A stretch of DNA of 64,000 nt, taken from the IMG/VR virus record IMGVR_UViG_3300045974_000132, positions 1 through 64,000 of that record; one strand, 5' to 3'. A program made the translations under genes and the position numbers. A model generated the notes under the pieces. It was not told where the DNA came from. It did no database searches and was given only the letters and a program-made list of their open reading frames with translations. Numbering within the stretch: position 1 is the first letter of the stretch; each line of letters begins with the position of its first letter. Shown here piece after piece: positions 1-64,000 of the stretch. Source of the stretch: a virus.

Positions 1-3000
1 GCAATGCAACCTACTATTGCATTCTCGTTTGCTCTTAATCTTCCGATCAACATCGTGCAATACATTGTTCAAGCTAAGGACAAAGTCAGCCTTGCTTCTT
101 TGAACGTATGGGCATCTGTTTGGGCATCTGCTATGATGAAGCCACCCGGTATTAAGGGTACGGGCTTGCAGACAAACAAGATTCCGCGTTACGTGCTTAT
201 GCCTTCTGCTTCTAGCTACCTATCTAAGAAGCGTGAAGAACTCGGCTTGTACTCAGAGCCAGGCCGTTCAAACAAAGACGGTATATATATCACTGAGCGC
301 GGTAACATTTCTTATCTGCCTAAGCAAACAGAAGCAGTAGAAGAGAATGCCAAGGCTTATGAGAAAGTTCTTGAAGACAGCTTGGCTCTAAGCTATGAGG
401 CAGGTACTCCTCTCATTACTAGCCAAGAAGGTAGTGCTGGTTCGATCTTCGATCTAGCTAGTCCTGAGTATAAGAGTAAGATCAGAATGACCAAGAGCCA
501 GTTACATGGCTTCAAGGGTTGTATGCAGACTTACAATTGGGACTTGAATTGCATTATCACGACTTCTGTTGTCAGCCCTGATCGTTTTGTTAGCCAGAAG
601 CTTGTGGGATGCTCTATTCCTGATGAACTAAACCTTGCCAACTACATGAGGACAGACTTCATGAAGGGCATGTGCAACATGTTCTCAGACTCTACGATTA
701 AAGAGGGTGCAAAGCGCATCAAGCCTGAGCCGAAGCACTTTGCTGATCTGCCTTCTGCTATTACCGATAGTTCCTTGTTCCTTAACTTCTCTCAAGCTTA
801 CAACATGCTTGAGAAGCGCAAACTTGTTCCTGGCTTGAAGGAACTAATCGACCGTTCAATGGCATCTTTGAAGCTCAAGTCACTCCGTGATGAAGAAGTT
901 TCCATGTTTGAAATTGATCGCTTCGATAGCAACAAGACTATTTACGGTAACTTCTTAAAGCCCGATCTTGGCTTTAGCTTAGTCGGTGACTCTGATGCAA
1001 ACAATGCGTCATTGCTTCTACCTAATACAGGTAAGACAATTCTGCACTACTTAACGGTTGTTGCAAATGATGCTCGCGCTCTGGGTAGAAGCAACCTAGC
1101 TGCTTACTGCATCAAGGAGAACGTTGATCCTGCTGATACGGGTCGCTTCTTTGACTCACAGACTCATGCAATCCATGAGTTTGAAAACCTATTTAAGTAT
1201 GTAGGTGGTCAAATATTCCTGCAAGCAATGAAAGCTATTGTTGCCGTATCGTCTAAAGACCTTATGACTATCGGGGAAGAAACTGATCCCAATGATAAGA
1301 ACTCTTTCGCAGGCTTCTCTGCGCTACAGTCAGAAGTTGTTCCGTTCTGCTTGATGTTTAGCAAATACGTTACCGACTTGAAGGAAGCTATCTTCAAGAA
1401 GGCTGAAGAGATTGAAGATACAAACAAGCATCCTAAAGTCTCTGAAGAAGAGTTGAACATTGCAGGTAGTCGTGCCCCGACTGCTAATCGTCCGGGTATG
1501 CAGTTGTTCCCGCACCAAGCAGAGTGTTTGGCAATTCTAAAGAACCATCCTCGCTTTGCAGTGCTTGACATTGCACCAGGTGGCGGGAAATGCCTTGTTG
1601 GAGATAGCTTAGTACCTACTTCTGACGGTATTCTTTCCTTGAAGGAAGTATACGCTCGTTCAGACGTTTCTACTAATAAGCGTGGTTTCCAAGAGTATAT
1701 TACATCTGTTGTATCTCACGAAAATCGTGTAGAGAAAACCGACTTTGCTTACTCAACCGTCGGTATTACGCATAAAGTAAAACTATCTGACGGTACTGTG
1801 ACGCAGGGTTTGCCTGAACATAAGCTATGGGCAGTACCTCTTACGTCTAATGCCCCTGAATTTATTAGGTTGGATAACTTACGTAAAGGAGATTGGCTGC
1901 CCAAAGCTTTAGGTACTGAACTCTATCCTAAGAAGACCCCTATTCTGTCTTTCAATGGACAAAAACATACTCTTACAGAAGAATTAGCTGAGATTTTAGG
2001 CTGGCTAGTGGCAGAAGGTTATGTAGTAAAAGACCGTTGTCACTTTGAACAACATAGTCCTGAAATGATGGCCCGTTATATAAACAAAGCAGAAACTTTG
2101 TTTGGTACAGGCTCCGTAGTTATACGTAAAGGTACGACGACCTCGGCTAAATTCTCAGAGAAAGCTGTGTTTGAATTTGTTCGAGACCTTATGACTTTAG
2201 GAACTTCTGCTTTCAAGGAAGTACCTTTGTGCATTCGTACTGCACCTAAGAAGTATCAACAAGCTTTCTTAAGGTCTCTATTTGAGGGTGACGCTAGTAT
2301 CTATCATGGAAGTCAAGGTAGAAACCAGAGTCGTATTTGGAAGTTTGAGTATTGTACAATAAGTAAGACACTTGTGCACCATGTAAAAGCAATGCTTGAC
2401 AACATGGGTATTCTCACTAGCTTAAAAACAGGCAACGCGTACAAGTCTAATGGGCACGATCACGTTAAACGTGTATATCGCTTGTTTATTAATTGGAGAG
2501 CACTGCCTAAGCTTGCACAAGAAATTGGTTTCCTTAGCACTGCTAAAACGTCTTTGCTAGAAGAAGCTGTTAGTCATGTGGAGTTCGTTTCAACCTCTGC
2601 GCAGCAAACTACAAATACTAAAGTAGGTAGTGCAGAAAATCGTATACCTGGCTACGAGCTAGCAACCTTTGTTAATCTTCGTATTCGTGAAGTTCTTAGC
2701 ACATACACGTATGAAGTACCTAAAACAAAGAACGGCGCAGGGGGCAGGACAGAACCTTGGTCTATTATGAAAGTAATGCGTGATGCAGAGCTAGGCCGTA
2801 AGTCACTACCCGCTTCGTACGGAAATGATGCTACAAATAAATACTCAGTTGAGCGCCTTTTCCGTATAATCGAAGGGGTGCCCAAGGAAGCTAAGAAGGA
2901 GCTGCTTTCTGACTATTATGTTGCACAAGCTATTGATTCCTTAAAATACTTTGTAGCCAACACTTGGGTACAGGTTAAGTCTTCACGCAAAGCAAAAGAA

Positions 3001-6000
3001 GAGCAGGTATATGATATTAGTGTACCGGGCCCGCACTCCTACGTAGTTAATGGCATATATGGCCATAACACGACCTTAGGTATTGCTGACATTTCAATGA
3101 CGTATGCTGACGGATTGATTAAGCGTCCGTTTATCATCTGCCCTAACGGTCTTGTAGGTAACTGGGCTGAAGATATTCACAAGCACATGGAAGGACGTTG
3201 GAACGTAATCCCAGTAACTACTGAGACTTACGGGGCTTGGGGTGATGAACGCCTTACTGAAATGATTAAGAGTGCTCCTACGAATACAGTAGTTGTCGTA
3301 GGTAATAGCTTCTTAGGCAATCGTGGCAAGTTCCAACTGATCTTAGGTAATGCTGTAGAGAACGTTTCTGATTCACTAGAGTTCTGCAAGAAGTTCCATC
3401 CGGATTATATCTTTATTGATGAATCCCATCGGATGCGCAACCTAGGCTCTGGTATTCATAAGATCGTTAAGTCTATGATGCAGATTAGTAGCGTAAAGTA
3501 TGGTCGTATCGGTACAGGTACTTTCATTCAGAACGTTCTGTCGGATGCTGTCGGTCAAACTGCTCTTTACAATGCTCAAGTCTTCCGTACTAAGGAAGAG
3601 TTTGATGCAAGCAACAAGGCTATGATTTCATCTATCGGTGGAGAAGATGTGTATGACTACACACCTGATGCTCCTGCTAAGGTGAAACGTCGTTTAAGTG
3701 AGTTTGCAACAATCATTTCTTACAAGCGTAAGGAATGGGCGTTCATGCTTCCGCTGCCTGTAGAAACGTTTATCTCTGTATCGTTTGATGATGCAGAAGA
3801 CCCTGAAATGGGTCGTGCCCATCGTATGTTCTACGATGCTGTACTGAAACAAACTATGGAAGAACTGAAGACTGACAAGGTACTTCAGAAACTTCTAAAG
3901 GGTAGCTCAGAAGACGACGAAGATGACGATGCTGATGATACGCCTGAAGGTAGCACTCCTGATAGCAAGGATGGAAAAGATCGCACTGTAACCACTGCTG
4001 AAGGTACTAAGATTGACGTTACTGACGGTGATGATGACAGTGATAATCTTGATAAGCTCGAAGCTGCTTTAAATCCTTACTTGCAACGGCTTGAGCGCAT
4101 CCTAACGGATCCGTTAGGTGATGAAGACTTAGCAGAAGTTGCTAAAGAGTTCTTCGGAGAAGCAACCCGTGATACTTTCGTAACACCTAAAGTCTCTAAG
4201 GTAATCGAACGTATCAAGAAGAACTTTGAAAGCAATGAGTGGCGTAAGGGCATGGATATTAAGTCCTCTGACATTGTTGATTTCAATGGCAAATCTTATA
4301 TCTTCAAGTCTGAAGAGCCCATGGGCAAGACAAAGACCAAGTCTCTTATTGCCCCTGACGAAGATACCGAAAACTGGAAACCTCAGTCTAAGGGTAAGGT
4401 ACTAGTCTTCTGTCGCTTTACTCGATCTGTCGATGCTATCTATCGTGCACTGCCTGCTGATCTGAAGAAGCAAGCTGTTGTATTCCATGGTGAAGTCGAA
4501 GGTAACAAGTGGGAGAATCTCGAAGCGTTCAAGAATGATCCTAAGATCAATATTCTGATCGCAAATGAAATGGGTATCTCTGAAGGGCACAATCTTCAGA
4601 TGGCTTCACGCTTCATTCGTGTTGAATCTCCTTGGGCACCGGGTGAGCTTGACCAGTCTTCATCGCGTATCTTCCGCCCTGACGTATCAGGTAAGTATGA
4701 ACGTCAAACAATCTTCCTTGATTGGATTATTTGTGACGGTACGCTAGAAGTTGCGAAGATGGGCCGACTGATTTCTAAGATGCTGCGGAAAGCACAGTTC
4801 GATGAACTGGACAATCCTAAATATTACAAGAATCTCAATCCTTTGAACTTGCCTGTTATTAAGATGTCCCTTGACAACATCAAGACATTGAACAAGATGG
4901 CCGATCTTTGTGCTATTGCAGGCGTAGGGGATACGAAAGAGCCTAATTCCAGTAGCTACATTGGGCAGTACGGTTATCTAGTAGGTGAAATGGCTGAAGA
5001 GTTTCGTGAAATGAAGAAGACGAAACGTGCTTACATGATTGATGTTAAGCCTACTCCGATGCCTGATGATGCTAAGGTGATTGAGTTCACACCGTGGGTG
5101 CCTAATATGAAGGTGCCTGATCGTCATGATGAAGGTTTGCTATCGCTCAAGGGTGTTCTACAAGAAGAGGATCATCCTCTGACTATTGCATTCAAGAAAG
5201 ATAAGCGTGCCTTAAACGGTCAGTTTGTCCGATGTGAGTTCGGCTTAGGTACTATCATAGGGGTATCAACTTCAAAGAATTCTTCTAGTGACGAGGATGA
5301 AGATCCCGGAGTATCTGTTAGTAAAGTGAAGATCGAACTTTCTCAGGGTGGTAAGGTTGAATCTTTGTCTGCTTCAAAGGTATATCTGGCAACTAAGATT
5401 ACCGAAAAGACAAAGAGCTCCATGAATAAGAAAGCTCCGAAGATCACGAAAGAAGATAAGGAACGCACTTCTGGTAATGCTAAGAAGGCTGAAGTCGCGC
5501 TTACTCGTGCTGCTAAACGTGAGAAGGACTTTGTCAAGAAGGTGGCTGATGTTAAGCGTAAGCCTAAAGCTGTTGAAGAGCCTGAAGACGCTTCAGAAGA
5601 AACGATGGACATTTCGTTGTATCCTGTAATCTACAACGAATTCTTGGCGCTGGAAGCAGTACCGGAAGATGCCACTGTATCTCTGAAGCAATACGGCTTT
5701 ACGAAGTTTGGCAACTATGCTTGGCTACCTGTTAAGACTTATGCCAACTTTACGAAAGTGTTGGAGTATATTGAATCGAAATATACCCTAGCTCCTAAGA
5801 CGATTAAGCTCCTAGATAGCTTGCACGATAGCTTCAATAGTGGTCGAGGTCGTAAGTTTGCTGTTGAGCTTGCACCTACTTCAATGCTTCCGCAGTTCTA
5901 TCGTCTCCGTCACACAATGACTGTGATTAAGGACAAGCGTAAGCCTGATCTGAAACTATACCCTGTCATCTTGAATGGTAGCTTGCTGTTGGTTGTAGAT

Positions 6001-6231
6001 ATTGCAACCAATCCTGTAATTCGTAAGATCCTGAACAAGACTATTGTGGGTACTTCACCTGCAGTCAAGTTCCAAGAAGCTGACGGTCTTGAGATTGAGT
6101 TCTTTGATCGTAAGTCTAGCTTGGTTAATAAGGTCAAGGAACTTCGTCAAGCAGGCTTCAATGTTATCAACATTGAGGAGTTGAAAGAAGAAGTGGGCTC
6201 GCTTAATCTGAAGCAAGTTTCAACCAAGTAA
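1..6231 (+). CDS. SNF2-like SF2 helicase containing an intein (5' partial)
   Basis: A very long helicase, probably used to remodel DNA or protein-DNA complexes during phage replication or transcription. The frame is open to the left edge, so the start is probably upstream; residues here are numbered from the Met at nt 4. Walker A (APGGGK-TT) spans residues 524-529 and 1023-1024 and is split by an intein (residues 530-1022). The DEAH-type motif II reads DESH at 1139-1142. An acidic linker lies near 1300-1345, and a helicase C-terminal domain with KVLVFCRFTRS and SSSRIFRP near 1463-1560. The roughly 520 residues before Walker A and 470 after motif VI are not recognised. The spliced product would be about 1580 residues. 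The SF2/SNF2 class is clear; the exact role is inferred. Confidence 0.85.
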   Translation, partial: AMQPTIAFSFALNLPINIVQYIVQAKDKVSLASLNVWASVWASAMMKPPGIKGTGLQTNKIPRYVLMPSASSYLSKKREELGLYSEPGRSNKDGIYITERGNISYLPKQTEAVEENAKAYEKVLEDSLALSYEAGTPLITSQEGSAGSIFDLASPEYKSKIRMTKSQLHGFKGCMQTYNWDLNCIITTSVVSPDRFVSQKLVGCSIPDELNLANYMRTDFMKGMCNMFSDSTIKEGAKRIKPEPKHFADLPSAITDSSLFLNFSQAYNMLEKRKLVPGLKELIDRSMASLKLKSLRDEEVSMFEIDRFDSNKTIYGNFLKPDLGFSLVGDSDANNASLLLPNTGKTILHYLTVVANDARALGRSNLAAYCIKENVDPADTGRFFDSQTHAIHEFENLFKYVGGQIFLQAMKAIVAVSSKDLMTIGEETDPNDKNSFAGFSALQSEVVPFCLMFSKYVTDLKEAIFKKAEEIEDTNKHPKVSEEELNIAGSRAPTANRPGMQLFPHQAECLAILKNHPRFAVLDIAPGGGKCLVGDSLVPTSDGILSLKEVYARSDVSTNKRGFQEYITSVVSHENRVEKTDFAYSTVGITHKVKLSDGTVTQGLPEHKLWAVPLTSNAPEFIRLDNLRKGDWLPKALGTELYPKKTPILSFNGQKHTLTEELAEILGWLVAEGYVVKDRCHFEQHSPEMMARYINKAETLFGTGSVVIRKGTTTSAKFSEKAVFEFVRDLMTLGTSAFKEVPLCIRTAPKKYQQAFLRSLFEGDASIYHGSQGRNQSRIWKFEYCTISKTLVHHVKAMLDNMGILTSLKTGNAYKSNGHDHVKRVYRLFINWRALPKLAQEIGFLSTAKTSLLEEAVSHVEFVSTSAQQTTNTKVGSAENRIPGYELATFVNLRIREVLSTYTYEVPKTKNGAGGRTEPWSIMKVMRDAELGRKSLPASYGNDATNKYSVERLFRIIEGVPKEAKKELLSDYYVAQAIDSLKYFVANTWVQVKSSRKAKEEQVYDISVPGPHSYVVNGIYGHNTTLGIADISMTYADGLIKRPFIICPNGLVGNWAEDIHKHMEGRWNVIPVTTETYGAWGDERLTEMIKSAPTNTVVVVGNSFLGNRGKFQLILGNAVENVSDSLEFCKKFHPDYIFIDESHRMRNLGSGIHKIVKSMMQISSVKYGRIGTGTFIQNVLSDAVGQTALYNAQVFRTKEEFDASNKAMISSIGGEDVYDYTPDAPAKVKRRLSEFATIISYKRKEWAFMLPLPVETFISVSFDDAEDPEMGRAHRMFYDAVLKQTMEELKTDKVLQKLLKGSSEDDEDDDADDTPEGSTPDSKDGKDRTVTTAEGTKIDVTDGDDDSDNLDKLEAALNPYLQRLERILTDPLGDEDLAEVAKEFFGEATRDTFVTPKVSKVIERIKKNFESNEWRKGMDIKSSDIVDFNGKSYIFKSEEPMGKTKTKSLIAPDEDTENWKPQSKGKVLVFCRFTRSVDAIYRALPADLKKQAVVFHGEVEGNKWENLEAFKNDPKINILIANEMGISEGHNLQMASRFIRVESPWAPGELDQSSSRIFRPDVSGKYERQTIFLDWIICDGTLEVAKMGRLISKMLRKAQFDELDNPKYYKNLNPLNLPVIKMSLDNIKTLNKMADLCAIAGVGDTKEPNSSSYIGQYGYLVGEMAEEFREMKKTKRAYMIDVKPTPMPDDAKVIEFTPWVPNMKVPDRHDEGLLSLKGVLQEEDHPLTIAFKKDKRALNGQFVRCEFGLGTIIGVSTSKNSSSDEDEDPGVSVSKVKIELSQGGKVESLSASKVYLATKITEKTKSSMNKKAPKITKEDKERTSGNAKKAEVALTRAAKREKDFVKKVADVKRKPKAVEEPEDASEETMDISLYPVIYNEFLALEAVPEDATVSLKQYGFTKFGNYAWLPVKTYANFTKVLEYIESKYTLAPKTIKLLDSLHDSFNSGRGRKFAVELAPTSMLPQFYRLRHTMTVIKDKRKPDLKLYPVILNGSLLLVVDIATNPVIRKILNKTIVGTSPAVKFQEADGLEIEFFDRKSSLVNKVKELRQAGFNVINIEELKEEVGSLNLKQVSTK
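1591..3069 (+). mobile_element. Intein with LAGLIDADG homing endonuclease, in helicase Walker A
   Basis: A self-splicing protein element of 493 residues. It begins with Cys (CLVGDS) and ends in the canonical His-Asn (VVNGIYGHN); the first downstream extein residue is Thr, which can act as the second nucleophile. A block B-like segment (TQGLPEHKLW) follows the N-terminal splicing block. Two LAGLIDADG-type helices, LAEILGWLVAEGY (protein residues 661-673) and FLRSLFEGDA (755-764), mark a homing endonuclease between the splicing halves. Insertion directly after the Walker A lysine is typical of inteins, which favour conserved catalytic motifs. Both splice-junction residues and both endonuclease motifs look intact, so it is probably active. 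The boundaries are clear because the flanking helicase motif rejoins perfectly. Confidence 0.93.
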
Positions 6232-6241
6232 TGTAGCAAAG

Positions 6242-6268
6242 GCAGAGGGGTAATTCCCTCTGTCTATT
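6242..6268 (+). terminator. Hairpin after helicase gene, weak terminator
   Basis: An 8-bp stem (GCAGAGGG with CCCTCTGT, one G-U pair) with a 6-nt loop sits 11 nt after the helicase stop and is followed by a short, imperfect T run (CTATTT). It may end or attenuate helicase transcription. Confidence 0.45.
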
Positions 6269-6280
6269 TAAGGATGCACT

Positions 6281-6532
6281 ATGAAAAAGATTTTAGGTAG
6301 TGACGAAGCAAAGCATCACGTTTGTTGTATGACGGATCGTAAGTGTGTAGGAACGGCCTGTATGGCGTGGATTCAAGAAACTATTAATGTTTCTACTCCC
6401 TCTCCGTCAACCACACTAACTGTTTCTAAGAAAAAGGGATCTTCAGCAAAAGCTGAAACTGTTCCTCTTTCTACAACTGTTCTTCAAGCAACCAATCGCG
6501 GATTCTGCGGTATGGTTTCTCACAAGGAGTAA
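6281..6532 (+). CDS. Small cysteine-motif phage protein
   Basis: An 83-residue protein of unknown function. The N-terminal part carries HHVCCMTDRKCVGTACMAW and the C-terminus ends in GFCGMV. The C-x-G-x-x-C-M-x-W and G-x-C-G pattern resembles small cysteine proteins often found in phages, possibly binding a metal or iron-sulfur cluster. The middle is Ser/Thr/Lys-rich and probably disordered. An AAGGATG ribosome site precedes the ATG. It begins just after the helicase hairpin and is followed within 5 nt by the next gene, so it probably belongs to the same operon as the genes downstream. The family resemblance is from memory; the function is unknown. Confidence 0.7.
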   Translation: MKKILGSDEAKHHVCCMTDRKCVGTACMAWIQETINVSTPSPSTTLTVSKKKGSSAKAETVPLSTTVLQATNRGFCGMVSHKE

Positions 6533-6537
6533 CTACA

Positions 6538-6885
6538 ATGCAAACAGGTAGCGAACAACTACGTCGTCAACAAGAGATAATGCGGGCCAAGGGCTTTTAC
6601 GGTGGTAAGCTTGATGGTATTTGGGGTCCGGCAACTGTTGATTCAAAGAAGAAGTGGGAAATGAGCGGCACGTTTGCCCCAGGCTTGCCGAATTTCGGTC
6701 TTCCGCTTTCTAACAAGGGCCCATATCCTAAAGGCGTCATTCTTGATAAAGCAACGGGCATGCTTACATGTACCGAGCTAGAACTTCAAAAGCAGAAGGA
6801 CGCGGATGCAGCGGCTGCTCAAGCTAAACAGGCCACTCTGAGTAAAGCTAAGCCCGTTGAAGATAGACCGTCGTCTGAGGAATAA
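6538..6885 (+). CDS. Peptidoglycan-binding-domain-like protein
   Basis: A 115-residue protein. Residues 7-40 fit the PG_binding_1 pattern (RRQQEIMRAKGFYGGKLDG, then IWGPATVDSKKKWE), the helical cell-wall-binding module of many lysins. The C-terminal 35 residues are Ala/Lys/Gln-rich and probably a flexible tail. No catalytic domain and no signal peptide are present, so it is not an endolysin by itself. It could bind cell-wall peptides or be a repurposed helical domain. Its position among replication genes, away from the spanins at 52 kb, makes a lysis role uncertain. The GAGTAACTACA upstream provides a weak ribosome site. Confidence 0.6.
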   Translation: MQTGSEQLRRQQEIMRAKGFYGGKLDGIWGPATVDSKKKWEMSGTFAPGLPNFGLPLSNKGPYPKGVILDKATGMLTCTELELQKQKDADAAAAQAKQATLSKAKPVEDRPSSEE

Positions 6886-6944
6886 AAGAAGTAAACTGTA
6901 AAAGTCATACATAATATAGTAATACAATTGAAAGCGACTTTACT

Positions 6945-7562
6945 GTGAATCCTACATCCTTTATAGGTAGACGATTTCATAAACTAACCGTTCTAAAGTT
7001 TGTAGAACGCACTAAAGGGCATGATATTTATGAGTGCGTTTGCAAATGCGGAACAGTAAAAACAACAAGGCTCTCTTCCTTATTAACAGGTAATACGAAG
7101 AGTTGCGGATGTTTAGCAAAGCCGCACGGGCACCTGTCTGACTGCAAGGTATCTCCAGAGCATAGGACTTACCAAAATATGATGACACGCTGCTATAATC
7201 CTAACAGTGACCGCTACAAGGATTACGGTGCTCGTGGAATCACTGTATGCAAAAGACGGCATACCTTTAAAAATTTCTTAGCTGATATGGGACTTAAGCC
7301 CTTTCTTAGGGCTCAGATCGACAGAAAAGATAACGATAAAAATTATACAAAGTCTAACTGTCATTGGACTACCGCTAAAGAAAATAGTAGTAATAGACGC
7401 AATACACAATACGTAACATACAAAGGTGAAAAGAAAACTGTTGCTCAATGGGCTGAACATTTAGGTATTCCAAATAATGTCCTCCACGGACGTATTTGTA
7501 GATACGGGTGGCCCATCGTTCAAGCTTTTACTACACCTGTTGTACCAAGAAAGCGTCGCTAA
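6945..7562 (+). CDS. Free-standing HNH-type homing endonuclease
   Basis: A 205-residue protein starting at GTG. The N-terminal part has a zinc-ribbon-like CVCKCG ... KSCGCL module. The centre matches the phage endonuclease pattern MMTRCYNPNSDRYKDYGARGI then IDRKDNDKNYTKSNCHW, and the C-terminal part resembles a NUMOD-like DNA-binding helix (KKTVAQWAEHLGIP). Such genes cut a related genome lacking them and spread by repair. It lies directly before the DNA polymerase: its stop codon abuts the polymerase ATG. It is rich in AAA and AAC codons and looks more A/T-rich than the polymerase. A roughly 60-nt A/T-rich non-coding stretch precedes it. The nuclease assignment is by motif; activity is inferred. 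Confidence 0.75.
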   Translation: MNPTSFIGRRFHKLTVLKFVERTKGHDIYECVCKCGTVKTTRLSSLLTGNTKSCGCLAKPHGHLSDCKVSPEHRTYQNMMTRCYNPNSDRYKDYGARGITVCKRRHTFKNFLADMGLKPFLRAQIDRKDNDKNYTKSNCHWTTAKENSSNRRNTQYVTYKGEKKTVAQWAEHLGIPNNVLHGRICRYGWPIVQAFTTPVVPRKRR

Positions 7563-10500
7563 ATGAAACACACAAATTTTGATTATGACCTTACCCGTTT
7601 CGAGGCCGACGATGAATATTCATATGTGAAGTTGGCCTACGAGAATAACGGCGATAAGAAGGTGTTGTTTGTCCTCGACGTTATGCCTACGGAGGACCTG
7701 CACAGCGGTAAGCTACTCTCCGGGCAAACTGGAGACTTGTTGAACGTTCTCGTTGCAACAACTAGGCGTCTGTACGCAAAGCAGGCGCCTAGTTTTTCTT
7801 GGCTTGCTGTTACATTCAATGCGTTTCGTACCTTTGGTAAACCGTCTGAGTATCGCGCTCAGGCTGAACAAGCTTTCTCTGAACGTGTAAAGTGCCTTAT
7901 CACTAAGTACCAACCTGACTATGTAGTTGCGTTTGGTACTTCTGTTATGCAAGCTTTGTTGGAAGACAAGATTGTAACAGACGGTAAAGGTAAGACACGC
8001 TTCAGTTATTGGCTAGGTGTTCCTGTTAAGAAGGACATCAAGTATAAGAAGAAAGTACATACCACAACTATTGTTTCCACATTAAGCCTCAATGACATTG
8101 TACGCGGTGATGACGCGGAAGTGAGCTTGCTTGGCTATATGTGCCGCAACTTGTCTGCTGTATATGGGCGACACTATTGTGTTGACGTAGATCGCTTGCA
8201 CAACCATAAGACAATTATGGTCAATACGGTTGCAAAGTTTGACAAGCTTATGGCTGTACTACGTGAGAAGCCCTATGTCTCATGGGATACGGAAGCCAAG
8301 AATCTGCATAAGGTTACGAACAGACTTCTTACTGTCCAAGCTGCTTTTGATATAGATAAAGGGTATTTGATACCTATATATCACAAAGACACACCCTTCA
8401 CACCTGATGAACTCAATTACATTGTTGAGACATTGCAGGATTACTTTGAAGGTAATAATAACAATGATTACCACATCTATGTTAATGCAAAATTTGACTT
8501 AACGTTGATGCGGGCAGAGTGCGGTATCCGTTACTTTGCAAATGATGTATGGGACATTCTTGCAGGCGAGTTCATGCTTGACGAGAACCTTAAGTCTTTG
8601 ATGACAGTGCTTGGCGAGTATTACTATTCCTTGGGTAACTTGTCAGTGCAATACGGTTTCGATGGGTATATCACTGCTGAGTTTAGTAAGCAGCATAGAG
8701 CCAACTTTGAAGCAACAGACCTAAGTGATCCCGCTGTTCAACATTATTGCACCCTCGATGTGGTGGTCCCACTTTCGATCCATTTGCAACAGAAAGAACG
8801 TGCTAAGTATATCAAGTACGCCAAGTATGAACAGGTAGTACGTAATGAGGCTAGTGATACGATCCATGCTTTCTCTAAGATGGAATATACAGGTGCCGGT
8901 CTTGACGTACCTTACTTGTTCTATTTGAAGACTGTTGACTCTCCGATTGAGTTGGAGATTAAGAAGATGGCTGGAGCCCTTCTTAAAACAGATGCTGTTA
9001 AGAAGACCAACTTGCTCTTGTGCAAAGCACAAGGTATGCCTACAGGCAGCTTATTTACAGGCGTTGAAACAGTAGCAGCTTTCAAGCTTAACAAGCCTGA
9101 CCATAAGAAGAAACTATTCTTTGAAGTGCTTGGCTTAGAGCCGCTTGAGAAGGGTGCAGGCGGCGTAGGTAAGCTTGATAAAGGATTCCAGAAAGCGTAT
9201 GCTCACATACCGGAGGTAGCACAATACACTGCACTTGAGAAGGCAAAGAAACTCAAGAATGCGTATGTTAAGAGCTTCATCAACATGCTGGGTTCGAGCG
9301 AAGACCTTCAGAAGGATCATCGCATTCGTCCAAACTATGGCTATCTAGGCGTTGTAACACATCGCGGGTCAGCAAGCGATCCTAACTTGCAACAAGTCCC
9401 AGCACACTCTGCTTTGGGTAAACATATCAAGCGGTTGTTTGTTGCGCGTGAAGGTACTCTATATATCAAGGTCGACTATCGGGTACATGAAGTACGCGGT
9501 TGGGGTCTTATATCGTTTGACAAAGCGGTTGCTGCTGTATTTGCCGCAGCTAAGAAATTGCGTGATGAATATCGTTTGCATCCAACAGCGGAACTTGCGA
9601 AACGTTTGAAGACAGAAGCTGACGTTCACATTCAGAATGCCTCCTACTTCTTCAATGTCGCAATGGAGAAGGTTGATAAGCCTCTTCGTAATGCTGTTAA
9701 GGGTATCATCTTCGGTCTGATCTACGGCATGGGTATGAAGACGCTTGCTAAGAACATCGGGCAGACTGATGACTTCACTAAGACCCTTGTAGATAACTTT
9801 GCCAAACGCTTCCCTAAAGCTATGGCTTGGACGAAAAACGTCAAGAAGTTTGCAGCGGAGAATCTATTCGTAGAAGCACCGACTGGTATTAGACGTAATC
9901 TATTTGGTTATCTACTACCTAGTAGCTTTGAGAGCGCAGGCCAAATGGCCGCTCGTATGGATCGTCAAGCAGGTAATGCTCCGATTCAAGGTATGTGTTC
10001 TAAGTTCATGATGAATGGCATTCGTATTCTTGATTGGCTGATCTTTAAGGAAATCAAGAAGAACAAGAATTTCATGCTATTCATTACCAACTCAGTGCAT
10101 GACTCGCTAGAAAACGAAGCAGGCTATGCAAACTTCCTGAAGTCTCTTGCTATGATTGAATGGGCATTGACAGACGGAGTTAAGAATAAGGTCAAGAAAC
10201 GTTATGGCTTCGACCTAGTAAGCAATCTTGAAATCGACTTTGAAATTGGGGCAACTCTTTCTCAATGTGAAGGCTGGGACTTCAGTATTGCACAGCTTGA
10301 AACACTCGTAATGGATAGCTTGATCTTCCAACGTAATAAGCTTCAGCGCAATATTGTTCCTGACCGCATCATGAAGGTGATCTTCTCTGATCGTGCTGTT
10401 ACTGAAGATGCTCCGGAATGGATGCAGAAACAGATTAGCAACTTGAACTATTCCTTCGAGTTGACAGAGCGCAGTTACATCAAGCGCATGTTAGACGAGG

Positions 10501-10682
10501 GTAAGGCCAAGATTGCAGCAGGTGAGAAAGCAATGGAAGACGTTAAGTTTGTCAAGGGTGACGAACAGAAGAAGGATGCCACTAAAGCTGCTCAAGGTAA
10601 GATTGCAGAAGGCAAAGATACTGTTGAATATGCTCGTGAGTTGATGGACTATCATAAACAATTTTTGAATAGAGGCGAATGA
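7563..10682 (+). CDS. Family A DNA polymerase with 3'-5' exonuclease
   Basis: The phage replicative polymerase, 1039 residues, longer than a usual PolA core. The N-terminal ~210 residues resemble a uracil-DNA-glycosylase-like fold (VLFVLDVMPTED, YVVAFGTSVMQALL), seen in some phage polymerases; this part is tentative. The exonuclease has Exo I WDTEAK (D242, E244), Exo II NAKFDL (D312) and Exo III YCTLDV (D399). Polymerase motif A is VDYRVHEVRGW (D638, E643), motif B is RNAVKGIIFGLIYG (R709, K713, Y721) and motif C is VHDSLENE (D847). Motif A differs from the textbook DYSQIELR, and motif C has HDS instead of HDE, but the metal-binding aspartates remain. The Lys/Ala-rich C-terminal ~90 residues are an extension. 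The QueE gene overlaps its stop (ATGA). Confidence 0.93.
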   Translation: MKHTNFDYDLTRFEADDEYSYVKLAYENNGDKKVLFVLDVMPTEDLHSGKLLSGQTGDLLNVLVATTRRLYAKQAPSFSWLAVTFNAFRTFGKPSEYRAQAEQAFSERVKCLITKYQPDYVVAFGTSVMQALLEDKIVTDGKGKTRFSYWLGVPVKKDIKYKKKVHTTTIVSTLSLNDIVRGDDAEVSLLGYMCRNLSAVYGRHYCVDVDRLHNHKTIMVNTVAKFDKLMAVLREKPYVSWDTEAKNLHKVTNRLLTVQAAFDIDKGYLIPIYHKDTPFTPDELNYIVETLQDYFEGNNNNDYHIYVNAKFDLTLMRAECGIRYFANDVWDILAGEFMLDENLKSLMTVLGEYYYSLGNLSVQYGFDGYITAEFSKQHRANFEATDLSDPAVQHYCTLDVVVPLSIHLQQKERAKYIKYAKYEQVVRNEASDTIHAFSKMEYTGAGLDVPYLFYLKTVDSPIELEIKKMAGALLKTDAVKKTNLLLCKAQGMPTGSLFTGVETVAAFKLNKPDHKKKLFFEVLGLEPLEKGAGGVGKLDKGFQKAYAHIPEVAQYTALEKAKKLKNAYVKSFINMLGSSEDLQKDHRIRPNYGYLGVVTHRGSASDPNLQQVPAHSALGKHIKRLFVAREGTLYIKVDYRVHEVRGWGLISFDKAVAAVFAAAKKLRDEYRLHPTAELAKRLKTEADVHIQNASYFFNVAMEKVDKPLRNAVKGIIFGLIYGMGMKTLAKNIGQTDDFTKTLVDNFAKRFPKAMAWTKNVKKFAAENLFVEAPTGIRRNLFGYLLPSSFESAGQMAARMDRQAGNAPIQGMCSKFMMNGIRILDWLIFKEIKKNKNFMLFITNSVHDSLENEAGYANFLKSLAMIEWALTDGVKNKVKKRYGFDLVSNLEIDFEIGATLSQCEGWDFSIAQLETLVMDSLIFQRNKLQRNIVPDRIMKVIFSDRAVTEDAPEWMQKQISNLNYSFELTERSYIKRMLDEGKAKIAAGEKAMEDVKFVKGDEQKKDATKAAQGKIAEGKDTVEYARELMDYHKQFLNRGE

Positions 10683-11587
10683 TGAATCTTCAACAAGTAC
10701 CTAAAGATGATCCTACTGCTAAGAAAGCAGAAGTTTTGTTTGCAGGCAGGGTTCGCGTAAGTGAGACATTTCTATCACTTGAGGGAGAAGGGCCTTACAC
10801 TGGATACCCAACTCTTTTTATAAGATTTTTCGGCTGCAACTTTACTTGCTCAGGCTTAGGAACAAAAGAGCCTGCAACTGCTAAAGTTAATGCTTTGAAG
10901 TATGCAAGCCCTGAGACACGCGAAGACTTGTCCAAGTATCAGTTCACGACAGGTTGTGATAGCGCATACTCTTGGGATCCTGCGTTCAAGCACCTTACCG
11001 TAGATCACACTGTTGAGACATTGGCAAAAGCAATCCTTCAGCACATTGAAGGCAAGTATATGATTACTAAGCCTATTCTGTGCTTCACAGGTGGCGAGCC
11101 TATGCTGTATCAAAAATACTTTGGTGCAATATGGGAACTGGTAAAAGAGAAATTCTCGTTTATCTTGATTGAGACAAACGCTTCGATTAAAGCTACCAAC
11201 GAGCTATGGCGAGGACTAGAAGACGCAGGTAATCCAAATTTAGTTTGGAGTCTTAGTCCGAAACTTTCAAACTCTGGTGAGCCTCGTAATAAAGCAATTT
11301 CAAAAGAAGTTGTTGATTCCTACTACGGTCAGAAGTATTGGAAGTTTGTATCAGACGGTAGTGAAGAATCTTTGGTAGAGATACGTCAAGCTCTTGATAC
11401 TTACTCAGGTGGGCATACTACTTACGCCAATGAAGCATGGGCCAAAACGTGGCTGATGCCTGAAGGTGCTTCGCTAGAACAGCAAAATGAAATGCAGCGT
11501 AAGGTAGCCGCCCTATGTTTGAAGTATGGCATTAAGTTCTGTGCACGTGTCCATGTATGGATATGGAAGAATGAAATAGGTACTTGA
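10679..11587 (+). CDS. queE: QueE-like 7-carboxy-7-deazaguanine synthase (radical SAM)
   Basis: A radical-SAM enzyme expected to convert carboxytetrahydropterin to 7-carboxy-7-deazaguanine in the preQ0 route. It shows LSLEGEGPYTGYPTLFIRF (a QueE hallmark), the cluster cysteines C53 and C57 in FFGCNFTC, and a third in TTGCDSAYSW (C93). The SAM-binding CFTGGEPML and ETNAS follow, then WSLSPKLS. In the simplest QueE proteins the third cysteine is only three residues after the second; here about 35 residues intervene, similar in principle to QueE forms with an expanded cluster loop. It overlaps the polymerase by 4 nt. With FolE and QueD at 19.5-21 kb it suggests deazaguanine modification of phage DNA. 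Confidence 0.88.
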   Translation: MMNLQQVPKDDPTAKKAEVLFAGRVRVSETFLSLEGEGPYTGYPTLFIRFFGCNFTCSGLGTKEPATAKVNALKYASPETREDLSKYQFTTGCDSAYSWDPAFKHLTVDHTVETLAKAILQHIEGKYMITKPILCFTGGEPMLYQKYFGAIWELVKEKFSFILIETNASIKATNELWRGLEDAGNPNLVWSLSPKLSNSGEPRNKAISKEVVDSYYGQKYWKFVSDGSEESLVEIRQALDTYSGGHTTYANEAWAKTWLMPEGASLEQQNEMQRKVAALCLKYGIKFCARVHVWIWKNEIGT

Positions 11588-11588
11588 T

Positions 11589-11972
11589 ATGGCTATAGCA
11601 CCTCCTCAAGGACTTATGCTATTTTCTACAGGTCAGCTAGACGGAGTCTTTTCTAGGTCGTCGGACTTGTATGAAGTAATGGAAATGCGAGCTAGTCAGC
11701 TATACACCGGTTATCTTGTTAGACTTGGTGAAGCACATAGTTTCAAAGAATTTTGGAATGCTTCATTCGATCTAACATACGCACTAAAGGAAGGATTTTC
11801 CTTTTATGTATCTCTAACAAACCTAAAACACTTAATTGAGATAGATAGCCGGATTGTAGTATGCGCTTACATATCCGACCAACAAGTTCTGTGTGCCCAC
11901 TTTGATGTTGTGCCCGAAAATGTAAAAGAACTACATTACATGCACACACCTTTCACTTATACTCGACATTAG
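11589..11972 (+). CDS. Unknown small protein
   Basis: A 127-residue protein that I do not recognise. It starts one nucleotide after the queE stop, so it is translated in the same operon. It has no signal peptide, membrane segment or clear catalytic motif. The sequence is mixed alpha/beta, with regions such as LYEVMEMRASQLYTGYLV and a hydrophobic core IVVCAYISDQQVLCAHFDVV. Its codon use matches the neighbours, which supports a real gene. Between QueE and the clamp-like protein it could serve either replication or modification, but nothing in the sequence decides that. Confidence 0.7.
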   Translation: MAIAPPQGLMLFSTGQLDGVFSRSSDLYEVMEMRASQLYTGYLVRLGEAHSFKEFWNASFDLTYALKEGFSFYVSLTNLKHLIEIDSRIVVCAYISDQQVLCAHFDVVPENVKELHYMHTPFTYTRH

Positions 11973-11987
11973 TAGGATTAAAATATA

Positions 11988-13124
11988 ATGCTAAACTCTA
12001 AACCCTTTTCATTTATTGCTGACTGCAAGGCACTGGAGGCTACTATCAAGAAGGTAGTAGGTGTTTTAAGTTCTTCCGTAAGTCCTTCATTCTTTATTTT
12101 GGGTAGTAAGAAGAAGACAAGTGTTATCGGTATGAGTGGTGATACATTTGTTATGGCTTCTTTGGCTGATACGAAAGCAGACGCAGAAGGTGCTTTCTGT
12201 TTCGCACCTGATATTCTTACTGGCCTTATCAAGAATCGTAAGGACATGGAGTTTGCTTTTAACGGCAATGAATGCAACTTCAAACAAGTCAAAGGGCCAT
12301 ACAAGGGCCATATTGTCACGCTCCCGATTACAGGTGATCAACAAAGCACCTGTGATACCTTCTTAACAGGTAGCAAGAAGATTGATGCAACCATCCCTGC
12401 TGAAGTGCTGCTGTTATTGAAGGCAGGTTTGAATGCAACCAATGTTAAAGACGTATATCAAGGAAGTACGCTTCTTTCCTTTATCAGTCTTGACAAGAAG
12501 GGCCAGTTGTCTGTATCCTCATTCGACAGTCAGCACTTCGGTATGTTCAAGCTTGACTCTGGCGTAAAGGGTTTGCAGTTCAAAGCAGCACTGCCTGCGT
12601 CGCACTTCTCTCTTATTGACCAAGTCTCTGCTGGTGAAGATGCTAAGTTCTCTATCACTAACGGTAGCATTCGTGTAGAAGGTAAGAGCTTCATTATTGT
12701 GCTCCCTGCTACTCAAGCGGAAGAATCACACTACGAAATGGTTGAGAACTTCGTTGCGGGCTTATCAAAGCCTGTCTTCCGTTGCGGATATGATGCTGCA
12801 CAGCTTTCTACCTTAAGTGAAAACCTGTTCACTCTGTATAACGCGAATACGGCCTTTGTTCTATCTGCAAAAGATGCAGCGACCATCTTGAACATTAGCT
12901 TTACTACTCCTTCGGGTACTGCGTCTGACTCTATGAAGGTGCAACCGGCTAAGGCAAGCAAAGCGTTCAAGGCAAGTGTCGATCCTCGGTTGTTCAAGGA
13001 TATTCTATTCCTTGCTCGTACTATCAAAGAGCCTGAACTCTCTGTTACCGATAAGGTTGTTATCATGCAAGGTAGCACATCGGAAGAAGCAGCTTTGTTC
13101 TTAGCTTGTGCACGGAGCGAATAA
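11988..13124 (+). CDS. Sliding-clamp-like DNA polymerase processivity factor
   Basis: A 378-residue protein of the size of bacterial beta clamps (about 370). It reads as three repeats of about 120 residues rich in beta strands, with few charged motifs. The segment LLSFISLDKKGQLSVSSFDS then QHFGMFKL resembles the strand-turn with a conserved aspartate seen in DnaN (where ATDGHRL is typical). It ends in a basic/Ser C-terminus. It lies 1.3 kb after the DNA polymerase with only queE and one small gene between. The assignment rests on length, fold pattern and position, not on strong motifs. A different beta-rich protein is possible, so a structure prediction would be decisive. Confidence 0.55.
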   Translation: MLNSKPFSFIADCKALEATIKKVVGVLSSSVSPSFFILGSKKKTSVIGMSGDTFVMASLADTKADAEGAFCFAPDILTGLIKNRKDMEFAFNGNECNFKQVKGPYKGHIVTLPITGDQQSTCDTFLTGSKKIDATIPAEVLLLLKAGLNATNVKDVYQGSTLLSFISLDKKGQLSVSSFDSQHFGMFKLDSGVKGLQFKAALPASHFSLIDQVSAGEDAKFSITNGSIRVEGKSFIIVLPATQAEESHYEMVENFVAGLSKPVFRCGYDAAQLSTLSENLFTLYNANTAFVLSAKDAATILNISFTTPSGTASDSMKVQPAKASKAFKASVDPRLFKDILFLARTIKEPELSVTDKVVIMQGSTSEEAALFLACARSE

Positions 13125-13600
13125 TGGAAATTACAGAAAAGTTTGTTCTGGAGCTTGCTGTTAAAGCTTCTACAGATGCTGCCGGTAACTGCGGTGCTCC
13201 ACATCAACTTATATTTCCTATGGTGTATCTTGCACTTAAGGAAGCTTTGATCGACAATGTTGAGCTAGTACCTACTATCAGTTCTGAATCAACGGTCGGT
13301 GTACTCCCTTCTTCTGCTGAATTTACTTCTGCTTTATGTATTACCAATTCAGAAGGTAAGATTGTTGAAGTTATGCAGGACGGTACTGTCAACATCCATC
13401 AGTTAGGTAGGAATGAAGAAGCTGCTAAAATTTTCTACGAATCTCTTGCTCAGTACGGTTTTACCTTATTAGGTACTCTGAGGGAAGCTATAGCCCTTCT
13501 TAACAGAGTAGACCTTGAAGATGATGCTCAAGAGTCGGCTCTTCGTATTGACATTGAAAACTTTACGAGGCACATCCGTGGCAAGCCCTATAACATTTGA
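13124..13600 (+). CDS. Unknown protein
   Basis: A 158-residue protein I do not recognise. The ATG at 13124 overlaps the clamp-like gene's TAA by one base (TAATG), so I prefer it over the TTG 18 nt upstream. The sequence begins MEITEKFVLELAVKA and has a beta segment with a hydrophobic core (ALCITNSEGKIVEVMQDGT) and a helical C-terminal half (LREAIALLNRVDLEDDAQES). No membrane segment or catalytic motif is visible. Tight coupling to the clamp-like gene suggests co-expression with replication genes. Confidence 0.65.
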   Translation: MEITEKFVLELAVKASTDAAGNCGAPHQLIFPMVYLALKEALIDNVELVPTISSESTVGVLPSSAEFTSALCITNSEGKIVEVMQDGTVNIHQLGRNEEAAKIFYESLAQYGFTLLGTLREAIALLNRVDLEDDAQESALRIDIENFTRHIRGKPYNI

Positions 13601-13991
13601 TAAGCCTTTCACGCTAACAGACTTTGTTGAACGCCAATTTCATCTGCTTGGTCCTTCTATAGGTAATAAGGGTATCGTACATACCCTTTTCTTATCAAAG
13701 CCTTTAGCTGGTGTTGAAGTAACGGCGCAAGAACCTATTCAACTGAACGGCTTCTGCAAGTATGCGTTCTTGCAAGATCCTGGTGGTATCTGCGGATTTA
13801 TTGTTATCAGCCCTACATCAAACACTCGTGTAAAGAATGTATGCGTAGTAGTCGGCTCTGAATCCGAACACTACAAGACTCTATTCCATCTACAACCTCA
13901 GGGTGTATTGATTGAGGAGTCAACAGACAGTAACACTTTGTTTGTTGCTCTAGGAGTAGAGTCCTCGTTACTTGTGAAAGTAGACCTATGA
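13578..13991 (+). CDS. Unknown protein, GTG start
   Basis: A 137-residue protein I do not recognise. The open frame starts further upstream, but GTG at 13578 has a GAGG ribosome site 7 nt before it and gives a sensible N-terminus (VASPITFDKPFTLTDFVERQ). That leaves a 23-nt overlap with the previous gene. The protein is beta-rich, with GFIVISPTSNTRVKNVCVVVG in the middle; a jelly-roll-like fold is possible. No catalytic motif is seen. The next gene overlaps its stop (ATGA). Confidence 0.6.
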   Translation: MASPITFDKPFTLTDFVERQFHLLGPSIGNKGIVHTLFLSKPLAGVEVTAQEPIQLNGFCKYAFLQDPGGICGFIVISPTSNTRVKNVCVVVGSESEHYKTLFHLQPQGVLIEESTDSNTLFVALGVESSLLVKVDL

Positions 13992-14218
13992 CAGTCATTG
14001 GCGATATGGAACTTGTAAAAAACGGCAATGATCGTATCGCTATTTACTTCAAGTACGACAAGGATAAGCCGAAGTGCTGGGTAGTAGATGGCCAGTACCA
14101 GTTCAACAAACAAATAGTTTTCACTGAAAAGCTTTCTCCGTTAAGGATTGATCGTGAATCAAAATCAAATACTGAAGATCAGGGCGCTGGGCACAGAGCA
14201 AGTGCGGGATGTATGTAA
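13988..14218 (+). CDS. Small unknown protein
   Basis: A 76-residue protein starting within an ATGA overlap with the previous gene. The first 50 residues (MELVKNGNDRIAIYFKYDKD then CWVVDGQYQFNKQIVF) look like a small beta domain; the last 20 are polar and overlap the next gene's start. No family is recognised. Part of a run of short, overlapping, co-translated genes between the clamp-like protein and the second helicase. Confidence 0.5.
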   Translation: MTVIGDMELVKNGNDRIAIYFKYDKDKPKCWVVDGQYQFNKQIVFTEKLSPLRIDRESKSNTEDQGAGHRASAGCM

Positions 14219-14438
14219 TATACTGGCTGAACGTATAGGTATACAAGCTTCACCAAATCCAGGTAGTTTTAACGAGTCTCTTAATGTCACCTTGAAACTG
14301 ATAAACGGTGTTACCCTTGATCTTTATTTAATAACTTCATATGAGATAGTACCCGCTGATACACCTGCTAAAATTGATTCGCATGGCAGGCTTGTTAATG
14401 CTGATATAACAATTACCTACCTTGAGGTTGTTAAATGA
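14154..14438 (+). CDS. Small unknown protein, GTG start
   Basis: A 94-residue protein I do not recognise. GTG at 14154 is preceded by AAGG at a 7-nt spacing, and I prefer it to a TTG two codons earlier. It overlaps the preceding gene by 65 nt in another frame, an unusually long overlap even for this dense region. The sequence has an N-terminal helix (IRALGTEQVRDVCNILAERI) followed by beta strands with LINGVTLDLYLITSYEIV. No known motif. Confidence 0.55.
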   Translation: MNQNQILKIRALGTEQVRDVCNILAERIGIQASPNPGSFNESLNVTLKLINGVTLDLYLITSYEIVPADTPAKIDSHGRLVNADITITYLEVVK

Positions 14439-14968
14439 AACGCGATTTAAGTCCTATACGCAATAAGCTACGTGAGGACAAGCGATGCCAACGCTTGTTG
14501 GGTATCTTTCAAGACTCAGGTATCTACAAGATTGCTTTCGATTCTCTCACCAAGGAAGTAATGGACATTCATAAGACTCGATCTATTCGTTTCTTATCTA
14601 GGGCGAGTGGGCGATTCATCGAACAAATTGTAGATGCTTCTCTCCGCGATCAATCAAACCGTAGTCGGTTGGCAGAAATCTCAATGAGTTGTTTTAGGGC
14701 TGCTGCTAGTTTAGAGGAAGCCCTAACGCCATTACAAGAGTATCTTATTATGACTTACGGCCCTGAAATGTCTTTTGTACGGACTAAGGATGAGCGTAAG
14801 CAGTTGGTAGAAATGGCACTACGCCCTTTCTACAAGTTCATTAGTCAATGTACTACCTTACGACAATTGACAGACATTGTAATTTTGGATATTGACAAAG
14901 CGGCCTGGGGCCTTCGTCTTTTGGTTAACGCTTATGAACTTCAAAATCGTCCGGAGCAAACAATATGA
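14435..14968 (+). CDS. Unknown helical protein
   Basis: A 177-residue, Arg- and Leu-rich, mostly helical protein that I do not recognise. It starts in an ATGA overlap and ends in an ATGA overlap with the next gene. Basic helices (MKRDLSPIRNKLREDKRCQR, IRFLSRASGRFIEQIVDAS) suggest possible nucleic-acid or protein binding, but no named domain is evident. It has no membrane segment or signal peptide. Codon use matches its neighbours. Confidence 0.65.
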   Translation: MKRDLSPIRNKLREDKRCQRLLGIFQDSGIYKIAFDSLTKEVMDIHKTRSIRFLSRASGRFIEQIVDASLRDQSNRSRLAEISMSCFRAAASLEEALTPLQEYLIMTYGPEMSFVRTKDERKQLVEMALRPFYKFISQCTTLRQLTDIVILDIDKAAWGLRLLVNAYELQNRPEQTI

Positions 14969-15897
14969 TTAGCACGTATCTGACCGCCTTTGCCTTAGCA
15001 ACAACAGTGGCCTTTATCATCGCAATGGCTGTATTCAATACACGATTCCTAAAAGCAGAACGCGAGAAGGAAGATAAATATAAGTTTCTGATCGGTAAGC
15101 TATGGAACATTGTTGATGACATTGATACTTATTCTGACGTAGCAAAGTCAGATGATATGTTATATCGGCAGTTGGTTGAAATGAAGCAACGCGAACGTTG
15201 GGAGCTAGTAGGCATTTCACTCAACAAGGATGTGCTTGAATACAACCTAGGTGCTATTCATCTTCAGTTTGAGGATAGTCCCTTGATGGGCGGTGACGGC
15301 AAGGGCTTGCTTCTTAAACAAGCTTTTAACCATATTGATGATGACGCGGACGTTTCTGAAAAAGACGTAGTTGGACTTACAACTGACGTAAGCACAGGGC
15401 TTCCGGTAGAGGGTATACATTGGGATACACAAGAAGTAGCGGATGCTTATAAATTACCTGTAGAAACGCTTATGCCAGTTGCTGTAACTGCAGGTGAAGG
15501 GCTGAAGCTCCCTGAAGCGCCGTCTATTACACTGCTTGAAATAAAGACGGATAACGCTGTTAAAGTATATGGGCCTATCACTTCTACTCAAGAAGACGGT
15601 TTCATGAAGATCGGTACTAATCTATACCTTAAGAACTCTATGCTGTATCGTAAAGAAGGTGACGAGTATATCGAGCAAAAAATGCAGGTAGTGGATGCTT
15701 CGTCTTCAGAAGAAGCTCCTCTTGCTAAGACTGCCGTTACACCTTTATACGGTACAGATATTTCTGCTAGAAAAATGTGGCTGATGCTCTCTGAAAGTCT
15801 TCTTCAGGTGTGTATTCCACCGCAAGCTACTCACCATTGCTTAATCATTCTATCTGACGGTTCTGAGTTTATCTGCCATGCCAAATCAACAAACTGA
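14965..15897 (+). CDS. Unknown protein with N-terminal membrane anchor
   Basis: A 310-residue protein with one strong transmembrane helix at about residues 5-26 (AFALATTVAFIIAMAVF), followed by a basic stretch (RFLKAEREKEDKYK), which predicts N-out/C-in topology by the positive-inside rule. The soluble part is acidic and mixed. The first section (IGKLWNIVDDIDTYSD) may be coiled. The last 90 residues are globular (TDISARKMWLMLSESLLQVC). No enzyme motif is visible. It could anchor a phage complex to the inner membrane. The next gene starts inside its 3' end. Confidence 0.65.
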   Translation: MISTYLTAFALATTVAFIIAMAVFNTRFLKAEREKEDKYKFLIGKLWNIVDDIDTYSDVAKSDDMLYRQLVEMKQRERWELVGISLNKDVLEYNLGAIHLQFEDSPLMGGDGKGLLLKQAFNHIDDDADVSEKDVVGLTTDVSTGLPVEGIHWDTQEVADAYKLPVETLMPVAVTAGEGLKLPEAPSITLLEIKTDNAVKVYGPITSTQEDGFMKIGTNLYLKNSMLYRKEGDEYIEQKMQVVDASSSEEAPLAKTAVTPLYGTDISARKMWLMLSESLLQVCIPPQATHHCLIILSDGSEFICHAKSTN

Positions 15898-16297
15898 AGA
15901 AGTAACACCCGCTGCTAGTTTCCGAATTGTTCACTTTACTGTGCAGGAGTTAGGTAGTCATTCTTTAGTAGGCATCTGTAAGAGTCCTTTTCCACTTAGC
16001 TTTGGAAGTTACTTATCTTTTCTGAATCCAGATAATCGCCAATCTATTGATTTTCGTGACCGCTTAGGTGGGCCTCGCGTTGTCAATATGTGGCATGAGA
16101 ATCTAGTTCACTTATTTGACGAGCAGGGCCTTACTAAAGTTCGTGCTGTTGTATTCGGTACTGCTCCTGAGTGGTTGGCTTTCATTGAAGATGACAATGT
16201 TCCGAAAGACTATTTGAATGATTCTTTATGTATCACAGGTAGTTATGGAAAGTATTTGAAAGCAGTTGAAGCTTACTCGGGCCTACTTCTAATGTAA
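15878..16297 (+). CDS. Unknown protein
   Basis: A 139-residue protein I do not recognise, overlapping the membrane-anchored gene by 20 nt. It is beta-rich (FRIVHFTVQELGSHSLVGIC) with a mixed C-terminal half (VRAVVFGTAPEWLAFIEDD). No catalytic or metal motif and no signal peptide. Position suggests co-expression with the preceding operon. Confidence 0.6.
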   Translation: MPNQQTEEVTPAASFRIVHFTVQELGSHSLVGICKSPFPLSFGSYLSFLNPDNRQSIDFRDRLGGPRVVNMWHENLVHLFDEQGLTKVRAVVFGTAPEWLAFIEDDNVPKDYLNDSLCITGSYGKYLKAVEAYSGLLLM

Positions 16298-16310
16298 CTA
16301 AGGTGGTATC

Positions 16311-16538
16311 ATGTTTCAACCTCAACATAGTGTTCACCTCAATCCTCCTTTTTGTGCAAAGTGTAAAAAGCAGATAATGCAAGCTAGTATTCAGCAAGAT
16401 CCTATGAGACAAGTTGCTACCTTGCGATATGCGTGTCACGGGGTACAAGGTGAAATGACTTTCACTCAGCAGGAGCTAGTTGAACTAAGTTCTGGCAACA
16501 CCTTAATTGACTTTGTAGAATTCATCAGGCTTGGATAA
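16311..16538 (+). CDS. Small zinc-ribbon-like protein
   Basis: A 75-residue protein with a CAKCKK knuckle at residues 15-20 and a second possible ligand group in YACHG near residue 42, suggesting a small treble-clef or zinc ribbon with an incomplete second half. The C-terminal part (FTQQELVELSSGNTLIDFVE) looks helical. A ribosome site (AAGGTGG) precedes the ATG, and the stop overlaps the helicase ATG by one base (TAATG). Function unknown; nucleic-acid binding is possible. Confidence 0.6.
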   Translation: MFQPQHSVHLNPPFCAKCKKQIMQASIQQDPMRQVATLRYACHGVQGEMTFTQQELVELSSGNTLIDFVEFIRLG

Positions 16539-18172
16539 TGGCGCTACTACCTAAGATATATGTTCGTGAAAAGGTATTCATACCTATCAAACATATACGC
16601 AGTAAAGAAGACCTGCAAGACGCATATACGAAACGGTTCTTTGATGATAAGGCATGTAAAGCATGTGATTATCTCAAAGACCGTTTTTGCGATATGTGCG
16701 AAGTATGCCCTGCTTACAAAGGTACTGTTAAACTTTACAGCCATAAGAACGTAAGAGGCATAAACTATATAGGTCTTCCTATAGGTGACAAGCGCAACAT
16801 TGAAAAGTATGCAGGCATTGTATTTGAAGACTTTAAGATTGTTGATAGGCGCAAAGTAGTTCCTTTCGATTACAAGATCAAGTTTCTTATTAAGCTACGC
16901 CCGCACCAACAGAAGTTGGTTGATACATTCTTCAAGAAGAAGTACGGTTTGATCGAAGCCCCTCCTCGCTTCGGTAAGACTGTGTGTATGCTGGATATTA
17001 GCATCAAGCTAGGTAACAAAACGCTGGTGCTAGCTTCCCAACATGAATTCCTTCAACAGTATATCTACCATATTGAGGGTAATGAGAAGAAGGGTATTCC
17101 TAAATGTACAAATCTGCCAGAGCTTCAACTAAAGTATAAAAAGAAGCTCTACGGTTTTCCAAAGACCGATGCTGACTTTGAAAATTTCCAAATCTTTACC
17201 ATGACGTATCACCAGTTCATGGATGAAGTATCTGGTAAGAATCGTTTCAAGAAGATTGAGCATAAGATAGGTCTTGTTGAGATTGATGAAGCGCACAAAG
17301 CAGCCGCTGCTGAGTTTAGTAAGGTTGTGTCTATGTTCCCTGCACGTTATCGTCTGGGTGTAACAGGTACTGTTGATCGTAAAGACGGTAGGCACTACGT
17401 TATAAAGAAAGTTATTGGGCCTGTTGTTGCTCGGTCAGCTGTTGAGTCAATGACACCAAAAGTATTCATCCATGAAACAGGTATTAGGATTGCACGGGTA
17501 CCTAAGCAATGGACGTTTGCAATGCTGAATCTAGCGCGTAATAAAAAGCGCAATGATCTACTTATCAAGCAAGCGGTAGCGGATGTTAAAGCAGGGCATA
17601 GCGTTGTGATACCGTTGATGTTCAAGAAGCACGTTATGGACATTGTTAATGGTATTAACGATCTGTACGGCCGACCTATTGCTGAAGCGTTCATGGGTGG
17701 GGGTGGTGATAAGAATAAGGTGCATCGTGACAACATCTTGTCAGGTGTATCTAAAGGTAAGATCAAAGTCGTTGTAGGTATTCGTTCGCTGTTGCAATTA
17801 GGCTTGAATGTACCGCGCTGGTCTATGATCTATACAGCAATGCCCATATCGAACGAACCTAACTACAAGCAAGAAACTTCGCGTGTTCGGACTCCGATGG
17901 AAGGTAAATTACAGCCTGTCATTCGTTTGTTCTATGATGAAGCCATGGGCCCCTCAGTGGGTTGTGCACGTAACTGTGTTACTCACATGCAGAAGTTTAA
18001 GTATGAGTTCTCGAAGGATCAAAAGACAAGGGAAGCTTTAGCCTACTTTGCAACTAAAGGGCGTCGTAGTAATAGTGATAATGACGATGACCAGTTTGCT
18101 CCGTCTCAAGCAAGTCACGATGAAGATGATGCCGGTAGTAACATGGGTCGCGCGAGGGCAGGAAGGCGATAA
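16538..18172 (+). CDS. DEAH-box SF2 helicase (UvsW-like)
   Basis: A 544-residue ATP-dependent helicase. It has a cysteine-rich N-terminal segment (C40, C43, C51, C54, C57) that may bind zinc, a Q-like region LRPHQQKLVDTFF, Walker A APPRFGKT at 141-148 and DEAH at 250-253 (VEIDEAHKAA). Motif III follows as GVTGTVDRKDG. The second RecA domain includes KVVVGIRSLLQLGLNVPRW and the motif VI-like QETSRVRTP, in which the usual GR..R is altered. The last 40 residues are acidic and disordered. The layout recalls T4 UvsW, which unwinds branched DNA and R-loops. It is translationally coupled on both sides (TAATG overlaps). Confidence 0.88.
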   Translation: MALLPKIYVREKVFIPIKHIRSKEDLQDAYTKRFFDDKACKACDYLKDRFCDMCEVCPAYKGTVKLYSHKNVRGINYIGLPIGDKRNIEKYAGIVFEDFKIVDRRKVVPFDYKIKFLIKLRPHQQKLVDTFFKKKYGLIEAPPRFGKTVCMLDISIKLGNKTLVLASQHEFLQQYIYHIEGNEKKGIPKCTNLPELQLKYKKKLYGFPKTDADFENFQIFTMTYHQFMDEVSGKNRFKKIEHKIGLVEIDEAHKAAAAEFSKVVSMFPARYRLGVTGTVDRKDGRHYVIKKVIGPVVARSAVESMTPKVFIHETGIRIARVPKQWTFAMLNLARNKKRNDLLIKQAVADVKAGHSVVIPLMFKKHVMDIVNGINDLYGRPIAEAFMGGGGDKNKVHRDNILSGVSKGKIKVVVGIRSLLQLGLNVPRWSMIYTAMPISNEPNYKQETSRVRTPMEGKLQPVIRLFYDEAMGPSVGCARNCVTHMQKFKYEFSKDQKTREALAYFATKGRRSNSDNDDDQFAPSQASHDEDDAGSNMGRARAGRR

Positions 18173-18792
18173 TGGAAAAACTAATACTAAAACATTTGCC
18201 TAGAGAACGGGAGAAAGTTCTCACAGCAAGAGGGGTACCGCAAGCTGACTTCATTCACGGTAAGGAGCAATATGATGTTGTTCCTAATTTAGTTAAGTAT
18301 GAAGTAGAACTTGCACGTATGCCTACTAGGGCAGTAGGTACTGCAAAGCAACTGAAAGCACTAGAGTCTATCTGTACAAATCCTTTACGTTCAAGTTACG
18401 TGTTGGGTATTAGTAGCTTTCCTAGTGATGCTCTTGCAAAAGCTCTTGCAATCCATATATTCAATCAATCAATGATTTCATGGCAACGAAGGCATCGTCC
18501 AGGTAGAGTACTTCCTATTTGGCATCGTGTATTCGGAGGCTTCAATGATAATCTTCGTGACAAGCCTATTGAAGAAACACCTAGCTTGTTGGTGTTATCG
18601 AATATCAATGAAGCAAGTAGCTCCTACAAGCTTGAGAAGGTGCGAGACATATTGGAGAAGTATTCTCATATACCGCGCATTGTTGTTTTAAGCGGAGCCG
18701 ACCCTTTGACATTCTTTGCAAACAAATTGTACTGCCCTATCAATGCAGGTATATTGATTGGCCCTACAAATCGTGTTAAGGAAATGGGATGA
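18172..18792 (+). CDS. Degenerate AAA-like protein, possible helicase-loader relative
   Basis: A 206-residue protein. The centre can be read as a worn P-loop domain: SSYVLGISSFPSDALAKALA lies where a Walker A would be but lacks GKT. Then SLLVLSNINEASSS lies where Walker B would be but lacks the usual aspartates, followed by IPRIVVLSGADPLTFF, like a sensor strand. DnaC/IstB-like loaders have this order. If that reading is right, it no longer hydrolyses ATP and would act as a structural partner. It sits directly behind the DEAH helicase (TAATG overlap). The assignment is weak; a novel fold is equally possible. Confidence 0.4.
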   Translation: MEKLILKHLPREREKVLTARGVPQADFIHGKEQYDVVPNLVKYEVELARMPTRAVGTAKQLKALESICTNPLRSSYVLGISSFPSDALAKALAIHIFNQSMISWQRRHRPGRVLPIWHRVFGGFNDNLRDKPIEETPSLLVLSNINEASSSYKLEKVRDILEKYSHIPRIVVLSGADPLTFFANKLYCPINAGILIGPTNRVKEMG

Positions 18793-19019
18793 CAGACGTT
18801 GACAACTTTCTTAAAGACGTTGCAAAGCAAGGTAGGCTCAAGGAGTTTACGGTAGTGTGTGATGAATCCAATAACACACCTGAAGATATAGATCAACGTA
18901 GGCTTAATGTAGATGTTATTTTTTACGGTTCTTTAGCTGAACACGTTCGCAAGCGGTTGGAAGAATCTACTGATAGGACTGCATCGTATGGCTGCCATAC
19001 CACCGAAGACAAAGTATAA
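18789..19019 (+). CDS. Small protein resembling the tail-sheath C-terminal domain
   Basis: A 76-residue protein starting in an ATGA overlap. Residues 6-55 line up by eye with the C-terminal part of the sheath gene at 24580-26274: here FTVVCDESNNTPEDID, there FQVICDDSNNTSDTIA, followed in both by a strand with Leu-x-x-Asp and a basic helix or strand (HVRKRL here, RIHLRA there). The sheath C-terminal domain makes inter-subunit contacts in contractile tails. A stand-alone copy within the replication region is unusual; it might bind sheath or a sheath-like partner. The likeness was seen by eye only. Confidence 0.5.
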   Translation: MTDVDNFLKDVAKQGRLKEFTVVCDESNNTPEDIDQRRLNVDVIFYGSLAEHVRKRLEESTDRTASYGCHTTEDKV

Positions 19020-19494
19020 TGCTTTAGTCTTAGACTTCGACGGTGCTCTATTCCCACGAAGATTCTTTTTAACTCCGACGGGTGCTGATCCTGTATTGGT
19101 ACAAGTAATAAATACATTGTGCCAACACTATGATTTCCGAATCGTTATCTCAGCAGGCATGCAAGAACAAGGTATAGATAAGTGTAAAGAAGAGTTAAGC
19201 AAAGCAGGTATTAGTGCAGACTATGTTATGCCTAATAACTGGTCGACTCTAAGCGTAGGCTTTCATATACGCGACCGATACAAGCAGGTTGAACGCTGGT
19301 ACGATCAGTATAAAGATTCAATTGGTAGGATGTTGATCTTTGATGATGAACATTGCCCATTCCAATCGCCTATAGCTGCTTACTGGATGAGGTGTGATGA
19401 AGAACACGGATTACGCTTATTCGATCTTACTACTCTGTACGGTGAATACTCAAAATTAATGGAACATAAAGAAGACATAAATGAAAACAAGTGA
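18988..19494 (+). CDS. HAD-like phosphatase/hydrolase
   Basis: A 168-residue protein with HAD-superfamily motifs: motif I LVLDFDGALF (D16, D18), motif II IVISAG (S55) and motif IV LIFDDE (D119, D120). A lysine for motif III is not certain. The nucleophile and acid/base aspartates are present, so it is probably an active small phosphatase or related enzyme acting on nucleotides or nucleic-acid ends; the substrate is unknown. The gene overlaps the sheath-C-like gene by about 30 nt and overlaps folE by 14 nt, placing it in the deazaguanine gene group. Confidence 0.7.
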   Translation: MAAIPPKTKYNALVLDFDGALFPRRFFLTPTGADPVLVQVINTLCQHYDFRIVISAGMQEQGIDKCKEELSKAGISADYVMPNNWSTLSVGFHIRDRYKQVERWYDQYKDSIGRMLIFDDEHCPFQSPIAAYWMRCDEEHGLRLFDLTTLYGEYSKLMEHKEDINENK

Positions 19495-20143
19495 TATTGT
19501 AAGGCAGCGTATTCTGGAAGCTAATGCTCCTTTCTTTGCAAATGACAACATCGCAAGCTTTGTAACGCCCGAAGAGTTGGCTGGTATTCAAGAAGAAGTT
19601 GAATTTCATATGGACAATCTACTTCGAGCTTTGGTAATCGACGTTGATAACGACCATAACTCGAACGGAACTGCCAAGCGCGTAGCAAAGATGTTTGTGC
19701 GCGAGTTCTACAAAGGCCGTTACGTTGAAATGCCTAACGTTACTGTCTTTCCTAATGCTAAGAAGATTGACCAACTGTATATCGTTGGCCCTGTTAGCGT
19801 TAAGAGTACGTGCAGCCATCATCTAGTACCTATCGTAGGTAAGGTATGGGTCGGTTGCATTCCGGGCGACGATCTAAGCGGCTTATCGAAGTTTGCTCGT
19901 TTAGCTGAATGGATTTTTCGTCGTCCTCAAATTCAAGAAGAAGCTACCCAACAGTTGGCAGAACTTCTTGAAGAGATTCTCAAGCCTAAAGCTTTAGCTC
20001 TCATTGTCAAAGCACAACATATGTGTATGTGCCATCGTGGTGTAGAAGACCCGGACAGTGAGCATACAACCAGTTACATGGGTGGTGCCTTTAAGCAAGA
20101 TCCGGCACTGCGTATGGAATTCTTGACACTGATGAACAAATGA
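19481..20143 (+). CDS. folE: GTP cyclohydrolase I
   Basis: Converts GTP to 7,8-dihydroneopterin triphosphate, the first step of the deazaguanine (preQ0) and folate routes. The 220-residue length matches bacterial FolE. Family motifs are clear: zinc ligands C111 and H114 in STCSHHLVPI and C182 in HMCMCHRGV, the GLSKFAR segment (134-140), and RRPQIQEEAT (147-156). All key residues are present, so it is probably active. It is followed by the QueD-like gene in an ATGA overlap; with QueE at 10.7 kb it supplies precursor for a modified guanine in phage DNA. Confidence 0.95.
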   Translation: MKTSDIVRQRILEANAPFFANDNIASFVTPEELAGIQEEVEFHMDNLLRALVIDVDNDHNSNGTAKRVAKMFVREFYKGRYVEMPNVTVFPNAKKIDQLYIVGPVSVKSTCSHHLVPIVGKVWVGCIPGDDLSGLSKFARLAEWIFRRPQIQEEATQQLAELLEEILKPKALALIVKAQHMCMCHRGVEDPDSEHTTSYMGGAFKQDPALRMEFLTLMNK

Positions 20144-21075
20144 TTAGCACACTCACACTGCCGTATTTGACTTGTATTGACCATGCTTACGTGGATGATA
20201 TTGGACGTATTCGTGGTCGTTCATACCATGCTTCCTTCACAGTATCGGGTAAGGTTGATGAAGAAGGTGAGAAGGTTGTTGTAGACTTCTCTAAGGTAAA
20301 GAAGCTCATTAAGTCGATTGTCGATGACCATGAGTACGGATTCGACCACAAGCTTTGGGTTGATTCTAATTGCAAAGAAGATGCAAACCCTAGAATTGCT
20401 ACACCCTTTGCACTTCTAAATATTCCAGAGAATGCAATACGCTCTTTCCCTAAAGCTACACATGTACATGCTTCTTCGGCGTGTTTTATCATAGCCCAGC
20501 ATGTACAGGATGTTCTGCTAAATGTTCACGGTATTGAGGTAGACATTAAGTGTGCCCTAAATACCAGCCCTCTGTTTATTCAAGCAGGTGGTGTCTACGG
20601 AATGTTTAGCTACGTTCATGGCCTGCGCGATAGTTCAGCATACGGTTGTCAGAATCTAGCACATGGACATCTTAGTTATCTGCAATTGATTCCTAAGGTG
20701 GACATTATTCGCATGGTCGTTGATCCTGTTCATTGTGCTGATGAAGATAATGCTTTAACAGCCCTTGATAAAGTATGCAATGAAATCTGCAAAGACCTGG
20801 ACGATACGATTTTCATATACGGTGCTAATGTTTGGACAGCAAGCACTGACGAGGTGTCTATTGCTTATACTTCCAAGTCACGCGGATCTATGGGCGGTAA
20901 GTTCAAGAATAACGAGCGTCAAAAGACGGTAGTTCTTGAAACAGAAACTACTGTTGAATACCTTGCAGAATATATCAATGCTAAGTATGGTGAGCTTTTA
21001 CGTGAAGCCGGCGTTGATAAGTTTATCGTAAGTGAGGGCCTTTCTAAGGGTGTTCTGTTTGAAGTAACGTCTTAA
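20140..21075 (+). CDS. queD: QueD-like 6-carboxytetrahydropterin synthase, double-length
   Basis: Expected to act between FolE and QueE. At 311 residues it is about twice the usual QueD length and reads as two T-fold modules. The first half has RGRSYHASFTVSG, VVVDFSKVKKLI and FDHKLW (68-73), matching the QueD middle, but the zinc HxH is RGR. The second half has H160, C170 and HGH at 175-177 (YGCQNLAHGHLSY), matching the QueD zinc site and catalytic cysteine, and ends with ETETTVEYLAEYI, like the QueD glutamate helix. The active-site residues are thus divided between halves. The family is well supported; whether it is catalytically standard is not. Confidence 0.75.
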   Translation: MISTLTLPYLTCIDHAYVDDIGRIRGRSYHASFTVSGKVDEEGEKVVVDFSKVKKLIKSIVDDHEYGFDHKLWVDSNCKEDANPRIATPFALLNIPENAIRSFPKATHVHASSACFIIAQHVQDVLLNVHGIEVDIKCALNTSPLFIQAGGVYGMFSYVHGLRDSSAYGCQNLAHGHLSYLQLIPKVDIIRMVVDPVHCADEDNALTALDKVCNEICKDLDDTIFIYGANVWTASTDEVSIAYTSKSRGSMGGKFKNNERQKTVVLETETTVEYLAEYINAKYGELLREAGVDKFIVSEGLSKGVLFEVTS

Positions 21076-21087
21076 GGACATTTCAAA

Positions 21088-21633
21088 ATGGAAATATCAA
21101 GACGCGGGTTTCTAAAGCTATTTGCTACGCTACCCGCTGCTTTTGCTGTAACGCAACTAACACCAGCGTTTGCTAAAATCCCGGACTTAACGCCGATAGT
21201 CGTTCCAGAGACCAAAGAAGACTTTGGATTCTTTGATATATCGGACATTGAGATTAGGTTCTCTGACTTTCGCGTGTATGCTTCGTCTATGAATGTTGTT
21301 CATAATCATGGACCATCCTTCAGAACGCCCTATGAAGTTGTATCGGACGAACGTGGCCAATACTTATACTCAGAACTGCGAATACAAACTACTTCCCTAA
21401 CGGGTAGATGCTTTGCCAATCTAGGTGATAAGCTAAGAACTTGGTTTGAAGCGGCTAGGAATATGGGTCCTCCTGACTCTTATAAGAAAGATGCTGAAAT
21501 CTGGTATAAGGGTGAGCGTATTGCTACCTTAAAAGGCGCCTTCCTTAAGTCAATAGAAGCTCAAATGTTCGGTAATCTGATGAACTTTGATTTTACAATG
21601 AGCTATGATGTGTTGGAACATTTAAATGGATAA
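21088..21633 (+). CDS. Tat-signal protein with a tail-tube-like mature domain
   Basis: A 181-residue protein with a textbook twin-arginine signal: SRRGFLK at residues 4-10, a hydrophobic stretch (LFATLPAAFAVTQL) and an AFA cleavage site before K30. This predicts folded export across the inner membrane by the Tat system, very unusual for a phage. The mature part ends with RIATLKGAFLKSIEAQMFG then LMNFDFTMSYDVLEH. This resembles, by eye, the C-terminal strands of T4-like tail-tube proteins (a KGxxP-type turn followed by an x-F-x-x-T-x-x-Y-D strand). It follows queD by 12 nt with a weak AAGGAC ribosome site. The signal call is strong; the tube likeness is tentative. Confidence 0.7.
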   Translation: MEISRRGFLKLFATLPAAFAVTQLTPAFAKIPDLTPIVVPETKEDFGFFDISDIEIRFSDFRVYASSMNVVHNHGPSFRTPYEVVSDERGQYLYSELRIQTTSLTGRCFANLGDKLRTWFEAARNMGPPDSYKKDAEIWYKGERIATLKGAFLKSIEAQMFGNLMNFDFTMSYDVLEHLNG

Positions 21634-22189
21634 CAAACATTACGGTCTAATTGGGGCCCACCGCGTAGGTAAGACGACTTCTGCTCAGAAGTTTGCAGTA
21701 TCACCTCATATAGCCTACTTACAGATTGATACCAATGCAATCTTTGTAGAGCTTGGCTTCAATCCTAAAGATCAATACGATATTGAAACACGATTGACCA
21801 TCCAAGAGCAATTGATTGAGCGTGTAGAACCTCAGTATCGGGATAACAGTTGCAGCATAACAGATCGTACTCCGATAGACTTCTTGATCTACATGCTTGC
21901 GGATGTTACGCGTGACTTTCCTTCACGCTTGGAAGAACGTTTTGCTGCATATCAAAAGCGGTGCATTGATATGTACTTCCAGTACTTCCAACGAGGTTGT
22001 GTTATACAGCCAGGTATCCCGATAATTGATGTTGCAAAGTCGGCTCCACCTAGTGTTGCTTACATAGCACACCTAAATCATATCGCTGTTGGGCTGGCTA
22101 ACGCTCTCAACATTGATGTAATGCCGATTCATATTCTTGATCTTGAAGAACGTGATGAATATCTAACTGCAATCTTTCTTCCTTATTAA
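21626..22189 (+). CDS. P-loop kinase-like ATPase
   Basis: A 187-residue protein with Walker A GAHRVGKTTSA at residues 10-20 and a likely acceptor region ITDRTPIDFLIYML where a DR-type motif binds nucleotide substrate. This layout resembles AAA_28/dNMP-kinase-like phage proteins that phosphorylate nucleotides. A clear lid arginine pair is not assigned; YQKRCIDMYF may contribute. It overlaps the Tat-signal gene by 8 nt. It may make modified or unmodified dNTP precursors, which would fit the nearby deazaguanine genes; this link is inference. Confidence 0.7.
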   Translation: MDNKHYGLIGAHRVGKTTSAQKFAVSPHIAYLQIDTNAIFVELGFNPKDQYDIETRLTIQEQLIERVEPQYRDNSCSITDRTPIDFLIYMLADVTRDFPSRLEERFAAYQKRCIDMYFQYFQRGCVIQPGIPIIDVAKSAPPSVAYIAHLNHIAVGLANALNIDVMPIHILDLEERDEYLTAIFLPY

Positions 22190-22191
22190 AA

Positions 22192-22422
22192 ATGCCCAAT
22201 ACAAATACTGCGGAAGTTCAAGTCCAAACGAAACTGGATCGTTTGAATAAGCTATTGCGTAATCCTAAGTTGAAGCTCCCGTCTTTTCGACAGGAAGTAT
22301 CTTCATCTTTTGGTAATCTACACTGGCTCAAGGCAAAGCTCCCTAAGAATCCAGACTGCGATACTGAGTTGAAAGCTTTGCTCAATCTTGATCCTAAGTC
22401 ATTGCTTGAACCTATCAATTAA
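22192..22422 (+). CDS. Small unknown protein
   Basis: A 76-residue, Leu/Lys/Asn-rich helical protein I do not recognise. It starts 2 nt after the kinase stop, so it is probably translated by coupling. The core has KLDRLNKLLRNPKLKLPSFR and a repeat-like FGNLHWLKAKLPKNPD. No catalytic motif. The antisense frame is also open over most of it, but the sense frame has the better context. Confidence 0.5.
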   Translation: MPNTNTAEVQVQTKLDRLNKLLRNPKLKLPSFRQEVSSSFGNLHWLKAKLPKNPDCDTELKALLNLDPKSLLEPIN

Positions 22423-22432
22423 GGTGTAATGT

Positions 22433-22738
22433 ATGTGTGCGTTTCGTCGAGCAGGTCCGCCAAAAGTTAAAACGGTCTCTAAGATCAGACGCACACGTAC
22501 CCAAGCCTATGGTAGTAATTGGGACGCAACTAGCGCACAAACAATTAGTTTAGCGGGACATCGGTGTAGTCGATGCGGTACTGCTGGTAGTAAGACTAAC
22601 AAACTACGGGCACACCATGTAATTCAAGTGTCTAAGGGTGGAAAGACAATACCCTTTTATTTGAAATGCCTGTGCGATAACTGCCATGAACTTCAACCTG
22701 GGCATGGACATCTAAGAGAAAGAAGATTAAAGAAATGA
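22433..22738 (+). CDS. HNH endonuclease
   Basis: A 101-residue protein with a complete HNH pattern: zinc knuckle CSRCG (residues 41-45), catalytic AHHVIQVSKGG, and CLCDNCHELQPGH with the second cysteine pair. The N-terminus is basic (IRRTRTQAYGSNW). Small HNH enzymes of this type nick or cut DNA and occur both as homing nucleases and as terminase partners; no terminase gene is in the window, so homing is more likely. AAGGTG precedes the ATG. The next gene overlaps its stop (ATGA). Confidence 0.8.
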   Translation: MCAFRRAGPPKVKTVSKIRRTRTQAYGSNWDATSAQTISLAGHRCSRCGTAGSKTNKLRAHHVIQVSKGGKTIPFYLKCLCDNCHELQPGHGHLRERRLKK

Positions 22739-23043
22739 TAAGCAAGAAACATACACTGCTAACCCTTAAAGCCCTAGCTGTTTGTAAGCCCACATACCGT
22801 GAAGCCCATCAAAGCTTACGGGCTATATCTAAGCTGTGCAACATTGAGGGTGCCACCGGAGAGCTTAAAGTACGAGGAGCTTTAGAGAATCATGTTAAAG
22901 CTCGACGTATGGAACGAGTTACTGACCGGATTACTGATAAGTTTGCATACCGTATTACCCAACAAGGGTTGGATTACATAGAAACAAACAACCTTGAAGC
23001 GTATATTGCGGAGCAAGAAGAAGAGGCTGTTGAAAGTGTCTAA
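22735..23043 (+). CDS. Winged-helix DNA-binding-like protein
   Basis: A 102-residue protein with a winged-helix pattern: helices YREAHQSLRAISKLCNI and VRGALENHVKARRMERV, a wing RITDKFAYRITQQGLDYIE and a short acidic tail. The FAYRITQQGLDYI ending is typical of small MarR/PadR-like or phage regulatory wHTH proteins. It may regulate nearby transcription or be a structural DNA-binding protein. It overlaps the HNH gene by 4 nt and precedes the hairpin-rich non-coding stretch, a plausible site of action. Confidence 0.6.
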   Translation: MISKKHTLLTLKALAVCKPTYREAHQSLRAISKLCNIEGATGELKVRGALENHVKARRMERVTDRITDKFAYRITQQGLDYIETNNLEAYIAEQEEEAVESV

Positions 23044-23048
23044 ACTTT

Positions 23049-23068
23049 CTGAAAAATACTAATTTCAG
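23049..23068 (+). other. Hairpin just after the winged-helix gene
   Basis: CTGAAA and TTTCAG form a perfect 6-bp stem with an 8-nt A/T-rich loop, 5 nt after the stop. There is no T run after it, so a terminator is doubtful. It may be the 5' limit of the structured region that follows. Confidence 0.4.
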
Positions 23069-23154
23069 GAAGTAGTCGGACACATCATACTCTTGTGAAT
23101 GCTCTGCGCGTGGTCATGCCGCGTTAGACCTTTAATTGTCACATAAAATTGGTG

Positions 23155-23281
23155 TACGGTGTAGTTGATGTTTCGACAAAAGGTGTCGGGCTTTTAGCCG
23201 GAACGCTCTACACAAGTTGTATACCCATTTTGTTGGGGAACAAAAAGTATGCAGCCGGGGCCTCATTGCAAAGTGAGGCCT
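23155..23281 (+). ncRNA. Candidate structured non-coding RNA
   Basis: Part of a 288-nt stretch (23044-23331) without a convincing gene. GTGTAG (23159-23164) pairs with CTACAC (23208-23213) and encloses two adjoining hairpins, CGACA/TGTCG (23174-23188) and GGCT/AGCC (23189-23199), forming a three-way junction. Next, GTATAC (23219-23224) pairs with GTATGC (23247-23252) around TTTTGTT/AACAAAA with a GGGG loop (23228-23245). Last, GGCCTCA/TGAGGCC forms a 7-bp stem (23259-23280). A frame of 48 codons from a GTG crosses this region, but it lacks a ribosome site. No known RNA family is recognised. The strand is assumed from the neighbours. Confidence 0.45.
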
Positions 23282-23331
23282 TCGAGTGCTTATTTTAGTC
23301 CTCGTACACTTACAAGATAAAAGGTCACACT

Positions 23332-23559
23332 ATGGCAACAAAGAACTGCGGCAATTGCAAATACATCCATCTAATTGAAGGCCAAGCTTACCATGATTGC
23401 CGGGAAAGCTCTCCTACTGTTATTGTTCCTTCATTTAAACCCGGTGAAGGCAACCATGCAAAGAGTCAACTAGGTAAGATCATGACGGTATGGCCCCGAG
23501 TTTCAGAAACGGAAAAAGGCTGTGGCAAATTTGCAAGTAAAGAAAGCACAGAGGCCTAA
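23332..23559 (+). CDS. Small zinc-binding-like cysteine protein
   Basis: A 75-residue protein with CGNCKY (residues 6-11), a third cysteine in YHDC and a fourth in GCGKF near the C-terminus, plus VWPRVSETEKGCGKF. This spacing of C-x2-C, C, WP-x-V and CG-x-F recurs in small phage and bacterial proteins presumed to bind zinc or iron. Function unknown. AAAGG precedes the ATG. It is the first gene after the hairpin-rich stretch. Confidence 0.7.
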   Translation: MATKNCGNCKYIHLIEGQAYHDCRESSPTVIVPSFKPGEGNHAKSQLGKIMTVWPRVSETEKGCGKFASKESTEA

Positions 23560-23800
23560 GTATAAAGTGCGCGTCTATGTAAGTATTGTGCAGACAGTAC
23601 CGCATGACGAAGAGGGCAGGCTTTCAAAAGTAATTGAGCGGTTTACTGATCGTGTAATTGGAATTCGTAGGATTGTTATACAAGAGTTTGATGCTCTTGC
23701 TAAACGTTCTAGCAAAATACAAGGCTTTACAGACATAAAACTTCTTAATGGGAGTGTTCGGACAATCGCTACTGAGTTCCTTAAATTTAGGGAGCTATAA
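23522..23800 (+). CDS. Small unknown protein
   Basis: A 92-residue basic protein I do not recognise, beginning at a GTG inside the previous gene (38-nt overlap). The ribosome site is very close to this start, so a later TTG or GTG may be used instead. It has two beta strands (YKVRVYVSIVQTV, VIERFTDRVIGI) and a helix. No catalytic motif. Confidence 0.5.
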   Translation: MANLQVKKAQRPKYKVRVYVSIVQTVPHDEEGRLSKVIERFTDRVIGIRRIVIQEFDALAKRSSKIQGFTDIKLLNGSVRTIATEFLKFREL

Positions 23801-23801
23801 T

Positions 23802-24122
23802 ATGGTAGAGGTCTTCAAAGGCCTTACGCAAGAATATAAAGAAATGCTGATGACTCGTTTTAATCCCGAGAGGATTGACGAAGAGTTTAGCCCACATGAA
23901 GTAAGGTTGATTATATTCTTTAACGATTCGCGGGACAGGCAGATTCATTCGCCGGATTTAAGATTTATTTTGTCTGCTCACTTTTCCAATTTTGGCTTTT
24001 TTATACCGTCAGGTAACTCCGTTCTTATTTCGTTTAGATTGAATCCTAAATTTAATAAGTATGATGAACAAGACCTTAGTAAAAAACTTAGTGGGAAAGG
24101 GGCGGGGTATTGTAGCAGTTAA
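23802..24122 (+). CDS. Small unknown protein
   Basis: A 106-residue protein I do not recognise. The open frame begins at 23748, but the ATG at 23802 has GGGAG 7 nt upstream and follows the preceding stop by one base, so it is preferred. The sequence is mixed, with LIIFFNDSRDRQ and FGFFIPSGNSVLISFRL beta segments. The 3' end overlaps the SET gene by 62 nt in another frame. Confidence 0.6.
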   Translation: MVEVFKGLTQEYKEMLMTRFNPERIDEEFSPHEVRLIIFFNDSRDRQIHSPDLRFILSAHFSNFGFFIPSGNSVLISFRLNPKFNKYDEQDLSKKLSGKGAGYCSS

Positions 24123-24426
24123 ACGAATTGTAAAAGGCTCCTTGATTGAGTCTTGTCCGGTTGCTCTGTTCTCAGTACCCTTAGGCAGTACTCACATACT
24201 AGAGACATACGCCTTTAGGTGGTCAAAGAATAAAGTAGCTATTGCCTTAGGGAACGGTAGCTTATACAATCACAGTTATACACCCAATGCGGAATACACT
24301 AAAGATATAAAGAATAAGGTATTACTGGTGTATGCTTTAAGAACCATCCTACCGGGTGAAGAAATATGTTTCAACTACAACGGGCATCCAGATAATAAGG
24401 CACCGTTGTGGTTTAAAGTAAAATGA
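24061..24426 (+). CDS. SET-domain protein, putative lysine methyltransferase
   Basis: A stand-alone SET domain of 121 residues, close to the size of the Chlorella virus vSET enzyme (119). The start shows GKGRGIVAVKRIVKG (12-26), the classic GxG-containing N-SET strand. The core cofactor motif is NHSYTPNA (70-77), and the C-terminal GEEICFNYNG (99-108) supplies the catalytic-tyrosine region. All SET landmarks are present, so S-adenosylmethionine-dependent protein lysine methylation is probable; the target could be a host or phage protein. It is the last gene before a strong terminator. SET genes are rare in tailed phages. Confidence 0.85.
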   Translation: MMNKTLVKNLVGKGRGIVAVKRIVKGSLIESCPVALFSVPLGSTHILETYAFRWSKNKVAIALGNGSLYNHSYTPNAEYTKDIKNKVLLVYALRTILPGEEICFNYNGHPDNKAPLWFKVK

Positions 24427-24465
24427 TTATTGGAAGTGAGCGGACTATCTCCTCCGTTCGACATT

Positions 24466-24502
24466 AGAGCAGCCTCCTTAGTTGGACGCTGCTCTTTTTT
24501 TG
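24466..24502 (+). terminator. Rho-independent terminator ending the early/middle region
   Basis: AGAGCAGC and GCTGCTCT form a perfect 8-bp stem with a 14-nt loop, followed by a run of seven T. It separates the replication/accessory genes from the tail sheath gene. The 78 nt between it and the sheath start are A/T-rich and probably hold a late promoter, but I cannot assign one with confidence. Confidence 0.9.
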
Positions 24503-24579
24503 TCCTTGATTTCGTGAAAACAATACAAATTCTAATTTATTGGTAGGGTTACTTATCTATATTCAAATGGAGAAACGTA

Positions 24580-26274
24580 ATGGGTCTTCCATCCTCCCCA
24601 GGTAGTTATGTGATAGAGCGTGATCTATCACAGCGAGTTCGTGCTGTATCCACATCAATCGGTGCTATCGTCGGAGCCTCCAAGAAGGGCCCGATAATGA
24701 CACCTACACTGGTTACAAACAAACAAGAATTTATTGAGACATTCGGACCTCCCGATTGGCGTTTTAGCTTGATGCACTATGCGGCTCTAAAGTTTCTTGA
24801 GAATAGTAGCCAGCTATTAGTTACACGGGTCATCAATGATGATACCAATCACGGCCCTGTGCCGTTAACAGCCGGAGCTTTCTACTCTGTAGATTCAGTT
24901 ACGGCTGTAGCACCGCGTCCTACTCTGTCAGTATTTGACGATGCTAACGGTAATACTCTGGGTAAGTTTGATCCGTTCAATACGTATTCATTCAACCCAA
25001 ATCAACCGGGTATTGCAAACGTCTTATTCTTCATATGTGCTGTCGATCCGGGTGACTGGAATAACACTCTATACATTGAAGTACGCCCAGCTTACAAGGC
25101 AGGCTTGTCTTCATTCGATGAAACATATGATGATCCGTATTCATTCTGGATTGATGTATATGTTAATCATGACAACCCGCGTGATAAGCCTGTTGAGTCA
25201 TGGCTTGTAAAGCGCAACTCAGAGATTAACGGTTTCGGCAATCAGATGTTCATGGAAGATGTTATCAATAAAGCTTCCAAGTATATTCGTGTTCGCAATA
25301 ATGAGTTTGCTCCTACAACTGTTAAGGTTGTAGAACCTGCTAAGGTATTCCTTGAAGGTGGCACTAACGGTCACTATCTAGCTTTCGGTCAAGTAATGAG
25401 AGCATGGGATCTTTATAAGGATACTGAGCATATCAATGTCAATATCTTGATTCAAGGTGGTGCTCCGATCGGCATGAGCAACTTGCAAGATATTTGCGAC
25501 ATCCAACGTAAAATGGCAATCATTGCTGAAGAACGTATGGATGCTGTTGCGATTCTTGACATCCCTTCACCGGAACAAGAAACTGCCCGTGCTGTTGCAT
25601 ATGCTGTTCAAGAGCTAAACCTTGATAGTAGCTATGCTGCCATCTATACTTGTGACATACGAGTACCGGATGTGTACAACGACATGGAAGTCTGGGTTCC
25701 GCCTTCTGGTTATGTTGCTGCAAACTGTGCATTGACTGACGAACAATATGAAGTCTGGTTCTCACCGGCTGGTATGTATCGTGGTCGCATGGATGAAGTC
25801 AACAAATCAAAATACATTTACAACCAAGGTCATCGAGACGCCCTCGACTACGTAAATGTTAACGCTATTCGTTATTTCCCTAAAGGCCAAGGCTGGCGTA
25901 TTTGGGGATCGAATACCCTACAGAGTATGGCGTCTGCTCTGTCGGATCTGAATGTTCGTCGTCTGATGAACTTCATTGAAAAGTCCGTACGCATTGCCAA
26001 TATGTATAGCGTGTTTGACCCGAATGACCAAATTCTTCGTAGTCGGGTTACATCAATCATTGAACGTTTCTTATCTCCAATTAAGAACGCCGGTGGTCTA
26101 TATTGGTTCCAAGTTATTTGTGATGACAGCAATAACACAAGCGACACCATTGCAGCAGGCATTCTTGTTATTGATGCTTACTTCGATCCCGTTATTACTG
26201 CAAAACGAATTCATCTTCGTGCCAACTTAATGGCAACCGGCGCTGACTTTAAGTCCTATCTTATCAATAAATAA
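24580..26274 (+). CDS. Tail sheath protein
   Basis: The contractile sheath subunit, 564 residues, within the usual range. The start (SPGSYVIERDLSQRVRAVST then IGAIVGASKKGP) is the typical sheath N-terminal strand and GASKKGP turn. The middle has NIQRKMA-type helices and DAVAILDIPSP, where the subtilisin-like sheath domain lies. The C-terminal part has RGRMDEVNKSKYIYNQGHRD then YFPKGQGWRIWGSNTL and QVICDDSNNTSDTI, the hallmark sheath core and hand-shake domain. GGAG precedes the ATG. It identifies the phage as a myovirus. The tail-tube gene that usually follows is absent here; fibre genes follow instead. Confidence 0.95.
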   Translation: MGLPSSPGSYVIERDLSQRVRAVSTSIGAIVGASKKGPIMTPTLVTNKQEFIETFGPPDWRFSLMHYAALKFLENSSQLLVTRVINDDTNHGPVPLTAGAFYSVDSVTAVAPRPTLSVFDDANGNTLGKFDPFNTYSFNPNQPGIANVLFFICAVDPGDWNNTLYIEVRPAYKAGLSSFDETYDDPYSFWIDVYVNHDNPRDKPVESWLVKRNSEINGFGNQMFMEDVINKASKYIRVRNNEFAPTTVKVVEPAKVFLEGGTNGHYLAFGQVMRAWDLYKDTEHINVNILIQGGAPIGMSNLQDICDIQRKMAIIAEERMDAVAILDIPSPEQETARAVAYAVQELNLDSSYAAIYTCDIRVPDVYNDMEVWVPPSGYVAANCALTDEQYEVWFSPAGMYRGRMDEVNKSKYIYNQGHRDALDYVNVNAIRYFPKGQGWRIWGSNTLQSMASALSDLNVRRLMNFIEKSVRIANMYSVFDPNDQILRSRVTSIIERFLSPIKNAGGLYWFQVICDDSNNTSDTIAAGILVIDAYFDPVITAKRIHLRANLMATGADFKSYLINK

Positions 26275-26297
26275 TATACAAAAGAAAGACTCACATA

Positions 26298-26597
26298 ATG
26301 GAAAATACACAATCTGTTCCTGTTACCGCTGAACAGCGTAATGCTGAGTTGAACAGTCTCCGTATGCAAACACTACTGGAGACTGTTACTGCTCAAAGGA
26401 ATGACTCTCAAAATAGCGTAGCTAATCTTGCAGCCGATAAAGCTGTATTGAATAAAGCTCTTAATGAGGTTGTTCAGGTAACAAAGATTCAAGAAGAAGC
26501 AATAAACAACTTGAATCACCGGATAGCTGATTTAACACAAGCTCTTTCAGAGGCACAAGAAGCCCTGCGTAAGTTTCAACCTGAATCTATTGATTAA
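26298..26597 (+). CDS. Coiled-coil protein, probable virion component or chaperone
   Basis: A 99-residue protein dominated by a long coiled coil (residues 20-95), with heptad-like spacing of Leu and Val in NSVANLAADKAVLNKALNEV and IADLTQALSEAQEALRK. No membrane segment or catalytic motif. Between the sheath and a fibre gene, it may be a small structural or assembly protein. AAAGAAAGA precedes the ATG. Confidence 0.65.
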   Translation: MENTQSVPVTAEQRNAELNSLRMQTLLETVTAQRNDSQNSVANLAADKAVLNKALNEVVQVTKIQEEAINNLNHRIADLTQALSEAQEALRKFQPESID

Positions 26598-26610
26598 TTT
26601 GGAGTTTTAA

Positions 26611-28320
26611 ATGGAAAAACGTTTACAGGATTTCATCCTAAGCGTTCAACAGTTAGCAGATGTTCGGAACCTGGACGTATTCAATCCGGTCGTATTCCAA
26701 ATGGAACATCCGATTACTGCGCTGCGCTATACAGTTGTTGGGGCAAAACAAGATCCTAGTTATATGGGAACACCCATAAACGTAACTTGGGTTGTACTTG
26801 ATCCAGCTGATCCTTACTACCTGAGTGCTTTAAAGCTTAAACTTACTCTTGATCCAGCTACTGCTACTACGAAGCCTGAAGTTACGGCTATCAATGCTTG
26901 GTGGCACGTAGTTCGCACCTATGACGAAATCTTCGCTGATCCACAATACTACGTCAACGTAGTCGGTGGTGTCGGTCCTGTTGGTCCTACAGGCCCTGCA
27001 GGCAGTGCAGGCCCAGCTGGTACCGTTGATCTGACAGCTTTCCTTAAGTTGGCTATGGGCCAACTAGGTCAGCTAGCGGGTACTCTTGAGATTCGTGGTG
27101 CCGATACGGTGGCCGCTGCGGGGGCTTCTGTGTATGAGCTATGGCTCACAGAACCTGTAATTGATGCTCAAGGTAATATCACACCTACTACGCGTCAAGT
27201 CTTTGGTCCGATCATTGTTCAAGCAGGTGCCGGTAACACGCTACCTTCAGGTACTGTGATTGATCTCAACGGTACGCTACATGCAGGTAGTTCAAACGTA
27301 GATGTGCCCGTTCAACTTACTGCTGAGTATCCTAGCTGGACACGTATTGTTCAGCAAACGAAGGCTGTAACTATTAGCAGCAAGACTGTTACAGGTATTG
27401 CTATTAACGGGGCTTCGAGTATCTATGCTGGCGCTTCTTCAGCTTATTCTGTTACTGCCACTTACAGCGATAACACTACTGCTACTGTTACACCGACCGG
27501 CTGGGCTGTCGATAACACGACTGCTGCTTCTATCTCTGCCGCTGGTACTTTAGCTGGTGCGAATCCGCTTACTCAAGATACTCCGGTTGTGCTGACAGCT
27601 ACTCTGGGTGGTTTAACAGCTACCAAGAATGTAACGGTTAAGCAACTAGTAGGTACTGTTCTGACGATTAACGGTGCTGCGGCTATTGCAGGCGGTACGT
27701 CTTCGTCTTACGGTGCAATTCTTACACTTAACAGCGGCGCTGCAATCAGTGTTACCCCTACTTGGTCTATGCTTGATGCTACGCACGGTCAGATCACAGC
27801 TGGTGGGGTATTAACTGCTGATAACACTAGCAACCTTCTGACTGTTCAAGCTTCTTACACGTTACCGGGTACTACAGTGCCTGTTACCGCTACGAAGGGT
27901 GTTAATGTGACTGCTGTTGTCGCTCCTGTCTATCCGTTCTACGGTGTAGGCCCTGTGCTTCCGCTGGATTGGCAAGCTTTCATCACAGCCCTTCCGTACC
28001 GTGGCCCTAACGGTAGCGTTAATGCTGAAGTATCTTTTGATGCTATCGGCCAAACGTCTTACATGTACTTTGCGTATCCGAAGTCTTACGGTAAAGCTCA
28101 GTTCTTCGACAAGCTTAGCCAGTTCTTCGGCGGCTGGGGTGGTGCAGGTAATAGCGGCCCTGGTCCTTCTGCTGCTTCTATTGCTGCTTCACTAGATGAA
28201 CCCTTTGAAACTACAGTCGTCATTAACGGTACTTCGTATCCGTTCTATGTGTATCGTTCTGAGTATGCAAATCTAGGTGTAGCTTCTTCTAATCAGTGGA
28301 CAGTTTCGCCTGCCCCTTAA
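26611..28320 (+). CDS. Fibre/adhesin with Ig-like (BIG2) domains and a shared C-terminal domain
   Basis: A 569-residue virion protein. Residues 1-115 form a globular domain; a short collagen-like [10 protein letters not shown] stretch follows. Residues ~265-440 hold two BIG2-type Ig modules (VTGIAINGASSIYAGASSAY with ATVTPTGWAVDN; VLTINGAAAIAGGTSSSYG with PTWSMLDATHG). The last ~135 residues (YPFYGVGPVLP to QWTVSPAP) recur in the gene at 34930-35343 and share FAYP, GKAQFFD, FGGWGGA and PFYVYRSEY. It probably binds host surface or other fibres. GGAG precedes the ATG; fibre genes follow on both sides. Confidence 0.8.
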   Translation: MEKRLQDFILSVQQLADVRNLDVFNPVVFQMEHPITALRYTVVGAKQDPSYMGTPINVTWVVLDPADPYYLSALKLKLTLDPATATTKPEVTAINAWWHVVRTYDEIFADPQYYVNVVGGVGPVGPTGPAGSAGPAGTVDLTAFLKLAMGQLGQLAGTLEIRGADTVAAAGASVYELWLTEPVIDAQGNITPTTRQVFGPIIVQAGAGNTLPSGTVIDLNGTLHAGSSNVDVPVQLTAEYPSWTRIVQQTKAVTISSKTVTGIAINGASSIYAGASSAYSVTATYSDNTTATVTPTGWAVDNTTAASISAAGTLAGANPLTQDTPVVLTATLGGLTATKNVTVKQLVGTVLTINGAAAIAGGTSSSYGAILTLNSGAAISVTPTWSMLDATHGQITAGGVLTADNTSNLLTVQASYTLPGTTVPVTATKGVNVTAVVAPVYPFYGVGPVLPLDWQAFITALPYRGPNGSVNAEVSFDAIGQTSYMYFAYPKSYGKAQFFDKLSQFFGGWGGAGNSGPGPSAASIAASLDEPFETTVVINGTSYPFYVYRSEYANLGVASSNQWTVSPAP

Positions 28321-28333
28321 TTGAGAGAACATC

Positions 28334-31219
28334 ATGCCTATTGCAATTGCCTCTTATTTCATCCCACGCGCAGGTAATAGCTACGCTCTGATGGAAGACG
28401 TATATATTAAGGGCGGCTTCCGTATCGTATCAGACGTTAATGCGCGTAACGCTATTGATGCGTCTGCTCTTAAAGAAGGTATGTGGGTTGTTACTCGTGT
28501 GGATGGTAAAGTCTATACACTAGGTAGCGATCTTGTAACATGGACTGAAAAGTCCTTTGCTGGTAATATTGGTCCTGTAGGTCCCACTGGCCTTCAAGGG
28601 GTTGCGGGTACTCAAGGCCTACCTGGCGTTGCTGGACCGATGGGACCTACTGGTTACACTGGTCAGCAAGGCTACACGGGTGCTCAAGGTAATACTGGGC
28701 CCGTCGGCCCCACTGGTACTACAGGAACTACTGGTAGCACTGGACCCGTCGGTCCTACAGGTGCTCAAGGGGCAACTGGTGCCAATGGTTATACTGGTCC
28801 CGTCGGGCCTACGGGTTCCGGCGGCCCTCAGGGGGCAACTGGTTCTCAGGGTGACTTAGGTCCGATTGGTCCCACAGGTAGTCAGGGTATCAAGGGTGAC
28901 ACTGGCTCAACAGGCAGTACTGGACCCGTCGGTCCTACTGGTATCCAAGGTGACTTAGGCCCTGTTGGACCTACTGGTCTTCAAGGCAGTACAGGCTTAA
29001 CGGGTTCTCCTGGAGATACAGGTCCTGTCGGTCCTACTGGCTTTCAGGGTGATACAGGTCCCGTTGGTCCTACTGGATTCCAAGGCGTCCAAGGCAATCT
29101 AGGGCCTGTCGGGCCTACTGGCCCACAGGGTGTTCAAGGTATCCAAGGTAATGCTGGTGTTGTCGGAGATACAGGTCCGATTGGTCCCACAGGTATCCAA
29201 GGTGAATTAGGTCCCGTTGGGCCTACTGGTACTCAGGGTATCAAGGGTGACTTAGGGGATGCTGGCCCTGTTGGTCCTACTGGCGCAACTGGTGCTAAGG
29301 GTGACTCAGGCACGGGTATAGTCTATCAAGGCATATGGGCTGCAGGTGAGTATGCTGCTGACTCTTCTGTTCTGGCCCCATCTAGTGCTAATCCTGCTGT
29401 AAACTCTATCTGGATTTTAGCTAGTGCAAGTTCATACAACTCTACCTTAGAGCCTTCTTCTGATCTTACTCATTGGGTTGAATATACTTCTGTTCAAGGC
29501 CCAGCTGGTGTAGACGGTGCACCTGGCGTTGCTGGTCCTGTAGGCCCTACAGGGGTTGCTGGATCTGTTGGCGCAACTGGTTCAACTGGACCCGTCGGTC
29601 CTACTGGTCTTCAAGGCTTAACAGGTCCCGTTGGTCCTACTGGAGCTATAGGTCTTCAAGGTGTCCAGGGTGTTCAAGGTATTGATGGTCCTGTCGGTCC
29701 TACTGGTAGTGAAGGTACTCAAGGTAGTACTGGCCCAATTGGACCTACGGGTACTCAAGGTGCAACAGGCAGCACTGGTAGTGTAGGGCCCGTCGGACCC
29801 ACCGGACAACAAGGTACTACAGGCCTAACCGGTCCTGTCGGTCCTACTGGTGTTCAAGGCAATATCGGTCTTACAGGAACTACTGGTGATACAGGCCCGA
29901 TCGGCCCGACAGGCCCACAGGGTGCCACTGGGCCTGCTGGCCCCACAGGAGTTCAGGGTAATACAGGTATCCAAGGTGTCGTCGGCCCCGTTGGGCCTAC
30001 TGGTGTTCAAGGCACTGCTGGTGATGTCGGTCCTGTTGGACCTACTGGTAGCATAGGTCTTACTGGACCAGTCGGACCCACAGGTGTTCAAGGCGTTGCA
30101 GGTACTGACGGCTTAACAGGTCCCGTTGGTCCTACTGGTACGCAAGGTAGTACGGGTGTTGCAGGGCCCGTTGGCCCAACAGGTGTTGCAGGATCCGCTG
30201 GCCCTGTGGGTCCCACAGGTGTTCAAGGTAGTACAGGGGTTACTGGTAGTGTCGGTCCTGTTGGACCTACTGGTAATGCTGGAGCAGCAGGCTCAACTGG
30301 CCCCGTAGGACCAACTGGCGTCGCAGGTAGCCTAGGTCCTGTAGGCCCAACAGGTAGTCAGGGTGTTGCAGGTACTACTGGAACTACAGGTAGTACTGGA
30401 CCAGTAGGCCCAACAGGCGTTGCTGGTTCAACTGGCCCTGTTGGACCTACTGGTCTTCAAGGCCTTGCTGGTAGTACTGGTCCCGTCGGCCCTACAGGCC
30501 TTCAAGGAACCACAGGTAATACGGGTGCCACTGGTAATACGGGGCCTGTAGGTCCTACTGGAAACACAGGTAGTATCGGTTTAACAGGTCCTGTAGGTCC
30601 CACTGGCACTCAAGGTGCTACGGGTACTACAGGTAGCGTTGGCCCCGCTGGACCTACAGGCCCACAGGGTACTTCTTCTTTGTGGCGTGAAGGTGCTGTT
30701 GTTCCTGCAAGCGGCTTAGGTGTTGACAACGATCTATACTTGAATACTGCAACTTCTGACGTATATCAGAAGCAATCAGGTGCTTGGGCATTGGTCGCAA
30801 ACATTAAGGGTGCTCAGGGTGCTAGTTATGATCCTAACACTACTATCTTGTCACTGCCCTACGACATTTCGATGTTCGTCTATGGTAACATGGATGCTGC
30901 TAGTACAACTGTTGCTGAGTTTGTTGCACCGCGTAAGATTTCGTTGAAACAGAACTTAACAGGAAGCTTGGCTTACGCGAAGTCTGCCCCGTCGAATTCT
31001 GTCTCATACGCAATCAATGTTAACGGTGTCAATAAGGGTAGCGTAAACTTCGGTATCGGTTCTACTATAGGTACTTTCACATGGGCAACAGGCTTAAACT
31101 TGCTAGTGGGTGATCTCCTTGAAATCGTTACTCCTGCTTCAGTAGAACCTGCTATCGCAAACGTAACAATTTGTTTAGTGGGTGTAGCACAAGCTCCTAA
31201 CACTGCCATGCTTCCTTAA
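28334..31219 (+). CDS. Large collagen-like tail fibre protein
   Basis: A 961-residue fibre. Residues 1-75 are an attachment-type domain ([25 protein letters not shown]) shared with the genes at 31239 and 35357. Residues ~77-327 and ~389-780 are collagen-like Gly-x-y repeats in which GPVGPTG recurs; a non-collagenous insert (residues ~328-388) interrupts them. The C-terminal ~180 residues are a globular receptor-binding-like domain ending in NVTICLVG. Collagen repeats form a trimeric rod. GAGAGAA precedes the ATG. The threonine-rich GPTG pattern is typical of phage collagens. Its host receptor is unknown. Confidence 0.9.
28562..29316 (+). repeat. Collagen-like repeat block 1
   Basis: DNA encoding Gly-x-y triplets with the recurring heptapeptide GPVGPTG, in many synonymous codon forms. 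Such sequence can expand or contract by slippage and recombination. Confidence 0.9.
29498..30672 (+). repeat. Collagen-like repeat block 2
   Basis: A second and longer run of Gly-x-y triplets built on GPVGPTG, separated from block 1 by about 60 non-collagenous residues. It ends just before the globular C-terminal domain ([15 protein letters not shown]). Confidence 0.9.
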
Positions 31220-31238
31220 CTTTGAGTAGGAGTATGTA

Positions 31239-31685
31239 ATGCCTATTCAAGTCTCCTCAAACCTAATCCCAAAGAGTGGTGCGAAGTGGCCTGTTGTAGA
31301 AGACGTATATATTAAAGGTGGTCTCCGTGTTGTTGCTGACGCAGCGGCACGGGACTCTATTTATTTAGACGCTACAGCAAAGCTAGGCTTGAAAAATGGT
31401 ATGTTGCTGGTGACTGCATCGGATAACAAGCTCTGGCAATATCAAGGTCTTGGTGTTTGGACGGCATTTAAAAGTTCCGCAACATATACGTTTCAAAAAG
31501 CTACTCCTGCTGCTGAGTGGGATATCGTACATAACTTGAATTCAACCTTTTTTACATACACAGTTTTTGATGCGGACGGTTATCAGATACTACCTTCTGA
31601 GTGTCATATTGTTGATGTTAATAATTTAGTAGTATATTTCTCTGCTCCAATAGCAGGTCATGCTACCTTTGTTTTCGACGTTTGA
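31239..31685 (+). CDS. Short fibre protein with shared N- and C-terminal modules
   Basis: A 148-residue protein made of two modules found elsewhere in this array. Residues 1-78 match the N-terminal domain of the collagen-like gene and of 35357-35986 ([32 protein letters not shown]). Residues 82-148 are an HNLG-type beta domain (ATPAAEWDIVHNLN then VYFSAPIAGHATFVF), also present in the genes at 31815, 34068 and 34691. It looks like a fibre reduced to attachment and tip domains. AGGAG precedes the ATG. Confidence 0.8.
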   Translation: MPIQVSSNLIPKSGAKWPVVEDVYIKGGLRVVADAAARDSIYLDATAKLGLKNGMLLVTASDNKLWQYQGLGVWTAFKSSATYTFQKATPAAEWDIVHNLNSTFFTYTVFDADGYQILPSECHIVDVNNLVVYFSAPIAGHATFVFDV

Positions 31686-31735
31686 TTGTTTAATTGTTTA
31701 ATTTGTAGTAGGTAGTGAATACGGTGTTCAAACGG

Positions 31736-31764
31736 TTGACCACCTCTGGTTATAAAGATATAAC
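31736..31764 (+). promoter_or_regulatory. Sigma70-like promoter before coiled-coil fibre gene
   Basis: TTGACC and TATAAC are separated by exactly 17 nt, close to the consensus TTGACA-N17-TATAAT. It lies 50 nt before the fibre gene at 31815, in a 129-nt intergenic stretch that is otherwise A/T-rich and without a gene. It would give strong extra expression of that gene. Confidence 0.7.
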
Positions 31765-31814
31765 ACAATACAATATTTTATGTAATACTCATTTATCCCT
31801 AGGAGATATTTCAA

Positions 31815-33986
31815 ATGAGAAGTGTTGGCGATATTATCCTGGCTGGTTTCAGCCAGTTGAAGAATGCTCGTATCGAAAATCTAGCCTCTGATCCGTCGCA
31901 GCCCCAAGCTGGTCAGATTTGGTATAACACCACTGATGGTGTTTATCGTGGCTTTAACGGTACTGCTACCATTACTTTTGCAACGGGTGGCTCTACTGCT
32001 GTTCTGCTGCAAGAGATTGATGCTATTGAAACTTCTGTTGGCCTGGCTTCGGATGGCACGTATGTTGCTCCGAGCGGTTCGACTTATCTTGGCTCGGCTA
32101 CTTCGGTTGCTGATGCTGCTTCCAAGCTCGACACTGCTATCAAGTCTGCTTCTGATGCTGTCGCTGCTGAAACCACCCGTGCTACTGGTGTTGAATCGAC
32201 TCTGACTGCAAACCTGGCCGCGGAAGTTAGTCGTGCTGGTGCTGCCGAAGGTACTATCGCTTCTGATCTGGCCGCTGAAACCACCCGTGCTACTGGTGTT
32301 GAATCGACTCTGACTGCAAACCTGGCCGCGGAAGTTAGTCGTGCTGGTGCTGCCGAAGGTACGCTTACTGCTGCTGTTGCTGCTGAAGTTACCCGTGCCG
32401 GTGCTGCTGAAGCTTCTATCGCTGCTGATCTGGCTTCTGAAGTTACGCGTTCCGGCATTGCCGAAACGTCTATCGCTTCTGGCCTGGCTGCTGAAGTTAC
32501 TCGTGCAACTGCCGCCGAAGGTAGCGTTGCTGCTGCTCTCGCAGGTGAAGTTACACGCGCTACTGGTGTTGAATCGACTATCGCTGCCAACCTGGCTGCT
32601 GAAACGACTCGCGCTTCTGGCGTCGAAGCTGGTCTTGACACCCGTCTGGCCACTGTCGAAGGTGCTTTCATCAACAAGGACGGCTCTGTTGCTTTCACGG
32701 GTAACCAATCCCTGGGTGGCAATCTGCTGACCAACGTTGGTACTGCTGTTGCTAACGGTGATGCTGCCAACAAGCTGTACGTTGATACGAAGGTCGGCGC
32801 TCTGGGTGCTGCTTTCTCGTACATCGGTACGCTGGCTGGTGGTGTTGATGCTGGTACTGCTTTCGATCTGACTGGTGTTTCCTCAGTTGTTCCGGGTTCC
32901 TACTACAAGGTTACGACTGCTGGCTTCTTCATTCTGGCTCCTGGTGCTGCTTTCTACGCCAACGCTAATGACGGTCTGGTCTTCAACACGCTTGATGGTG
33001 TCGACATTATCGACAACACCAACTCGCAAGTTCAAGGTACTCTGAACTTCGTTACCGTTTCGGGTTCGTCTGATCTGGGTTACACTGTTGACCTGGATAC
33101 TACGTTCAAGGCTCGCGTTTCTACTGTTGAAACTGACCTGGCTGCTGAAGTTACTCGTGCAACTGCTGCTGAATCAACTCTGACTGCCAACCTGGCTTCG
33201 GAAGTTACTCGCGCTGGTGCTGCTGAAGGTACGATTGCTGCCAACCTGGCTGCTGAAATCACTCGTGCCGGTGGTGCAGAAACCTCCATCGCTGCTGACC
33301 TGGCCTCGGAAGTTACCCGTGCTGGTATCGCTGAAACTTCAATTGCTGCTTCGGTTGCTGCTGAAGTTACTCGCGCTGGTGCTGCTGAAGCTTCTGTTGC
33401 TGCTTCGGTTGCTGCTGAAACGACCCGTGCTACTACCGCAGAAGGCTCTATCGCTGCCGACCTAGCTGGTGAAGTTACGCGTGCTACTGGTGCTGAAGGT
33501 TCTATCTCGGCTGCTCTGTCTGACGAAACCACCCGCGCTACTGGTGCTGAAGGTTCGATCAGTGCTGCTCTGTCTGCTGAAGTCACCCGTGCTACTGGTG
33601 TAGAAGCTGGCCTGCAAACTGAACTGGACGCTGCTGAAGCTGCTGTTGGTCTGGCTGCCGATGGTTCGTTCGTTGCTTTCTCTGGCACCAACTACATCGA
33701 CACTGCTGCTACAGTAGTTGACGGTGAAGTTAAGCTGGATACGGCTCTGGCTGCGCTGGCTGCTCGTTTCGCTGGCTCTACGTTCGTTTACGATGGTTCG
33801 ACTGCTTCTGCTTCGCACACCGTTACGCACAACCTGGGTCAGAAGTACGCTCAAGTCACTGTTGTTGACAGCGCCGACAAGGTCATTCTTGCTGATGCTA
33901 TCACCTTCAACACTAACAATCAATTGACGGTTGACTTCAGTTCAGCTATCACTTGTAAGGTTATTGTTACTGCTGCTAAGGTCTAA
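31815..33986 (+). CDS. Coiled-coil repeat fibre protein, probably abundant
   Basis: A 723-residue virion protein. Residues 1-116 are globular. Residues 117-278 are nine copies of an 18-residue unit (AAEVTRAGAAEASIAADL type). A globular insert follows (279-442), then nine more copies (443-604). The flanks of the two blocks also resemble each other (VGLASDGTYVAPSG; VGLAADGSFVAFSG), so half the protein looks duplicated. Residues ~655-723 are an HNLG-type beta tip domain. An 18-residue period fits a 7+11 trimeric coiled coil. Leucine is nearly always CTG, unlike the neighbours, suggesting high expression. It has its own promoter and a terminator follows. Confidence 0.85.
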   Translation: MRSVGDIILAGFSQLKNARIENLASDPSQPQAGQIWYNTTDGVYRGFNGTATITFATGGSTAVLLQEIDAIETSVGLASDGTYVAPSGSTYLGSATSVADAASKLDTAIKSASDAVAAETTRATGVESTLTANLAAEVSRAGAAEGTIASDLAAETTRATGVESTLTANLAAEVSRAGAAEGTLTAAVAAEVTRAGAAEASIAADLASEVTRSGIAETSIASGLAAEVTRATAAEGSVAAALAGEVTRATGVESTIAANLAAETTRASGVEAGLDTRLATVEGAFINKDGSVAFTGNQSLGGNLLTNVGTAVANGDAANKLYVDTKVGALGAAFSYIGTLAGGVDAGTAFDLTGVSSVVPGSYYKVTTAGFFILAPGAAFYANANDGLVFNTLDGVDIIDNTNSQVQGTLNFVTVSGSSDLGYTVDLDTTFKARVSTVETDLAAEVTRATAAESTLTANLASEVTRAGAAEGTIAANLAAEITRAGGAETSIAADLASEVTRAGIAETSIAASVAAEVTRAGAAEASVAASVAAETTRATTAEGSIAADLAGEVTRATGAEGSISAALSDETTRATGAEGSISAALSAEVTRATGVEAGLQTELDAAEAAVGLAADGSFVAFSGTNYIDTAATVVDGEVKLDTALAALAARFAGSTFVYDGSTASASHTVTHNLGQKYAQVTVVDSADKVILADAITFNTNNQLTVDFSSAITCKVIVTAAKV
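32163..32648 (+). repeat. Nine tandem 54-bp coiled-coil repeats (block 1)
   Basis: Nine in-frame 54-bp units with the consensus AAEVTRAxxAExSIAAxL. Within it an 89-bp segment is exactly duplicated at 32166-32254 and 32274-32362 (108-bp offset, two units), showing recent duplication. Confidence 0.9.
33141..33626 (+). repeat. Nine tandem 54-bp coiled-coil repeats (block 2)
   Basis: Nine further 54-bp units of the same kind, the same number as block 1 and separated from it by about 490 bp of non-repeat coding sequence. Units vary mainly at the RATG/RAGA and EGSI/ETSI positions. Confidence 0.9.
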
Positions 33987-34010
33987 GTCATTTAGGTACT
34001 TATAAGCATG

Positions 34011-34046
34011 AAAGGAGGGTAGCAGGAATGTTATCCTCCTTTTTCT
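34011..34046 (+). terminator. Rho-independent terminator after coiled-coil fibre gene
   Basis: AAAGGAGG and CCTCCTTT form an 8-bp stem with a 16-nt loop, ending in a T-rich run. It ends the transcript of the coiled-coil fibre gene and may also insulate the next operon. Confidence 0.85.
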
Positions 34047-34067
34047 TAATATACTGAGGCGATAGTC

Positions 34068-34676
34068 ATGGATGTTATTGGCAATTTAGACTTTAAAGGC
34101 ATGGGCGGTAAGCTAAAGCGTGCTGTTTTAGCAAGCGGTGATTTTCCACTTAATCCCTCTGAAGGTGAGTTCTTATTTAAGGATCAACGCGTGTTTCTTT
34201 GCGTTAAGATTCTTAACGGTCTGCCCTTTTGGATTCCACTGACTCAAGTTCTTAACACCGTTCGTTTCGACCAAGCAACTCCGGCTCTCGAATGGTCTAT
34301 CAACCATAATCTAGGTGTCAATCTTGGTCTTGTCCAAGTATATGATGCTAGTGGTAAACAAATTCTTCCTGAAGATATTGATTGCAGCCAGAAAGACACT
34401 GCACTGATAGTCTTCAATGTTCCTACAGCAGGTAGTGCTGTAATCATGTACGGTGATGCTCTAGTAGGCGGTGATCGTCCGGTCACTGCATATGAGCAAT
34501 CCTATACTTCTGCTTCGACTACGTGGGTTGTTGCACACGGTCTAGGTTACTATCCCGCGATCACTTGCATCGTAGACAACTATGTTGTTCAGCCAGAAGC
34601 TGTCGTTAATGATAGCGTGATGCAAACAACTATTACGTTCTCTACCGCGCAGGTTGGTTCTGTTCGTTGCGTCTAA
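34068..34676 (+). CDS. Fibre-tip protein with two HNLG-type domains
   Basis: A 202-residue protein. Residues 1-60 (MDVIGNLDFKGMGGKLKRAV, EGEFLFKDQRVFLCV) form an attachment-like domain. Two HNLG-type beta modules follow: residues ~63-130 (ATPALEWSINHNLGVNLGLV, VFNVPTAGSAVIMYG) and ~142-202 (STTWVVAHGLGYYPAIT, TFSTAQVGSVRCV). It probably sits at a fibre end. GAGGCGA precedes the ATG. It overlaps no neighbour. Confidence 0.7.
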   Translation: MDVIGNLDFKGMGGKLKRAVLASGDFPLNPSEGEFLFKDQRVFLCVKILNGLPFWIPLTQVLNTVRFDQATPALEWSINHNLGVNLGLVQVYDASGKQILPEDIDCSQKDTALIVFNVPTAGSAVIMYGDALVGGDRPVTAYEQSYTSASTTWVVAHGLGYYPAITCIVDNYVVQPEAVVNDSVMQTTITFSTAQVGSVRCV

Positions 34677-34690
34677 AGGAGGTATCTAAC

Positions 34691-34912
34691 ATGCCTCGCT
34701 TATTTGCCAGCAACATGCAGTTTGACCAAACTGAAGCTGCCTCTACCTGGACTATCAATCACGGGCTAAACTGTAAGCCTGTTGTAGCAGTCTATGTAAA
34801 CTACGAAAATAAACTTCAAGAAATTCTTCCGGGTAGCATTGAGTATCCGTCTGACTCACAAGTTGTGATTCGGTTTTCGCAACCGTTCTCAGGTGTTGCA
34901 CGTTTAGTTTAA
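34691..34912 (+). CDS. Single HNLG-type domain protein
   Basis: A 73-residue protein that is almost entirely one HNLG-type beta domain (AASTWTINHGLNCKPVVAVY then IRFSQPFSGVARLV). The open frame starts at 34667, but the ATG at 34691 has AAAGGAGG 8 nt upstream and is preferred. It shares the domain with the genes at 31239, 31815 and 34068. Possible small capping or accessory virion subunit. Confidence 0.75.
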   Translation: MPRLFASNMQFDQTEAASTWTINHGLNCKPVVAVYVNYENKLQEILPGSIEYPSDSQVVIRFSQPFSGVARLV

Positions 34913-34929
34913 ACGCAAAGGGGTTTATA

Positions 34930-35343
34930 ATGGGGTTTCAATCTGTTCAAATTCGTTACCGTACAAAGCCTGCAGCGGTTCCTTCGATTGCACCTTATTA
35001 TGGCATGAGTACCCTTGCGCTGCCTACAGAGTCAATGATCTTGAATCTATCAGGTCGCGGCCCTACAGCAGGTATAATTGATACAACATTTACGTTGAAT
35101 GCTACTGTCGGTCAAGGCTTGTACCAATGGTTTGCATATCCCGCTGCTTACGGAACTGCTCAATTCTTGGACACCGACTCTAACTTCTACGGTGGTTGGG
35201 ATGGCGCCCACGATGATCCTCAAAACATATATGGGCCTACTTCTGTCGATGTTCATGTAGGCGGAAACCTAATTCCGTTCTATGTGTATCGTACAGACTA
35301 TCCAGATTTAGGCACCTGCCACTGGAAGTCCAGTCAAGGCTGA
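34930..35343 (+). CDS. Virion protein matching the C-terminus of the BIG2 fibre
   Basis: A 137-residue protein equivalent to the last ~135 residues of the gene at 26611-28320. Both share a YYG..LP start, FAYPAAYGTAQFLD, FYGGWDGAHDDP, an IPFYVYRTDYPDLG strand and a Trp near the end. It appears to be a stand-alone copy of that domain, perhaps a fibre tip or adaptor. AAAGGGG precedes the ATG. Confidence 0.75.
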   Translation: MGFQSVQIRYRTKPAAVPSIAPYYGMSTLALPTESMILNLSGRGPTAGIIDTTFTLNATVGQGLYQWFAYPAAYGTAQFLDTDSNFYGGWDGAHDDPQNIYGPTSVDVHVGGNLIPFYVYRTDYPDLGTCHWKSSQG

Positions 35344-35356
35344 TAGGTAGACTACA

Positions 35357-35986
35357 ATGCCCATTAATTTAGCTTCGTTCATACAACCTAGAAACGCTAC
35401 TAATCCAGATCCTGCTTTAAGAAATACCTACTACTTGTTAGAAGATATTTATGTCAAAGGTGGCTATCAAGTTCGCACTAATATTGCTGAACGGGATGCG
35501 ATAAACCCTTTGAATGTTAAAGAAGGCATGCTTGTATATACCCAAGCTGATAAGAAACTTTGGATTCTTGGTAACGATTTACACACATGGTCTGAATTTA
35601 AAACAGGTGGTAGTGCACCTGCTAGAACATCAATAACACATACAACAGATTCCTTATCACCTAATGGCTTTGTAGACTTTACGCTTCCGTTAGGCAGTAC
35701 TGTTTTAATTGAGAGTTTATCCGTAGATAAGCCTATTACAGTAGAAGCTTTCGATAGTCCTGCTCGCAACAATTCAAATCCTTACAAATTTATTGCCACT
35801 GCTAGTCACTTAGCTGATGACGGATCTACACTCATGTCAGACGGTAGCGTAGTTAAAGGTAGACGTTATTCGATCTTAGCAAACGGTGAAAGCCCTTTGA
35901 CTAATCTGATTTACTTTAGGATTACGAATAGTAGTCCTGTCGCAACTGCTGTAATCCTAAACATTTCATATTTACCGTTAGAATAA
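35357..35986 (+). CDS. Fibre protein with shared attachment domain
   Basis: A 209-residue protein. Residues 1-90 match the N-terminal domain of the collagen-like gene and of 31239-31685 (LLEDIYVKGGYQVRTN, VKEGMLVYTQADKKLW). The rest is a beta-rich domain (HTTDSLSPNGFVDFTLPLG, RRYSILANGESPL) with jelly-roll-like character. Similar beta domains occur in phage fibre tips. It ends 9 nt before the next gene. Confidence 0.75.
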   Translation: MPINLASFIQPRNATNPDPALRNTYYLLEDIYVKGGYQVRTNIAERDAINPLNVKEGMLVYTQADKKLWILGNDLHTWSEFKTGGSAPARTSITHTTDSLSPNGFVDFTLPLGSTVLIESLSVDKPITVEAFDSPARNNSNPYKFIATASHLADDGSTLMSDGSVVKGRRYSILANGESPLTNLIYFRITNSSPVATAVILNISYLPLE

Positions 35987-35995
35987 GGAGTAGTT

Positions 35996-37156
35996 ATGTC
36001 CTCAGGTTTTTCTGTTCAACGTAATGGTTTTGTCAAAGTTGGTGACATCATTGGCTCCGTCATTACTGATCTTGAAGCAAACGGCTTTACTTTAAAGTTC
36101 CCAGCCGTTGCTCCCATTAACTGGGCTTCACCCTATAAGGTTACACTAGAAGCAGGTAGTACTGTTGATCCGCTTGCTACTACTCAGAAGTGGCGTATTC
36201 AATTCACTGTCATTGATGACTTCCAGTGCAAGATGTATGTTGCTGCTGATCTTCAGCTTCCAGATGACGGCAGCGTTGCAAAGCTCAACGTTGATTTCAA
36301 TACTGCTGTTGACAATGCTGGTGTTATCGGTACTGATCTAGTGTACCCCTATAAGCTAGATGGTACAACGCTCATTGTTCCAGATACTCCGTACAATGCG
36401 AGCACTCCTACTACTCTTGCAATGGTTCAACGAAGCAAGCGTATTAATAATGCGGATAGCCAATTCATTGATCGCTCTATTCGTATTCCCGATCTAGCAA
36501 CTGCTGCAAACTACCCAATGAGCTATCTGCTCAATGTTACACCGCGTGGTTTCTCGTTGTGTATTTGGGAAGAAGCTCAAGACATTACAGCTGGTCAAAA
36601 CTTCTCGTGGGTTGTTGTTCAGCGCCCAGTTGATCGTACTACGGGTCAAGCTTTGGTCGATACTGCAACTAAGTGTCCTTTGTTCTGCGTATATGGTCTT
36701 CAGGATATGTATGTACCTGCTGCTATTAAACCGAAGGACAGTGCTGATACTAATGGTCACGCTATCATTATCTATCCAGAGCGTTGGGAAAGTGGTATTA
36801 AGAAGTTTGTAGTGCGTGAGTCTGATGTTGTTAAGCCTACTCCTTCTATGCCTGCTACGTATGATTCTGTTGACAGTAACGGTATCATGAATGCAGGTAA
36901 GCAAGTAACGATCACGGAAGATAACAAGTACGTTGTTACTTTCCCAAACAAACTTAATACCTACCGTTATGCTTATACGCAAGAGCTTGACTTAGTTGGT
37001 TATACTTCTGCCAGCGTCATTGCTCAATATGCTAAGGTTCCTCTCACTGTTTACGGTGAAAGCTCTGCACGTACTTACCAGGCGATGTTAGCAAACGGTA
37101 TCAACAATACGAAGATGCGCGTTCTATTCCTTACGAACGGCGGCGGTATTTCTTGA
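35996..37156 (+). CDS. Unknown virion structural protein
   Basis: A 386-residue protein that I do not recognise. It starts with GFSVQRNGFVKVGDIIGSVI and is mostly beta with a few helices; the middle contains YPMSYLLNVTPRGFSLCIWE and VQRPVDRTTGQ. Its position and composition indicate a virion protein, perhaps a fibre or baseplate part. GGAG precedes the ATG. A terminator follows directly after its stop. Confidence 0.65.
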   Translation: MSSGFSVQRNGFVKVGDIIGSVITDLEANGFTLKFPAVAPINWASPYKVTLEAGSTVDPLATTQKWRIQFTVIDDFQCKMYVAADLQLPDDGSVAKLNVDFNTAVDNAGVIGTDLVYPYKLDGTTLIVPDTPYNASTPTTLAMVQRSKRINNADSQFIDRSIRIPDLATAANYPMSYLLNVTPRGFSLCIWEEAQDITAGQNFSWVVVQRPVDRTTGQALVDTATKCPLFCVYGLQDMYVPAAIKPKDSADTNGHAIIIYPERWESGIKKFVVRESDVVKPTPSMPATYDSVDSNGIMNAGKQVTITEDNKYVVTFPNKLNTYRYAYTQELDLVGYTSASVIAQYAKVPLTVYGESSARTYQAMLANGINNTKMRVLFLTNGGGIS

Positions 37157-37170
37157 TAAAGTACCTAATG

Positions 37171-37206
37171 AGCCTGGGAGAGTGATTTCCCAGGCTTTTT
37201 CTTTTT
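37171..37206 (+). terminator. Rho-independent terminator
   Basis: AGCCTGGGA and TCCCAGGCT form a perfect 9-bp stem with an 8-nt loop and a T-rich tail (TTTTCTTTTT). It ends the unit begun after the previous terminator. Confidence 0.92.
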
Positions 37207-37217
37207 AGGCGACTCAA

Positions 37218-40200
37218 ATGTATAATTTCGGTCAATCAATAAATCAAAACCCGTCTACTACCGCAATATCTTCTGCTGTAGTTATGGCAGTTGCCCAAAC
37301 ACTTACTACTAGTCTGGGTGTATTTGTTGTTAACGGTATTGTTAAAACCAATTCTGTTGCTGTAGTTGCTAATGACTCTGTTCAGGTTCAGCTAACTACG
37401 TCAGCCGCAAATGCTACTACGGTATTTGCAGTTATATCCAACTCTTTAAATAATGAGTTGGGTTACTACCTAGCTACAACTAAGTCTATTATAGCACATT
37501 CCCTGTCTACTCAGGTATATTTTACAACACCTCAGTTTCTTAATAGAAACTCTTTAATATCAACATCGCTCATTACGGTTGCAGGCATTGCTAGTGATAT
37601 AACTGTTCCTGTAGTAATACCTAATGTTTACGGAGCTTACATATTAAAGAACGGTGTGAATTCAGGGCAGACAACTAATGCTGCATTGAACGATACTTTG
37701 CAAATTGCGTTTACTACGCCCTCTTATTCTAGCCTAGCTATCAGCATACCCATAGCTGTGGGTAATATGAATACCTGGTTTAGTGCAGTAACGCGCTCAA
37801 TTACTACTCAGCCTACTCCCTTTTACTTAAGCCCTAGCGTAGGATGTACGCCGGGAACTACTTACTCAACGCCCTCTATAACTATAAGTGGCCTTGATGC
37901 AGATGCTTCAATACCTGTACAAACACCCACGGGTAGCATAACAAAAAATGGAATACTGGTAGGAACCTATACAACAGTGGTTAACGGTGATCATCTTATC
38001 TTTACAGCGCTATCACCCTTGAACAGTAAGGATTCTGCGTTTATTACAATAACTGCAGGTAGCTATCTGACAATATGGTCTATTACTAATAAGAGTTCTT
38101 CTACATACGTTAGTGACTCTTACTTAGGAGTACAACCGATTAACTATCCTGTTACTACCCTAAATACAGATATAAGTTTAAAGTATCTTAATGGTACTAC
38201 TACAGGCTATATATCTTTAGCTACACCCACTAACACTATAGTATCAGGTAATGATGCTATAGTGCTGCTAAACTATTCTTTGGCTACTGCTCAAATTGTA
38301 GACTCTGTAACAAACAAGTTGGTTAAGAACTTAACGTTTGCCGCAAATAGTAAACCTATAGCTTCAGACTACTATCCTAAAGCAAGCAGCGGTGCTACTT
38401 CTTTAGTTGTTGCACTCAACGGTACTAATACAATAGCAGTATATGATAGTGATTACAACCTATCAAATACTTTTACTCTTCCTTTTAGCCCAGACGGTAT
38501 GTGCGTGGGCTTAGACAACCTAGTGTATGTATCAAATAAAGCATCTAATGTAGTTCAAAAATACTCGATCACAGGCTCATTCGTTGCTAGTTTAACAATA
38601 CCTTCACCTACTCTGTTAAAGTGTATAGATGAGGTATACATTATTTCAGCATCTGGTGGCGTTTATACACCTACTTCCGTTACACCTCTAGTAGCAAGCA
38701 TCTATTGTACAGACCTAGACGTTTTGAACGATCAAAAAGTATTTCTAAATGTCTATGATAATTCTGTCTTAGTTTATCAATTAGGTATACTAGTTCAGAC
38801 AATTTATCTATCTTTTATACCTACTGCTGTAACGCAAGCTAGCAACGGTAACATATATGTAACAGATACGTATAGATCCTTGTATGTAATCAATGGTAAC
38901 ACTATTACTCAGTATGCAACAGGTGCTATGGTTGTAGGTCTAGGCTGTAAAAATTCAATTGTCTATGCTATTGAAACATTGAAGAATGTAAATCTTGCAG
39001 CCTTCACAGTAACAAGCAGTGAACCTACACTCACATATACACCCTCTGACATAGTTAATAGTGCTTTAGGTATAAGCTGTACTTCCTCTACTTTAACTGT
39101 TTCAAATGTTTTGCGGACTAATCAGATTAATATCGAACCTTATCCGGGTTTGAGTGTATCTAAAAACGGTACCGGTATTGCAACGTCTGGTGGAAAGATA
39201 CCTGTATCAAACGGAGATATAATTCAATTTAATGTCAATAGTTCTCAGAGCTATAATACGTTGGAAAAGATAAATGCCAGTATAGGGGCTTCTGCTTATA
39301 CTTTATCAATAACAACTGCACCTGATATTATACCTGAGACCCTCACCTTTAATAACTTGTTGAACAAAGCAATTGATACTGTTGTATCAACAGAGCCTAT
39401 GCTTATAGCAGGGCTGTCCAACGGTTTTACAGCCGTTTTAAATATAGTTAGTAGTTCACCTGTTTATGGGTTTATACTGAACGGAACGTATGTAGGCACT
39501 ACTGCATCTGTTGTTAATGGTGACTTACTTGCTGTTTCCCTAACAGTCGAGGGCTTATACGGTGTGCAGACAGACTATACGATAACAGCATCTGACTATT
39601 TTAATACTACTACTACGGTAGGCGGTGTATCTGTTACGTCATTGTTATTAGATGGGCCTATCACGTGGCCGGTATTTGCTACCTTAACGCAAGATGCAGC
39701 ATTCAAACTTATAGAGTATTCTGCATCTGATGCTGTTATAAGTACACCAAACTTCATAGAAGTAGGCCGTACAGATAGAGCAGTGTCAAATCTTAAGGTA
39801 GGCCGCGTAGTACATAGCCCTATACCTACTTCAGGTGTAACACGTACTCCGATTAAGTCAGATAGTCCTATTAGTTTCTTCAATGAGACAACTCCGTTAA
39901 ATGAAATAAGATGGGCATTAAAGGAAACACCTATAAAGCCCATATTGACATTGTATCAGAATAATAGAATCCACCTAGTTCCTTACTTTATCTCGGCTGT
40001 CTTACAAAAAGCAGCGTTGGAAAAAGCAGGATTGAATACTGGCTTAGTATTCAAGAATTCTATTCCTACATTGAATACTTTGAGTACAGGTGCTATTGCT
40101 CAACATAGTTCTAGTAAAGCTTCAGTAGAGGGCTTCGGCGTATATGTTAATGCGTCCCAACATACTTCTGCTCAAAACTTCGGTAAAGCTCTATCTATTA

Positions 40201-40967
40201 CTGTATATGAGGCAACCGCGAACTACGGAGATGCACCCAAAGCAACCGGTTATATGTATCAACCCTTAGTTGTTCTGTATGAGTATAATACACAAAGACC
40301 TGTAGATCAAATATTTGAACCTAGACCTATATTTGTCTCTCCTGAATACACATTGGACAATTATGTGTTTAGTGAGTATGGGTACTTTATTGAACCTTTA
40401 GTTGGTCTAAATATAAAGGCACAGGAGTATTACTTTACTTACGGCAACCTACTAGATAAGACACAATTTATTGAAATAACAGTGGAAGGATTTGAGTTTA
40501 CACCTAAACCTTATGAAATAGAAGCAAATGCAGCAACCGACTCAGTTAAGTGGGTAGCACACTCTACCGATCAAACCTTTAAGGTGGCAGATTATAATCT
40601 GCATCCTGTAGCATTTGCACATTTTATACACTCAGCATTGTCAACGTATTCTACGGCTATTGCTAATTTTATAAAAGTAACAGATTTAGTTGTATTTGAT
40701 CCTACACCTATAGCTTGCAACTTACATGGGTTGTTTACTAGTCCTAGTTCCCTATATGCAGATGCTCTATTCCAAGGTTTTACCCAGGATCAAGTTTCTA
40801 TAGTTGACTATAAAGGGTGCAAACTGTGGACAGTTCCGCCTGTTGCAGAAACAATCAATTGCGGTTCTTCGGGCTCTTTAACACCTATAGCGTGGGATGT
40901 AAATCAAGGTATAAGTCCTTTGTTCATAGGCGTGACTAAAGACACTGGTTGGGTTAGCGGGGGTTGA
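37218..40967 (+). CDS. Large fibre/adhesin with repeated NG beta modules and a propeller-like section
   Basis: A 1249-residue virion protein. At least five beta modules share a KNGV/VNGD pattern (around residues 35, 140, 239, 645 and 751, such as YILKNGVNSGQTTN and GFILNGTYVGTTAS). Residues ~390-625 look like a beta propeller of the YVTN/NHL type (VALNGTNTIAVYDSDY, GLDNLVYVSNKASN, ASNGNIYVTDTYRSLY). The C-terminal ~400 residues are not recognised and end in LFIGVTKDTGWVSGG. Such layered architecture suits a long surface-binding fibre. It uses many A/T-ending codons, unlike the gene at 31815. Confidence 0.75.
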   Translation: MYNFGQSINQNPSTTAISSAVVMAVAQTLTTSLGVFVVNGIVKTNSVAVVANDSVQVQLTTSAANATTVFAVISNSLNNELGYYLATTKSIIAHSLSTQVYFTTPQFLNRNSLISTSLITVAGIASDITVPVVIPNVYGAYILKNGVNSGQTTNAALNDTLQIAFTTPSYSSLAISIPIAVGNMNTWFSAVTRSITTQPTPFYLSPSVGCTPGTTYSTPSITISGLDADASIPVQTPTGSITKNGILVGTYTTVVNGDHLIFTALSPLNSKDSAFITITAGSYLTIWSITNKSSSTYVSDSYLGVQPINYPVTTLNTDISLKYLNGTTTGYISLATPTNTIVSGNDAIVLLNYSLATAQIVDSVTNKLVKNLTFAANSKPIASDYYPKASSGATSLVVALNGTNTIAVYDSDYNLSNTFTLPFSPDGMCVGLDNLVYVSNKASNVVQKYSITGSFVASLTIPSPTLLKCIDEVYIISASGGVYTPTSVTPLVASIYCTDLDVLNDQKVFLNVYDNSVLVYQLGILVQTIYLSFIPTAVTQASNGNIYVTDTYRSLYVINGNTITQYATGAMVVGLGCKNSIVYAIETLKNVNLAAFTVTSSEPTLTYTPSDIVNSALGISCTSSTLTVSNVLRTNQINIEPYPGLSVSKNGTGIATSGGKIPVSNGDIIQFNVNSSQSYNTLEKINASIGASAYTLSITTAPDIIPETLTFNNLLNKAIDTVVSTEPMLIAGLSNGFTAVLNIVSSSPVYGFILNGTYVGTTASVVNGDLLAVSLTVEGLYGVQTDYTITASDYFNTTTTVGGVSVTSLLLDGPITWPVFATLTQDAAFKLIEYSASDAVISTPNFIEVGRTDRAVSNLKVGRVVHSPIPTSGVTRTPIKSDSPISFFNETTPLNEIRWALKETPIKPILTLYQNNRIHLVPYFISAVLQKAALEKAGLNTGLVFKNSIPTLNTLSTGAIAQHSSSKASVEGFGVYVNASQHTSAQNFGKALSITVYEATANYGDAPKATGYMYQPLVVLYEYNTQRPVDQIFEPRPIFVSPEYTLDNYVFSEYGYFIEPLVGLNIKAQEYYFTYGNLLDKTQFIEITVEGFEFTPKPYEIEANAATDSVKWVAHSTDQTFKVADYNLHPVAFAHFIHSALSTYSTAIANFIKVTDLVVFDPTPIACNLHGLFTSPSSLYADALFQGFTQDQVSIVDYKGCKLWTVPPVAETINCGSSGSLTPIAWDVNQGISPLFIGVTKDTGWVSGG

Positions 40968-41659
40968 TGCGTATGATGTATATCACAAAAGGAGATTTTA
41001 GACATTTTATACCTGCAGCGCCGGCTAGAAACTATTACCTACCTGTATATGATTTATATGGAGATAAGATTCTTCATTATGAATTCTCCTCAGACGGTAC
41101 AGGCGTTGCAACTATGCCTGATTTCTTTAACGGAGTAGAAGGTTCTATTTCTGTAACATGCAACGGTATTGACCTAAAACAAACTGACTATAAATACGAT
41201 ACTTATTTTTTAACGGTATCTTCCTACTATGAACTTCAAGTTACAGTTTTGACAGATTCACAAGATCCTACAAAAGTAACTACAAAGTCTGAAAATGTCC
41301 CTGTAGGTGCAATACCTCCTATCGGTAAGCTAATAGAAGTCAATGTCTCTATACCTACTCCTATAGGTGATACGGGATGGCAATATTTTGATTTTAGCGA
41401 ACTGTTAATCCAAGGAGCGAATCCTACAGATCAAACAGTGTTGGACGAATATCATAACTTTCAAGGTGGGTACAGATTAATGTTGGAGATAATATCTCAA
41501 CCTGCTTTTGGAGAAGCTGTAATTAGCGACTACAAATTAGGTATTAGATATAAAGCCCCTGTAGGCTTCAAAGGGCTTGATAGTTTTTCATACCGGCTTG
41601 TAACAGAGTTTGGTCAAAAATCGGAGCCTGCTTGTATTTCATTGCACGTAGGTATGTAG
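40967..41659 (+). CDS. Ig/cadherin-like virion protein
   Basis: A 230-residue protein. The ATG at 40967 overlaps the previous TGA by one base, with GGGGG just upstream; a TTG one codon earlier is less likely. The first ~100 residues are unknown. The C-terminal ~75 (LEIISQPAFGEAVISDYKLG then FKGLDSFSYRLVTEFGQKSE) match the bacterial cadherin/Big pattern of a Pro-x-x-G start and a D-x-F-x-Y-x strand. It is translationally coupled to the large adhesin and may be its partner. Confidence 0.7.
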   Translation: MRMMYITKGDFRHFIPAAPARNYYLPVYDLYGDKILHYEFSSDGTGVATMPDFFNGVEGSISVTCNGIDLKQTDYKYDTYFLTVSSYYELQVTVLTDSQDPTKVTTKSENVPVGAIPPIGKLIEVNVSIPTPIGDTGWQYFDFSELLIQGANPTDQTVLDEYHNFQGGYRLMLEIISQPAFGEAVISDYKLGIRYKAPVGFKGLDSFSYRLVTEFGQKSEPACISLHVGM

Positions 41660-41702
41660 TTATTTCTAATTTAAGTCTACGCTATTGATCTCGGAGATTC
41701 AA

Positions 41703-44507
41703 ATGCTTATAGATGGTGCAAAATTTACCGCTACTGGTAATCAACTAAACTCAGGTGTCGAACTAGTTACGTCACTTCCGGCAACAGGCAACTTTGAAGG
41801 ACGTGAAGTAGCTCTAACCCAAACAGACGGTGATAACGGCGCAGGTATTTATACCTATATTAATGGTGCTTGGGTTGGTTCAGCCGATAGTGCTAAGATT
41901 ACAGCCCTTGTTAATTCCCTTATTACCAATAAAGCAGACAAGGGTACTTCTCTTACTGCTTACGGTATCGGTGATGCTTATAGCAAGACCGAAGTAAATA
42001 CACTACTTGAAAACTTTACACCGGTTGCTTCATACTCTAAAATAGAAGTCGATGGTATGTTTACCAACTTGGTGGGTCTTGCACCTACTACGTTGGATAC
42101 AATTCATGAACTAGCTGCCCAGATGCAAGCTGATGAAAGCGGTGCAGCGGCTCTTGTTACAACGGTTGGCGGTAAAGCTGACAAAGGTACTACTCTAACA
42201 GCTTACGGTATTACGGATGCTTACACCAAGTCTGAAGTGAATTCAGCTATTGCTTCCGCTGTACCTACTGTTACTTTTGCCAACTTATCAGGTAAGCCAA
42301 CGACTGTCGTTGGCTATGGTATTACGGATGCTTACACCAAGACTGAAGTTCAAGCCTTCTTTACGGGCTTAGATCAAAATACTTTTGGTAATGCAATTCG
42401 TTCATACATTGATGATGGTGATGCTTCTACTGCGGCAGGCGTTGCTGCTCAGATTACCGCAGCTAATGCAGACTTGCTGCAAACGGCATTGAACTACTCA
42501 ACGGTAGCAGGTAACAATGCTTCTACTGGTGCTAAGGCTTACGCTGTTTCACAAGATGCTCTCACCCTAGCTGCTGCAAAGAGTTATGCTGATACCCACT
42601 CGGTTGCTTTAGCTGCTGCCCAAGCTGCAACGGCTGCGGGTCTTGCTGACAATGTTATATTGGCCCAAGCAAAGACCTACGCAGACAGTATCAATCTAGT
42701 TGCTACCAATGAAAAGAACTATGTTGACTCCAGCGTTGCTACAGCCGTAAGTACGTTGCGCGGTGAAGCAAACACTATTGCAACAACGGCTGCACAAAAT
42801 CTTTCCGATGCCCATACTGCATTGGATACTCGTATTGATAGTCTGACTACCTCAGCCGCTTTAAGCTTATCCAACGCTGATTATAACATACGCTATGATT
42901 TAAACTCGCGTATGAATCATATGGATGCAGACATCCGTACGTATGCTGATGACAAGGTTGCTGCGTCCTACACAACAACCATGCAAAATGTTACAGACTA
43001 TCTTGCTGCGCGAGTACCTACTTCCAATGAAGTACTGGCTTATGTAGATCAACAGGTTGCTGCTTCTATTGTAACAACTGAAAATGCTGATAACGCCTAC
43101 ACCGACACTAAGGTAGCTGCTTTACATACAGTGGTTGGCACTGAAACTGCTGCTTCGGTCCTGGCTTCTTTAAATACTGCCAAAGCTTATGCGGATAGTA
43201 ATCTTGCGCTTGCAAATCAACACGCTGATGACAACCTGAATCGTGTATTTGCAGGTGGATTTGCTCAGTATGCAACAGACCAATTAACTGCAACCCAAAC
43301 AGCTTCTGTTGCTGCTGCAAAAACGTACACCGATACTCGGGAAACAGCAATAACTACTGCTTATACAAATTTAGTGGCAAGTACCGCTAACGGTATATCT
43401 ACTGCTTATCATTATGCAGATGGCGAACTAAGCAAAGATATTGCTAAGTGCTTAGTTGATGCTAAGGATTATGTTGATACTCAGACCTTAGGTTCTGTCC
43501 GTAAGACATACGTTGATAGCAATGATACTCGCGTCTTGTCTTCTGCCCATGCTTACACGGACACGCAGTTGGTTACTACAGAGTCCAACCTACAACTGTA
43601 TGCTGAATCCCAAGCTTCAACTGCCCAGCAAGCTGCAACGGATTACGCGGATACAGTTGCTGCAAACACTCTGAATGCTGCCAAGGCATACGCTGATAGT
43701 TCTGTGGTCAGCAGCATTACGTCCTACGTTGATTCTACGGTTGCTACTGCAAAGACGGCTGCTAATACTCACTCTGATGCAGCGGTTGCGGCTCTTGCTC
43801 AAACAATTGCAGATGCAGGTTATCAAAACGCTACTCAAGTTGCTTCAGCAATCACTGCTGCGGCATACTCACTCCCTACTGCAAGTAATTCAGTATTAGG
43901 TGGTGTAAAGGTTGACGGTACTACGATTACTATCAGTAACGGTGTGATTAGCTCTGCTGCTTCCTACAACTTACCTACTGCTTCTACTTCAACACTAGGA
44001 GGTGTTAAGATTGACGGCACTACGATTAGTATTGACGGTAACGGTGTGATTAGTGCGGCTGCTACAAGCTTATCAATCGCCTCTACTTCAACACTAGGCG
44101 GTATAAAGGTCGGAGCTGGTCTTGCTATCAATGCAGCTACAGGCGTTCTGACAACAGACGTTACTGTTCAACCGTATGACTTCGCTAGTAATCTTGCAGG
44201 TAAGCCGACAGCAGGCGCAACAGTTATGATGGCAGTTGCTCCACGTAACTGCACGCTGCCCGCAAACTTTGCAAGTAGCTTCGCTAAATCTTTAGCTGCC
44301 GCTACTGCAACGGCAACGTTCTCGATTAACAAGAACGGTACTCAGATAGCAACCTTCGCGTTTGCAGCAAGTTCAACTTCTGCAACATTTAGCACACAGT
44401 CGGCACTCAGTATTGCAGCCGGTGATATTATTACTGTTACCTCCCCTGCTACTCAAGATGCTACACTGTCTGATCTATCTTGGACGTTTGCTGCGTTCCT
44501 GGCATAA
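41703..44507 (+). CDS. Long trimeric tail fibre
   Basis: A 934-residue fibre. The open frame starts at 41685, but the ATG at 41703 follows GGAG by 6 nt. Residues 1-60 are a common fibre N-domain (LPATGNFEGREVALTQ, YTYINGAWVG). Repeats of the LTAYGITDAYTKSEVN type lie near residues 80, 170 and 210, followed by a long Ala-rich helical section with AYADS and YVDS motifs. Three STLGGVK repeats (around 732-800) lead to a C-terminal domain that resembles the tip of the collagen-like gene (TVTSPATQDATLSDLSWTF). It probably recognises the host surface. Confidence 0.85.
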   Translation: MLIDGAKFTATGNQLNSGVELVTSLPATGNFEGREVALTQTDGDNGAGIYTYINGAWVGSADSAKITALVNSLITNKADKGTSLTAYGIGDAYSKTEVNTLLENFTPVASYSKIEVDGMFTNLVGLAPTTLDTIHELAAQMQADESGAAALVTTVGGKADKGTTLTAYGITDAYTKSEVNSAIASAVPTVTFANLSGKPTTVVGYGITDAYTKTEVQAFFTGLDQNTFGNAIRSYIDDGDASTAAGVAAQITAANADLLQTALNYSTVAGNNASTGAKAYAVSQDALTLAAAKSYADTHSVALAAAQAATAAGLADNVILAQAKTYADSINLVATNEKNYVDSSVATAVSTLRGEANTIATTAAQNLSDAHTALDTRIDSLTTSAALSLSNADYNIRYDLNSRMNHMDADIRTYADDKVAASYTTTMQNVTDYLAARVPTSNEVLAYVDQQVAASIVTTENADNAYTDTKVAALHTVVGTETAASVLASLNTAKAYADSNLALANQHADDNLNRVFAGGFAQYATDQLTATQTASVAAAKTYTDTRETAITTAYTNLVASTANGISTAYHYADGELSKDIAKCLVDAKDYVDTQTLGSVRKTYVDSNDTRVLSSAHAYTDTQLVTTESNLQLYAESQASTAQQAATDYADTVAANTLNAAKAYADSSVVSSITSYVDSTVATAKTAANTHSDAAVAALAQTIADAGYQNATQVASAITAAAYSLPTASNSVLGGVKVDGTTITISNGVISSAASYNLPTASTSTLGGVKIDGTTISIDGNGVISAAATSLSIASTSTLGGIKVGAGLAINAATGVLTTDVTVQPYDFASNLAGKPTAGATVMMAVAPRNCTLPANFASSFAKSLAAATATATFSINKNGTQIATFAFAASSTSATFSTQSALSIAAGDIITVTSPATQDATLSDLSWTFAAFLA

Positions 44508-44519
44508 TTGGTAATACCT

Positions 44520-44553
44520 AACTACGGATGCTGTAAGGTGTCCGTAGTTTTCT
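44520..44553 (+). terminator. Rho-independent terminator
   Basis: AACTACGGA and TCCGTAGTT form a perfect 9-bp stem with a 12-nt loop and a short T tail (TTCT). It lies between the long fibre and the LamG gene. Confidence 0.8.
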
Positions 44554-44575
44554 CCACTTGAATTGGGAAAACACC

Positions 44576-47500
44576 ATGCTTTTAACAGTTAAACCATTCT
44601 ACATGGCTGTCGCACAGACTCTTTCAGGGTTTGATCCGTACTATGATGCGGTAACTCTTTTGCTCCATGCAGAAGGTGCTAACGGCAGTCAAGTTATTAC
44701 CGACGAAAAAGGCCATACAGCAACGGTTGGTTCCGGAGTAACTCTTTCTACAGCTACTAGCATGTTTGGCAGTAGCTGTTTGAAGTTTGACAACACCGCA
44801 ACTGCAACCATGTACTATAACGGTAGTTCGGATTTCGCTTTTGGTTATGATGACTTCACTATCGAGGCATTTGTAAAAACAAACTCCTTTGGCACGACGC
44901 TACAGACCATCTTTGACACGCGGCCTGCGAATGTTAATGGGGCTTACATCTGTCTGTATCTGGAGACTACAGGTGCTATTTCTACCTACGTCAACTCTGT
45001 TGTGCAGCTAACCTCTGCGACAAAACTGTCAACTAACACGTGGGCACACGTTGCACTAAGCCGCACCAACCAAGTAACAAGTTTGTTTATTAACGGTGCA
45101 CTTCAAGGCAGCGTAGTAGATGCAACAAACTACCTCAACGGTGCAAGCCGTCCAAGTATCGGTAATAGTGGGTACTACTCTGGAGGTACGACTCCTTGGA
45201 ATGGTTACATTGATGAACTTCGTGTGACTAAGGGAGTTGGTCGCTATATCGCAGGGGCGGTCCCGGCGTTTACGACCGATGCAAACACGAAACTGCTTGC
45301 ACACTTTGAAAACAACCTGACAGACGTTGTTGGTAACACGATCACCAATTCTGGCGCGACGTTCTCAAGCACGATCTCGAAGAGCGGTTCTTACAGCGCA
45401 TACTTCAACGGTGCTTCTTATGCTGCTGCCCCTGCCGCTGTCGGTCAATTCGGCTCCGGCGAGTTTACGGTTGAAGGTTGGGCATATCTACCTGCCAACG
45501 GTGGCTATCAAACGTTGTTCGGTACGTTGAACCACCCAACAGATGGTTGGGCAGTCCAGCAAAATCGTGTAATGTGGTTTGACGGTAGCGGTTTCCACAC
45601 GGGTACTTATTCAGCGTCGGTTCCAGCAAATTCTTGGGCGCACGTTGCTTTTGTGCGACTTGGTAACACTATCACCGTCTACATTAACGGTGCTTCTGTC
45701 TTCTCCGGTGCTGTTTCTGGAGCATTGACGTCAAACGCTGCATTGCGCTTCGGTTATCGTCCTGACGGTAACGAGTTCATGACAGGGTATTTGGACGAAG
45801 TTCGTGTCAGCAACGTGGCTAGATACACGGCCAACTACACGGTGGCGATGCCCGCACCAACCACGATCCCGACTTCGACAATGCAATCTACTCTTGAGGG
45901 CGCATTCGATCCGTATTACGGTAATACGGTCTTAATGATTCACGGTAATGATACCGTTGGTTTAGATACAACCTTTGTAGATAGTTCTATCAACCAAGCT
46001 GCGATAACGCGGTACGGTAATGTGCGTCAAGGTCTAAATAATCCATTTGGTACTACAACTGATGGCAGTATTTACTTCAATGGTAGTACTGATTATTTAA
46101 CACTACCTTATTCTAATATAGCTACCCAGTGGTGGAATAGTGCGGGATTTACTATAGAAGCTTGGGTATACCCTATTGCGTATACCTCCTCTACTTTAAA
46201 CTCTAATACCGACCCTGTATTAGTAGGTAATCAGACTGTAGGTAGTGCGTCAAGCTTCTGGTCTTTCGGTTTAGATAGTGCCGGTCATGTAAAGCTGTAT
46301 TACTTTACCGGCTCACAAAATCGTATAATAGGTACAGGTGTAGTTGCTCTCAATACCTGGACACATATTGCAATGGTTGTTTCTGGTACCACTGTTAAGT
46401 TTTATATTAACGGTGTTCTTGATACTACTAGCGCAATATCAGGTACTCCGCAAAGCGGTTCAACCTCACCCTTTGTTGTAGGTGCTGGCGGTAACGGTTA
46501 CTTCAACGGTTTTATTTCTAATATGCGGATAGTTGCAGGTACCTCTATATACACTACAGGGTTTATACCTCCTACGTCCTCCTTGACAAACATCGCAGGT
46601 ACGCAGCTTCTGTTAAATACCAAAAACAATGGGTATGTTAGTGATAACACTCAGGTATTAGACTATTCCTCTAATACGCTACTCTTGACTAATGCTGGTA
46701 GTACATCACTAGTACCTGCTTCACCTTTCGGTACATTAGGTCAATCTTTATCCTTCAATGGTAGCACACAGAAGCTGACTACCTCGGCGAACGCAGGTCT
46801 TGCGTTCGGTACGGGTGACTTCACTGTTGAGTTTTGGTTGTTCCCGCTGTCTTTTGTAAACTACATTACCTATGTAAGTACTCGTACCGGTGCTAATACA
46901 ACTAGCTGGTCTATAGGTACTCAAGCTGCTGGACAGATACTGTTCTACGCAGGTAGCGAAATCTTGAGGTCTAGTGCAACCTTAACTCTAAATGCTTGGC
47001 AGCACATTGCAATCGTTCGTAAGAACGGTGTTATTAGCGGCTACATCAATGGGGTTAAGTATGCAGCAGACGTAGCCAATACTTACAACTTTACAGCCAA
47101 CGTTGCTACAGTTGGTGGTGATCCGACTTTTGGTGAGTTTGCTCCAGCTTATCTCAGCAACGTTCGTATTACCAACAATGCTGTATATTCGGCTCCGTTT
47201 ACTCCTTCAACAACCCCGTTGACTGCTGTATCTGGTACTCAACTGCTAGCGGCCAACAAGCCTTACTCGTTCCTGAGCAATACTGCATTGATGGAAGCAG
47301 GCTCTGGCTTACCTATAGCAGTTAACGGGGCACCTATTAATACGGGTGTATATCCTTTTGCAACACAAAGTAGCTCAATCTTCTTCACAGGTGCTACACC
47401 TGACTATCTGAAGATGACAGCACCTACTACTATCGGTTTTGGTACAGGTGACTATACTGTCGAGTACTGGTTGTTCCCAACAGCTTATGGTGCGACCACA

Positions 47501-50500
47501 AGTGTCATTACAGACATGCGGGCTCAATCTACCGGTGTATATTGGGTAGACCAGCTTAGTACAGCTGGTAAGTATTTGATGTACAATGTAGCAACAGCTA
47601 CTACGTACTACACCAGTACAACTGTTATTCCTCTTAACAAGTGGACACATGTTGCATCTGTACGCACTAGCGGTATCCTTCGTGTTTATATCAACGGTAT
47701 TCTCGACGGTCAACAAGCTGACGTTCAGAACTGGACACTTCCTTCTGTTGCAAACAACGTTACAGTAGGTATATCTAATTGGGCTGGTCAGCTAACTTCT
47801 GCTTTTGCGTATTATGGTTATCTGTCTGCTCGCTTTGTTAAGGGCAGTGCACTATATTCAGGACTTAGTTTTGCACTACCTACTACTCCGTTTACCGCAG
47901 TTGCAGGTACTGTGTTGATGTTGCGTGGAGACACACCTTATACTATTGACTCACTGGGTGGTACTTACGTCAATGTTTCAGGTAGTGCGGTAGTAACAAA
48001 GGCAAAGTCCCGTCAAGGTGCAACTTCCTTATACTTTGACGGTGCAGCAGCAACTAGGTTGGTCGTGAAGTCCCCGTGTGCTGCTTCTCCCTTCCTAGGT
48101 AACTTTACAATTGAAATGTGGTTCTACGGTTTAAGCGGAGCTGCTTCTTGGAACTTTTTGCTTGATAGCGAGTATGTAGTCAATGATGTATTAGGTTTAA
48201 GTATTGGTTTTAACAGTTCCTATCAATTATGGATGGGCTATAGTTCAGGACCGACCTATACAATTGCCGCTAGTGCCGCAACTGCTTTTTCACCAAATCA
48301 GTGGAATCATATTGCTCTGACTCGTCAAGGTAATTACTACTATCTTTGGTTGAACGGTAGACAAATAGGCTCTTATCTTAGTGCACAGACATTTACTTCT
48401 AACACAATATGGACTATAGGTAACCAGGTAGCAGGCAATTATGGAGTTAAGGGTTATATTGATGAATTCCGAGTTACTGCAGGTATTGCACGCTATACTT
48501 CTACGTTCTCTCCGAAGCAACAGTCTGCTTTTGCAGATGCGGGCCCAACATATGATCCGTTCTATGCACAAAACGAATTGGTTATTACTGGCGGTACGGC
48601 AACTGCTCAGGTTGATACCACCTTCAATGACAACTCTGGTACGCAACTAGCTGTCTTGAAAGCAGGTAGTCCTTATCAAGGTATTATCAATCCGTTTAGC
48701 ACTTCTACTGACGGTAGCATATACTTCAATGGAACAACTGATTACTTATCAATTCCTAATAGTAAGAGCTATCTAAATCTTAATAGCAACAATTTTACTA
48801 TAGAAGGTTGGTTCAACCGTCAAGCAACTGGAGTTGTGCAGGATATTCTTGATGCGCGAGGTATTGTAGGTGATACTAATAGTACTTGGTGTTTGAGTAT
48901 CGGTGGCGGTTCCTACAGCGCAGATAATAAGTTGCTATTTACTGCTGCCGCAACAAACGCAGGAACTAGTGGATCACCGTTTGTAACTCTTCACGGAACT
49001 ACTGCTTTCCAAGTCGGAGTATGGTATCACTTCGCAATTGTTCGCAACGGCAATGTGTGGACAATGTATGTGAACGGAGCTTCTGAAGCAACTGCAACTA
49101 ATAGTTCAACGGTCGGAAATAGCGCTTCTCTTGTATACCTCGGGGCAGGCTGTAATGGGGCCGGCACTATCGGATACTATAATAAGAGCTACTTCTCAAA
49201 CATTCGTGTTGTTAATGGTACTGCTGTTTATACCAGCAACTTCACAGTGCCTGCTGCTTCTTTGCCTGTAGTTTCAAATACTGTTCTGTTATTGAATACA
49301 AAGAACTCAGGTTTTATTGTAATACCTTCAGCAAATACAATAAAAGAGTGGTCAGGTTCAGGTAGAACTTTCACACAACCGGGTACTCCTACTATACAAG
49401 CTGCTTCACCCTTTGCATCTGGCGTAGGTCAGTCATTGTCACTCAACGGTACTACTCAGTACATCAGCATGTCGCAAACGATGAACTTTGCAGCAGACTT
49501 CACGATTGAGTGTTGGTTTAATGCAAACACAGTTACTCCTGCAACCCAAGGCATTATCGGTGACAACTACAGCAACGCAGGACCTTTCAAGATACAGCTA
49601 GCAACCAACACATTGGTAGCGTACGTACCGTCAAATTCAGGAGTCGTAAATTTAGGCACTGTGGTGGCAGGTACTTGGTATCACGTTGCAGTCGTTCGGA
49701 TAGGAACAGCAGTATCGTTCTACCTTAACGGTGCTAAGGTCGCGACCACTTCTGTAGGTGGTGCGCTCAACTCTGCAAACTCTCCGCAGATCGGTGCGAT
49801 GTATGCCAACACTACGGTAACAAACTTCTTCAATGGGTTTATCAGCAACGTTCGTATCGTAATCGGTACTGGTGTATATACCGGTGCGTTTACTGTTCCG
49901 ACTACACCACTGACGGCAGTTGCAAATACCCAGTTATTGATGTTCAATCAGAATTATTTGCTGACCAGCAATCAAGTGTTTGTTGATAATTCAGCTAATA
50001 ACTTCCCAGTAATTGCAACAGGAGCTCCTTCTCAATGTAGTATTTCTCCTTTTGCAGCCGGTGGGTATTCTGCATACTTTAATGGTAGCACTGACTACCT
50101 AAGTGCGGGTACGTTTGCAGCATCAACAATAGGTAGTTCTGACTTTACCGCAGAAGCTTGGTTTAACGTATCCTCATTCGGTACTGCCGGTACGGCACGA
50201 GGCTATATAATCGGTACGGCTTCCTCTAGTTACTTCCCAATAGGTATTGCTACTTATGTAGATTCTAGTGGTAGAAATATTTTGCAAGCGTGGCTATCAA
50301 GCACAGGCACTTCATGGGATATGATTTCAGGTGTCGGTCAAGACAGCTCCCAGATTACAACTGTAGGTAGTAGTTTATCTACAGGTATTTGGTATCATAT
50401 TGCTCTAGTTCGCAGCGGTAATACTTTTACTTCATACCTGAACGGTGTTCAGCAAGTGCAGTGGACTAAATCGACTGCTTTGATGGCACCTACACAAGCA

Positions 50501-51952
50501 GGGTTTATAGTAGGCGGTATAGGTAATGCAAATAACTGGTTGAAGGGTTATATAGCAAGTGCCCGTTTTGTTAAGGGAAGTGCTGTTTATGTAGGTGCTT
50601 TTACTCCTTCTACTACACCTCTTACTTCTATTACAAATACTCAAGTCCTGTTCAACTTCAGTAATGTTGCAGTTCAGGATGCTACAGGTAATCGAAGTTT
50701 AGCTTTAATAGGAAGTACTCAGGCTAGCACAGCAGTAGCGAAGTTCGGCACTAACTCTATTGCCTTTAATGGTAGTACAGATTATATATCTATACCTGAC
50801 TACAAATACTTAGAGTTTGGTGCAGCGGACTTCACTATTGAAATGTGGGTGTATCCATCATCAAGCACTAATGCAATGACGTTATTTAGTAAGCGTGCTA
50901 CTTCAGCAGGATTGACATCTTTGGTTATTCATAAGATTGCTAGTTCTACTCAGGTGAGCTACTGGGCTTCTAGCAATGGTACTTCTTTTGATATAGCTAA
51001 CGGTGTTTCGATGGGTAGTATGGTTCTGAATCAGTGGAATCATATTGCTCTAGTTCGCAGCGGAGGTGTATTTATACCGTTTGTTAACGGAGCTGCAGGT
51101 ACTGCTACTAATAGCACTGCTACAATAATTGCTGCTGCGAATCCTGTATTAATAGGCGGTGATACGGATGCAATGAAGTTCCAAGGCTTTATGGATGACA
51201 TTCGTATCACGAAGGGTGTTGCTCGCTACCTTGCAAACTTTAAGCTGCCTTCTGCTTCGTATAACAGCTTACTGGCTATAGCGGCTACTGATTATGATCC
51301 TTATGAGCAGAACGTTGTATTTGCACTCCAAGGGTCGATTAGTGATCTGAAACAACATGCTGTAACAGTAACAGGTAGTCCTGCTGTATCAACGGCTGTA
51401 GCTAAGTTCGGTGCTAAGTCTTTGTATCTCAATGGAAGTAGTACGAAGTTGACGTATGCTGCATCTATTGATTGGTACTTGGCAGACACGTTTACTATAG
51501 AGTTCTGGATGTATCCTACTGTGGCACCCGCTTCAGGTAATCAGTGCCGTCTACTGCTCTTAGGTGCTAATGCAACGTCAAGTGCCCTTTATGTAGGCTA
51601 TGGTAATGATGGGTCTATCGGAATGTGGGTTCCTAATACTGGAATCACTGGAATAATGGCACCAGCTGGTACTATAGTTCTGAATACATGGCAACACATT
51701 GCAATATCTGTTCAGAACGGTATTGCAACTATATACAAAAACGGTGTTCAGGTTGCACAGGTTGTAGGTATTACAGCTCAGACACTTTTAGCTACCAATA
51801 CTCTGATCTTAGGGTATGACACAGTAGCAACAGTTAATGCTCAATACACTGGGTACCTGCAAGACTTCCGTATCACTAAGGGTGTTGCTCGCTACCTTGC
51901 AAACTTTACTGCACCTACTCTTGCTAATCCGACTTATGGACTAGATGCTTAA
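44576..51952 (+). CDS. Giant adhesin with eleven LamG-like domains
   Basis: A 2458-residue virion protein, the largest in the window. It has eleven concanavalin/LamG-like modules, marked by DFTIE-W strands near residues 93, 295, 523, 748, 959, 1176, 1405, 1641, 1856, 2085 and 2305. Each continues with a WxHVAxVRxxGxxxxYINGxxxG-type segment (for example WTHIAMVVSGTTVKFYING) and a G-Y-x-D/N-x-x-R-V/I end strand. DPYY linkers begin several groups. LamG folds commonly bind sugars. The ATG at 44576 has GGGAA upstream; a TTG 18 nt earlier is less likely. The first two modules are clearly more G/C-rich than the rest. A terminator follows. Confidence 0.9.
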   Translation: MLLTVKPFYMAVAQTLSGFDPYYDAVTLLLHAEGANGSQVITDEKGHTATVGSGVTLSTATSMFGSSCLKFDNTATATMYYNGSSDFAFGYDDFTIEAFVKTNSFGTTLQTIFDTRPANVNGAYICLYLETTGAISTYVNSVVQLTSATKLSTNTWAHVALSRTNQVTSLFINGALQGSVVDATNYLNGASRPSIGNSGYYSGGTTPWNGYIDELRVTKGVGRYIAGAVPAFTTDANTKLLAHFENNLTDVVGNTITNSGATFSSTISKSGSYSAYFNGASYAAAPAAVGQFGSGEFTVEGWAYLPANGGYQTLFGTLNHPTDGWAVQQNRVMWFDGSGFHTGTYSASVPANSWAHVAFVRLGNTITVYINGASVFSGAVSGALTSNAALRFGYRPDGNEFMTGYLDEVRVSNVARYTANYTVAMPAPTTIPTSTMQSTLEGAFDPYYGNTVLMIHGNDTVGLDTTFVDSSINQAAITRYGNVRQGLNNPFGTTTDGSIYFNGSTDYLTLPYSNIATQWWNSAGFTIEAWVYPIAYTSSTLNSNTDPVLVGNQTVGSASSFWSFGLDSAGHVKLYYFTGSQNRIIGTGVVALNTWTHIAMVVSGTTVKFYINGVLDTTSAISGTPQSGSTSPFVVGAGGNGYFNGFISNMRIVAGTSIYTTGFIPPTSSLTNIAGTQLLLNTKNNGYVSDNTQVLDYSSNTLLLTNAGSTSLVPASPFGTLGQSLSFNGSTQKLTTSANAGLAFGTGDFTVEFWLFPLSFVNYITYVSTRTGANTTSWSIGTQAAGQILFYAGSEILRSSATLTLNAWQHIAIVRKNGVISGYINGVKYAADVANTYNFTANVATVGGDPTFGEFAPAYLSNVRITNNAVYSAPFTPSTTPLTAVSGTQLLAANKPYSFLSNTALMEAGSGLPIAVNGAPINTGVYPFATQSSSIFFTGATPDYLKMTAPTTIGFGTGDYTVEYWLFPTAYGATTSVITDMRAQSTGVYWVDQLSTAGKYLMYNVATATTYYTSTTVIPLNKWTHVASVRTSGILRVYINGILDGQQADVQNWTLPSVANNVTVGISNWAGQLTSAFAYYGYLSARFVKGSALYSGLSFALPTTPFTAVAGTVLMLRGDTPYTIDSLGGTYVNVSGSAVVTKAKSRQGATSLYFDGAAATRLVVKSPCAASPFLGNFTIEMWFYGLSGAASWNFLLDSEYVVNDVLGLSIGFNSSYQLWMGYSSGPTYTIAASAATAFSPNQWNHIALTRQGNYYYLWLNGRQIGSYLSAQTFTSNTIWTIGNQVAGNYGVKGYIDEFRVTAGIARYTSTFSPKQQSAFADAGPTYDPFYAQNELVITGGTATAQVDTTFNDNSGTQLAVLKAGSPYQGIINPFSTSTDGSIYFNGTTDYLSIPNSKSYLNLNSNNFTIEGWFNRQATGVVQDILDARGIVGDTNSTWCLSIGGGSYSADNKLLFTAAATNAGTSGSPFVTLHGTTAFQVGVWYHFAIVRNGNVWTMYVNGASEATATNSSTVGNSASLVYLGAGCNGAGTIGYYNKSYFSNIRVVNGTAVYTSNFTVPAASLPVVSNTVLLLNTKNSGFIVIPSANTIKEWSGSGRTFTQPGTPTIQAASPFASGVGQSLSLNGTTQYISMSQTMNFAADFTIECWFNANTVTPATQGIIGDNYSNAGPFKIQLATNTLVAYVPSNSGVVNLGTVVAGTWYHVAVVRIGTAVSFYLNGAKVATTSVGGALNSANSPQIGAMYANTTVTNFFNGFISNVRIVIGTGVYTGAFTVPTTPLTAVANTQLLMFNQNYLLTSNQVFVDNSANNFPVIATGAPSQCSISPFAAGGYSAYFNGSTDYLSAGTFAASTIGSSDFTAEAWFNVSSFGTAGTARGYIIGTASSSYFPIGIATYVDSSGRNILQAWLSSTGTSWDMISGVGQDSSQITTVGSSLSTGIWYHIALVRSGNTFTSYLNGVQQVQWTKSTALMAPTQAGFIVGGIGNANNWLKGYIASARFVKGSAVYVGAFTPSTTPLTSITNTQVLFNFSNVAVQDATGNRSLALIGSTQASTAVAKFGTNSIAFNGSTDYISIPDYKYLEFGAADFTIEMWVYPSSSTNAMTLFSKRATSAGLTSLVIHKIASSTQVSYWASSNGTSFDIANGVSMGSMVLNQWNHIALVRSGGVFIPFVNGAAGTATNSTATIIAAANPVLIGGDTDAMKFQGFMDDIRITKGVARYLANFKLPSASYNSLLAIAATDYDPYEQNVVFALQGSISDLKQHAVTVTGSPAVSTAVAKFGAKSLYLNGSSTKLTYAASIDWYLADTFTIEFWMYPTVAPASGNQCRLLLLGANATSSALYVGYGNDGSIGMWVPNTGITGIMAPAGTIVLNTWQHIAISVQNGIATIYKNGVQVAQVVGITAQTLLATNTLILGYDTVATVNAQYTGYLQDFRITKGVARYLANFTAPTLANPTYGLDA

Positions 51953-51972
51953 TTAAGTAATAAACTTTAATG

Positions 51973-52006
51973 GCTACCGAGGATTAAGTTTCTCGGTAGC
52001 TATTTT
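51973..52006 (+). terminator. Rho-independent terminator after LamG gene
   Basis: GCTACCGAG and CTCGGTAGC form a perfect 9-bp stem with a 10-nt loop and a T-rich tail. It separates the fibre array from the lysis genes. Confidence 0.88.
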
Positions 52007-52046
52007 CACGTCGGCTTAAAATCTCATAAAATGAAAGGTGCATATC

Positions 52047-52490
52047 ATGGAGTACGCTCTAGTAATAAAATTTTTGAAAGATAACTGGAAACCTATAGCA
52101 GGCGTTCTTACTACCTTATTGATTATTCTTGCAGCTAACATGTATCTCGATCATGTATTTGCACAAGGTGAACAAAAGGGTATTGAGGATACAACAAAAC
52201 TCTGGTCTGCAAAATATAATAAGGATGTTAAAGCTCTAAACGGTAAGATAGCTGAAGTTGAACTTGACTCCAAGAATAATGCTGAGATTGCGAGGATAAA
52301 GTTAGACACAGCAAACTTCAAGATAGACAACCTTCTTAAAGAAATTGATAAACAACGTAACAAGTATGACCAATATGTTTACGATCAAAAAGGTAGACGT
52401 ATTTGCGGTTCTGAAACTTCAGGTCCTATATACCTAGGACCTGACTTTAGTACAGAATGGAATATCTTAAATAAGGGAGCGCTACAATGA
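52047..52490 (+). CDS. i-spanin (Rz-like inner-membrane spanin)
   Basis: A 147-residue protein with one N-terminal transmembrane helix at about residues 17-34 (PIAGVLTTLLIILAANMYL) and a long helical, charged periplasmic domain (KDVKALNGKIAEVELDSKNN, LKEIDKQRNKYDQYV). This N-in, C-out coiled-coil layout is that of i-spanins, which pair with an o-spanin to fuse inner and outer membranes at lysis. The ATG at 52047 has AAGGTG about 8 nt upstream; a GTG three codons earlier is less likely. The o-spanin gene overlaps its 3' end, the usual arrangement. Confidence 0.85.
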   Translation: MEYALVIKFLKDNWKPIAGVLTTLLIILAANMYLDHVFAQGEQKGIEDTTKLWSAKYNKDVKALNGKIAEVELDSKNNAEIARIKLDTANFKIDNLLKEIDKQRNKYDQYVYDQKGRRICGSETSGPIYLGPDFSTEWNILNKGALQ

Positions 52491-52777
52491 AAACGATATT
52501 CATAGCTATGTTAGTTACAGTCTTTGCAGGTTGTGCTTCAGTTAAGCCTCCTGTTATACCAGGTACTCTTGAAGGTGTCAAGACTGAAGTTAATATAGAC
52601 CCACGACTACTAGAAGATTGCGATCCTTTATCGGATATAGATAGCAACGTTAGGCCTAGCGATGTTTTAGACCAACACGCAAAAGATGTAAAGGTAGTAA
52701 ATTGCTTGCGGTCTAAGAACAAAGCTCTTGTCAAAACAATGAAGGAAGCTTTCAATCTAAAGGATGCCCCCAAATGA
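52487..52777 (+). CDS. o-spanin (Rz1-like lipoprotein)
   Basis: A 96-residue lipoprotein. The signal peptide (MKTIFIAMLVTVFAGC) ends in a lipobox FAGC with the lipidated Cys at residue 16. The mature part contains the Pro-rich start VKPPVIPGT and the cysteines in LLEDCDPL and VVNCLRS, which recur in o-spanin relatives. It begins in an ATGA overlap with the i-spanin and would sit in the outer membrane, binding the i-spanin across the periplasm. Its presence indicates a Gram-negative host. Confidence 0.87.
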   Translation: MKTIFIAMLVTVFAGCASVKPPVIPGTLEGVKTEVNIDPRLLEDCDPLSDIDSNVRPSDVLDQHAKDVKVVNCLRSKNKALVKTMKEAFNLKDAPK

Positions 52778-53301
52778 ACTCTTATGCTTACGATCAGCTT
52801 AGAGGTAGTGTAAAAGCAGGACAGTTAGTGTTCTTTAAAGCAACTAAGTGGAATCAAAAACTTATTACTTTAATTACAGGTGGAAAGTATTCCCACTGTG
52901 GTATGGCTGTATGGTTGACAGACGGTGTGTCTTCCCGTTTGATGCTGATCGAAGCAACTAACGGTGGGCGTAGAATTATCTCCCTAAGTCATTATGCAGA
53001 TCGCTCATTTGAAGTAATTGACGTAAAGTTGAACTACCCAGATATAGCAGAAGAGGTTTTGGAACATACTGGACTTCCATATAGCTATATTGACTTTATC
53101 AAGATTGGTATTCGTGACATTATGTTACGTTTCGGTATTAAAACACATCTACCTAATAGTGTAGGTGAAGTATGCAGTGAGTTCTTGTCGAATACTGTTC
53201 AGAAGGCTGGTATTAAGGTATCTGATGCTCTAATATCTCCATCTGCTTTGTATAAAGAAATGAAAGCACTAGGGACTGTAATTGCTGCGTATAAACCCTA
53301 A
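52774..53301 (+). CDS. Permuted papain-like (YiiX/NlpC-type) enzyme
   Basis: A 175-residue protein beginning in an ATGA overlap with the o-spanin. The motifs are those of permuted papain-like enzymes: a histidine in GGKYSHCGMAVWL (residue ~41), an acidic MLIEATNGG strand, and the cysteine in GEVCSEFLSNTVQKAGI near residue 130. This fold includes amidases, peptidases and acyltransferases. Next to the spanins it may cleave peptidoglycan or lipid-linked substrate during lysis, but no signal peptide is seen. The substrate is unknown. A bidirectional terminator follows. Confidence 0.75.
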   Translation: MNSYAYDQLRGSVKAGQLVFFKATKWNQKLITLITGGKYSHCGMAVWLTDGVSSRLMLIEATNGGRRIISLSHYADRSFEVIDVKLNYPDIAEEVLEHTGLPYSYIDFIKIGIRDIMLRFGIKTHLPNSVGEVCSEFLSNTVQKAGIKVSDALISPSALYKEMKALGTVIAAYKP

Positions 53302-53314
53302 TTCATGGACATGG

Positions 53315-53353
53315 AAAAGCCCAGCAATCCTTAATTGGAGGCTGGGCTTTTTT
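53315..53353. terminator. Bidirectional terminator between convergent gene arrays
   Basis: AAAAGCCCAGC and GCTGGGCTTTT form an 11-bp stem with a 15-nt loop. A run of A before and T after makes it work on both strands, ending the plus-strand lysis genes and the minus-strand fibre genes. Confidence 0.92.
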
Positions 53354-53374
53354 ACGACCGTGTTCTTGGAGCAG

Positions 53375-54175
53375 TTATATAGTCTTCTTTCTATACATAC
53401 CCATAGTGATAGCTGCCTTTAATGGGCCGCCTGTAATGTCAGGATCTGCTTCAAGGGTATAGCGTAAAAAATAAGGGTAGACCATCATAAACGGTTCCGG
53501 AGACTGAATGCTATTAAGATTGTCTGATCCTACTAGGTGCATTTGATTTATAAATCTAAACAACTTAACTTCTACAGGAGCCGTCATGTATGCTCCTGTG
53601 TTAGTTGTATTAGGAACAAAACCAGTTGCCGTTAGATCAAGAGTACCTTGATGGGTAGGATGGGGGAAAGGTGTATTAGGTGGACAATATACTTCAATTG
53701 ACAGATGACTATCAAAGCCCGCATTTAGATAACGAACTTCTCCATCACGGATATAAACGTCATCTGCAAAGTGTATATCAATCGTAGCTGTTTGACCAGC
53801 TTCTGCAATCAAATGAATATGCGGGCCTGCACCGATCTTTTTAGGATTGGAAGTTACATCATCACCGTTGCCTGTGAAGTGCCGATAGAAACCAGCAGGG
53901 CGATCAGAAGAAGTTGTAATCTGCTTACCATCTTTTGTGAATTGCGTACTCAAGCCCTTCAAGAAATTCACAGCATCCATCTTAATGTACGTTTGGATAC
54001 CGTCATTGATCTGAAGATCACCGTTAAGGATGTGAATAATTAAGCTGGCTGAGTTGATAAGAGTATTTTCATCGAAAGCCAATCCATTAGCCGTAGCACC
54101 TGCGTCGATGACTAAGCCATTCATATCAGTTATAGTAACAGAACTTCCTGTTACGTTGATAATATTACGAATCAT
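53375..54175 (-). CDS. Unknown beta-rich virion protein
   Basis: A 266-residue protein that I do not recognise, last gene of the minus-strand array. It begins IRNIINVTGSSVTITDMNG. A jelly-roll-like or cupin-like section appears in GAGPHIHLIAEAGQTATIDI and DGEVRYLNAGFDSHLSIEVY. HIH could be metal-binding, but it is not certain. Position suggests a fibre or tip protein. AGGGGAA precedes the ATG on the minus strand. Confidence 0.6.
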   Translation of the reverse strand: MIRNIINVTGSSVTITDMNGLVIDAGATANGLAFDENTLINSASLIIHILNGDLQINDGIQTYIKMDAVNFLKGLSTQFTKDGKQITTSSDRPAGFYRHFTGNGDDVTSNPKKIGAGPHIHLIAEAGQTATIDIHFADDVYIRDGEVRYLNAGFDSHLSIEVYCPPNTPFPHPTHQGTLDLTATGFVPNTTNTGAYMTAPVEVKLFRFINQMHLVGSDNLNSIQSPEPFMMVYPYFLRYTLEADPDITGGPLKAAITMGMYRKKTI

Positions 54176-54191
54176 TTAATTCCCCTAAGTG

Positions 54192-54785
54192 TTAGTTACG
54201 CGCAGCCGTATCGACTAAGATAACAGGATTGGATATATCAGACGTAGATTCAATAGAGAAACTAAGTTCTTCACCTTCAGCAAGTTGGATTGCTAAGTTT
54301 GTAAACTTACGAACCTCAGCAGTTACATTAAACCTGGTAGATTCTACACCGTTGATCTTTGCAACTAGGTCGTAGTTATCTGCACCGGCTGAAGAAACTG
54401 CAACACTCATAATCAAACGATTACGTTCGACTGAAAATGTGCTACCTGTAGTAACAAAAGGTATATCAAACTTACGAACATTTGCAGCCTTAACTGCAAA
54501 CACCAGAGTAGTTACATTGACGCTCACAACAATATCCTGATATACAAAAGAAGGGGTTCCGTCTGAAAGCTTATTAGTTGGGATTACAACGTGTGCTGCA
54601 TCATAAGCAGCTTTTTCTTCGACAGTCATTTCCCTAACACTGTCACCTTCTACCAACCAGTAACAAGGTGCCACGCCGGCTACCGCACTTAGATCAGGAT
54701 TGATAATCCAATCTGTCTCGGGGTAGTCAGGTGTATTAACAGAGGCCAAGTAAGCACCTGTAGTTCTACTTAATACGTTTGCCAC
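54192..54785 (-). CDS. Virion protein with N-terminal fibre motif and beta-sandwich
   Basis: A 197-residue protein starting at GTG with AAGGAG upstream. The start ANVLSRTTGAYLASVNTPDY and PCYWLVEGDSVREMTVEEK resemble small fibre-associated proteins; the latter part (RNRLIMSVAVSSAGADNYDL and TSDISNPVILVDTA) is beta-rich, like a C1q/jelly-roll tip. It is in the fibre operon with short spacing on each side. Function unknown. Confidence 0.65.
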   Translation of the reverse strand: MANVLSRTTGAYLASVNTPDYPETDWIINPDLSAVAGVAPCYWLVEGDSVREMTVEEKAAYDAAHVVIPTNKLSDGTPSFVYQDIVVSVNVTTLVFAVKAANVRKFDIPFVTTGSTFSVERNRLIMSVAVSSAGADNYDLVAKINGVESTRFNVTAEVRKFTNLAIQLAEGEELSFSIESTSDISNPVILVDTAARN

Positions 54786-54804
54786 AATATAACTCCTTGT
54801 TCTC

Positions 54805-55512
54805 TTACATAGTATTAGTCATTCTACGCAACCCATGCACTGAAGGGCCATAGACACAACTACCATAGGGTGTTCCGTGCATTCCTAACAGTCCACTATC
54901 TTTAATACTGTTAGTGCCGCTTGCTATCGTACCTGAAGGTTGTTCGTCAAGAGCAAACCTAAATAACAGCCCGTTGTAGATACTGTCACGCCCCTCACAA
55001 TTACGAATAGTTGTAATCTCGTTTTGAGCCAAAGCTCTATTGTAAAGGCGTAAGTCTTCTAAAGACCCTTGTAGGAATTCAGTAATCCCTGTGTCACCAG
55101 CAGCTTGAGCGTTAGCTCCGACTACTACACCTGTTGTGTCTGTTGTGAAAGTTTGAGTACGTGCAGCACTACCTACTTGTAGTGCATCTTGATAGATCAA
55201 CATTGTAGTACCATCATAGGTCATAACCATATGATACCAAGTATTGATAGCTAAAGCAGGAGCAGTTGTTGCACTAGCTGTAGATACCGAAGCAGCACTA
55301 CCTATCAAGCCTCGTAAGCTATTACCGTACGCATCTAATGCCCACCATTCATTACCAGGTGTAGCGGATACCATACGATTAATAAACATCCCCATACCTG
55401 CAAGTGCTGAGAAGTTCACCCAACATGCAATAGTTAGCGGGCCTGTTAGCGTATCGAATCCTGCATTGTGTGGTATATACACATAGTTGTTTAAGTTGAA
55501 TGCCAGGCTCAT
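54805..55512 (-). CDS. LamG-domain protein
   Basis: A 235-residue protein consisting of one LamG-like module: YVYIPHNAGFD, TGPLTIACWVNFS, NTWYHMVMTYDGTTMLIYQ and LEDLRLYNRALAQNEI. It ends in a short variable tail. It closely resembles the neighbouring gene at 55515-56168 and the repeated modules of the giant adhesin at 44576-51952. It may bind surface glycans. AAAGGAG precedes the ATG on the minus strand. Confidence 0.88.
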   Translation of the reverse strand: MSLAFNLNNYVYIPHNAGFDTLTGPLTIACWVNFSALAGMGMFINRMVSATPGNEWWALDAYGNSLRGLIGSAASVSTASATTAPALAINTWYHMVMTYDGTTMLIYQDALQVGSAARTQTFTTDTTGVVVGANAQAAGDTGITEFLQGSLEDLRLYNRALAQNEITTIRNCEGRDSIYNGLLFRFALDEQPSGTIASGTNSIKDSGLLGMHGTPYGSCVYGPSVHGLRRMTNTM

Positions 55513-55514
55513 AG

Positions 55515-56168
55515 CTATCTCCTTTGTAAGAATAAAGAAGATTGGGCTACAGGGTAGGCAGTACCAACTAATGTCGCCACAAGATTCGACTGTGTTTCTT
55601 TGATAGCAGGTGTCCCATTAAAGACACTACCTACTTGATATTCACACATAGGCCAAAGAGCAAGCAAACTGTAGTCCATAAAGTCACGCTGCTTACTATT
55701 CATTATGGTAAGTATGTCATTAACAGTCAGGGCACGATTGTACAGACGCATATCTTCCATCTGATAATTGACTGCATTCTCATTCCACTGATTACCACCT
55801 ATTTGACATACTGTAGGCTGCCCTGTTTGAGGAGCTGTCGTAGAAGTAACTTGACTTACCCCGTTGTAGTACAAGGTATGCGTAGTACCATCAAAGGTGT
55901 ACGCTATATGTACCCAAGTATTAATCGCAGGAGGGTTGGCTGAGACTAAAGCATTACCACCGTAGCTCCATACAGCAAAACTAGTAGAGCTGCGGAGTCC
56001 TACCTGATAACCCCACCCATTAGTTGGATCGACACTATTGATAAAGGATTGTAGGGTAGCATTGTCACTCAAGTTCAGCCAAAAGCATATTGTTCTAGCT
56101 GCTTGAGATAACGGAAAAGCTGTTGCAGGGTATTGATGATAGTGCGTACCGTTGAATAAGATACTCAT
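55515..56168 (-). CDS. LamG-domain protein
   Basis: A 217-residue protein of one LamG-like module: ARTICFWLNLSDNATLQSFI, NTWVHIAYTFDGTTHTLYYN and MEDMRLYNRALTVNDILTIM. It is a tandem relative of the gene at 54805-55512, with 2 nt between the two. AAGGAGGAG precedes the ATG on the minus strand. It probably represents a gene duplication. Confidence 0.88.
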   Translation of the reverse strand: MSILFNGTHYHQYPATAFPLSQAARTICFWLNLSDNATLQSFINSVDPTNGWGYQVGLRSSTSFAVWSYGGNALVSANPPAINTWVHIAYTFDGTTHTLYYNGVSQVTSTTAPQTGQPTVCQIGGNQWNENAVNYQMEDMRLYNRALTVNDILTIMNSKQRDFMDYSLLALWPMCEYQVGSVFNGTPAIKETQSNLVATLVGTAYPVAQSSLFLQRR

Positions 56169-56177
56169 ATCTCCTCC

Positions 56178-57314
56178 TTAGGAGTAAGATACAGTAGCAT
56201 TCAACAGATGAAAGTCACCTACTAAAGTATCCGCAACATTACTACCTTGGCGCGTAAATTCAAGTTGATATATACTACCTGCTGACATACCAAGAGAAGC
56301 AAGTGATATAGTCTGTTGGAAGGCTTGATAGTACGCATTAGTAGGTATGTTAAGAGCAGATAGAATAAGCCCTGCTGACCAAGAACCCACCGCTGCATTC
56401 ATAGGAATAGCACGAGTAAATAGTCTAGGTAGTACTACCTTAGCAGTTGCGGGTGCTGTTGCACACTTACCTGTAAGATTTAAAATAAGGTTGGTCGCTC
56501 CTGCTGGAACATTCAGAGTAAACCCAATGCCTTCTTCAGCAGTATCGTCGAACGCTCTAACAAGAATACCTGCGTTGGTAGTATCTGCAATAACTGGAGC
56601 AAGGACAGTAACAGCCCAGTTAGAGTTATTCGGATTGTCGAACTGAGCAGCAGAGAACAAGCTTGTACTTTGTCCACCCGCAACACCGGCTGGCCCTTGT
56701 GCACCGGTTAAGCTCAGTGCAGAAAGAGTACAACCTATTTGTAGCGTACCTGACGTACCTGTGTTGCTTGAAGCAGCGACCGTGATATAGTCGTTTGCAT
56801 TCAAGTACAGCGGGATTACCTTAGTTGAATGCTCTCGTGCTGACCGTGTGTTTGTGGTAATCAAACCGTTCGGAACCGCAGTACCATTCACTTTGATTTG
56901 GAACAGGTTGAGGTTGGCGGTCGTCGTATTGATGTCCTCTGTTTCGAGTATTACCAGATATAAACCAGCGACCTTGGCAATCAGTTGGCTTGTCGTAGCA
57001 CCTTGAACTAATACATTGGTGTTATTAGCGTAGTCAACCGTGTTGAATGTGATGTCAGTGGCTGTTGTCGTCAACGCCAAAGTTGTCGTCCGGCGCAGAG
57101 CGCACGCGACTAGATTGCTACTACCCAATACGAACTGCTGCCACGAGCCATTAACTAAACCTTCAAATGTTATTAGGTCCGTGCTGTAGCGAAAGGCACC
57201 GTCCAATGCACCCGTCTTACGCTGTGCAGTTGGGCCAGCAGGTAGGTTCACACCACCCGTACCCGGCAAGGAAAGATCAGGCAGAAGGTTGTCACCGTCT
57301 ATTAGTGTTCTCAT
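56178..57314 (-). CDS. Fibre protein with C1q/jelly-roll-like modules
   Basis: A 378-residue virion protein. The start has RKTGALDGAFRYSTDLITFE and VNGSWQQFVLG, a common fibre attachment segment. Residues ~70-195 are a C1q/TNF-like beta domain (VAGLYLVILETEDINTTTAN, ASSNTGTSGTLQIGCTLSAL). A short collagen-like GAQGPAGVAGG links it to a C-terminal beta domain. It probably recognises the host or bridges fibres. AAAGG precedes the ATG. Confidence 0.75.
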   Translation of the reverse strand: MRTLIDGDNLLPDLSLPGTGGVNLPAGPTAQRKTGALDGAFRYSTDLITFEGLVNGSWQQFVLGSSNLVACALRRTTTLALTTTATDITFNTVDYANNTNVLVQGATTSQLIAKVAGLYLVILETEDINTTTANLNLFQIKVNGTAVPNGLITTNTRSAREHSTKVIPLYLNANDYITVAASSNTGTSGTLQIGCTLSALSLTGAQGPAGVAGGQSTSLFSAAQFDNPNNSNWAVTVLAPVIADTTNAGILVRAFDDTAEEGIGFTLNVPAGATNLILNLTGKCATAPATAKVVLPRLFTRAIPMNAAVGSWSAGLILSALNIPTNAYYQAFQQTISLASLGMSAGSIYQLEFTRQGSNVADTLVGDFHLLNATVSYS

Positions 57315-57331
57315 AGCTAAACCTTTAAAAT

Positions 57332-57358
57332 AGCTAGGGGAACTTAATCCCCCTAGCT
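57332..57358 (-). terminator. Terminator-like hairpin between minus-strand fibre genes
   Basis: AGCTAGGGG and CCCCTAGCT form a 9-bp stem with a 9-nt loop; on the minus strand it is followed by a short T run (ATTTTAAA). It lies after the gene at 57379-59172 and may attenuate transcription into the next gene. Confidence 0.65.
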
Positions 57359-57378
57359 TGTTACAGACTAACTACCTA

Positions 57379-59172
57379 TTACTTCCAGTAAGAGACACGA
57401 ATCTTGTCAGTGCCGCTTAGAACATACAGCATAGTGATAGCAGTACCGGAGATCGTGTAGTCATTACCTGCGCCAGCATCTTGCAGTTGGCCGTTAACAA
57501 ATACCATTTCAGTACCGACAACTGGTGTATTAGCCAGTGTGTAAGTAACGTTGACACCATCAACTGTACCAGCAGGGGTTTCACTACGAACGAAACGAGT
57601 AGTACGAAGAACGTTTGCATTCAAAGTAACAGCACCCGTGTTGTCCATAGTTGCATCACCTGATAGGGTATGTGCAACAACATTGGAAGCGCCTTGGCCG
57701 ATCAGAATTGCACCAGTTGCTTGTTGCTTGGTGACAGTTTCGTCAATAGCATTCAGAGCAAGCTTGGCAGTAGTAACTGAAGCACCGGCTAGCTTTGCAG
57801 TAGTTACAGCATTGTTGGCAATAGTGATAACGCCAGCGGCTGTAATAGTTGCATCACCCGACAGAGCAACTGCTAGTGAGTTAGTACCTGCACCTTGACC
57901 AACGATCAAAGTACCAGCAGCTTGTTGAGCCATCTTGCTAAGGTCTACAGCATTAGCTGCAAGCTTACCAGTAGTGATAGCCAGAGCAGCAATAGTAAGA
58001 GCACCTGTAGCAGCAAGAGTTGCATCGCCTGACAGAGCTTGAGCAACAACATTGGAAGCGCCTTGACCAACCAGCAGAGAACCCGAAGCGATCTGAGCAA
58101 GCTTGGTTACATCAACTGAGTTATTTGCAAGCTTGGCCGTAGATACGGCACCTGCTGCAATAGTCAGAGCGCCCGTAGCTGCTAGAGTTGCATCACCCGA
58201 AATTGCTTGAGCGATAACATTGGTACCCGAACCTTGACCGACGAATACAGTACCTGCAGCGGTCTGCTTAAGGATTGTTTCATCCACAGCGTTCAGGGCA
58301 AGCTTGGCAGTAGTAACCGACAGAGCAGCCAACTTAGCAGTAGTGATTGCCAGTGCAGCAATAGTCAGAGCACCTGCGTTGGTGATAGTAGCATCGCCCG
58401 ACAGAGCAACACCCGTTGCAACATTTGTACCGTTGCCTACTAAGATGTTACCAGAAGTCAGAGCAGCCAACTTCAGACCAGTACTACCGACAGACAGTGT
58501 GCTGTCTGCAAGTGTCAGGGCAATTTGACCAGCAGTGCTTGAAATACCACCGTTAGCTGATATAACATTGAACTGACTACCGGTAAGCGTTAAGCCGTTA
58601 CCTGCTGAGTAAGTGCCTGAACCGCTAAACTGTGCGAAGGCTAGTGACGTAGTACCCAGAACGATCGGATTAGCCGTAGCCAACACCCAACCGCTAGTTG
58701 CATTTATCGTACCTTGTTCAACGAAAGTATGCAGACCAGCAGTGACTTCACCAGTAATGCTATTATCAGCATCAGAAGAACGTGCCCAAGCACCGGCAGC
58801 TACAATGTAGATACCGTTTTGGGTTGCAGTAGTTTGGTTCTTGACCAGAACACGATCACCGGCGATAACAGCTATACCGTCAATAGTCTGGGTACCAGTA
58901 AGGGCGATGTTTGCAGTAGTAGCAACACGAACAGATGCTTTTACATCCAAGCCGACTGCGATAGAATCAACGTAGTTCTTGGTTGCAAGATGTGCAGGGA
59001 GTGTCGGATCAATACCGGCAACAACTGCGGTGAAAGGAACGCTACCGTCATTCTTAACTAGCGAAGTACCGCCAGCAATCTTTGACAGAGCGATATTAGC
59101 TCCAGCTGCAACTAGCGCATCGGAAATGATGCCTGGTGAGAGTTGCTTGGCTGTAAATTGACTTTGCGACAT
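57379..59172 (-). CDS. Tail fibre with repeated LSGDAT beta modules
   Basis: A 597-residue fibre. The N-terminal ~180 residues carry YVDSIAVGLDVKASVRVATT and GDRVLVKNQTTATQNGIYIV, common in phage fibres. The centre is a row of repeats of GxxLVGQGAxTNVVAxALSGDAT and ATGALTIAAxAITTAKLA type, about 60-70 residues each, forming a beta rod. The last ~70 residues (TPAGTVDGVNVTYTLANTPV then NDYTISGTAITMLYV) are a known phage fibre tip module. AAGGGAAGG precedes the ATG. It is part of the minus-strand fibre operon. Confidence 0.85.
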   Translation of the reverse strand: MSQSQFTAKQLSPGIISDALVAAGANIALSKIAGGTSLVKNDGSVPFTAVVAGIDPTLPAHLATKNYVDSIAVGLDVKASVRVATTANIALTGTQTIDGIAVIAGDRVLVKNQTTATQNGIYIVAAGAWARSSDADNSITGEVTAGLHTFVEQGTINATSGWVLATANPIVLGTTSLAFAQFSGSGTYSAGNGLTLTGSQFNVISANGGISSTAGQIALTLADSTLSVGSTGLKLAALTSGNILVGNGTNVATGVALSGDATITNAGALTIAALAITTAKLAALSVTTAKLALNAVDETILKQTAAGTVFVGQGSGTNVIAQAISGDATLAATGALTIAAGAVSTAKLANNSVDVTKLAQIASGSLLVGQGASNVVAQALSGDATLAATGALTIAALAITTGKLAANAVDLSKMAQQAAGTLIVGQGAGTNSLAVALSGDATITAAGVITIANNAVTTAKLAGASVTTAKLALNAIDETVTKQQATGAILIGQGASNVVAHTLSGDATMDNTGAVTLNANVLRTTRFVRSETPAGTVDGVNVTYTLANTPVVGTEMVFVNGQLQDAGAGNDYTISGTAITMLYVLSGTDKIRVSYWK

Positions 59173-59185
59173 ATTTTACCTTCCC

Positions 59186-59557
59186 TTATTTAACAAAGAT
59201 ATCTAGGACTACATTGTTTATGTCAGCTAGCTCATAGTTGTGAATTACCAATTCTGTATCTGACAGTTCGGTATAATCAACACCTGGAGCCATCCGCATA
59301 CCGTTTATATAAAGTTTCGTTGTATTAGGTTGAAATGCAACCGAACTTACTACCACAAAGATATTGTCAATGTACGTAAAAGTGGTTGCCACATTAGGAA
59401 GTTCACTACTTCCTACTTCGACAATACGGACACCCGTACTGAAGTAAAGTTTTGCATCTGCGGTGTTTATAGCAAGTTCACCTGCCTGCAGTTGTGCAGT
59501 AGTAGGGACCTTACCCGGTACATTTGACCGTTTAACCAACACTGGATTATAGCTCAT
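59186..59557 (-). CDS. Short fibre-head protein
   Basis: A 123-residue protein. The N-terminal ~45 residues (VKRSNVPGKVPTTAQLQAGE then LAINTADAKLYFSTG) are the same head motif as in the gene at 59857-61059, found in many tail fibres. The rest (KLYINGMRMAPGVDYTELSD) resembles the fibre tip segment NGxxLxPGxDYT. A compact fibre or adaptor. AAAGGAA precedes the ATG on the minus strand. Confidence 0.75.
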   Translation of the reverse strand: MSYNPVLVKRSNVPGKVPTTAQLQAGELAINTADAKLYFSTGVRIVEVGSSELPNVATTFTYIDNIFVVVSSVAFQPNTTKLYINGMRMAPGVDYTELSDTELVIHNYELADINNVVLDIFVK

Positions 59558-59575
59558 TTAGTCTATTCCTTTATG

Positions 59576-59791
59576 TTAGTATGTGCCAGCGTCTATATAG
59601 TCGCCGTCTAATATTAACTGTACCCATTCATTAGCTCTGCGTATGTACGGTGTTTCTTGATTACAATTATCACCATCGTTACATAGCAGCGTAAAAATAT
59701 CACCGTCTTCTGCATCTGGGGGAAGAGTATTACCTTTTCGTACACTCCGAGCAGTCGGATCATCTTGTTTAATCTTACCGTATACCTGCAT
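59576..59791 (-). CDS. Small unknown virion-associated protein
   Basis: A 71-residue acidic protein in the fibre operon (KGNTLPPDAEDGDIFTLLCN, YIRRANEWVQLILDGDYIDA). The W-x-x-L strand and its ending resemble the final segments of fibre attachment domains (YxxxNxWVQL). No catalytic motif. AAGGATG lies upstream of the ATG on the minus strand. Confidence 0.6.
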   Translation of the reverse strand: MQVYGKIKQDDPTARSVRKGNTLPPDAEDGDIFTLLCNDGDNCNQETPYIRRANEWVQLILDGDYIDAGTY

Positions 59792-59810
59792 ACGTTCATC
59801 CTTCTATAAA

Positions 59811-59844
59811 CGAAAATGGAGCGACTATCTAAGCCGCCCCATTT
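59811..59844 (-). terminator. Terminator on the minus strand
   Basis: On the minus strand AAATGGGGCG and CGCTCCATTT form a 10-bp stem (one G-U pair) with an 11-nt loop and a TTTTCG tail. It lies just after the gene at 59857-61059. Confidence 0.7.
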
Positions 59845-59856
59845 AATAACGTTAGC

Positions 59857-61059
59857 TTAGAAGACACCACCGTCAATTGTGTAAGATTGAAGGAACTGAA
59901 GCGTAACAGCTTCCATAGCACCGACTGGGTCTTGCGACATGTACAGAGCACCTAGCATAGTGTCACCGGCCTTGTTGACCGCCGTGTAGCCCAGAGCAGC
60001 TTGCTTGCCATCCAGTTGTGACTGAATAGAAGAAGTAACACCGACCAGGTAGTTAACTTCAGCAGCACTGGCATTGACAGCATCAAGCCAAGTGTTTTGA
60101 GCAGAAGTCAGGTGAAGAGCATAGTCAGCCAAGTGAGCATCGTAGCCGTTCTTTTCAGCAGTCGTCAAGTGAAGGTGATCACCAGCAGCGCCGCCTTGAA
60201 GATTCTTCAAAGATTCATGGGACTGGGTAGCAGCTTGAACCTTGATCCAGCGGCCAGCAGCACCTGCATCAGCGGGTTCAACAACGTCAGTACCATCAGT
60301 AGCGATAGTAGATTGAGCATCGAAGCGGAAGATAGCGCCTTCATCTTCAACCAAACGCATTTGCTTGTCTTGAAGTGTTGCAATAGCAATAGCCGTTAAG
60401 TCAGCAATGGCTTGAACCGGTGCAGCATACTCACCAGCCATAATACCAATAGAATTGTCAACGTATTGCTTAGTAGCTGCACCGAGAGCTTGAGCTGGAT
60501 CAGCAGAAAGTACAAGCAAGCCAGACATAGTATCGCCAGACTTACTAACCAGACCAGAAGCAGCAGCATCAACGTAGCCCTTAGTAGCAGCACCGTTAGT
60601 TACAGTTGGGACACCGGCTAAGACCAACGGGCCTTGCATAGTGTCGCCAGCTTGGTTTACCGGAACATAACCGATAGCATCTTGCTTGGCTACAAAAGTA
60701 GCGAAGTCAGCAGATGACAGAAGGCCAGTATCAGTAGCTGAAGCAACCTTCAGACTAATAACACCTGCAGCATCAACATCAATGTTAGCACCGACTTTAA
60801 CGCCACCCAGAACAGAAGCGGAAGCGATAGGCAGAGTATAACCAGCAGTCCAGCTAGAGATTTGAGCATCAGTGACGAAACGATGGGTACTATCTGTGGA
60901 GATGTTTGCAGCAGCATTGATAGTGAAAACTTCAGTGCCTGTATTGGCAAATAGTTTCTTATCAACAAGATTGAGACCGAGTTCGCCCAGAAGCATTTCT
61001 GCTACTGACGGGGTATAACCGGGGGTAGAACTGCGGCGTAATTGAACGCGATTAGTCAT
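59857..61059 (-). CDS. Tail fibre protein
   Basis: A 400-residue fibre. The head is VQLRRSSTPGYTPSVAEMLL then GELGLNLVDKKLFANTG, a widespread fibre N-domain. Repeated ATKGYVDAAASG, ATKQYVDNSIG and NQAGDTMQGPLVLAG/NKAGDTMLGALYMSQ units form the shaft. A middle domain (QMRLVEDEGAIFRFDAQST, DAGAAGRWIKV) resembles the C-terminus of the gene at 61137. The end TIDGGVF is like LDGGMF of that gene. AGGAG precedes the ATG. Confidence 0.85.
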   Translation of the reverse strand: MTNRVQLRRSSTPGYTPSVAEMLLGELGLNLVDKKLFANTGTEVFTINAAANISTDSTHRFVTDAQISSWTAGYTLPIASASVLGGVKVGANIDVDAAGVISLKVASATDTGLLSSADFATFVAKQDAIGYVPVNQAGDTMQGPLVLAGVPTVTNGAATKGYVDAAASGLVSKSGDTMSGLLVLSADPAQALGAATKQYVDNSIGIMAGEYAAPVQAIADLTAIAIATLQDKQMRLVEDEGAIFRFDAQSTIATDGTDVVEPADAGAAGRWIKVQAATQSHESLKNLQGGAAGDHLHLTTAEKNGYDAHLADYALHLTSAQNTWLDAVNASAAEVNYLVGVTSSIQSQLDGKQAALGYTAVNKAGDTMLGALYMSQDPVGAMEAVTLQFLQSYTIDGGVF

Positions 61060-61113
61060 TTAAAAACTCCTGAAAGTTGAGAATATGTAGATTTTATTAT
61101 GTAGTTTAAAGTA

Positions 61114-61126
61114 CCTACAATGTAGG
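61114..61126. repeat. Short perfect inverted repeat between fibre genes
   Basis: CCTACA-A-TGTAGG is a 13-nt near-palindrome in the 77-nt A/T-rich gap between two minus-strand genes. It may be an operator or part of a promoter region; no clear promoter pair is assigned. Confidence 0.35.
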
Positions 61127-61136
61127 CAGTAGAAAG

Positions 61137-61727
61137 TTAAAACATCCCGCCGTCAAGGTTTGTAACTGTCCCTGACGCATTTGATACTAAAAGCCAACGG
61201 CCTACACCGCTAGCTGGAACAATAACACCTGCGCCTGATGCAATACTTGTAGAGTCGTAACCATAAATGGCACGTTCATTCTCTACATAAATTAGAGTCT
61301 TATCTGGAAGACCTGCTGTATCCATTGCTACCAGATCAGAAGTAGCTGCTACTGGTTGACCGATAGCTGTACCGCCGCCCGTACCACTTCCACCAGCAGC
61401 CCCGCCGCCTCCTTGATCTTCTGCTACAGAATTATAAGGAGAGAACAAGTCTGCAAATGAATAGATTGAATACCATTCTTTAGCAAAAGGATCAGATTTA
61501 AAGATTAATCTGTTCGTAGGATTAACCCATAGTTGAGTTTCAATCCCGATAACAGGCTTTGCATAGGAAATAGTTACATAGCGTTCAGGTGCTGCTAGAT
61601 CACCTTGCGATGTACTACCTTGGAGCTTAATCTTTACAGGAGTAATTGCATTAAGACCCTGTTCCTTCGCAGCATTAATCAAATTTAGCACAGCTTGTGC
61701 TAGGCGCCCTTGTAGTGAAGCAGTCAT
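61137..61727 (-). CDS. Fibre-associated virion protein
   Basis: A 196-residue protein. Residues 1-100 are a globular domain (GRLAQAVLNLINAAKEQGLN, ERYVTISYAKPVIGIETQLW). A Gly-rich linker (GGGGAAGGSGTGGGT) follows, then a fibre module (ATSDLVAMDTAGLPDKTLIY then ERAIYGYDSTS and GVGRWLLV). The final NLDGGMF is a motif shared with the neighbouring fibre. It starts immediately after the stop of the upstream gene, indicating coupling. Confidence 0.75.
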   Translation of the reverse strand: MTASLQGRLAQAVLNLINAAKEQGLNAITPVKIKLQGSTSQGDLAAPERYVTISYAKPVIGIETQLWVNPTNRLIFKSDPFAKEWYSIYSFADLFSPYNSVAEDQGGGGAAGGSGTGGGTAIGQPVAATSDLVAMDTAGLPDKTLIYVENERAIYGYDSTSIASGAGVIVPASGVGRWLLVSNASGTVTNLDGGMF

Positions 61728-62942
61728 TTACTTTCCTTCCTGTAGTTTCTTAACGAGTGCAGGTATATCCTGCGTCTGTAGCCAGTCTTCAAGTCTGTCT
61801 GTAAAGTCAGTAGGCTCAAAGGAATCTGCATCACCTAAAGGAACTATCTTACCCTTAGTTTCACTCTTGTGACCTGCACTCTCACTTCGATCAGAACTTT
61901 CAGAATTATTACCTGATAACAGATTCAAGAAATGCTCACCTAGTTCAGGAGCCATACCTGCAAGAGGCGTAAATAATGCAGCGCCCACTGCTACACCTAC
62001 TACGAGTTTAGCGGCCATGCCAGCCCAACTCTTAGCCATAAGCTTTTCTTTATCGTTTAAGTTCCCACCCTTCAAGAACTTACCAACAGCTTTCATACCT
62101 ACGCGATTGGCTTTCAACGCATGATTAATCTTCTTACGTGCATGGTAGTACGCTTTATGGAAGATTGACTTATGCCTTACGGCTTGTGTCCTTTGATTAG
62201 TATCAAGTTCCGCATCTTGATCTTGCTTAGATGGGCCCCCTGCGGGCATTACTTTAGGAGCAGGTATAGGATTGTTGATAATAGGCTTAGGTGCCGGACC
62301 GGTAGAGTCCTTGTTAGCTTGCTTAACGCTAACAGGTGACTTACTTCCTTCAGGAGGTTTCATCTTCTTGATCTGATCGTTGACCTTTTTAGGGTCACGC
62401 TCAAGATTAGAAGTAGGGGAGGGCTTTATTCCAGCTTTCTTCTGTGCTGCCTTTAGTGTCTTCTCTAAAGCAGGATTGCCTTTAGCACCCTCTTTGCTAT
62501 ACTTACTAGCAGGGTGTTGCTCAATGTACTTCTTCTTACCCAATTCAGTCTTTTTAACCCACCACTCTGGAAGTTTCACTGCTTTAGACTTGCGAGTAGT
62601 TTTAGCCTTAGCTTTCGGCTTGGCTTTTGTCTTCGTTGTTGAAGCTTTCTTTTTAACCGGATAGTTTGGTTTCTTTCTAGCGGGCTTAACAGGTTTCTTA
62701 GGTTTGGCAGGCTTCTTGAGATTGGATACGCGCTTTGAGATTGACTCATACGCAGCCGACACTGATACGCCGTTCAAACTTGCAACATTCTTGAAAATAC
62801 CCATTACGTATTTCCAGTAGTCTTCACCTTGAGGATCTTTATTCTTCTTAGCCAAATCTTTGGCTTTATTCCAGTATTCTTCTAGTTTCTTCAGAGCTAC
62901 ACCTCGCTCGTCAGCAACTTTCTTTAGGTAGGCTGTAGGCAT
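61728..62942 (-). CDS. Basic histone-H1-like protein with hydrophobic segment
   Basis: A 404-residue protein. The N-terminal ~70 residues (ALKKLEEYWNKAKDLAKKNK then GEDYWKYVMGIFKNV) form a helical domain seen in various phage virion-associated proteins. Residues ~75-125 are Lys/Pro/Ala-rich, like histone H1 tails (KKPAKPKKPVKPARKK). More basic and Pro-rich sequence follows. A hydrophobic segment near residues 310-335 (AAKLVVGVAVGAALFTPLAG) could be a membrane segment, and the end is acidic. It may bind DNA and a membrane or the capsid interior. Its function is unknown. Confidence 0.65.
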   Translation of the reverse strand: MPTAYLKKVADERGVALKKLEEYWNKAKDLAKKNKDPQGEDYWKYVMGIFKNVASLNGVSVSAAYESISKRVSNLKKPAKPKKPVKPARKKPNYPVKKKASTTKTKAKPKAKAKTTRKSKAVKLPEWWVKKTELGKKKYIEQHPASKYSKEGAKGNPALEKTLKAAQKKAGIKPSPTSNLERDPKKVNDQIKKMKPPEGSKSPVSVKQANKDSTGPAPKPIINNPIPAPKVMPAGGPSKQDQDAELDTNQRTQAVRHKSIFHKAYYHARKKINHALKANRVGMKAVGKFLKGGNLNDKEKLMAKSWAGMAAKLVVGVAVGAALFTPLAGMAPELGEHFLNLLSGNNSESSDRSESAGHKSETKGKIVPLGDADSFEPTDFTDRLEDWLQTQDIPALVKKLQEGK

Positions 62943-62949
62943 AGTTATC

Positions 62950-63108
62950 TCAACTCACATGCACATCGTTCTGCAACGGTTTACCTTGAAGTGTCGAGAC
63001 AGTATTCGACCATAGCACCCAAGGAAGCGTTACATAGTATTTCATTGCTTCACAAGCTCTACGAAAAGGAAGCATCCTGTAGTATTCTTTAGTTATTATA
63101 CCAGTCAT
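62950..63108 (-). CDS. Small 52-residue protein
   Basis: A short gene on the minus strand, starting MTGIITKEYYRMLPFRRACE and ending NDVHVS. The ATG follows AAGGAGTG at a 7-nt spacing, and it overlaps the upstream gene's stop (ATGA). It fills the gap between the H1-like gene and the ART-like gene. The basic/aromatic start and a WVLWSN segment suggest a small adaptor or virion protein. Function unknown. Confidence 0.65.
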   Translation of the reverse strand: MTGIITKEYYRMLPFRRACEAMKYYVTLPWVLWSNTVSTLQGKPLQNDVHVS

Positions 63109-64000
63109 GATGCTTCACTCCTTGGGTAGTATTTATCGAATAGCGCATCTAGGAATTGCTTAGGCGTAAATTTATTAGTACGCATAATACCTATAAGCTT
63201 GTCTAGCATTTCACGTTCTTTTGATATGTCACCCGCTTTAGCACCCTTTGCATTATGCAGGTCTGCACTAAAGCCATGAACAGCATCTGCATACCTTAGA
63301 CGCTGAAAAGCATCGTAGGCTTTACCGCCTAAAGCTCTTGCTGCCATGTAAGGGTCTTGCCCGGGCTTTATCTTAGCAAACCAAAGTTCCAACCAAGGGC
63401 GAATTGAATTCTGCCTATTACGATACTTGAAATCGTACTCACTATTAAGTCTGTTAGCTGGGGCAAAAGCCGACTTATCAAACTTAACAGGGACTGCTTT
63501 AGCTTTATTCAACAGCATTAGTTCTTTGGTATCTTCATAAAACCAAATCTTTACACCGTGAAGTAATGCTGCCTTCTTTAAGGAAAACATTAAGTGTGTT
63601 CTTTCGTTCACATGGCAATGTATTTCCTTTATATACTTAAAAGCAGGTATCACAGGCTTGCGTGAGAATACGCGATCTTCTGATTCATACCTATCACGAC
63701 GAAGATGATACGCATCATCGGTATTGTAAGGAGCCGCATTTGCTTTATCAAGAGTTGCCCAGTAGTCTACCGGAGCAATCTTATATGACTGGCCAAGCTT
63801 ATACCCATCTAAAACAAATATAACACTTGATGACCAAACATGTTGTCTTGTATAGCTACCTACCTTAGTGCGTGTTGTACTAAGGTAGTAAGCTCCTTTA
63901 CCTAATGCTTCCTCTGCTGAAGTACCTTCACTAGGCTTTAGATAAAACTTATCCTGCGTAACGATTTGAGCAGCTGGACTTAAGGTAGTCAGATGGTATA
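63105..64000 (-). CDS. ADP-ribosyltransferase-like protein (5' partial)
   Basis: The frame stays open through the right edge, so the gene begins beyond the window; about 298 residues are visible. It shows YHLTTLSPAAQIVTQDKFYL, GKGAYYLSTTRTKVGSY, VIFVLDGYKLGQSYKIAPVD and YESEDRVFSRKPVIPAFKYI. The order of His (YHLT), Tyr (GAYYLST) and Glu (ESEDR) fits the H-Y-E pattern of ADP-ribosyltransferase folds, and the same block occurs in other phage proteins of unknown role. The C-terminal ~150 residues are helical and unknown. ART activity is inference. Confidence 0.6.
   Translation of the reverse strand, partial: YHLTTLSPAAQIVTQDKFYLKPSEGTSAEEALGKGAYYLSTTRTKVGSYTRQHVWSSSVIFVLDGYKLGQSYKIAPVDYWATLDKANAAPYNTDDAYHLRRDRYESEDRVFSRKPVIPAFKYIKEIHCHVNERTHLMFSLKKAALLHGVKIWFYEDTKELMLLNKAKAVPVKFDKSAFAPANRLNSEYDFKYRNRQNSIRPWLELWFAKIKPGQDPYMAARALGGKAYDAFQRLRYADAVHGFSADLHNAKGAKAGDISKEREMLDKLIGIMRTNKFTPKQFLDALFDKYYPRSEAS

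Follow-up and report, generated by a model that had tools for sequence, protein, structure and literature searches.

The jumbo phage studied here, whose record is 286,393 bases long, carries two genes predicted to encode proteins with twin-arginine translocation (Tat) leaders, and in at least one of them the leader is joined to a rearranged piece of a contractile tail. The first gene (ORF 21088) lies in the window, the 64,000-nucleotide stretch formed by bases 1–64,000 of the record. The second, which we refer to as the sister, lies some 200 kb away. The product of ORF 21088 is, by its sequence, a Tat-substrate candidate with putative tail tube and exclusion roles. Considering the two proteins together, we tentatively favor, with somewhat less than even confidence, a reading in which both are tail-derived accessory proteins that would act in the periplasm against the tubes of incoming contractile phages, that is, in superinfection exclusion. 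The coordinates of the features discussed are given in Table 1.

Table 1. Features of ORF 21088, its neighborhood, the sister ORF and the tail genes (window coordinates unless another record is named).
Feature	Coordinates	Strand	Remarks
ORF under study	21088–21633	+	181 aa
Ribosome-binding-site-like AAGGA	21074–21078	+	ATG 9 nt downstream; read directly
Predicted Tat signal peptide	21088–21174	+	Codons 1–29, MEISRRGFLKLFATLPAAFAVTQLTPAFA; cleavage predicted after A29
Mature domain	21175–21630	+	Residues 30–181; possible tube-type fold, last 95 residues
QueE-like gene	10679–11587		By eye; 7-deazaguanine candidate
GTP cyclohydrolase gene	19481–20143		7-deazaguanine candidate
QueD/PTPS-like gene, upstream of ORF 21088	20140–21075	+	Pfam PF01242 above cut-off; 7-deazaguanine candidate
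P-loop kinase-like gene, downstream of ORF 21088	21626–22189	+	PHROG thymidylate kinase, 1.6e-06
Free-standing tail-sheath C-terminal domain fragment, no leader	18789–19019	+	76 aa; PHROG 5e-10; 42 bits vs sheath profile
Second full-length tail sheath paralogue	24580–26274	+	PHROG tail sheath, 1.6e-92
Two virion tube genes	88670–89239 and 89313–89870 of the record		Beside sheath 1
Tail sheath 1	90771–92360 of the record		Adjoins the two true tube genes
Second Tat ORF (sister)	222482–223387 of the record (= L012:2482–3387)		301 aa; outside the window; begins MKLTRRGFLKLSGSMFLAAVPIPAFCE...
Leaderless sheath C-domain	L290:1508–2074		188 aa; closest near-complete relative
Leaderless sheath C-domain	L163:2288–2707		139 aa; PaBG-like phage
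Leaderless sheath C-domain	L291:885–1283		132 aa; Erwinia jumbo phage

The initial annotation had described a complete Tat export signal at the N-terminus of the 21088 protein, and this was borne out. Read directly, the leader has the full [ST]RRGFLK motif, a neutral hydrophobic core and an AxA site, with predicted cleavage at AFA↓K leaving KIPDL as the mature start. The signal models were divided, as the NCBIfam Tat signal model TIGR01409 passed its cut-off (16.9 vs 16.7) and the shorter Pfam model TAT_signal scored 14.6, under its cut-off of 22.7. From residue frequencies, 0.004 ORFs of the genome would be expected to show [ST]RRxFLK no more than 20 residues from the start, and two were observed, far over chance. 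These are the same two, ORF 21088 and the sister, that we judged to have plausible Tat leaders among the 1246 ORFs of at least 50 aa scanned in the record; the remaining regular-expression matches were short, antisense or lacked motif context. A DNA pattern for an N-terminal RRxF[LF]K leader found none in about 55 related phage records, the pattern being confined to common F, L, K and R codons and requiring FL or FF before K, such that weaker leaders could escape it. On these sequence features we regard the leader of the 21088 protein as genuine, and export of this predicted substrate by the Tat pathway as likely.

The frame of ORF 21088 extends upstream by just four codons (which would give 185 aa), codon usage is in favor of the frame, and the ORF overlaps the downstream P-loop kinase-like gene by eight bases. 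Nucleotide-metabolism genes surround it, and the second sheath gene follows 3 kb downstream. Together, the QueE-like gene, the GTP cyclohydrolase gene and the QueD/PTPS-like gene point to a possible pathway for modification of DNA with 7-deazaguanine. Elsewhere in the window we noted a 2075-aa helicase-like ORF (4–6231) with, by eye, an apparent intein in its P-loop (GGGK-CLVGDS ... GHN-TTLG), a 961-aa protein (28334–31219) in which tail-type ends flank long collagen-like GPVGPTG repeats, and a small protein (24061–24426) resembling, by eye, SET-domain methyltransferases.

By its sheath and tube genes the phage was placed in the neighborhood of PaBG and NCTB, jumbo phages that have two sheaths, a trait that is itself already known (PMC7412058). 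Two tube genes of its own lie beside sheath 1, so ORF 21088 is not needed as a virion tube. Its gene lies outside the tail module and is not adjacent to a sheath gene as a main tube gene would be. The 21088 protein is not the virion tube.

The sister protein is where the evidence for an exported tail-like domain is strongest. Its leader (MKLTRRGFLKLSGSMFLAAVPIPAFCE...) scored 15.3 with TIGR01409, slightly under the cut-off of 16.7, and behind it the protein contains a Phage_sheath_1C domain (PF17482) at 27.5 bits against a cut-off of 26.9, with a PHROG sheath match of 7e-13. The core of this domain is 42–52% identical to the sheaths of T4-like phages and 29–33% identical to the phage's own. 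A sheath profile that we constructed matched the sister protein in two places, with profile positions 261–320 falling on sister residues 70–129 (65.9 bits) and positions 175–227 on residues 223–272 (11.8 bits). The second match, although lower, scored higher than any of 150 shuffles or 120 background proteins. The usual sheath architecture, a subtilisin-like domain and then the C-terminal domain, is therefore swapped, and by the order of the two matches the protein is a circularly permuted mini-sheath: behind the Tat leader comes the C-terminal sheath domain and then the segment that normally precedes it. Prokaryote genomes scanned with the sister protein returned sheath C-domain matches and nothing else. 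Whatever its function, the joining of a Tat leader to a circularly permuted tail-sheath domain in one phage protein has no counterpart in the searchable literature.

Free-standing sheath C-domains that have no leader are found in this phage and in relatives (Table 1), indicating that sheath fragments are a recurrent accessory in these jumbo phages. Among the phages compared, the addition of a Tat leader to such a fragment is observed in the 286-kb phage only.

Whether the mature part of the 21088 protein is tube-like, as had also been proposed in the initial annotation, is more evenly balanced. No Pfam or PHROG tube family matched the protein, PF06841 included, and hmmsearch with three tube profiles gave nothing significant. 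Profile–profile comparison by hhalign was more favorable. Against the phage's own tubes and those of close relatives, 62 C-terminal columns aligned with P 0.04 (rank 10 of 201 background proteins), and a broad mixed tube set placed the protein just 18th of 201. With a tube family of 62 members the values were P 0.02 and rank 1 of 201, and with one of 46 members P 0.0064 and rank 2 of 201 (0 of 100 shuffles). Both of these deep families and the earlier run aligned the protein in one register, in which the W, Y and D columns conserved in tubes are found; the region concerned comprises a helix with W118, YKK at 131–133 and a last strand with YD at 172–173. Compared with the genome's own ORFs, the 21088 protein came fourth against the second of the deep families, behind the two tubes and one chance match, and some non-tubes in the hhalign background score as it does. 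A Smith–Waterman tube Z of 3.7 was set aside as not decisive because the best background matches were dNMP-kinase-like and antisense ORFs.

AlphaFold2 run without an alignment gave a pLDDT of 43 and an unusable fold, and the thioredoxins that Foldseek returned for it (E 0.3) were discarded as meaningless. When run with a tube alignment, the pLDDT rose to 57 overall and up to 76 C-terminally, and Foldseek listed tubes, contractile injection system (CIS) tubes and Hcp; we counted this model as weak support since its alignment presupposes the answer. Together, the profile comparisons and the guided model give a tube-type fold for the mature part about an even chance, and its identity as a tail tube is suggestive. 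The export of a tail-like domain thus gained strong independent support from the second Tat ORF and its clear sheath domain, while the tube assignment made for ORF 21088 itself stood in part, on hhalign and the guided model but not on HMMER or the family databases.

Searches of phages, plasmids, IMG/VR peptide patterns, 31 related records and 36 further records identified no homologue of the 21088 protein, and the gene is missing from the syntenic relatives L002, PaBG and NCTB. Exclusion and other accessory genes are usually missing from relatives, and the distribution of ORF 21088 fits a gene of that kind. PHROG 38026, a family with no assigned function, had an E value of 0.005 with the protein and no match in 37 other viral records tested. 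A 181-aa ORF near the GTP cyclohydrolase gene of the closest near-complete relative (L293:2991–3536) looked alike by eye and was rejected as it scored at chance. PADLOC returned no defense-family match.

The proposed shielding role can be set out as follows. The Tat pathway exports proteins in a folded state. When a contractile tail fires, its tube enters the periplasm without the sheath, after crossing the outer membrane, and in the intact tail it is the inner layer of the sheath, largely the C-terminal domain, that touches the tube. The host Tat pathway would deliver the folded 21088 protein to the periplasm, and the permuted mini-sheath would be exported likewise. There, the naked tube of an incoming contractile phage would meet a sheath-type domain, which could coat it by way of the surface normally bound by sheath, and the tube-type 21088 protein could stack onto the tube's end. 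Coating or capping would then prevent contact with the inner membrane and so DNA entry. As the sheath does not itself enter the periplasm, any activity of a sheath domain in that compartment presupposes an affinity for the tube. The sister domain resembles T4-like sheaths more closely than it does those of the phage itself, in keeping with a target on some other phage. The two genes are far apart, and joint action is not required. We infer both the binding of either protein to incoming tubes and the exclusion function of the pair. If the proposal is correct, parts of a tail have been converted to exported shields, and the tail tube itself would be the point at which exclusion operates, maybe broadly against contractile phages and related machines.

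A possible, if doubtful, alternative is that the 21088 protein is Tat-exported with a mature domain that is not a tube, its likeness to tubes being due to chance; it would act in the envelope, where its target might for instance be peptidoglycan, a receptor or one of the host's periplasmic proteins, and only the sister would be tail-derived. The silence of HMMER, Pfam and PHROG on a tube, the uninformative unbiased fold and the non-tubes with similar hhalign scores all point this way; against it, the scores climb with deeper tube families while the register stays constant, and the sister Tat protein is tail-derived. It is improbable, but somewhat less so than the two readings considered below, that the leaders are uncleaved or inefficient and that both proteins, as inner-membrane or cytoplasmic fragments, regulate tail assembly by limiting the polymerization of sheath and tube, whether those of the phage itself or those of a rival. 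Leaderless sheath C-domain fragments do recur in the phage and its relatives, and a prophage protein that blocks rival tail assembly, Tab, is known (PMC10884400), but two complete Tat leaders with cleavage sites would be pointless in the cytoplasm.

The remaining readings have still less to recommend them. Shielding of the infected cell from the type VI secretion systems (T6SS) or tailocins of other bacteria, through binding of their tubes in the periplasm, would draw on the tube and sheath folds common to phage tails, CIS and T6SS, and on the Hcp and CIS tubes in the Foldseek list for the biased 21088 model; we consider it quite improbable, the nearest relatives of the sister's sheath domain being the sheaths of T4-like phages. 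Least probable of all is a minor virion component with its N-terminus in the membrane at DNA entry or release, for which the tail-like mature domains and the nearby second sheath gene might speak, but which sits poorly with a gene located among nucleotide-metabolism genes and lacking from the syntenic relatives.

A broader form of the shielding proposal, in which Tat export is a general route by which folded virion-derived domains are deployed as periplasmic decoys against incoming virions, the decoys of this phage being a permuted sheath and a tube, we regard as unlikely. The whole viral collection was scanned with two DNA patterns encoding M-x-x-[ST]-RRGFLK, which cover some arginine codons only; 22 stretches were returned, about a dozen of which are ORFs with plausible Tat leaders. 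One of these, a 124-aa ORF on the minus strand (L304:3924–4295), has a portal-like segment behind its Tat leader (E 0.007 with the Pfam portal family, E 0.009 with PHROG) and lies antisense where a cluster of head genes ends. Another, in L297, has a weak likeness to a cyanophage structural protein (E 0.1). Virion-like mature parts behind Tat leaders on other viral contigs are, on these sequence matches, a lead. Most of the mature parts had no match in Pfam or PHROG, and a capsid-protein likeness seen by eye in L314 was unsupported on checking. Besides L304, viral-contig ORFs that begin M-x-x-[ST]-RRGF[LF]K and have plausible Tat leaders were noted in L296, L297, L301, L306, L307, L309, L310, L313, L314 and L316, those of L306 and L313 appearing to be one family.

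Among known systems, the contractile sheaths are among the closest to the sister, which shares their PF17482 domain above cut-off, at the identity to T4-like sheaths given above, and differs from them in its Tat leader, its length (a third to a half of the usual) and its permuted segments. Tubes of the gp19 type (PF06841, phrog_45) and the 21088 protein have, from the alignment, a similar order of strands and helix and the conserved W, Y and D, whereas the 21088 protein has no HMMER match to them, bears a Tat leader and is encoded outside the tail module. Tab resembles the proposed role of the 21088 protein in being an accessory phage protein aimed at another phage's tail; it differs in working through the tape measure pathway, at assembly rather than at entry, and in having no Tat leader described in the accessible part of its report (PMC10884400). 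A functional precedent would be Spackle (gp61.3) of T4, a periplasmic superinfection-exclusion protein that binds a component of the incoming tail, the gp5 lysozyme (PMC7677548). Spackle and the 21088 protein are both small, phage-encoded and equipped with a cleavable export signal, predicted in the latter, as would be expected of a periplasmic exclusion protein. Spackle, however, is all-helical and not tail-derived, whereas in the phage described here the signal is of the Tat type and the sister protein carries a tail-sheath domain.
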